A stretch of 27,102 nucleotides of DNA from a virus: positions 1-27,102 of IMG/VR virus record IMGVR_UViG_3300042453_005367. One strand, 5' to 3'. Under the pieces are notes generated by a model. It saw only the letters and a program-made list of their open reading frames with translations, ran no database searches and was not told the origin of the DNA. Shown here one piece after another: positions 1 to 27,102 of the stretch (the stretch's first letter is position 1; each line of letters opens with the position of its first letter). The position numbers were made by a program, and so were the translations under genes.

Positions 1-2
1 AT

Positions 3-296
3 ACTATTAATATTGATCACTCAGAATATAAACATATTTTCGATGATCCAAATAAAATAAAAAAACAAACAGATGCAAAATACGAGATATATATAAATAT
101 AGTAGCAAATGTACTAGAAAATATAGAAGATGCAGAATTTCCAGAGTCAAAAAGCATTGTAACAAACAACTATTTCATTCCTGTTCCATCAGGACAGGAC
201 CATAACGTGTATCTTAGTGAATTTTTCAAATATATGCAAGAATGTATGAGTATCTCAGCTCAAAAAGCAGATAAGGATAATAATAATGTCAAATAG
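3..296 (+). CDS. C-terminal end of an unknown phage protein (partial, 5' cut by window)
   Basis: An open frame enters from the left edge without a start codon and ends at TAG 294-296, giving 97 visible residues. The stretch near the end (NNYFIPVPSGQDHNVYL, then EFFKYMQECMSISAQKA) looks like a structured C-terminal domain, but I recognise no family. The frame overlaps the next start codon by 11 bases, so it is probably the upstream member of the same operon. Codon use is AT-rich like its neighbours. It has no zinc motif, P-loop or membrane segment. The call rests on the uninterrupted frame and the overlap typical of this gene cluster. Confidence 0.6.
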   Translation, partial: TINIDHSEYKHIFDDPNKIKKQTDAKYEIYINIVANVLENIEDAEFPESKSIVTNNYFIPVPSGQDHNVYLSEFFKYMQECMSISAQKADKDNNNVK

Positions 297-660
297 TTTT
301 ATTCATAATCAAAATAAGGATAGTAATACTATTATAGAATATTTTTGTATAGAAGATGATTCAGACTTTATTGATTCTAATGGCGATGCAAGGAATATAA
401 CAGAAAAAGAAAAAACACTAGCTAAAAAAATTAATAAAGATAATCATATTATATATATGGTAAAAGTATCAACTAGTAATTATTTATTTAATCCATTTTC
501 TAAACTAGACAGAGAACGAAGCTACAGTTTTCTAGATAATGTTATAAAACCGAAAGACAAGTATGCTAATGTTAATGAAAAAGTATTTATCTATTATTTA
601 AAATTTTTATCAACCAATAATATTGTATGGCTAAATAAAGCAGAAAGAGAGCGTCTATGA
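286..660 (+). CDS. Unknown 124-residue phage protein
   Basis: The start ATG has AAGGA about 8 bases upstream. The stop TGA (658-660) overlaps the next ATG in an ATGA arrangement, which suggests translational coupling. The protein is soluble, acidic at the N-terminus and basic at the C-terminus. No catalytic motif is recognised. Residues 66-73 read YLFNPFSK, very like the C-terminal end of the next protein (HIFNPFNK), hinting at a shared binding peptide or an old relationship between the two. It sits upstream of recA with other small unknown proteins, so a role in early replication or recombination is possible but unproven. Confidence 0.6.
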   Translation: MSNSFIHNQNKDSNTIIEYFCIEDDSDFIDSNGDARNITEKEKTLAKKINKDNHIIYMVKVSTSNYLFNPFSKLDRERSYSFLDNVIKPKDKYANVNEKVFIYYLKFLSTNNIVWLNKAERERL

Positions 661-965
661 TGGCAAAAATTTCGAAAAGCAATATATATGCTATAAAATA
701 TCTTGTGTCGCAGGGACACGAAGCCGATTTTATCTCTAGCGAAATTAATTTATCAATTGATACAATACAATCTATTATTGAGTCCGAAAACCTTGTGAAG
801 AAACCCCCAACCTCAAAAGATCTTATGATAAATAAAACTTTGGTTAAAAAACAAAATAACGTATCGATCATGACACCAGAAGCCTCTATGCTTAATGACC
901 ATAATAAAACTAGACATACAAAAACAGATAATAAAAATCATATATTCAATCCATTTAACAAGTAA
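657..965 (+). CDS. Small unknown protein with a helix-turn-helix-like N-terminus
   Basis: The start ATG overlaps the previous stop (ATGA); the second codon is also ATG. Residues 5-45 (NIYAIKYLVSQG, then ISSEINLSIDTIQSIIE) have the alternating helical pattern of a small helix-turn-helix of the resolvase/transposase kind, where a plant-like 'which sites to recognise' helix would be about 33-43. The middle is basic and low-complexity, and the protein ends in IFNPFNK, a peptide shared with the preceding gene product. A DNA-binding or partner-recruiting role is possible, but no named family is recognised and the HTH is a pattern judgement only. Confidence 0.55.
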   Translation: MMAKISKSNIYAIKYLVSQGHEADFISSEINLSIDTIQSIIESENLVKKPPTSKDLMINKTLVKKQNNVSIMTPEASMLNDHNKTRHTKTDNKNHIFNPFNK

Positions 966-974
966 ATCTAATAA

Positions 975-1400
975 ATGAAATTTATATCAAGATACTCTAA
1001 TAATAAAGAGGTATCCGCTGCTCAGTATATTACAGAACTAATATGTGAAAAAAGGGCAAAAATAGAAAAAAAAGATTTGCATTATAGATTTTGGCTTAAT
1101 AAAGAATGGTCCTCCTATTATAGAAATCAGATAGCCACAGCGAACAAATTGGTTACAAAGTATAATCCTATAGCTATAGTCAAAGCACTACAGGATAGCA
1201 AAACAAATAATACATACTCGTTGCGAGCCCCTCTGCTCAAATCTATCATAGAGCAGCACCAAAAGATATTGGATTCTCAGAACAAAGAATTCTCTAAAAC
1301 AATAGATCGTTCTTCAACTAAAACATTTAAGAAAAATCGTAAATATACCAAAGGCATCATTTCAAAATTAGAGGAAATAGAACAAGATGAGCAGTCTTAA
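975..1400 (+). CDS. Unknown 141-residue basic phage protein
   Basis: The ATG lies 9 bases after the previous stop with only a weak ribosome site. The end overlaps the recA start by 14 bases. The protein is lysine-rich and predicted mostly helical. A conserved-looking core at residues 30-80 (KKDLHYRFWLNKEWSSYYRN, then ATANKLVTKYNPIAIVKAL) is followed by a charged tail. The composition would suit nucleic-acid binding, and the position just before recA fits a recombination or replication accessory, but neither is shown. I do not recognise the family. Confidence 0.6.
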   Translation: MKFISRYSNNKEVSAAQYITELICEKRAKIEKKDLHYRFWLNKEWSSYYRNQIATANKLVTKYNPIAIVKALQDSKTNNTYSLRAPLLKSIIEQHQKILDSQNKEFSKTIDRSSTKTFKKNRKYTKGIISKLEEIEQDEQS

Positions 1401-2406
1401 AGAGGATATTGTTAAAAATTTTGGCGACGATATTATACTATCCGGTAATTCTTTAATAGAAAAAAATATTATAACAATACCAGTAAGCCCATCTCTAGAT
1501 ATTGTTTTAAATGGAGGAATACCAGAAGGAAGTTTTGTCGTACTAACAGGACAGCCGAAATGTGGCAAGACAGTGACATCGCTTGACTTCTGCGCTACTG
1601 CACAAAGAAAAGAATATCAGGGGTCGCTGAAAACCCCTAGAGAAGTATATTATCTTAATATCGAGGGAAGAATTAAAAAACGAGATCTAGAGGGTATTAA
1701 AGGATTAGATTGTGATAGATTTCATATAATAGGATCTCAACAGGGGAAAATTTTACACGCAGAAGAGTATTTACAAATAGGAGAAAGAATTATAAACGAA
1801 ATACCAGGATCCATCCTAATAATAGACTCGTACTCTGCTTTGTGTACTGAGGCGGAAATTACTAGCGATATGGATAAAATGCAAAGAGCAGATGGTGCAA
1901 AATTATTAGCTAAATTTTGTAGAAAAGTAGCCAACGTTATTCCTGTAAATAAAAACATAGTCATAGGAATAACACACCTTATGGGTAATCCAACTGGATA
2001 TGGTGCAGAATTTAAGGAAAAGAGTGGTCAGGCAATAGCGTATCAAACCGATATAAAAATAAGAGCAAAAACATTCAAACCGTGGTCACTCGGCGCCGAC
2101 GACGCACAAATTGGACAAGAGGTAGATTGGCAAGTTATATGTTCAGCACTAGGACCTCCTGGTGGTGTTGCAAAAAGTTATATAAGGTATGGAGAGGGTA
2201 TAGACAGGATGACGGAGCTTGTAAATTTGGCTTCTGACGTCGGTGTTATAAATAAAGGGGGAGCATGGTATACCGTTAAAACATCACAGAATACGCAAAA
2301 ATTTCAAGGTGCTGAAAAAACTAGATTATTTTTGATAGAAAATCCAGAAATAGCAAAGGAAGTCGAAGAATCTGTTAAAAATATACTTGGTATAAAAAAA
2401 ATATGA
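1387..2406 (+). CDS. recA: RecA/UvsX-family recombinase
   Basis: A RecA-type strand-exchange ATPase of 339 residues, close to the 353 of E. coli RecA. Walker A is GQPKCGKT at residues 55-62. Walker B is SILIIDS with the Asp at 147. YLNIEGR at 89-95 supplies the Glu that activates water in RecA (E93). Residues 186-204 (NKNIVIGITHLMGNPTGYG) match the loop region that senses ATP and DNA, where bacterial RecA has a Gln-rich L2 segment. The N-terminal helix (SLKEDIVKNFGDDII) matches the RecA polymerisation region. In phages the enzyme drives recombination-dependent replication and break repair, which fits its position ahead of helicase, primase and polymerase. The start overlaps the previous gene by 14 bases and the stop overlaps the next ATG (ATGA). 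Whether it is nearer RecA or UvsX cannot be told without alignment. Confidence 0.93.
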   Translation: MSSLKEDIVKNFGDDIILSGNSLIEKNIITIPVSPSLDIVLNGGIPEGSFVVLTGQPKCGKTVTSLDFCATAQRKEYQGSLKTPREVYYLNIEGRIKKRDLEGIKGLDCDRFHIIGSQQGKILHAEEYLQIGERIINEIPGSILIIDSYSALCTEAEITSDMDKMQRADGAKLLAKFCRKVANVIPVNKNIVIGITHLMGNPTGYGAEFKEKSGQAIAYQTDIKIRAKTFKPWSLGADDAQIGQEVDWQVICSALGPPGGVAKSYIRYGEGIDRMTELVNLASDVGVINKGGAWYTVKTSQNTQKFQGAEKTRLFLIENPEIAKEVEESVKNILGIKKI

Positions 2407-2810
2407 ATATAGTCAATTTAGATGGGGATATTGTTTCCTGGTCCTTGACAGGTCACATATCGAAGGGTAGAATACAACATAAGTCTTCGTATCATTTGCT
2501 AGCAAGGGAACTTTTAGTTGAATTGCACCCAACTCTTCAGATCTTGGAAGAAGTTTCTATTCCCCTTAAAAAGGGAGAAACACTATTTTTAGATTTTTAT
2601 CTACCCTTGTTAAAAACATGCATTGAGGTTCATGGTGAGCAACATTATAAATTTATTCCGTATTATCATGGAAATATAATGAATTTTTTGAAGAGTCAAA
2701 AAAAAGATAAACAGAAAAAAGAATGGTGTGAGAATAATTCTATAAAATATATAGATTTACCACATTATGAGACAGTAGACGATTGGGAATCAAGGTTAAA
2801 AAATGATTAA
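2403..2810 (+). CDS. PD-(D/E)XK-like nuclease-fold protein
   Basis: A 135-residue protein whose core reads FLDFYLPLLKTCIEVHGEQH (residues 62-81), then KKDKQKKEWCEN near 100-111 and IKYIDLP near 114-120. This order (Asp on a strand, Glu on the next strand, then a basic helix and a strand) is the layout of Vsr/DUF559-like endonucleases. D64, E75 and perhaps K103/K105 would be the metal site, with His77 and His81 in place of the usual D-G-x-x-H. It overlaps recA by 4 bases (ATGA) and the next gene by 8, so it is an integral operon member and not an obvious insertion. A DNA-processing role alongside recA is inferred. Whether it is catalytic, since no classic E-x-K is visible, is open. Confidence 0.6.
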   Translation: MNIVNLDGDIVSWSLTGHISKGRIQHKSSYHLLARELLVELHPTLQILEEVSIPLKKGETLFLDFYLPLLKTCIEVHGEQHYKFIPYYHGNIMNFLKSQKKDKQKKEWCENNSIKYIDLPHYETVDDWESRLKND

Positions 2811-3294
2811 TAAAACAGCAAAAGAAGAATTACAATATTGGGATAAAATACTAGATGAATACGAATCATCTATAGGACTATCGGAATATTCTACAAATGT
2901 CATAAAAAATGAAGAAATTAATATATATACGTCCATGAATAGGGACGAAATAGAGAAACTTAGCCCAGAGGACTGCGCCCAAATTTCTTATCGTCTTTCT
3001 CAATTTGCTTTTTATATTCAAAGAAGTCTAAATAGAGAGATAGCTAGATACAATTGGTCAGATGAAAATATAAAAGATGTGATAGCAGATGAAATCAATA
3101 ATTATAAAGGATATGGATATATAGAGAAATCTATTCAAGCCATTAAGCATAATGAGAAAGCAACTGCTTTAAACACTATTAAAAAATATGCAAAACAAAG
3201 AAGCGATAGATTACAATATCTATCTAATAGTATAAAAAATTTATCCGATGTTATGCTTTCGATACAAAAAAGTAAGGTGAAAAATGGAGCCTAA
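2803..3294 (+). CDS. Unknown helical protein; possible recombination mediator
   Basis: 163 residues, predicted almost wholly helical. An Asn/Asp-rich N-terminus precedes a long amphipathic region (LSQFAFYIQRSLNREIARYN near residues 66-85, then KYAKQRSDRLQYLSNSIKNL near 127-146). Small all-helical proteins next to phage recombinases are often loaders such as T4 UvsY. The position two genes after recA and one before the helicase region is consistent with that, but there is no recognisable UvsY sequence similarity. It overlaps both neighbours (8 and 11 bases). The function is left open. Confidence 0.6.
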   Translation: MINKTAKEELQYWDKILDEYESSIGLSEYSTNVIKNEEINIYTSMNRDEIEKLSPEDCAQISYRLSQFAFYIQRSLNREIARYNWSDENIKDVIADEINNYKGYGYIEKSIQAIKHNEKATALNTIKKYAKQRSDRLQYLSNSIKNLSDVMLSIQKSKVKNGA

Positions 3295-3685
3295 AGATAT
3301 ATTAAATAATCCAGAACAGATCAAAAATCTCATAGATGTTCTACAGTCTTTGTTGCAAACATCTGAAAAACAAACTAAAGATAACGATAAACACGACATA
3401 GATGATTATACTATAAATAATAAAATCAAAACAAAGAATAAAAGAACTAAAAACAATAAATCTATAAACAAATTCGAACAAATGAGCGAATTTGGAATGC
3501 ATAAAGACGATCTAAAAATAGATGAAAAACTAGCCAAACATCCTCCGGTTGCTAGATTAAGAGAATTCGAACCTATTATTGTTACATGTAGAAAATGCGG
3601 CAAAAAAGAAAGCGTAAACCCATCTCTTGTATATGAAGGACCAACCAGATACAAGTGCAACAACTGCTCAACGCAAGCTGGATAA
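3284..3685 (+). CDS. Zinc-ribbon protein
   Basis: A 133-residue protein with a strongly basic, low-complexity middle (residues 28-64, Lys/Asn-rich) and a C-terminal zinc ribbon. The ribbon is CRKCGK at about 104-109 and CNNCS at about 125-129, in the C-x2-C ... C-x2-C arrangement, preceded by PPVARLREFEPI. Such ribbons usually bind nucleic acid or a protein partner. The start has AAGGTG 4-9 bases upstream and lies within the previous gene. Placement directly before the DnaB-like helicase suggests a replication accessory, possibly helicase loading or primosome assembly, but that is inference. Confidence 0.65.
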   Translation: MEPKDILNNPEQIKNLIDVLQSLLQTSEKQTKDNDKHDIDDYTINNKIKTKNKRTKNNKSINKFEQMSEFGMHKDDLKIDEKLAKHPPVARLREFEPIIVTCRKCGKKESVNPSLVYEGPTRYKCNNCSTQAG

Positions 3686-3688
3686 AAA

Positions 3689-5146
3689 ATGATATTATGT
3701 GATCCTGCCGCTGAAAGAGCGGTACTATCTGGAATATGCAAATATGGTGAAAATGCATATTTAGACATTGCTGATATATTACAACCGTCAACTTTCACTG
3801 TTGATAGCAATATTATGATATTTCAGATATTAAAAGAGATATGTGAAAAAGAACACAGTCCGTCTATAGATATTGCCTCTATATTGTCTGTGAGCCAATC
3901 TTTAAATTTTGCCCATATATTATCTCAGAAGAATGAAACACAACATTTAAGAGCCATAATAGATTTCCCAGTAAATCTAGAAAATGTTAGAAAATTTGCT
4001 GCAAAAATAAGAAAACTGCAAATAGCAAGACTATTAAGAGATCAGCTCGAAGAAGCAAAAGAGAAACTACTAGATGTAAACGGACAGGAGCCTGTATCGT
4101 CAATAATTGGAATAGCAGAAGATAGCATATTTAATTTTTCGTCATTGCTTAACGATACGGACAATAATCCGGTATCTGTATCTAATATAATTGATGATTA
4201 TATAAATAATATCAAAGAAAACCCTATAGACCAAATAGGGGTGTCAACAGGATTTCATGCTTATGATAATGCCATAGGTGGAGGCTTAAGAAAAGGATCT
4301 GTTAGTATTATAGCTGCTAGGCCAAAAACTGGAAAAACTTTATTAGCTGATAATATTGGTTTACATATAGCTAAAAATAATAAATTACCAGTACTTAATA
4401 TGGATACAGAAATGAGTACTGATGATCATATAAATAGATTATTAGCTATGATGACAGAGATAGAAATAAATAATATAGAGACAGGAAAAGCTTTTGATTC
4501 TGCAGATAAATCCAATAGATTAAAAAATGCTCAAAATGAACTAAAACAAATTAAATTATATTACAAGTCTATAGCTGGTAAACCTTTCGAGGAACAATTA
4601 GCTATTATGAGAAGATGGCTTGTGAAAGAAGTCGGTCTACACTCAGACGGAACCGCTAAAGACTGCGTTATAGTATACGACTACCTTAAGCTTATGGACA
4701 GTCAGGGCATCAGCCAAGACCTTAAGGAATACCAACTCTTAGGATTTATGATGACAAGTTTACATAATTTTGCTGTCAGATATAAGGTTCCTATATTAGG
4801 ATTTATACAACTTAATAGAGATGGCATAACAAAAGAAACCACCGACACCGCATCCGGATCAGATAGAATCATATGGCTATGTAGTAATTTTACAATATTT
4901 AAGCGTAAAAGCGATGAAGAAATAGCCGAAGACGGCCCTAATAATGGAAATAGAAAACTTGTTCCTCTAATTAGTAGACACGGCGGTGGATTAGATGATA
5001 ACGACTATATAAATTGTCATATGAAGGGATGGTGCGCCAAAATAGAAGAAGGTAAAACAAGATTAGAAACACTTAGCAATAACACAGATAAAGGATTCAT
5101 AGTCAATAATGAGCAAAGTAATGACGAAGAAATTCCGTTCATATAA
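3689..5146 (+). CDS. dnaB: DnaB-like replicative helicase
   Basis: 485 residues, normal for DnaB (E. coli 471). The N-terminal domain (1-110, starting DPAAERAVLSGI) matches the usual helical start of DnaB. A linker follows to about 180, then the RecA-like motor. Walker A is ARPKTGKT at 210-217, EMSTDD at about 236-241 is motif H1a, Walker B is VIVYDYLKL with Asp331, and LGFIQLNRDG with RIIWLCSNF lie near 368-410. It unwinds DNA as a hexameric ring and recruits the primase encoded next, whose start overlaps by 38 bases. The extreme C-terminus, NDEEIPFI, resembles the acidic aromatic tip of bacterial SSB. The Walker B region (about 4620-4740) has clearly higher GC than the surrounding gene. Confidence 0.9.
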   Translation: MILCDPAAERAVLSGICKYGENAYLDIADILQPSTFTVDSNIMIFQILKEICEKEHSPSIDIASILSVSQSLNFAHILSQKNETQHLRAIIDFPVNLENVRKFAAKIRKLQIARLLRDQLEEAKEKLLDVNGQEPVSSIIGIAEDSIFNFSSLLNDTDNNPVSVSNIIDDYINNIKENPIDQIGVSTGFHAYDNAIGGGLRKGSVSIIAARPKTGKTLLADNIGLHIAKNNKLPVLNMDTEMSTDDHINRLLAMMTEIEINNIETGKAFDSADKSNRLKNAQNELKQIKLYYKSIAGKPFEEQLAIMRRWLVKEVGLHSDGTAKDCVIVYDYLKLMDSQGISQDLKEYQLLGFMMTSLHNFAVRYKVPILGFIQLNRDGITKETTDTASGSDRIIWLCSNFTIFKRKSDEEIAEDGPNNGNRKLVPLISRHGGGLDDNDYINCHMKGWCAKIEEGKTRLETLSNNTDKGFIVNNEQSNDEEIPFI

Positions 5147-6272
5147 TCAGCAAGAACTAAAAGCACTATCTGATGAATTATGTGAAGACATCGATAATCT
5201 ATTGGATAGTTTAGGGATTATAGATTATAAGATTTTAGATCGTATGATAGTAATGAAATGTCCTATACATGGTGGGGATAATAATTCTGCTTGTAATTTA
5301 TACTATAAAGGAGACTCGTACAGAGGAAATTGGAAATGTCGCACCCATCAGTGTGAGGAAATTTTTAAAGGATCTATAATTGGTTTTATAAGAGGCTGTT
5401 TATCTAGGCATAATGGATGGACAGGGAATGGAGACGATATGGTATCATTCAACGATGCCGTAGACTATGCTATAAAATTTACTAAGAAAAAAAATATAGA
5501 TTTTAAAATAAATAGAAAAGAAGTAGAAAAAAATAATTTTATCAATATTGTGAATAATGTTCAGTCGGAGGTAAAAGATAAATCAAGTGTCAATAGAATA
5601 TCAAGAAAAGATATTACAAAAAATTTACAGATACCATCAAAATATTTTTTAGGCCGTGGATTTTCCAAAGAGGTACTATTAAAGTATGACATTGGAGAAT
5701 GTGTTTCACAAGATAAAGAAATGTCTCAGAGGGCAGTTGTACCTGTATATGATAGCTCACATCAATATATGGTTGGTTGTTCTGGACGTAGTTTATTTTC
5801 CATTTGTGACAAATGCAAAAGTTATCATGATATAACTAGTAATTGTCCAAATGATGATTATAGGTGGCAATGCTCAAAATGGAAGCATAATAAAGGATTC
5901 AAGACCCAGGAACATCTGTATAATCTATGGTATGCTAAAGACTATATACAGCGAAGTAAAAGCATAATCATTGTTGAAAGTCCAGGAAATGTCTGGAGGT
6001 TAGAGGAGGCAGGAATACATAATAGTGTCGCTTTATTTGGCTCTGTTCTTCAGGATAAACAAAAATTATTGGTAGATCTATCTGGTGCAATGACAATATA
6101 TGTATTAATGGATAATGATGAGGCTGGAAAAAAAGCATCAAATAAAATATATGAAAAATGTAATAGAACATATAATGTCTATAATATAGATATCGACCAT
6201 CCAGATGTTGCAGAAATGACGGTGGACGAAATAAAAGAAATAATCATTCCACAAATTAAAGATAAGTTTTAA
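5109..6272 (+). CDS. dnaG: DnaG-type DNA primase
   Basis: 387 residues, shorter than E. coli DnaG (581) and lacking a clear C-terminal helicase-binding domain. The zinc-binding domain has C51-x2-H54 and C77-x4-C82. The TOPRIM core starts at about 285: IIIVESPG carries the catalytic Glu290, and VLMDNDEAG carries the metal-binding Asp335 and Asp337. Extra cysteines near 235-258 (CDKCKSYHDITSNC) may form a second metal site. It makes RNA primers for the lagging strand. ATG 5109 lies within the helicase gene; a second in-frame ATG at 5121 is an alternative start. The stop overlaps the next start (TAATG), so helicase, primase and kinase are translationally linked. Confidence 0.9.
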   Translation: MSKVMTKKFRSYNQQELKALSDELCEDIDNLLDSLGIIDYKILDRMIVMKCPIHGGDNNSACNLYYKGDSYRGNWKCRTHQCEEIFKGSIIGFIRGCLSRHNGWTGNGDDMVSFNDAVDYAIKFTKKKNIDFKINRKEVEKNNFINIVNNVQSEVKDKSSVNRISRKDITKNLQIPSKYFLGRGFSKEVLLKYDIGECVSQDKEMSQRAVVPVYDSSHQYMVGCSGRSLFSICDKCKSYHDITSNCPNDDYRWQCSKWKHNKGFKTQEHLYNLWYAKDYIQRSKSIIIVESPGNVWRLEEAGIHNSVALFGSVLQDKQKLLVDLSGAMTIYVLMDNDEAGKKASNKIYEKCNRTYNVYNIDIDHPDVAEMTVDEIKEIIIPQIKDKF

Positions 6273-6883
6273 TGAATACAAAAATTATAGCATTTTCTGG
6301 ACGAAAACAATCTGGGAAAAGTACTAGTGCTGAATTTACCAAGTCGATCCTAGAAGCTCGTAATATTAGTACCAAAATATATAGTTTTGCAGACCCTCTG
6401 AAACAAGATATATGTATTAATATATTGAACTTAACATATGATCAATGTTATGGTAGTGATGAAGATAAAAATAGTCTTACCAATATTTTATGGGAAAATA
6501 TACCTGGTTATAACGGGTCTTTAAGTGGATATATGACAGCTAGACAAGTTATGGAAGTTTTAGGTACTAGTATTTTTCGTAAAATAAAAAACGATATCTG
6601 GGTTAGGGCAACATTAAATACAATAAAAAGAGAAAATTTTGATATTGCTATTATAGCAGATTGTAGGTTTCCTAACGAGGTGGATGACATTATAAATTCG
6701 AATGGATTCGTTATAAGATTATGCAGAGATTCATTTCGATCAAATGCCGAAGCTGAAACAGCATTAGATAAACAAAACTATAATTGGTCTAATTTTAATT
6801 TGATAATTGATAATAATAATATGGCTATAGAAGAAAAAAATACATATATACAACAATTTTTAATAAATACTGGAATTATATAA
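6272..6883 (+). CDS. Deoxynucleoside monophosphate kinase-like protein
   Basis: 203 residues with an N-terminal P-loop, GRKQSGKS at 10-17. KIYSFADPLKQDI at about 35-47 and TARQVMEVLGTSIFR near 89-103 are typical of phage T4 gp1-like dNMP kinases, and IIADCRFPNEVD near 126-137 supplies the second strand and nucleotide-binding arginine. The enzyme phosphorylates dNMPs to dNDPs, feeding the phage DNA precursor pool. It starts in a TAATG overlap with primase and ends directly against the next ATG. The family assignment is from motif order. Substrate range, including whether it handles modified bases, cannot be read from sequence. Confidence 0.82.
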   Translation: MNTKIIAFSGRKQSGKSTSAEFTKSILEARNISTKIYSFADPLKQDICINILNLTYDQCYGSDEDKNSLTNILWENIPGYNGSLSGYMTARQVMEVLGTSIFRKIKNDIWVRATLNTIKRENFDIAIIADCRFPNEVDDIINSNGFVIRLCRDSFRSNAEAETALDKQNYNWSNFNLIIDNNNMAIEEKNTYIQQFLINTGII

Positions 6884-7927
6884 ATGATTATTACATACTT
6901 TAGAAGTTCTTCATATAATGCTCATAATATGTGTGAGCAGCAGTATTTTTTTGAATATGTTCTTGGATGGCGTGGCCTTAGCGGCTTCAAGGCCGTAAAA
7001 GGAACAATAATGCATAAGGTATTGGAAATACTAGCTATTATAAAAAAAGCACAACAAAATAATGAACAATATGTTATAGATGATGAGATACTTGGTAAAA
7101 TAAATACTAGTGAGTATAATCTTAATTCTATTATTGAAAAAGTATATAAGCATTATAGCGATGCTAATTCCCAACATATATGGTCTATAAAAGATTATAA
7201 AGAATGCTATAATTGGGTTTATAAAGCTATAGAATTTAATAATGGTATGTTTGATCCTAGAAATTGTCAGATATTACAGCCAGAACAAAAATTTGATTTT
7301 ATAATAGAAAAACCTTGGGCTAGATATGAATATGTTGTTAATGGTGAAAAAATAGATGGATACCTAGGATTAAAAGGAACCATAGACCTAATAACACAAA
7401 TAGATGATAAAACCGTAGAAGTTGTTGATTACAAAAGTGGGAAAAGATTAGATTGGGCAACCGGTCAGGAAAAAACACAAGAAAAATTAGAAAAAGATCC
7501 ACAATTAAGAATATACCATTATGCTGTTAAAAAATTATATCCACATCTAGAAACAGTAATATTTACTATATATTTTGTTAATGATGGAGGTCCATTTTCT
7601 ATGGTATTTCATGATAGTGATTTAATAGAAACAGAAAATATGCTGCGTAGTAAATTTGAAATTATTAAAAATACAAGAAAACCAAAATTAAACAGAGGGT
7701 GGATGTGTAGTAAACTATGTCATTTTGGAAAAACAACTTTTGAGAATACCAGTGTTCAACCATTAGACGAATACAGAGACGGACAGACATGCAGGAAAGG
7801 CTCGACAATGACAAAGTGTGAACAGGTAAAACATGATCTTGAACTATACGGAATCGATGCTACAATGAGTATGTATCAGCACCCAAATCATGTTATTGGG
7901 TACTACCAAGCACCTGGGTCTACATGA
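6884..7927 (+). CDS. Cas4/RecB-like PD-(D/E)XK nuclease with a probable Fe-S cluster
   Basis: 347 residues of the PDDEXK_1/AddB-Cas4 type. TYFRSSSYNAHNMCEQQYFF at the start is the usual N-terminal helix with the first cluster cysteine (C17). KGTIMHKVLE near 40-49 carries the conserved His. GTIDLI has Asp168, and EVVDYKSGK at 179-187 gives the D-x-K-type site (D182, K184). Late cysteines C275, C279, C303 and C312 would complete a 4Fe-4S cluster. Such enzymes resect or trim DNA ends in recombination, which fits an operon with recA. The ATG immediately follows the previous stop. From about 7741 on, the gene enters a patch of raised GC that continues into dnaE. No CRISPR array or other cas gene is in the window. 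Confidence 0.85.
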   Translation: MIITYFRSSSYNAHNMCEQQYFFEYVLGWRGLSGFKAVKGTIMHKVLEILAIIKKAQQNNEQYVIDDEILGKINTSEYNLNSIIEKVYKHYSDANSQHIWSIKDYKECYNWVYKAIEFNNGMFDPRNCQILQPEQKFDFIIEKPWARYEYVVNGEKIDGYLGLKGTIDLITQIDDKTVEVVDYKSGKRLDWATGQEKTQEKLEKDPQLRIYHYAVKKLYPHLETVIFTIYFVNDGGPFSMVFHDSDLIETENMLRSKFEIIKNTRKPKLNRGWMCSKLCHFGKTTFENTSVQPLDEYRDGQTCRKGSTMTKCEQVKHDLELYGIDATMSMYQHPNHVIGYYQAPGST

Positions 7928-7933
7928 AAGGAG
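7927..7933 (+). promoter_or_regulatory. Strong Shine-Dalgarno site for the dnaE leader start
   Basis: AAAGGAG, 9 bases before ATG 7943, is one of the best ribosome sites in the window. It argues that translation of the polymerase frame begins at 7943, upstream of the TAA at 7985, and not at the GTG that follows it. The GTG at 7988 has no comparable site of its own. Confidence 0.8.
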
Positions 7934-7942
7934 ATTTTAAGT

Positions 7943-7987
7943 ATGGGCGTGGAGCATAATTATGTGCCTCTTCACGTCCATTCTTAA
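7943..7987 (+). CDS. Start of dnaE PHP domain, ending at an in-frame TAA (leader or interrupted N-terminus)
   Basis: ATG 7943 opens 14 codons (MGVEHNYVPLHVHS) and then meets TAA 7985-7987. The last seven residues match the start of the DnaE PHP domain, where homologues read roughly HLHVHSxxSLLDG, including the metal-binding HxH. The next ORF begins right after the stop, in the same frame, with the continuation of that motif. This is therefore the true 5' end of dnaE and not an unrelated peptide. It may be joined to the main ORF by recoding or may serve as a short upstream cistron that couples translation. The ATG has an excellent ribosome site 9 bases upstream. Confidence 0.7.
   Translation: MGVEHNYVPLHVHS
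7944..7980 (+). promoter_or_regulatory. RNA hairpin over the dnaE leader codons
   Basis: The arm 7944-7954 (TGGGCGTGGAG) pairs with 7970-7980 (CTTCACGTCCA) over 11 bp with two G-U pairs and a 15-base loop that holds a further short palindrome (CATAATTATG). The stem covers the start codon and ends at the codons just before the TAA. It could limit initiation or act as the 5' structure of a recoding site. Its existence is visible in sequence; its function is inferred. Confidence 0.55.
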
Positions 7988-8008
7988 GTGAGATCACATT
8001 TCTCACTT
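7986..8008 (+). promoter_or_regulatory. RNA hairpin directly at the in-frame stop in dnaE
   Basis: AAGTGAGA (7986-7993) pairs perfectly with TCTCACTT (8001-8008) across a 7-base loop (TCACATT). The hairpin begins within the TAA stop and its loop opens with TCA, the possible landing codon for a ribosome that leaves TCT at 7982. Phage T4 gene 60 also has a stem-loop that includes the stop codon right after its take-off codon. The parallel is suggestive, not proof. Confidence 0.55.
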
Positions 8009-9832
8009 TTGGATGGGCTAAGTAAACCAGAAAAAATAGCTGATAAATGCTCCGCATTAGGCATGAGGTCGTGCGCCATAACAGACCACGGCAACATAGC
8101 TGGTACGGTACAATTTTATCAAAAACTTAAATCTAAAAATATAAAACCTATTTTGGGTTGCGAGCTATATATTTGTAATGATGATCCATTAATTAAAAAT
8201 AAAGATAACTCCAAACTCAGTCACCTCCTCATTATTGCTAAAAATTTGCAAGGATGGAAAACTCTTATAAAAATAGTTTCGGAATCTAATAGACCAGAAT
8301 ATTTTTATCACAAACCGAGATTAAGTCTAAATAAATTGGCCAATCTTTTAGATAATAATATTATAGGAATATGTGGACACTTGGGATCTACATTAGCAGA
8401 TATTATCATGGGAGATCAAGATAAATCGATTGTAAATACATTATCTTTTATAGATGGTATGAAAGATATATTCGGAAATGATAATTTTTTTCTAGAAACA
8501 CAATTATTTGATAAAGATTATTTAAAAGAACAAGAATACCTAACGGAAACAGTCCGAAGAGCAGCTTCTTTAGCAAAAGTCAAAGCAGTATGTACCCCAG
8601 ATGCACATTATGTGGATTCTGAGGATGCTATCGATCAAAGAATATTATTATGTAATAATTTAAAAACAACATTATCTGATATTAATACTAAACTTTTAAA
8701 CGATAAAGATGTTCCTATGGAATGTTTCTTTAAAAGCGAGAAGTATTATATACTTTCTCCAGACGAAATGAGGAATATACATACTAAAGAAGAGATAGAA
8801 AATACTTTACTTGTGGATAGTATGATAGAAAATTATGATATACTATCACCACCTAAATTACCAAAATTTAATTGTCCACACAATATGGCTCCTGATGAAT
8901 ATCTCAGAGAGCTATGTCGCAAAGGATGGAAAGATAGAATAGCAAATAGTATTTCAAAAGAGGACCAGGCAAAATATGTTAATAGAATAAAAGACGAATT
9001 AGATATTTTACAAGGGGCCGGGCTTAGTAGTTACTTTCTTATTGTTCAGGATATAGTTAACTATGTCAGGAGTAGTAACTGGCTTCCTGGACCAGGAAGA
9101 GGAAGTTGTGCTGGGTGTCTAGTGTCCTATCTAGTTGGCATTACGGATATTGATCCTATTAAATATAATTTATTATTTGAAAGATTCTATAATAGTGGAA
9201 GAAATACAAAAGATAGAGTATCTATGCCAGATATAGATATGGACGTTCCTATTGACAAAAGAGAGCATGTCTTAGAATATATAAAAAATAAATATGGTAT
9301 TAGTAAAGTCTCACAAATGATTACTTTTAATACCATGAAGGGTCGGGGTGCATTAAAAGATGTTCTAAGAGTATATGGCAATATAAGTTTCGATGAAATG
9401 AATCGTATTACTAAATTTATACCAGACGAAGCGAAGATTGCCGATGAGCTGCAAGAAATGAAAGAAGATACTGGAGAAGCATCTATTATACGATGGGCAT
9501 TAGAAAATAATATTGACAAGCTCAAGGAATGGTGCTATATATCTGATGATGGATCGCTAGCTGGTCCGTTATCAAAAAGATTTGAACAAGCCATAAGACT
9601 GGAAGGTACTAAATCTAATCAGAGTAAACATGCTGCTGGTGTAATTATAGGAACGGAAGATCTATCAACTTTGTGTCCTATGGTTTATGATAATAGAAAT
9701 GAACAGCTTATAGCAGGCATGGAGATGAATGATCTAGAAAGCTTGGGATTAATTAAGTTTGATGTTTTGGGTATAGCTTATTTAGATAAAATTATGTGTG
9801 TATCAGAATATTTAAAAAATGGAGAATTATAA
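7988..9832 (+). CDS. dnaE: DNA polymerase III alpha subunit, N-terminal part (PHP and palm)
   Basis: 614 residues if read from GTG 7988. The frame continues the PHP domain (HFSLLDGLSKPEKIADKC, CAITDHGN, KPILGCELYI). The polymerase palm follows: GPGRGSCAG near 365-373, ITDIDPIKYNLLFERF near 381-396, MPDIDMD with catalytic Asp415 and Asp417, and IKFDVLG with Asp592, the third metal-binding Asp. The fragment stops shortly after and lacks fingers, beta-binding and OB domains, which lie in the ORF at 10726. Both parts must presumably associate to form the replicative polymerase. The real start is probably ATG 7943, whose 14 codons supply the missing HxH of the PHP domain but are cut off by TAA 7985. 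Without them the PHP metal site is incomplete. Other possibilities are reinitiation at GTG 7988, a recent mutation, or an assembly error. Confidence 0.88.
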   Translation: MRSHFSLLDGLSKPEKIADKCSALGMRSCAITDHGNIAGTVQFYQKLKSKNIKPILGCELYICNDDPLIKNKDNSKLSHLLIIAKNLQGWKTLIKIVSESNRPEYFYHKPRLSLNKLANLLDNNIIGICGHLGSTLADIIMGDQDKSIVNTLSFIDGMKDIFGNDNFFLETQLFDKDYLKEQEYLTETVRRAASLAKVKAVCTPDAHYVDSEDAIDQRILLCNNLKTTLSDINTKLLNDKDVPMECFFKSEKYYILSPDEMRNIHTKEEIENTLLVDSMIENYDILSPPKLPKFNCPHNMAPDEYLRELCRKGWKDRIANSISKEDQAKYVNRIKDELDILQGAGLSSYFLIVQDIVNYVRSSNWLPGPGRGSCAGCLVSYLVGITDIDPIKYNLLFERFYNSGRNTKDRVSMPDIDMDVPIDKREHVLEYIKNKYGISKVSQMITFNTMKGRGALKDVLRVYGNISFDEMNRITKFIPDEAKIADELQEMKEDTGEASIIRWALENNIDKLKEWCYISDDGSLAGPLSKRFEQAIRLEGTKSNQSKHAAGVIIGTEDLSTLCPMVYDNRNEQLIAGMEMNDLESLGLIKFDVLGIAYLDKIMCVSEYLKNGEL

Positions 9833-9833
9833 A

Positions 9834-10016
9834 ATGTTAACAAAAACTCTAGATCAAGTGGCTGTTAATGAAAAATTTGTAGTTAATGGCATAGAATATA
9901 TAAAAGCAGAAGAGGTTAGAGTTAGTTGTTGCAGAAGTACAAACTGTTATGTCTCTGCGGATTCTAACCAAAAAACATTTTTCCCAGGTAATACTGTAGT
10001 GGAGACCAATGGCTAA
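9834..10016 (+). CDS. Small conserved-looking phage protein between the dnaE halves
   Basis: 60 residues from ATG 9834, chosen because GGAG at 9821-9824 lies 9 bases upstream and the start follows the dnaE stop by one base; an earlier in-frame ATG at 9819 lies within dnaE and has no such site. The sequence (VVNGIEYIKAEEVRVSCC near 17-34, then TFFPGNTVV near 47-55) predicts a small beta-rich fold. Two adjacent cysteines and a third at about residue 38 (C33, C34, C38) could bind metal, but no known motif is met. Small proteins of this look are common in phage genomes with no assigned job. The end overlaps the exonuclease start by 8 bases. Confidence 0.6.
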   Translation: MLTKTLDQVAVNEKFVVNGIEYIKAEEVRVSCCRSTNCYVSADSNQKTFFPGNTVVETNG

Positions 10017-10701
10017 TTTACAAAAAATTTGTGTTTTCGATTTAGAAACAGACGGCGTAAACCCTGATGTTTGCAGTCCAGTCCAGATAGCTGCTCTAAT
10101 TATAGATCCATATAAATTAGAGATTATAAAAGATTCAGAATTTAATATTAATATTAAACCATATATGTTGGAGGAGAATCCATTATATATCTATGATGAT
10201 AGTGACGTTCTGGATTTTCATGCAAAAGTAAGGGGATGCGATAAGTCTAAGATATTAGATGATTGGAAATCATATCAGCCTCAAGACAATGGATGGAAAA
10301 TGTTTATATCCTATTTGGAGAAGTACCACACTAGATCTGATAAAAAGTCCTGTTTTACCGCTCCTATAGCAGCAGGGTATAATATAAATAGGTTCGATCT
10401 TAGAATTATAGAAAAATTGAGTTTAAAATATAATAATCTAAATAAAGAAGGAAGATCATCTATCTTCTATCCAAGGGATGTTATAGATCTCATGAATATT
10501 ATTTTTTATTGGTTCGAAGGTAATAATGAGCTTAAAAATTATACACTAGATAATGTCAGAGAGTATCTAGGTATAAACACTGCTGGATCACACGATGCTA
10601 TGAATGACGTAAGGGCAACAGCCGATATACTAATAAGATTCATGAAATTACACAGAAATTTATCAAATAAAGTTAAATTTAAAAAAGCTTTTACGAACTA
10701 A
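10009..10701 (+). CDS. dnaQ: DnaQ-like DEDDh 3'-5' exonuclease
   Basis: 230 residues with all three exonuclease motifs: FDLETDG with D11 and E13 (Exo I), GYNINRFDLRI with D130 (Exo II), and SHDAMNDVRATAD with H195 and D200 (Exo III, DEDDh type). In bacteria the equivalent epsilon subunit proofreads for DnaE. Lying between the two halves of dnaE, it almost certainly proofreads for this polymerase. It overlaps the small upstream gene by 8 bases. Its stop TAA is in the same frame as the dnaE C-part, which begins 24 bases later. A DnaQ-like role in RNA or repair processing is a less likely alternative. Confidence 0.88.
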   Translation: MANLQKICVFDLETDGVNPDVCSPVQIAALIIDPYKLEIIKDSEFNINIKPYMLEENPLYIYDDSDVLDFHAKVRGCDKSKILDDWKSYQPQDNGWKMFISYLEKYHTRSDKKSCFTAPIAAGYNINRFDLRIIEKLSLKYNNLNKEGRSSIFYPRDVIDLMNIIFYWFEGNNELKNYTLDNVREYLGINTAGSHDAMNDVRATADILIRFMKLHRNLSNKVKFKKAFTN

Positions 10702-10725
10702 GCTAAAATAGTAAGCATATTATAT

Positions 10726-12339
10726 ATGGATAAGTATTATCGTTTTGATTGTGGGTGTCAGTTTAAAATTCTAGACTCAGATGATAAGAATGGTCTTAAA
10801 ATAGAATTTAATGGCAAAATACCAGACACGACCCTTGATTGTTTAAAAACATGGGATATGATAGCAGACGGTAATACGAAAGGGGTATTTCAATTAGAAT
10901 CTAGACTAGGATCTAGTATGGCCCGAAAGCTTAAACCAGAAAATATAGAGCAACTTTCTGCATTAATAAGCATAATGAGGCCAGGATCATTAGAAGCATA
11001 CAGGGATGGAAAGAGTGTTAGTCATCACTATATAGATAGGAAAAACCAAGAAGAGAGCGTTGATTACTTTCATCCTTCATTGAAGCCATTATTAGAGTCA
11101 ACATATGGAGAGATGATTTATCAGGAACAGGCTATGCAAATTACACAAGCTATTGCTGGATTTGATTTGCAAGAAGCGGATATGTTAAGAAAAGCCATCG
11201 GAAAAAAGAAGCCAGAAGAGATGGCAAAGATAAAAATCAAATTCAAAGACGGGGCTAAAAAATTGGGGATAGTTAGCGAAGAAGAGGCCGAAGAAATCTT
11301 TGGATGGGTAGAAAAATCACAAAGATATAGTTTTAATTTATCCCATGCTGTTTCTTATGCTATGAACGCATATTCCTCAGCATATGCAAAGGCGCATTTT
11401 CCAAAAGCATTTTTTGCGTCTTATCTGAAATTTGCGAAAGATAAAATGGATCCGCAGAAAGAGATAAAAGAGCTTATAAGAAATGCAACAGAAATGGAGA
11501 TATCGGTATCTGTTCCAGATTTAAGAAAACTTAATAAGCATTTTTCTATATATGATAATAAAATTTATTTTGGATTAACCGATATCAAAGGCGTTGGTTA
11601 CTCTGTTTTTGAAAAAATAATACAATTATCTGAAAATATAGATCTTAAAAATATTACATGGCAAACATTATTAGTTAAGCTATTAACTAAAATTAATTCC
11701 ACAGCAGTAAAAGCATTGATATCTTGCGGCGCTATTGATTATTATGGAATTTCAAGAACAAAAATGTTATTTGAGTACGATATTATTTCTGAATTAACCC
11801 AAAGAGAAATTGAATTATTGGATACTAGTACTAACTCTATTAATGAATCACTATATAAACTTTATAATTCAAGCAAGATAAATACCAAAAGAAGAAATAG
11901 CATAAATAATCTAATGAGTCTTTATGACCATCCTCCTTACTCATTAACAGATAAAATAGAGTGGCTATCTGATACAGAAAATTCTTTGCTTGGAGCATCA
12001 ATAACATGCTTTAAGATAGACTCATATGATGTTAGCATGACTAATTGCGATTGTAAAGATTTTAAAAGAACAAATTTGTCTAAAAATATTATTATAGCTG
12101 GTGAAATCAGCTCTATTAATTTTACAAAAACAAAAAATGGAAAAAATCCTGGATCAGAAATGGCCTTTATTACTATTGAGGATCAGATAGCAAGCCTTGA
12201 CTCTGTAGTAGTTTTTCCAGAGCAATTATCTAAATATAGAAATTACCTATTCGAAGGAAATGTTCTAATATTTGTAGGAAATAAAAACAACAAAAAAGAT
12301 TCTTTCATTGTTGAAAAATGTTATATACCAAAGTCTTGA
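10726..12339 (+). CDS. dnaE: DNA polymerase III alpha subunit, C-terminal part (fingers, HhH and OB)
   Basis: 537 residues. After a short Cys-containing start (YYRFDCGCQFKI, C9 and C11), LDCLKTWDMI and TKGVFQLES near 51-59 join the family at the start of the fingers. ISIMRPGSLEAYRDG, YGEMIYQEQAMQI, ADMLRKAIGKKKPEEM and FNLSHAVSYAMNAYSSAYAK are classic DnaE fingers and beta-binding motifs. GLTDIKGVGYSVFEKII near 284-300 is the helix-hairpin-helix and IIIAGEISSI (about 447-456) begins the OB fold. It supplies what the N-part lacks. No Shine-Dalgarno is seen before ATG 10726, and there are 24 bases from the exonuclease stop in the same frame, so its translation may depend on upstream ribosomes. 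No intein residues are present at the split. Confidence 0.9.
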   Translation: MDKYYRFDCGCQFKILDSDDKNGLKIEFNGKIPDTTLDCLKTWDMIADGNTKGVFQLESRLGSSMARKLKPENIEQLSALISIMRPGSLEAYRDGKSVSHHYIDRKNQEESVDYFHPSLKPLLESTYGEMIYQEQAMQITQAIAGFDLQEADMLRKAIGKKKPEEMAKIKIKFKDGAKKLGIVSEEEAEEIFGWVEKSQRYSFNLSHAVSYAMNAYSSAYAKAHFPKAFFASYLKFAKDKMDPQKEIKELIRNATEMEISVSVPDLRKLNKHFSIYDNKIYFGLTDIKGVGYSVFEKIIQLSENIDLKNITWQTLLVKLLTKINSTAVKALISCGAIDYYGISRTKMLFEYDIISELTQREIELLDTSTNSINESLYKLYNSSKINTKRRNSINNLMSLYDHPPYSLTDKIEWLSDTENSLLGASITCFKIDSYDVSMTNCDCKDFKRTNLSKNIIIAGEISSINFTKTKNGKNPGSEMAFITIEDQIASLDSVVVFPEQLSKYRNYLFEGNVLIFVGNKNNKKDSFIVEKCYIPKS

Positions 12340-12363
12340 CAGTCGTTGTGATTTTTGTATTAT
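12336..12363 (+). promoter_or_regulatory. Sigma70-type promoter for ssb
   Basis: A consensus -35 (TTGACA, 12336-12341) and a near-consensus -10 (TATTAT, 12358-12363, 5 of 6) are separated by 16 bases. The -35 overlaps the dnaE stop codon. Transcription would start near 12370 and give a leader of about 47 bases with AGGAGA at 12402-12407. An independent promoter fits the high SSB demand during replication. Confidence 0.7.
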
Positions 12364-12416
12364 AGGGTAGGTTCGGTTTGATTTTGATATTTTAAACTTT
12401 TAGGAGATTCATATAA

Positions 12417-12785
12417 ATGAATATTACATTATTGAAGGGTAATCTTGCTAGAGATCCAGAACTCAGGGTTGTTAATCCAAATGGTAAGCAAACTAGTGTT
12501 GTAAATTTTACTATAGCTGTAAATAGAGACTATATTAAAACCAATGGAGAAAAGGATAGGATTACATCCTTTATCAACTGCGAAGCATGGGATAGCGGAG
12601 CAGAAACCATAGCGGAGTCCCTTAAAAAAGGAGATTTGGTTATGATCGAAGGCTCTCTAAGAAATGATTCTTGGGAGAAGGATGGGGTTAAGCATAGTAG
12701 CCTTAAGGTTAGGGTAAATAATTTTTCTAAGATTACAAAGCTTAGTAGGAACAAGACAGAAGAAACCGAATCGGTTGCCTTTTAA
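12417..12785 (+). CDS. ssb: Single-stranded DNA-binding protein
   Basis: 122 residues of the bacterial OB-fold SSB type. MNITLLKGNLARDPELR opens it, followed by VVNFTIAVNRDY, FINCEAWDSGAETIAESLKKG and KGDLVMIEGSLRNDSW, the expected strands and turn. It is shorter than E. coli SSB (178) because the linker is nearly absent, but it keeps an acidic tail ending TEETESVAF, like the partner-binding tip of bacterial SSB. It coats single strands at the fork. ATG is preceded by AGGAGA with 9 bases between. Its own promoter and terminator bracket it as a monocistronic unit at the end of the replication module. Confidence 0.93.
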   Translation: MNITLLKGNLARDPELRVVNPNGKQTSVVNFTIAVNRDYIKTNGEKDRITSFINCEAWDSGAETIAESLKKGDLVMIEGSLRNDSWEKDGVKHSSLKVRVNNFSKITKLSRNKTEETESVAF

Positions 12786-12809
12786 GAATCATAAAATAAG
12801 CAATCTATA

Positions 12810-12847
12810 AGAATACTGGGGGTTAATAGCCCCCTTATTCTATTTTT
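12810..12847 (+). terminator. Rho-independent terminator after ssb
   Basis: GGGGG (12818-12822) pairs with CCCCC (12830-12834) across a 7-base loop. The flanking AGAAT (12810-12814) and ATTCT (12837-12841) extend the stem, and a T-rich run (TATTTTT) follows. It ends exactly at the start codon of the next gene (12848), leaving that gene no room for a leader. Confidence 0.85.
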
Positions 12848-14497
12848 ATGAAAAAATCTAAATTAAAAATTCTCATGTGTTCAGAAGCCAGTTTTATTAA
12901 TTCTGGTTTCGGTAAGTACGCTTATGAATTTTTGTCTAGACTTCATAAAACCAATAAATATGTTATAGCCGAATTCGCATCATATGGATATGTAAATGAT
13001 CCTAGAGATAAAAAAATAGATTGGATATATTATGCTAATGCTGTTAGAGATGGAGACCCTAGATTTAGAGAATATAATTCTAGAACAGATAATCAGTTTG
13101 GAAGATGGAGATTCGAAAAAGTACTATTAGATTTTAAGCCCGATGTTGTTGTAGACGTAAGAGATTATTGGATGACTAACTATCAACCAATTTCTCCATT
13201 AAGACCATATTTTCATCATATACTCATGCCAACAGTTGATTCAGCGCCACAACAGCATGAATGGGTGGATAATTTTTTATCAACCGATGCGATTTTTACA
13301 TATAGCGATTGGGGAGCAGAAGTTCTTAAAGCTCAAACTAATAATAAAATAAATTATATCGCCACGGCCACACCTGGAGTAAATCTGGATATCTTCTATA
13401 TAAAAAATAAAATAGATATGAAAAAATTTCTTAATATAGATCCGAATTCTTTTATTATAGGTTCTGTTATGAGAAATCAAAAGCGTAAACTTATTCCAGA
13501 ATTATTCTTATCTATTAAAAAATTACTATCATATTTAAAAAATAATGGATATAAAAAAAATGTATATCTATATTTACATACTACATACCCAGATATGGGA
13601 TGGGATATTCCAGAATTATTGAATGACTATGGAATATCTAATAATGTGCTTTTTACATATTTATGTAAGCAGTGTGGGCACATTGAAGCTCGTACATTTT
13701 GTGGCCCCCAAAAGGTTTGTGAAAAATGTACAAATAAATCTTCAGCATTTCCTTCGGTGTCTAATGGAGTATCAGAGGAGAGACTGAGCGATATTTATAA
13801 CACATTTGATCTTTATGTACAATATTCTATTTGTGAAGGATTGGGTATTCCTCAAGTGGAAGCTGGGGCATGTGGTATTCCTATAGCAACAGTAAATTAT
13901 AGTGCTATGATGGATATCATAAATAAATTAAATGCTACTCCTATTAAGATACAAAGCTATTTTACAGAACTAGAAACTAAAGCTGTGAGGGTCTATCCTG
14001 ATAATGATGATCTCGTTAGGATTATACTAGATGAAATAGCCAAGCCAGATCCAATAAGGGATAGTGAACGACATAAAGTCAGAGAGCTTACAGAAAAACA
14101 TTATAGTTGGAATAAAATAATTAAAATATGGGAAAACTATTTTGATAATTTAGAATTTAGATCCGATTGGAGTACTCGGTTGCCCATATATAAAAATATA
14201 GATGGAAATATAGATAACAATAAAACAAATATAGACCGTCTAATAAATATCTGTAATAATAATTTAAAAAATACCGATCTATTATCGTCTACTAGATTTT
14301 TACAAATGTTACAAAATTCAGATTATGGATTCGCTACTGCTGGGCCAACTCAGATTGTAGAATATTCGATTAATAATTTATACGACCATATTAATAATAT
14401 TATAGATAATAATAATAAATCTGAAGAAGCTAGGAGACACAATCAAATATTTCAAGAAGATTTTATACAATACGCGCACTTAAAAAATAATATATGA
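12848..14497 (+). CDS. GT4-family glycosyltransferase with an internal Cys4 zinc knuckle
   Basis: 549 residues with the GT-B arrangement. N-terminal domain: ILMCSEASFINSGFGKYAYE near 9-28, VVDVRDYWM near 99-107. C-terminal domain: SVMRNQKRKLIPELFLS near 206-222, SDIYNTFDLYVQY, then the E-x7-E motif SICEGLGIPQVEAGACGIP with E330 and E338. Within the C-terminal domain, C273-x2-C276, C285 and C291-x2-C294 form a probable zinc knuckle that ordinary GT4 enzymes lack. About 140 extra residues follow the normal end. It probably transfers a sugar from a nucleotide donor to an unknown target. The start codon sits directly after the ssb terminator with no visible ribosome site. It heads a run of sugar-related genes and overlaps the next by 4 bases. 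Confidence 0.85.
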   Translation: MKKSKLKILMCSEASFINSGFGKYAYEFLSRLHKTNKYVIAEFASYGYVNDPRDKKIDWIYYANAVRDGDPRFREYNSRTDNQFGRWRFEKVLLDFKPDVVVDVRDYWMTNYQPISPLRPYFHHILMPTVDSAPQQHEWVDNFLSTDAIFTYSDWGAEVLKAQTNNKINYIATATPGVNLDIFYIKNKIDMKKFLNIDPNSFIIGSVMRNQKRKLIPELFLSIKKLLSYLKNNGYKKNVYLYLHTTYPDMGWDIPELLNDYGISNNVLFTYLCKQCGHIEARTFCGPQKVCEKCTNKSSAFPSVSNGVSEERLSDIYNTFDLYVQYSICEGLGIPQVEAGACGIPIATVNYSAMMDIINKLNATPIKIQSYFTELETKAVRVYPDNDDLVRIILDEIAKPDPIRDSERHKVRELTEKHYSWNKIIKIWENYFDNLEFRSDWSTRLPIYKNIDGNIDNNKTNIDRLINICNNNLKNTDLLSSTRFLQMLQNSDYGFATAGPTQIVEYSINNLYDHINNIIDNNNKSEEARRHNQIFQEDFIQYAHLKNNI

Positions 14498-15468
14498 ATA
14501 TACTTTATATAGGACCATATAGAATCAATCATAGTATAGGTTACGAATCTCTAAATATTTTATTAGATATAAGTAGCGATACCAGTAGCACTACTGTTTC
14601 TAGGCCAATATTTGCCATAGAGAATAAACAATCAGAGTTAAGTAATATCAACAATATATTATTTACTTTAGAGAATAAACTATTACAAAAAACAGATCTA
14701 CTAGTACAACACTTAGATATAGATAGTATGCAGTATAATTCTAAATTTTCAAAACATATTTTTATACCAATAATTCATAAAACCAACATACCAACAAATA
14801 CGCAAAAAGAAAAATTTAAATTTTTAAGCACAAAAGGATTATTTCTTTATAAAAACAATATAGAAAAATCTATACTAGATAGTATACATATACATAATAA
14901 AGAATCTATTGACATAGAGATAGACGATAATTTAGCCTATAAATCTAAAGATTTTTTTAATTTAGGCATATATAATATATATAAAAAATACTACTCAATA
15001 GTAGAAGCCGCAGCAGATAGAGAGAATATAGAAAATCTAATTATTAATTTTATTCAATGCTTCCATAAAGAAAACAACTGCCTAATTCTTTTTGTCCAAA
15101 ATATGGATAAGTCCAATAATGATCATTATGTATCATTTATAAAAAATATATATAATAATTTAAACATATCATATAATATTAATAAAATTATATTAATTCC
15201 AATAGAACTAAATATAAAAAATATTGGCATTATCCACAATACTGGTAATATCTATATAGATATAAATCAAGACATCAATAGATGCTATGCTATAAAATAT
15301 AAAAAACCTATCATAGAAAATTCATCAGATATCAAAATCACTTATACTGGCACAAGATTAAATAATATAAGTAAACTATACCATACTGATCAAATAGATT
15401 TACTATCAGATAGATATATATCATCATACAATACGTCCATAAAAAAAATTATTAATAATTATGTTTAG
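14494..15468 (+). CDS. Unknown, divergent glycosyltransferase-like protein
   Basis: 324 residues, ATGA overlap with the previous gene and 8-base overlap with the next. The N-terminus MNILYIGPYRINHSIGYESL resembles the first strand and loop of GT-B glycosyltransferases. Later strands (LILFVQNMDKSNND, KIILIPIEL, NTGNIYIDIN) recall their second Rossmann domain. The E-x7-E donor-binding motif is not recognisable. The gene is extremely AT-rich, with runs of Ile, Asn and Lys. It may be a catalytically altered or inactive relative that works with the GT4 enzyme upstream. Confidence 0.5.
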   Translation: MNILYIGPYRINHSIGYESLNILLDISSDTSSTTVSRPIFAIENKQSELSNINNILFTLENKLLQKTDLLVQHLDIDSMQYNSKFSKHIFIPIIHKTNIPTNTQKEKFKFLSTKGLFLYKNNIEKSILDSIHIHNKESIDIEIDDNLAYKSKDFFNLGIYNIYKKYYSIVEAAADRENIENLIINFIQCFHKENNCLILFVQNMDKSNNDHYVSFIKNIYNNLNISYNINKIILIPIELNIKNIGIIHNTGNIYIDINQDINRCYAIKYKKPIIENSSDIKITYTGTRLNNISKLYHTDQIDLLSDRYISSYNTSIKKIINNYV

Positions 15469-16324
15469 CAAAATAGCGGTTTCTAATTCAATATATAGAA
15501 CTATTTCTCGACTAGAGTTTAGTAATATTTTATCTATCACTAAATCTAAGAGCTTATTCAATTCATTTATTTTTAAGGATAATGATTATATAAATATAAT
15601 ACAAGAGCCGAATCAACCGTTTGATGCTTTTTTACACGACGATCCTTTAATTGTATCTGAAAAAATAATAGACCTATATTATACATATAATGTTCCTCTT
15701 ATAGTTTTTTTTCATAAAAAACCAAGACATGATCTTAAAAAAGAAGATAAATACTTGCTTTCTAAAAAACTAGAAAGTAGCTATAAAATATTTTTTTCTG
15801 AAGATATTAAGCAATCATGGGCTCAATCCGATAATCTTTCCTTTTTATTAAGGTACGGGTTTCCAGCTATGGATACTGACTATTCTAATAGGCAAAAAAA
15901 TATTATTATATTAAATTTGAACAAAAATCCAGTTATAAATAGCATATACGAATATATTAATAATTATTTTAGAGACTGCGATATGTTATCGGAGATAGAC
16001 CATAACATACCAAATATAGTATCTCAGTACAAAATAGCCATATCTATTGACGACATATATGATACATTGTTCTGCGCTGCTTGTGGGTGCTCAGTATTGA
16101 CTCCTGAGATATATAATAATTCTTTAACTAGTGTCTATACTATTACAGACTATAATAATATTATTACGCAAATTAATAATATCAATAATGACGATATTAG
16201 TATAAAAAATATTAAAGACACACAAAATTTTATTAAATTAAACTATGATAGCATAGATTTATTTTATAAAGCATTTAACAGCAATATACTTAACAACCTT
16301 AAATATAGAATACCTAATTTATGA
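15461..16324 (+). CDS. Unknown, divergent glycosyltransferase-like protein
   Basis: 287 residues overlapping both neighbours. The N-terminal half alternates strands and loops (DAFLHDDPLIVSEKI, YNVPLIVFFHKKPR) as in GT-B acceptor domains. The C-terminal half has LFCAACGCSVLTPEIYN (about 204-220), which recalls the 'ACGxPVL' segment of GT4 donor domains, though the expected Glu pair is missing. It is very AT-rich. Placement in a sugar gene run supports the family idea. A fold prediction would decide it. Confidence 0.5.
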   Translation: MFSKIAVSNSIYRTISRLEFSNILSITKSKSLFNSFIFKDNDYINIIQEPNQPFDAFLHDDPLIVSEKIIDLYYTYNVPLIVFFHKKPRHDLKKEDKYLLSKKLESSYKIFFSEDIKQSWAQSDNLSFLLRYGFPAMDTDYSNRQKNIIILNLNKNPVINSIYEYINNYFRDCDMLSEIDHNIPNIVSQYKIAISIDDIYDTLFCAACGCSVLTPEIYNNSLTSVYTITDYNNIITQINNINNDDISIKNIKDTQNFIKLNYDSIDLFYKAFNSNILNNLKYRIPNL

Positions 16325-16740
16325 ATCGTAATATCTCAATTATCATTGATCCATCTCAAGAAAAAAATGATTATATACATATCAATAATATATCATCTAT
16401 AATTAATTATTCCTGTGATTCTATAATAATAAATTGTTTAGAGTATCTTATGGAGAAAGATCATAATATTATTATAAAAATGCTACTTGATAAGCTCAGA
16501 CCCTATGGTAAATTAATTATAAGTATTAATAATGCTCATAATATAGCTCAGAATTTTATTAATAGAAGTATATCTAATAATGATTTTTTGAAATTCTTTT
16601 CTAATAAACAAAGTTTATTATCTTTGGAGTCATTATATTCATATATAGACTTTAATTATTTTGAACTTATAAATTTAGATATAAATGAACAATTTTATAT
16701 TATAACCTTAGAGAAAAAAAATGAACAACACACTATGTAA
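16321..16740 (+). CDS. Methyltransferase-like half domain
   Basis: 139 residues. IINCLEYLMEKDHNIIIKMLLDKLRPYGKLIISINN (in segments near 38-75) matches the centre of class I SAM-dependent methyltransferases, where a line such as 'LRPGGKLIIS' follows the adenine-binding strand. FELINLDINEQFYIITLEKK is the closing beta hairpin. The usual N-terminal SAM-binding glycine loop (GxGxG) is not visible in the first 35 residues, so catalysis is doubtful. It starts in an ATGA overlap and ends 20 bases inside the next gene. Confidence 0.5.
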   Translation: MNRNISIIIDPSQEKNDYIHINNISSIINYSCDSIIINCLEYLMEKDHNIIIKMLLDKLRPYGKLIISINNAHNIAQNFINRSISNNDFLKFFSNKQSLLSLESLYSYIDFNYFELINLDINEQFYIITLEKKNEQHTM

Positions 16741-17446
16741 AAAATGTATATTTGCAGAATCTATGGATAGCGACAATCCATGCTCTTTCGATATACCTAG
16801 TATAATACAAAAAAGTGGCAGATTAGAGAACGAGGATGGTTTTTATAAAATTAATAACTATACATGTAGATATGGCTTTAGCAAAGAGATATACGAAAAA
16901 AATATTGATAAATTTTCAAATATTGATATGATCGAGTATGTTAAAACACAAAATATAGTTAAATATTCTATGATACTATTGATTAGTAATACCTCTTATA
17001 ATAGCGAAATTATTAAAAAAATATCCACAATATCCATATTGCCTGAATACATAACAATAATTTGTTATCAAGACGGAGGATTAATTCAGCACGATATGCT
17101 CAGATATAACCCTGCAATAAAATATAAAATCCATAATTTTCTAGAGACTGTTTCTTATGAAAAAGCAATCCATATCGCACTAGAAACTAATAAGAATAAA
17201 TTAAGTAATCTTATATGGATTATAAAGGATACTAGTGTTTCTACATACATAGAGAATGATAGTATACAAAATATAAATTATCTCATCAATGTCATGCAGA
17301 ATCCTGCGTTTTATTATAAATCTTCAAAATTAAATTCTCAATTAGATGGTGTTTTTATTAATACTGATAATTATGACACATTATCTAGTAATATCGAATA
17401 TAAAATATATGATGATGAAAAAATTATAACGGAATTTTATGATTGA
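16721..17446 (+). CDS. Unknown protein with N-terminal Cys cluster and GT-A-like core
   Basis: 241 residues. Cysteines C6-x2-C9, C21 and C49 with the surrounding CKKCIFAES, NPCSFDIP and NYTCRYGFS look like a metal-binding module. Residues 80-110 (SMILLISNTSYNSEIIKKIS, then ITIICYQDGG) recall the start of GT-A glycosyltransferases, but a DxD metal motif is not obvious. Later strands (LIWIIKDTSV) fit a Rossmann-like fold. It lies among sugar-related genes and overlaps both neighbours. The Cys cluster could bind zinc or iron-sulphur. Confidence 0.5.
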   Translation: MNNTLCKKCIFAESMDSDNPCSFDIPSIIQKSGRLENEDGFYKINNYTCRYGFSKEIYEKNIDKFSNIDMIEYVKTQNIVKYSMILLISNTSYNSEIIKKISTISILPEYITIICYQDGGLIQHDMLRYNPAIKYKIHNFLETVSYEKAIHIALETNKNKLSNLIWIIKDTSVSTYIENDSIQNINYLINVMQNPAFYYKSSKLNSQLDGVFINTDNYDTLSSNIEYKIYDDEKIITEFYD

Positions 17447-18104
17447 TATATTATTAATATGCCCAGAAATTACAAAAGGCATGAAGTCCATAGGATCAAA
17501 ATGTTTATTACAGCTCAAAAAAAATATGACCCTAGTAGAATATCAAATAATTCAATTACAAAAAATTAAATCTTCTAGAATAACAATTAATATAGGATTC
17601 GATTCTGAAAAAATTATTAGTATATTACAAAAATATAAAAAAATAAACTATACTATTAATAGTAACTATAATAACACTAATCATGGAACTAATTTAATAT
17701 CATATATAAAAAAATATAGTCCTAAAAATTTATTGGTTTTTAGTAGTGGCGTATTGATTAAAAATGATATTATTGATAAAAAATTTTTGACTGATAAAAA
17801 TAAAATTTTTGTCCTGAATAAGACAAAACAAAATTTTAATCTAGGATGTTGCAACACAGAGAATATCGAGTATATCTTTTATGATATGCCTGAACCTTGG
17901 TCGGAGATAGTTTTTTTAAATACAGAAGCTATTGAATTACTTTTATCATATAATGAAGACTATTTCAATCAGATGTATTTATTTGAAATTATAAATTTTT
18001 TATTAAAACATAATATAGAGTTTGATAAGATATATCTAAATAAAACAGATTTAATGAAAATAGAAAATATAAAAGATTTACAGACAGCGAAGTTATTTAT
18101 ATGA
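17439..18104 (+). CDS. Sugar nucleotidyltransferase-like protein
   Basis: 221 residues. ILLICPEITKGMKSIGSKCLLQL with TLVEYQIIQLQKIK follows the pattern of MobA/CTP-type nucleotidyltransferases (glycine-rich loop, Lys, then 'L-E-Y-Q-I'). NSNYNNTNHGTNLISYIKK near 73-91 matches the 'N-P-x-Y-x-x-T-N-x-x-S-L' block of the family. The strand LLVFSSGVLI has Ser-Ser where active members have the metal-binding Gly-Asp, so the enzyme may be inactive or altered. A role in activating a sugar or alcohol for the glycosyltransferases beside it is likely by context. Overlaps are 8 and 4 bases. Confidence 0.55.
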   Translation: MIDILLICPEITKGMKSIGSKCLLQLKKNMTLVEYQIIQLQKIKSSRITINIGFDSEKIISILQKYKKINYTINSNYNNTNHGTNLISYIKKYSPKNLLVFSSGVLIKNDIIDKKFLTDKNKIFVLNKTKQNFNLGCCNTENIEYIFYDMPEPWSEIVFLNTEAIELLLSYNEDYFNQMYLFEIINFLLKHNIEFDKIYLNKTDLMKIENIKDLQTAKLFI

Positions 18105-18835
18105 AAAAAATACTAGTCCAATATATAGATGATAAGTTTATTAATAATATTAAACTATCTGATACAAATTTTTGTGAGAAAATAATTATTGATACAAAAA
18201 ATAGACTATATCAGATATATTATGAGTATGGTTTTACAGATATTATCTTTATAGACTCTCTTCTTGGAGATGAAGAAAAACAATTTATTAATGAATTTGG
18301 AAATAATATAAATATTTATATTTATCAAAACACAAAATCTAACAACTATATTCATACTAATACTAAATTATTAAAGGGTATTTTATCTAAAATAAGAAAC
18401 GATAATTCTAATTATAGAACTATACACATATCTAAATTAGTTAATTATGATATCTTTTTTATGGATAAAACTCAGACAAAACAGAATACTATTATTTCGT
18501 TTCTTGATAATATAGAGTCATTGCCAAAAGAATTAAACGAATATTTATATCCTAATTCTACATTACCTATAAAATTATTTAATAACTCTTCAATAATACA
18601 TCCTCAAAATCTTGGACTATTATCAGAAATAGATAAAGCCTCAATATTACAGCAGAGCAAATACTATCTGGTATTAGACGGGTCGGAAGATTATATACCG
18701 GAAGCATGGTCTTGCGGATGCTCGGTATTATGTTATGAGGACTTAACTAGTTTAATACCAACAAAATATAAACACTCAGAAAATTTTAGATCATATTCTA
18801 ATTTTTTAAAGGAATTATTTCGTGATAAAAAATAA
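18101..18835 (+). CDS. GT-B-like protein with a GT4-type donor-site remnant
   Basis: 244 residues. The C-terminal third reads NLGLLSEIDKASILQQSKYY, then DGSEDYIPEAWSCGCSVLCYE (about 201-217), close to the donor-binding end of GT4 glycosyltransferases: a 'stage' helix, a Glu, then A-x-x-C-G-C. The N-terminal two thirds are weakly conserved and very AT-rich. The full E-x7-E is not present, since only E208 is obvious. It starts in an ATGA overlap, ends 14 bases inside the next gene, and probably functions with its neighbours. Confidence 0.5.
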   Translation: MKKILVQYIDDKFINNIKLSDTNFCEKIIIDTKNRLYQIYYEYGFTDIIFIDSLLGDEEKQFINEFGNNINIYIYQNTKSNNYIHTNTKLLKGILSKIRNDNSNYRTIHISKLVNYDIFFMDKTQTKQNTIISFLDNIESLPKELNEYLYPNSTLPIKLFNNSSIIHPQNLGLLSEIDKASILQQSKYYLVLDGSEDYIPEAWSCGCSVLCYEDLTSLIPTKYKHSENFRSYSNFLKELFRDKK

Positions 18836-19283
18836 TCTTGGCTTTCTATTGCCATACATAGATAATACTGCAGAATATAATATTATATTTCAAAATATAT
18901 CTAAACTAATAAAACATAATATATATACAAATATAGTGATCTTTAATAGTAGATGTGATAAAGTATCTACCGATAATATCCCAATACTACATATAAATCA
19001 TGCTAAATTTTTTAAAGGAGATTTATTTCTTTTTGACATATCAGGATTAATATTGACTAAACAATTCACTAATATTAATAAAAAATTACTCTATTGCAAT
19101 GATATGCCATGGATAAAAATTAGAAATAATAATTACAGAGAATGGGAAAATCTATACTGTTCTAATACTATCGATTTTATTGTTACGAATAAATATTTAT
19201 ATGACATATATTCATTATCTTGGAAAGAGCCTATAGGAATAATGGAGAGTTTTGATTATGAAAAAATCCAAAAATTATTATGA
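18822..19283 (+). CDS. Unknown small GT-B N-domain-like protein
   Basis: 153 residues. GFLLPYIDNTAEYNIIFQNI, then NIVIFNSRC and GDLFLFDISGLI have the alternating strands of a glycosyltransferase acceptor domain. IVTNKYLYDIYSLSWKEPIGIMESFDYE closes the protein. There is no donor-binding domain, so this is either a natural small protein or a fragment. It may have lost its C-terminal half where the endonuclease gene begins (19258), since the two overlap by 26 bases. Confidence 0.5.
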   Translation: MIKNNLGFLLPYIDNTAEYNIIFQNISKLIKHNIYTNIVIFNSRCDKVSTDNIPILHINHAKFFKGDLFLFDISGLILTKQFTNINKKLLYCNDMPWIKIRNNNYREWENLYCSNTIDFIVTNKYLYDIYSLSWKEPIGIMESFDYEKIQKLL

Positions 19284-20061
19284 TAATTTATCAGATATTG
19301 ATAAAAAAGACTTAATTATCAAAATGTATACTAATGAAAATAAAAGTTTCGCAGATATAGCCGCTGAGATCAACACATACTCTAATAAGGTTAGAAGAGA
19401 TGCTATTAAATTTAATATAAAAATAAGAGATAAAAGCGAAGCCCAAAAGAATGCTTTAAAAACCGGCAAACACTCTCATCCAACTAAGGGTAAGCAAAGA
19501 CCAGATGATATTAAAGAAAAAATTGGACTGAGTGTTATGAATTCGTGGGAGAACTTGGATGATAATGAAATCAAAAAGAGAAAACTTAAAGCTAAACAGA
19601 ATTGGGATAATTTAGATGATAGTGTCAAAAAAAATATACTAAAATCTGCCAATAATGCAGTTAGAGAAACCAGCAAAACAGGATCCAAACTAGAAAAATA
19701 TATACATAAAAAATTATTAGCCGATGGCTATAAAGTAGAATTTCATAAAGAGCAAACACTGGTAAATACACGATTGCAGATAGATCTGTTTTTACCTACT
19801 ATAAGTTTGGCAATAGAAATTGATGGACCGTCACATTTCTCTCCAGTCTGGGGAGAAAAATCATTAAATAGAAATAGAAACTATGATTCAAAAAAAGAAG
19901 GACTAATTCTAGGAAAAGGATGGAGTATAATTCGTGTTACACAGAAAAAAGACTATTCTGAGTCACGAGCATCTCTGGTTTACAATAAACTAGCATTCAC
20001 AATAAAAAATAATTATAAATTAATACAAGCAGGCCAGCAAAAATTCACCATAGAGGACTAA
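19258..20061 (+). CDS. Homing-type endonuclease (PD-(D/E)XK, DUF559/Vsr-like, with NUMOD-like part)
   Basis: 267 residues from ATG 19258, which has GGAG about 10 bases upstream; an in-frame TTG at 19252 is too close to that site. The N-terminus has a helix-turn-helix pattern (SFADIAAEINTYSNKVRRDA, about 30-49). TGKHSHPTKGKQRPDDIKEK near 67-86 is like the NUMOD3 DNA-binding repeat of homing nucleases. The C-terminal nuclease core is KLEKYIHKKLLADGYKV, LQIDLFLP with D176, LAIEIDGPSHF with E187 and D189, and GWSIIRVTQ. It would cut DNA at one site and may be a free-standing homing gene. It lies at the edge of the AT-rich sugar run and starts inside the preceding gene. Target site and activity are not readable. 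Confidence 0.7.
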   Translation: MKKSKNYYDNLSDIDKKDLIIKMYTNENKSFADIAAEINTYSNKVRRDAIKFNIKIRDKSEAQKNALKTGKHSHPTKGKQRPDDIKEKIGLSVMNSWENLDDNEIKKRKLKAKQNWDNLDDSVKKNILKSANNAVRETSKTGSKLEKYIHKKLLADGYKVEFHKEQTLVNTRLQIDLFLPTISLAIEIDGPSHFSPVWGEKSLNRNRNYDSKKEGLILGKGWSIIRVTQKKDYSESRASLVYNKLAFTIKNNYKLIQAGQQKFTIED

Positions 20062-20062
20062 T

Positions 20063-20797
20063 ATGAATAAGAAGGAAAAGATGAAAAATAATGAAACGAT
20101 GGAAGAATTAAATAGTAATAATCCTGCTCCTAAGATATCGGATTTAAATTGGACCGATTATGTATTAAGCTTGCTATCTGATGACGAAAAAATTGCAGGA
20201 AACCCAACAACTGATGGCCTTAGAAGAATATTCGAAATTGCTCTTAATTGTAGATTAATATCATCAACTAGTAATGTTGCCCAATCGCCGGATCCTAATA
20301 ACGAAAAAAGAGCAACGGTGGTCCATTCTTTGACCTATATTTTAAATAATGACCATACTAGTCAGCATTCCAATGATTTAAATATCGTGTCTGTGGATGG
20401 CGCTGCAGATGTTTATTGGGGCAATTGTGATAAGGTATACAGAAACCATCCAGTGGCTGTAGCCGAAACAAGAGCCGAAGGCAGGGCTCTTAGAAGAGCA
20501 TTAAGACTAAGAAAAGTAGTTGCCGCTGAAGAAATAGCAAAAGACATAGACGATCACCCCGATCAAAATAGTGTTAACAAAATTAGTAATCAACAAATTA
20601 ATTTTATAGACGTATTAGCTCAAAGACTTAATATTAATGTTAATAAATTATTAGAAAAACATAATATAAAAAATGATAATATTTATGCATTGACACACGA
20701 ATCTGCTGTTGATATAATAAGAATGTTATCTAAATATCAACAAAATATATCTGAAATTTCAGAAAATATTATGGGTTATTCTAATGAATGGAAATAA
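20063..20797 (+). CDS. Candidate single-strand annealing protein (Rad52-like)
   Basis: 244 residues. RATVVHSLTYIL, VSVDGAADVYWGNCDKVYRN and HPVAVAETRAEGRALRRALRLRKVVAAEE (in parts, about 87-155) resemble the beta-hairpin and 'A-E-T-R-A-x-G-R-A-L-R-x-A-L' segment of phage annealing proteins of the Rad52/Erf kind. ISNQQINFIDVLAQRLNINV with a final helical block near 172-225 is like the small C-terminal domain that follows such cores. It would anneal complementary strands, in partnership with recA or as an alternative route. SD-like AGAGG lies 6 bases before ATG. The family call is from pattern memory and needs a profile search. Confidence 0.5.
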   Translation: MNKKEKMKNNETMEELNSNNPAPKISDLNWTDYVLSLLSDDEKIAGNPTTDGLRRIFEIALNCRLISSTSNVAQSPDPNNEKRATVVHSLTYILNNDHTSQHSNDLNIVSVDGAADVYWGNCDKVYRNHPVAVAETRAEGRALRRALRLRKVVAAEEIAKDIDDHPDQNSVNKISNQQINFIDVLAQRLNINVNKLLEKHNIKNDNIYALTHESAVDIIRMLSKYQQNISEISENIMGYSNEWK

Positions 20798-20800
20798 TAT

Positions 20801-21124
20801 ATGAAAGTTATTTATACGGCTAATGACAAATTGCAATTTGAGCTTGAGGCCAGCGGACAAAAAGAGATTTTCAAAGAACTTGCTTTGATACAAGAAATAT
20901 TTAGCGAAGCCAAATGTGGGATATGTAGCAGCACCAATATAAAATTTGTTGTTCGTAATGTTGACGGCAATGATTACTACGAACTAAGATGTATGGATTG
21001 TGGTGCTATATTAGCATTTGGTCAACATAAAAAAGGCGGAACTCTATTTCCAAAAAGAAAAGATGATAGTGGAAATTATTTACCACATCATGGTTGGCAT
21101 AAATGGTCAAAAGAGAAAGAATAA
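20801..21124 (+). CDS. Small zinc-ribbon protein
   Basis: 107 residues. C-x2-C at CGIC (about 39-42) and C-x2-C at CMDC (about 64-67) make a treble or ribbon zinc site, with LRCMDCGAILAFGQHKKGG joining it. The C-terminus (GNYLPHHGWHKWSKEKE) is rich in His, Trp and Lys. It follows the candidate annealing gene by 3 bases and is probably co-translated with it. Its stop abuts the convergent minus-strand stop with no gap. Such proteins often bind single-stranded DNA or a recombination partner, but this is not shown here. Confidence 0.6.
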   Translation: MKVIYTANDKLQFELEASGQKEIFKELALIQEIFSEAKCGICSSTNIKFVVRNVDGNDYYELRCMDCGAILAFGQHKKGGTLFPKRKDDSGNYLPHHGWHKWSKEKE

Positions 21125-21514
21125 TCACCACCTATTATCTGGACAAGTTTCGCTCTTCCAACTTAATTTACTTATATAATTCTTTGATCTATTTATTGGA
21201 CAGCCGCATTGCAAACATGAATTATTTTTAAAATATTCACAAGATTGACAAATGCTAAATCTTCTTTTTATCTCATCGTCAGCGGCTAATACCAGACCAT
21301 TACCGATATGCTTATAGATGCTAATAGATAGATTTTTTATCTTATCTATGACTCCTGGTTCGTTGTACGATATATTACCACTACAAGGAAAAACAGGTGC
21401 CTCATTGTCTGTAGATATAACTATATTACAGTTTCTACACTTATATAAATTTGTATCAATATAAATAAAATCGCAAAACATAATACACACGAACCTACTT
21501 TGTAAAATACTCAT
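21125..21514 (-). CDS. Cys-rich zinc-binding phage protein
   Basis: 129 residues if started at 21514; the alternative ATG at 21481 (118 residues) has AGG upstream and may be the true start. The N-terminal half has a zinc-ribbon motif (LYKCRNCNIVIS). The C-terminal block is ICQSCEYFKNNSCLQCGCPI with a later CP near the end. That pattern, C-x2-C, C-x2-C-G-C, then Trp and Cys-Pro, is widespread in phage genomes, often near tail genes, with unknown function. It overlaps the end of the giant virion-type gene by 20 bases and is convergent with the plus-strand operon. Confidence 0.65.
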   Translation of the reverse strand: MSILQSRFVCIMFCDFIYIDTNLYKCRNCNIVISTDNEAPVFPCSGNISYNEPGVIDKIKNLSISIYKHIGNGLVLAADDEIKRRFSICQSCEYFKNNSCLQCGCPINRSKNYISKLSWKSETCPDNRW

Positions 21515-24500
21515 ATGGTATCAACTCAAAATCGTATAAACTTCTTAGTTGACTAGACTTATTTTCTATACCATCTATACTTCCAAAAAAAGTTCTAAAT
21601 ATCATTTCATTTAATAGATTAAAAAATTCAGGATTAGTTGCATATTCAAGATTTTCATTTGATGGATTTTTTTGTATACATTTCCACTGATAGAAATTAT
21701 TTATCAAACTTTCTGTTCGTCCGACTCCAAATATATCATTTGGTGCTATCGGTGGGTCTTGTAGGGGTTTATATGAATTTTTTTCGCCATATCTAAGAAC
21801 TTCCCCTATAGCATCTATACCTCTTAGTAATCTGGGAACTTTACGAAATTGCACCTGTATAGTTTTTATGTCATCAAGATTGAATATATTATATACACGA
21901 GTTAATCGTTTTGTTGATCCTGTTCCATCTAGTAAGCCCCCATATATATCATTAGAGAAATCATTTTTAATTGTTCCGTTATTTACTAGGTCTTGAACAG
22001 CAAGGGTAGTAGCGTTTGTTGTCGATCCGGTCCGAACCGCAAGTTCAGTTTTTGTTATAGCAATATCATATTTTTCTATAGCTGTGACAAGCATTTCTAC
22101 GTTTTGGTAAGCGGTATTTTGTGCTTCGTCATTAATTCTGAATTTTCTCACAAGAGTTTGCTCGCCCCATCCTGCTATAATATTCGCTTTTTTATCTTCC
22201 CATTCTTTTTTCTTTTTTTCAATTAATTCTTTACTAATCGTATATTCTGATAAAAACCCACCCCCCACTACGGTACTTGCCTTTATAGAAAAAATATTAT
22301 TATTATTTTTTATAGCATCATTTATAGCGTCATTGTCTTCTTTAAATTTCTTACCATTGAACTTTAAAGGGTCGGGACATATATTATTTGGTTCGAAACT
22401 TTTTATACCTCCAAAATTACTAAAGAGAGGATTTGTATTTTCACACTGATACTCCACAGATTTTAATACTTTTGGTCTCATTTCTTCAGCTATTGAACAT
22501 GATTGTTTTGGGTCTATATTAATCCAATAGTAATTACTAGATATATTTTCATATGATATAGAAATTGAATTATCTAAATTTCCACTGACAATTGCCTTTT
22601 GGTCGGGAATCACACCTGTTATGCCAGTGTGATATATCTGTTTTATTTGACTATGAGCATAGCCGTATCTTATATCTCCACCACTACCGTATATATCGTA
22701 TTTATTAAACAATTTTACTGTTGAGTCAGCTAAAGATAAAGATATATTAGTATAATTATCATATACAATTTTTCCACTAGCAGCTAATATATTATTATTT
22801 AGATTATCTTTTGTTGTATATATAGCAGCATGTGTATCCATTTTGCTATTTATAAGCTGTAGTATATCATTTTTTTCATGGTATAATTTTTGTAATTTAT
22901 TGTATGCTTTGGTTCTATAGCAAGTATCGCCAGAGCACCCACTAGGATCAACAATATTATCATAATATTTTTGTATATAATATATAGAATTGCTATTCAA
23001 AATCGCACTATCAACTGCTGCATAATTAGTAATACCATTAGTTAAAATCAAGGTTTCTAAATTATCATCTTTAGTTTTATTTAAAACAGACAATCGATTT
23101 AATAATAGATCCACCTTAGACTGTTCAATATTTTCAATTGTTGGAGTATATGTATAATTATCTTCTATAGTAATATCTGCATTTGTATTTCTATATAATT
23201 TATTAATAACACTAAGATCCGTAAAACCATTTGGTGGATCAATTTTCATATATATCATATTATATTTGTTGTTATAGCTATATGTCCTATAATCTTTTAG
23301 TTTATCTCCATAATATACAACTTCACCAGATGGTAGCATATTAATGATTTTAGATAAAACAAATTGGCTTGTATCTACTGGGTCTCCACTAACTGGTATA
23401 TGATAAAAATTATTATCTACTATAGAATTTATACTATTGTCGTAGTATACCGGATATGCCGTAAAAGATGTATTTATTTTTATTCCTACGCCAGATTCGA
23501 CGGATGTTGGCGCCATAGCCTCATAAGCCACCCCGCTAGGCAATGTGACTGTTAATTCATTAAAGTAATATTTATCGTTTATATAATTATTTAATATATT
23601 ATATATTGGCTCTATATTATTAACTTTAACTTTTCTTGATAAAATATTTTTATTTTTATAAGGAGACCCATCACCATACGAGCCAAGGCTGTTTAAAGAA
23701 AATGTGAAATCTGCTATAGTATCATTTGGTGGCTGATCGCTAACTAGACCATATTCTGATATTGGAGATATTTGCTCCTCGTATTGAGACGATTCATTAG
23801 AACCACATATAGCAACAACATCATCCGGTAAATATATTTCTGAATATACTCCACTACCAGGATTTACTGGTACCAAACCGGATAATGGTAAATCAAGACC
23901 GAGAACGGTTTGATATCTACCATTTTTATATACTAAAGCTTTTGATAGAACCTTAATTTTTGATGGTAAATCTAATGAGCCATTTTTTAATACTGGTTCT
24001 GTTGATGACAATGGTGGTGTTTTTGTACTAGTATCAAAAGAAATCATATCACCAATTTTTATCAGACTATATGGTATTGTATGATCGATTAGAATTGACT
24101 CTTTATTATTTTTTATATGAGAAAAAATATCAACACTATGAATAAATTTGTTGTAATTTATAAGCTCATCAACATCAATAAAATTAAAATCTGTATATTT
24201 AATACTATTCAAATCAGAATATAATTTATCATCTTCTGCTGATAATACTGTGCCCCTAGGTATTGCCTTATTCCTAATATATGGTATAAATAAATCATCA
24301 ATAATATTATTTTTATTTAATACAACACTAAATGAAAATCTAAATAATTTACTATTATTTTTTATAAGACTATAGTGTTTTAGTGGCATTGATGGAGTAT
24401 TAGATAATTTAAAAATACTGGCTTCCATTTTATACCAAAAAATACCATCTTTGCTAACATTTATTAAAATTTTATCAGAATTACCAAATGGATAAGAGTC

Positions 24501-27102
24501 ATAACCTATATCAAATATGTCTCTTTGGACTGACTCCAGTACTGGAATTTTTTTAATTTCGCCGAGATATGCTATCAATTCTTGAAAACCAGTATCGTAC
24601 CCAACACCCAGACCAGCCGCTACTGTTCCGACTAAAGTTCCTCCTCCAGCCGCTCCAACAGCCGCAATGCTTGCTATAATTGATGTTATGGCCTCGGTCG
24701 GAAATCTTGGGACACTGAACGGCTTACTCTTACCAAAAAGATCCTCAATAGCATACTCACATATATTATAATCCTGAAAAAATACTGATGGAGCATTCAT
24801 ATTTACTAATGGTAATAAAAACTTCTCATCTTTTAAATCTGCTATAAAACTGTATCCTGGATATTTTGGATTTTGTCCATACTCTATCAAGCTAATGGCA
24901 TCTGTGCCACCATAATTAGATAATGGGCTAACTTGTCTTACTATTGGTTTTTTAGCATCCTCGGTATGTAAAATTAATTCCCAGCTACATAAATGATTGA
25001 ATATATTAGAGCAGTTTAATTTATTTTCAACACTAGATATATTTGTATATAAGTCTGTATTATTAATATTGTCTAATGGTCTCATCTCATCTTCTTCTTC
25101 TAATATGGCTATGTGAAGAATAAATTTTGTTGATGAGTTTATATCAGGATGCAAATATGAGCAACCTTCTCTGGGTATTTTTTCTGCTGATCTAAATAAT
25201 TCTATATCTCTAAATTTATTAAATGTATTATTATTAATAAGTAAATTATTAAATTTTATTAAATTACTATATGTAGTATTAGTATATGTATTATATATTC
25301 CGGATCCAACATTTTTTGTTGGAGTAATACTTGCATTATTATGTATAATATACTGGTCACTATCAATTAATCCTGAAGAAAACATATTATTATCAAATAA
25401 TACATTATGTTTGCTGGCAGTATCGGTGAATTTTATACTGAAGTTATAGTCTTTATTTTGTATTGTTTCTTGATTTAAAAGATATAATATTAAATTGTCA
25501 CCAGAATTATCTGCCGAGTTCATATCTGTTAAATCTTTAATATAATTTTTTATACCACTATTATTTATTGGTATATCGTCAGATATTGTGTATTCTTTTT
25601 GCTGCGCATCAGGTAATAATTTATATGTATCCGGAGATATAAATTGGTCAACAAAGATATTTTCTGCTTTGATTTGTTTTGGTATTTTAAGTCTAGGGGC
25701 GCGGGCATTATCTTCGTTTCCGCCAACTTCTTTTAATTGTATTTCTCCCTTTTCATATGATCCATATTCTATTTCTAACCATATCATTAAATTTTTAGTA
25801 TTAACATAATTTAAGAAATTTAATTGAATTTCTATATCTTTAATTTTTAAATTATTAATTCTTGGATTTCTTAATCCTATTGGAGAACCATTTGATTCTA
25901 TATAGTCTCTTATTACTTTACCGTCTCCTTCTGATCCTGGCTTAATGTTATTTGTTACATATGAATTAATAGCTTCTTGATCTTCTTTCGATATATTTAT
26001 TGCATTACTTGGGCCTATAACATTAAAACTATATATAAACTTATTTTCGTTTTCAAAAGCAGAAGTATTGAACTCATCATTCTGGGGAGATATTATACTA
26101 GATGCATTCAATTCTGGTAATTTTGGTATGCCTCCTCCAAGAACCCTATATCCATGATGATACTGATTAGCTGCTCCAATATATTGGTCGGTTAATTCTT
26201 TTAAAACAGGATTGGCTATATTATATTGACCATTTATATCTGCTATATTATTTCTATTTCTTTCAGCAGCGCCAGGAATTCTTATATCCTCGGGACAGTA
26301 TTGATCTGTTCCAAGATTCCATGTTATGTCTCTATTTATATCCAGCTCTATAACACTGCTAAAGATATGTGGAGCTATTCCCGTTGTTGTTGTGTAATTT
26401 CTAAGATCAAGAATTCCTGGCCCTGCAAAAGTATAACTTTTTCTAGCACCAGGATTAAATTTTAATACACTACTTAGATTACCAGTATTTTCAACAATCC
26501 ACCCACTATTTGGATAAAAAGACCCTTTTGTAAAAGTAATGCCACTACCAGAAGGCATAATATTTTCTTGATAACAAATTTTATAATTTCTAATTTTATC
26601 ATCTAATGAAGTAAAATCGTCTTTATAATTTAATTGATATCCTGTTACGCTTGGAAGTGTTTTTGGAGATGATGCAATAATACCAGTATTTTCATTAGTT
26701 AAATCTGGGGTAAATCCTAAAAATTTTCTTAAAATTCCTGTGTTTTTGGCAATAGAGTTTAATATTTTATTTCCATATCCACCGCATCCTTTTACGGGTG
26801 GGGCTATGTCTGTGCTTATTATCGGATAGTCGTATTGCTCTAGAGTGTCAGCTCTTTTAAATCCATTATTTTCATAAATATATCTTTCTAAATTAAACCC
26901 ATCTAAGTTTTTATTCGATCTTATATAGAATGGCCTTCCTTCTCCTAGTCCTCCAATAAAAGATTTTAATTTTGGATTATAAAGGCTATAGCATTGTGAA
27001 CATTCTTCGCTTTCATTTCTTATATTTTTTAATAAGATTCTATCTAATTTTATGATTGTATTATTACAACTATATTCTATAGCTAATGAAGAATCTTTAG
27101 TA
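21495..27102 (-). CDS. Giant probable virion protein (partial, 5' end outside window)
   Basis: The minus-strand frame is open without interruption from the window edge to the stop at 21495-21497, giving at least 1868 residues. The ATG at 26558 is internal: 181 more codons are open upstream (for example KSFIGGLGEGRPFYI and DIAPPVKGCGGYGNKIL), so the gene starts beyond 27102. Composition is rich in Asn, Ser, Tyr and Ile, with repeated turn motifs such as PSG/GSG and 'SGVYS'. A Gly/Ala-rich hydrophobic stretch lies at about 24570-24695 (AVGAAGGGTLVGTVAAGLG). There is no enzyme motif. Such length and composition suit a tail or baseplate structural protein, possibly exposed at the surface, but no domain is firmly recognised. 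The convergent position against the early-gene operon supports a separate late transcription unit. Confidence 0.75.
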   Translation of the reverse strand, partial: TKDSSLAIEYSCNNTIIKLDRILLKNIRNESEECSQCYSLYNPKLKSFIGGLGEGRPFYIRSNKNLDGFNLERYIYENNGFKRADTLEQYDYPIISTDIAPPVKGCGGYGNKILNSIAKNTGILRKFLGFTPDLTNENTGIIASSPKTLPSVTGYQLNYKDDFTSLDDKIRNYKICYQENIMPSGSGITFTKGSFYPNSGWIVENTGNLSSVLKFNPGARKSYTFAGPGILDLRNYTTTTGIAPHIFSSVIELDINRDITWNLGTDQYCPEDIRIPGAAERNRNNIADINGQYNIANPVLKELTDQYIGAANQYHHGYRVLGGGIPKLPELNASSIISPQNDEFNTSAFENENKFIYSFNVIGPSNAINISKEDQEAINSYVTNNIKPGSEGDGKVIRDYIESNGSPIGLRNPRINNLKIKDIEIQLNFLNYVNTKNLMIWLEIEYGSYEKGEIQLKEVGGNEDNARAPRLKIPKQIKAENIFVDQFISPDTYKLLPDAQQKEYTISDDIPINNSGIKNYIKDLTDMNSADNSGDNLILYLLNQETIQNKDYNFSIKFTDTASKHNVLFDNNMFSSGLIDSDQYIIHNNASITPTKNVGSGIYNTYTNTTYSNLIKFNNLLINNNTFNKFRDIELFRSAEKIPREGCSYLHPDINSSTKFILHIAILEEEDEMRPLDNINNTDLYTNISSVENKLNCSNIFNHLCSWELILHTEDAKKPIVRQVSPLSNYGGTDAISLIEYGQNPKYPGYSFIADLKDEKFLLPLVNMNAPSVFFQDYNICEYAIEDLFGKSKPFSVPRFPTEAITSIIASIAAVGAAGGGTLVGTVAAGLGVGYDTGFQELIAYLGEIKKIPVLESVQRDIFDIGYDSYPFGNSDKILINVSKDGIFWYKMEASIFKLSNTPSMPLKHYSLIKNNSKLFRFSFSVVLNKNNIIDDLFIPYIRNKAIPRGTVLSAEDDKLYSDLNSIKYTDFNFIDVDELINYNKFIHSVDIFSHIKNNKESILIDHTIPYSLIKIGDMISFDTSTKTPPLSSTEPVLKNGSLDLPSKIKVLSKALVYKNGRYQTVLGLDLPLSGLVPVNPGSGVYSEIYLPDDVVAICGSNESSQYEEQISPISEYGLVSDQPPNDTIADFTFSLNSLGSYGDGSPYKNKNILSRKVKVNNIEPIYNILNNYINDKYYFNELTVTLPSGVAYEAMAPTSVESGVGIKINTSFTAYPVYYDNSINSIVDNNFYHIPVSGDPVDTSQFVLSKIINMLPSGEVVYYGDKLKDYRTYSYNNKYNMIYMKIDPPNGFTDLSVINKLYRNTNADITIEDNYTYTPTIENIEQSKVDLLLNRLSVLNKTKDDNLETLILTNGITNYAAVDSAILNSNSIYYIQKYYDNIVDPSGCSGDTCYRTKAYNKLQKLYHEKNDILQLINSKMDTHAAIYTTKDNLNNNILAASGKIVYDNYTNISLSLADSTVKLFNKYDIYGSGGDIRYGYAHSQIKQIYHTGITGVIPDQKAIVSGNLDNSISISYENISSNYYWINIDPKQSCSIAEEMRPKVLKSVEYQCENTNPLFSNFGGIKSFEPNNICPDPLKFNGKKFKEDNDAINDAIKNNNNIFSIKASTVVGGGFLSEYTISKELIEKKKKEWEDKKANIIAGWGEQTLVRKFRINDEAQNTAYQNVEMLVTAIEKYDIAITKTELAVRTGSTTNATTLAVQDLVNNGTIKNDFSNDIYGGLLDGTGSTKRLTRVYNIFNLDDIKTIQVQFRKVPRLLRGIDAIGEVLRYGEKNSYKPLQDPPIAPNDIFGVGRTESLINNFYQWKCIQKNPSNENLEYATNPEFFNLLNEMIFRTFFGSIDGIENKSSQLRSLYDFELIPYEYFTK

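Follow-up and report, generated by a model that had tools for sequence, protein, structure and literature searches.

The window analysed here, a stretch of 27,102 nucleotides from the IMG/VR virus record IMGVR_UViG_3300042453_005367 (all features given below lie on its plus strand), is probably explained as a whole by a replicase made from two genes and by a mobile bypass element, derived from a homing endonuclease gene (HEG), that sits in the gene for the N-terminal part. To judge from its sequence, the 5′ end of that gene is most likely read by programmed ribosomal bypassing such as is known from T4 gene 60. We also think it rather likely that the element amounts to a portable translational intron: a bypass of 8–12 nt programmed for the most part by two RNA hairpins and a stop codon, lacking any nascent-peptide signal at a distance and tolerant in where it lands, which an HNH homing endonuclease has carried through the active-site PHP codons of a whole family of phage polymerases and which can outlast the endonuclease.

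The alpha subunit of the replicase is the product of two genes with the proofreader encoded between them, and the open reading frames, their order and the split itself are as a preliminary description of this DNA had given them. By Pfam, PHROGs and alignment, the N-part (7997–9832, that is, after the gap discussed below) comprises PHP and palm (Pfam PHP and DNA_pol3_alpha), and the three catalytic Asp residues expected there are D415, D417 and D592, invariant across 13 aligned N-parts. The C-part (10726–12339), assigned by the same means, holds the fingers, HHH and OB domains (Pfam DNA_pol3_finger and HHH_6); because its residues 30–347 align with residues 585–899 of E. coli Pol III alpha, the break lies just before the fingers, where it had first been placed, and the PHP domain, palm Asp triad, fingers and HHH of a DnaE are all present in the two parts taken together. 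Between the halves stand the two genes already noticed there, a small conserved ORF for a 60-residue protein (9834–10016) with no PHROG or Pfam match and a DnaQ-like 3′–5′ exonuclease (10009–10701; phrog_192 at 1.4e-24, RNase_T at 7.8e-10). An intron spanning the 60-residue ORF to the exonuclease was considered and rejected, as these ORFs are present in relatives and overlap and there is no Rfam match; no tRNA was found in the window. Pfam finds no intein or Hint domain in the two parts, as the preliminary description had also read their ends, and intein trans-splicing of the halves was accordingly set aside. The N-part and C-part plausibly assemble non-covalently, by analogy with other split phage enzymes, which function as two polypeptides according to the available portion of the source (PMC2988022).

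The split is real and old. A frameshift or an assembly break, either of which might have produced it, can be set aside because the two parts are separate, 810–4511 nt apart, in all 202 loci where both are readable (several of these loci overlap on one contig). The same gene neighbourhood recurs in other phages: tblastn in the 80 best of 239 relatives found recovers the exonuclease in 80, the N-part in 79 (the exception, L059, is cut by the contig end) and the 60-residue protein in 73. Relatives with a single dnaE, which the preliminary description had envisaged, do exist, but only at a distance (L261, unsplit and at 39% to L151, and cultured phages below 60% identity), whereas the near relatives that were read are all split. 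Four loci (three close relatives) lie in metagenome-assembled genomes of three unrelated groups, so host assignment from such bins is untrustworthy and was dropped. No literature on a phage dnaE split without an intein came up among the open-licence matches listed, within the portions available. Within the available portions of the sources, cyanobacterial DnaE likewise comes from two genes, joined there by a split intein (PMC3919608), whereas here there is no intein domain, the break precedes the fingers and genes lie between; the split gene 43 of Aeromonas phages 25 and 44RR and the split nrdA of Aeh1 are also cooperating, HEG-associated pieces, but gene 43 encodes a B-type polymerase, and the present split is found in every near relative read (PMC2988022).

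A family of replicative polymerases divided into two pieces may also bring new interface parts. The N-terminal extension of the C-part (10726–10815, with CGC at codons 9–11), first noticed as an unusual FDCGCQF start, is indeed peculiar to this clade, occurring in 131 of 135 distinct segments; the further idea of an interface made for the split fares less well, since three split lineages (L251, L255/L256 and L257) lack the segment and the split therefore does not require it. Every one of the 128 CGC-bearing segments that could be read (three more are unreadable) has a third Cys immediately ahead of the fingers, and the same position is Asp in all four CGC-less segments, a co-occurrence that hints at a metal-binding mini-domain built from C-x-C and the third Cys. 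No Cys in 14 N-parts tracks the presence of CGC as a fourth partner would. Modelled with AF2, the C-part reaches a middling pLDDT of 69.7, so that nothing here depends on the detail of the model, which gives the extension three strands at a local pLDDT of about 65–73.

The start of the N-part is where the preliminary description has to be corrected. The gene begins not at GTG 7988 but at ATG 7943, and a gap with a stop codon in it interrupts it at 7985–7996. Its Shine-Dalgarno-like sequence is AAAGGAGA (7927–7934), and AAGGAG occurs at the matching place in HEG-bearing relatives, within the 3′ end of the endonuclease ORF. The 5′ coding segment MGVEHNYVPLHVHS (7943–7984) carries the PHP HxH motif and ends in the proposed take-off codon TCT (7982–7984); the proposed bypassed gap TAAGTGAGATCA (7985–7996), absent from relatives with a plain start, runs from the stop TAA (7985–7987) to the proposed landing triplet TCA (7994–7996), and decoding would resume at CAT 7997, giving HFSLLDG.

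Across 45 distinct cassettes, a set partly gathered by a pattern fixing CATTCN-TRR, a stop always directly follows the take-off codon (TAA in 25, TAG in 18, TGA in 2; TGG, which the pattern allowed in that place, was not seen), the take-off codon is TCT in 27 and TCC in 18, and the landing triplet is TCT or TCC in 17, TCA in 11 and ACT, GCT or GCC in 17, so that it is cognate to the take-off box in only 17. The gap, always at the PHP-motif site, is 8 (3 cassettes), 9 (11), 10 (13), 11 (16) or 12 (2) nt long and falls in all three frames, for which reason stop-codon reassignment was set aside; near-identical leaders carry gaps that differ by 1–2 nt. The leader is 39 or 42 nt long in 44 of 44, and its Leu codon takes five forms, always Leu. 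Scored against PHP, the bypass product reaches 127.4 bits, compared with 118.6 for readthrough, 116.2 for the GTG start and 105.1 for a TTG start. Simple frameshifting or stop readthrough could be entertained for the 13 gaps that are multiples of three, but these hold an in-frame stop, the readthrough product scores 9 bits under the bypass product, and a single kind of event could not account for gaps of 8, 9, 10, 11 and 12 nt in the various relatives, all of which makes this reading highly improbable.

We regard as unlikely, though with more to recommend it, a leader peptide of 13–14 codons followed by re-initiation at a GTG, ATG or TTG just past the stop, which is what the gene start in the preliminary description would imply. 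An in-frame GTG or ATG is found there in 12 and 11 of the 45 cassettes and an in-frame TTG at LLDG in 42, and the post-stop sequence looks Shine-Dalgarno-like in our reading. Two cassettes, however, have none of the three codons before LLDG and 20 have TTG only; the product would lack the PHP His-x-His and score lower; and the Leu and Pro codons of the leader, which match the N-termini of plain relatives, vary only synonymously save for one Pro (Pro is kept in 44 of 45).

Bypassing is further supported by two RNA hairpins predicted by pairing and minimum free energy (MFE) folding. In the 5′ hairpin the left arm ATGGGCGTG (7943–7951), which includes the start codon, pairs with the right arm CACGTCCAT (7973–7981), the His-Val-His codons; the 3′ or A-site hairpin (7986–8008) consists of AAGTGAGA, a loop and TCTCACTT. 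All nine pairs of the 5′ helix are present in 38 of the 45 cassettes, with a mean of 8.80 against at most 8.64 in 10,000 reshuffles and 4.5 in plain relatives, while the 3′ helix has six of six pairs in 39 and five in the other 6, with a mean of 5.87 where 2,000 reshuffles never exceed 5.6. Among 23 sequences, compensatory changes on both sides occur in 12 cells against 3.3 when shuffled (0/500), and the window fold has a z of −3.86 (0/200). Of the 45 MFE folds, 32 contain the 5′ helix and 41 the 3′ hairpin; RNAalifold alone favours another pairing, GUCCAUUC with GGAUGGAC, which is incompatible with the 5′ helix.

All of these data are metagenome contigs, which might raise the suspicion of errors in sequencing or assembly or of dead genes, but such an origin is scarcely credible: the 45 cassettes are distinct, show paired changes and come from many separate IMG/VR records, and of 42 inserted loci 39 have an unbroken downstream ORF while the other 3 carry a further insert in the gene. 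The exact and structured gap ends would also suit an unknown form of splicing that takes the 8–12 nt out of the mRNA, from which the same product is expected. That is improbable: there is no Rfam match in 7 sources, splicing would not explain why a frame-0 stop stands right behind the Ser codon, and the gap is smaller than any intron of which we know.

For bypassing, the following course can be envisioned. A homing HNH endonuclease gene would have invaded dnaE at the PHP-motif codons LHxHS^(H/M)(Y/F)SLLDG, a site that the endonuclease presumably cuts, and supplied its own Shine-Dalgarno, a start codon and duplicate first codons (MDVxxxYVPLHVHS), with a short non-coding gap starting with a stop codon as its junction to the host gene. 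The ribosome would translate to TCY with the stop codon in the A site; the hairpin that starts within the stop codon may then fill the A site, and the peptidyl-tRNA-Ser would detach. The ribosome would slide 8–12 nt while the 5′ hairpin refolds behind it, and would land on a triplet of the form nC(T/C/A), so that the product is precisely the canonical LHVHSHFSLLDG.

Among known systems, phage T4 gene 60 with its mobA insertion invites comparison, mobA reportedly being the subject of a study by Bonocora et al. in 2011. In the available portions of the sources, that system has, as here, a stop at once after the take-off codon (PMC5009743, PMC11194080, PMC3014915, PMC2988022) and an adjoining HNH endonuclease gene that split the host gene, its ORF overlapping the neighbour, and gene 60 also joins out-of-frame ORFs with a 5′ stem-loop and an A-site stem-loop. 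By the same portions, the gap is 50 nt in T4 but 8–12 nt here, the take-off codon is Gly GGA there and Ser TCY here, and landing here is often not on a matched codon. The KKYK signal of T4 lies 25–30 residues from the P site, whereas the chain at take-off here has only 13–14 residues, so no T4-like nascent-peptide signal is possible. The host gene here is a C-family DNA polymerase whose 5′ end the element re-supplies, and T4 offers one variant where many occur naturally here; these 45 vary in the length of the gap, the stop, the stems and the landing triplet, and form, as they stand, a series of natural mutants with which the contributions of stop, hairpins, nascent chain and codon match can be told apart. 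The byp elements of Magnusiomyces capitatus mitochondria are likewise inserts in coding sequence skipped by translation, but number 81 in 12 genes of one genome, as far as the available portion goes, whereas here there is one per genome, and HEG-linked (PMC5009743). A 2010 review, in the portion available, held programmed bypassing to be apparently unique to T4 gene 60 (PMC3014915), and Streptomyces phage Hau3 appears in another such portion as a suspected case (PMC5009743); bypassing in dnaE was found in none of the open-licence matches listed, within the portions available.

Readable starts in 228 loci (L155, with Ns, was dropped) are either plain (123) or inserted (105), with no third type, the inserted share being inflated by pattern scans; among loci found by protein, 18 of 77 and 15 of 78 are inserted. 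Each of 17 inserted records holds one strong copy of the cassette and three plain controls hold none; the next best off-site match in the inserted records has an E of 0.0076, and a multi-copy element was accordingly set aside. No cultured relative of the cassette appeared at E<=1 when 136 bases were compared by blastn with 50,697 phage records, a search insensitive for short queries. On the tree the cassette is patchy, with 18 changes of which 12 are forced, and the leaders of the window and L130 are identical at 42 of 42 positions in genes that are 68% identical; from these comparisons, the cassette has evidently moved horizontally.

Sequence comparison also ties the cassette clearly to an HNH endonuclease. 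Of 55 inserted upstream regions, 12 have an endonuclease gene, a remnant or a cut end adjoining the cassette (the gene is full in 8, cut by the contig end in 2 and a remnant in 2), four more have a match 1.1–1.6 kb away and the remaining 39 have none. The two endonuclease proteins scanned are HNH by PHROGs, with no Pfam match at the cut-off. In L255 and L139 the endonuclease gene interrupts dnaE itself, whose former 5′ end is left stranded upstream of it, and L255 and L256 show the site occupied and empty in near-identical backgrounds, a pair that directly supports, at the level of sequence, the view that bypass inserts can stem from homing endonucleases. The window has the hop element with its 12-nt gap and no endonuclease, a state in which the endonuclease would have been lost while the element persisted. 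In two plain loci, L162 and L163, a related HNH ORF stands at the polymerase start.

The polymerase is divided as the preliminary description had it: DnaE is broken after the palm, a 60-residue ORF and a DnaQ-like exonuclease lie between the parts, and the C-part (fingers, HHH and OB) has an unusual FDCGCQF start. The catalytic Asp residues of the N-part (PHP and palm), D415, D417 and D592, do not vary among the 13 N-parts that were aligned, and in E. coli Pol III alpha the region matched by the C-part begins at residue 585. C-part relatives are encoded on 239 viral contigs, and among the best 80 of these 239 the gene order recurs, with the exonuclease in 80/80, the N-part in 79/80 and the small ORF in 73/80. 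The two parts are separate in 202/202 loci with both readable, many of which overlap on the same contigs. A second search, with the most divergent member (L151) as query, gave 27 loci, 26 of them split; the sole exception, L261, has one unbroken dnaE with an ordinary linker. Matches in cultured phages are all <60% identical. Of these phages, 17 records occur in both top-40 lists, and their two matches are separated by 24–172 nt, a spacing that by itself suggests one gene. Because near relatives are split while L261 and the cultured-phage matches are apparently one gene, the split originated once or a few times within this phage group. The halves presumably assemble non-covalently.

The CGC start of the C-part, which had been thought a possible interface made for the split, holds as a clade feature, carried by 131 of the 135 distinct segments (to which unsplit L261 contributes one), but not as a constant of the split, since CGC and the third Cys that accompanies it are missing from three split lineages. 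In a structure model the C-part extension has strands at 4–6, 12–19 and 23–26. At one related locus (L080, 6352–9995), 3.6 kb separates the exonuclease from the C-part and encodes a DUF1559/N-methylation protein; such proteins are common in Planctomycetota, a possible host clue.

What does not stand is GTG 7988 as the N-part start, as this codon falls within an insert. The protein of relatives starts with M..Y(V/I)PLH(V/A/C)HS(H/M)(Y/F)SLLDG; the corresponding first codons occupy ATG 7943 to TCT 7984 in the window and are followed by TAA GTG AGA TCA, then by CAT TTC TCA CTT TTG GAT. Readable starts at 228 loci (L155, which contains Ns, was left out) comprise 123 plain starts and 105 with an insert at exactly the same site, with no other kind, the insert share being inflated because some loci were gathered by insert-targeted scans. 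In protein-found sets, which have some contigs in common, the share is 18/77 and 15/78.

In 45 distinct cassettes, each with a leader (the 5′ coding segment), a proposed TCY take-off codon and a stop-headed gap, the distance from TCY to the next canonical codon is 8 (3 cassettes), 9 (11), 10 (13), 11 (16) or 12 nt (2), and all three frames occur. The first gap triplet is TAA in 25, TAG in 18 and TGA in 2; TGG, which the search pattern permitted, occurs in none of the 45. The take-off codon is exclusively TCT (27) or TCC (18), and all six Ser codons occur at that position in plain relatives (72 distinct protein-found starts). The pattern had CATTC fixed; GTC-CAT-TCY is also found in 14/14 distinct protein-found inserted starts collected without it. 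Resumption is preceded by TCT (15), TCA (11), ACT (10), GCT (6), TCC (2) or GCC (1). Leader length is 39 or 42 nt in 44/44, and gap length differs even between cassettes with near-identical leaders (28 pairs, ≤4 leader differences). Judged by sequence, this is how a skipped gap would look: a region prone to indels, with coding sequence kept strictly in frame on either side.

The gene on both sides of the insert still behaves as coding. Leader Leu is kept in 45/45 with five codons in use, and Pro in 44/45. Joined across the gap, the PHP domain scores 127.4 bits, as against 118.6 for readthrough, 116.2 for the GTG start and 105.1 for a TTG start. Beyond the gap, 39/42 inserted loci have an ORF that runs for ≥590 aa without a stop; the other three have an additional insert in the N-part (intein-like in L114). 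By these measures dnaE with the insert is a coding gene. Elsewhere, L009–L015 (~7400–8500) and L020 (7411–8519) have a ~1.1-kb insert in the palm codons with an ORF LAGLIDADG-like in appearance; no Rfam intron matched it in L009 or L020. An intein-like insert lies at GPGRG^S of the N-part in L053 (7189–8281) and L255 (~3925–4390), the latter with weak Hint/intein Pfam matches below cut-off.

The gap is flanked by predicted hairpins. The 5′ helix, between the start-codon region and the His-x-His codons, has 9/9 pairs in 38 of 45 cassettes, 8 in five and 7 in two; its mean of 8.80 pairs exceeds the maximum of 10,000 reshuffles (8.64), and plain relatives average 4.5. Compensatory changes include GTG/CAC → ATG/CAT and GAC/GTC → GCA/TGC, the latter replacing Val by Cys. 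In a second stem, 3′ of the stop, the first six pairs are complete in 39/45 and 5/6 in the remainder (mean 5.87 vs ≤5.6 in 2,000 reshuffles, best of two registers). Both-side pair changes fill 12 cells against 3.3 expected (0/500 shuffles; 23 sequences). In the window the predicted fold reaches −32.9 kcal/mol (z −3.86, 0/200 shuffles); by MFE, the 45 inserted starts average −28.1 (span ~97 nt) and 75 plain ones −11.8 (~90 nt). Against this hairpin model, RNAalifold alone prefers GUCCAUUC:GGAUGGAC, which is incompatible with the 5′ helix; the two may form at different times, like the several stem-loops of T4.

In T4 gene 60, as described in passages of PMC11194080 and PMC5009743, the ribosome stalls on GGA-UAG, a stem-loop forms in the A site and the ribosome, with a 5′ stem-loop folding behind it, slides until it lands on GGA. 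On a smaller scale the dnaE cassette contains these elements too, and the ribosome would likewise slide across its gap. It differs in its short gap and loose landing triplet, and the T4 KKYK signal, 25–30 residues from the P site, is impossible with so short a nascent chain. Natural variation is far greater than in the T4 case. The cassette matched none of 50,697 phage records, no Rfam family was matched in seven sources, and no report of it was among the open-licence papers listed by the literature searches.

The inserted state requires at least 18 changes on a quick tree of 124 N-parts, 12 of them forced by well-supported branches; shuffled labels require 37, so the state is also clustered. 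Window and L130 leaders are identical at 42/42 bases between gene sequences 69% (5′) and 68% (3′) identical. In 12/55 inserted upstream regions the cassette contains the end of an HNH-type ORF (~240 aa; identity from PHROGs, two proteins scanned), which is whole, cut or left as a remnant. In L255, which is 98–100% identical to L256 over +60 to +900 behind the start, the order is old start MKNYIPLHAHSH, stop, HNH ORF, new start, gap and HDSLLDG; L139 retains MKNYIPLHVHAH and a stop at the same place. Because both keep a stranded old start, an endonuclease gene entered dnaE itself and supplied a replacement 5′ end, the gap being the seam; homing would involve cleavage of DNA by the endonuclease. 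L016–L018, with Shine–Dalgarno sequence and leader retained and the gap lost, look like ghosts of the cassette. Counting against a simple homing story, 39/55 inserted upstream regions have no endonuclease match, four more have one only at 1.1–1.6 kb distance, and in L162/L163 a related HNH ORF stands at a plain start. Sequence comparison establishes the insert, the pairing, the conservation, the endonuclease link and the transfer.

A second HNH ORF lies ~1.1–1.6 kb before LLDG in L024, L082, L126, L142, L143 and L168, directly preceding a PD-(D/E)XK nuclease gene, with no bypass there, and L008 has an HNH-like ORF (8403–9134) between the N-part and the small ORF. By eye, L255 (1994–2045) and similar sites before the HNH ORF in L139 and L116 have a common TTTTGGTGTATA-like stretch, perhaps the promoter of the endonuclease gene. 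In the window, ORFs 19252–20061 and 2403–2810 seem to resemble VSR/EDxHD-type endonucleases, and 12848–18835, 3′ of the replication genes, holds a series of presumably glycosyltransferase-like ORFs.
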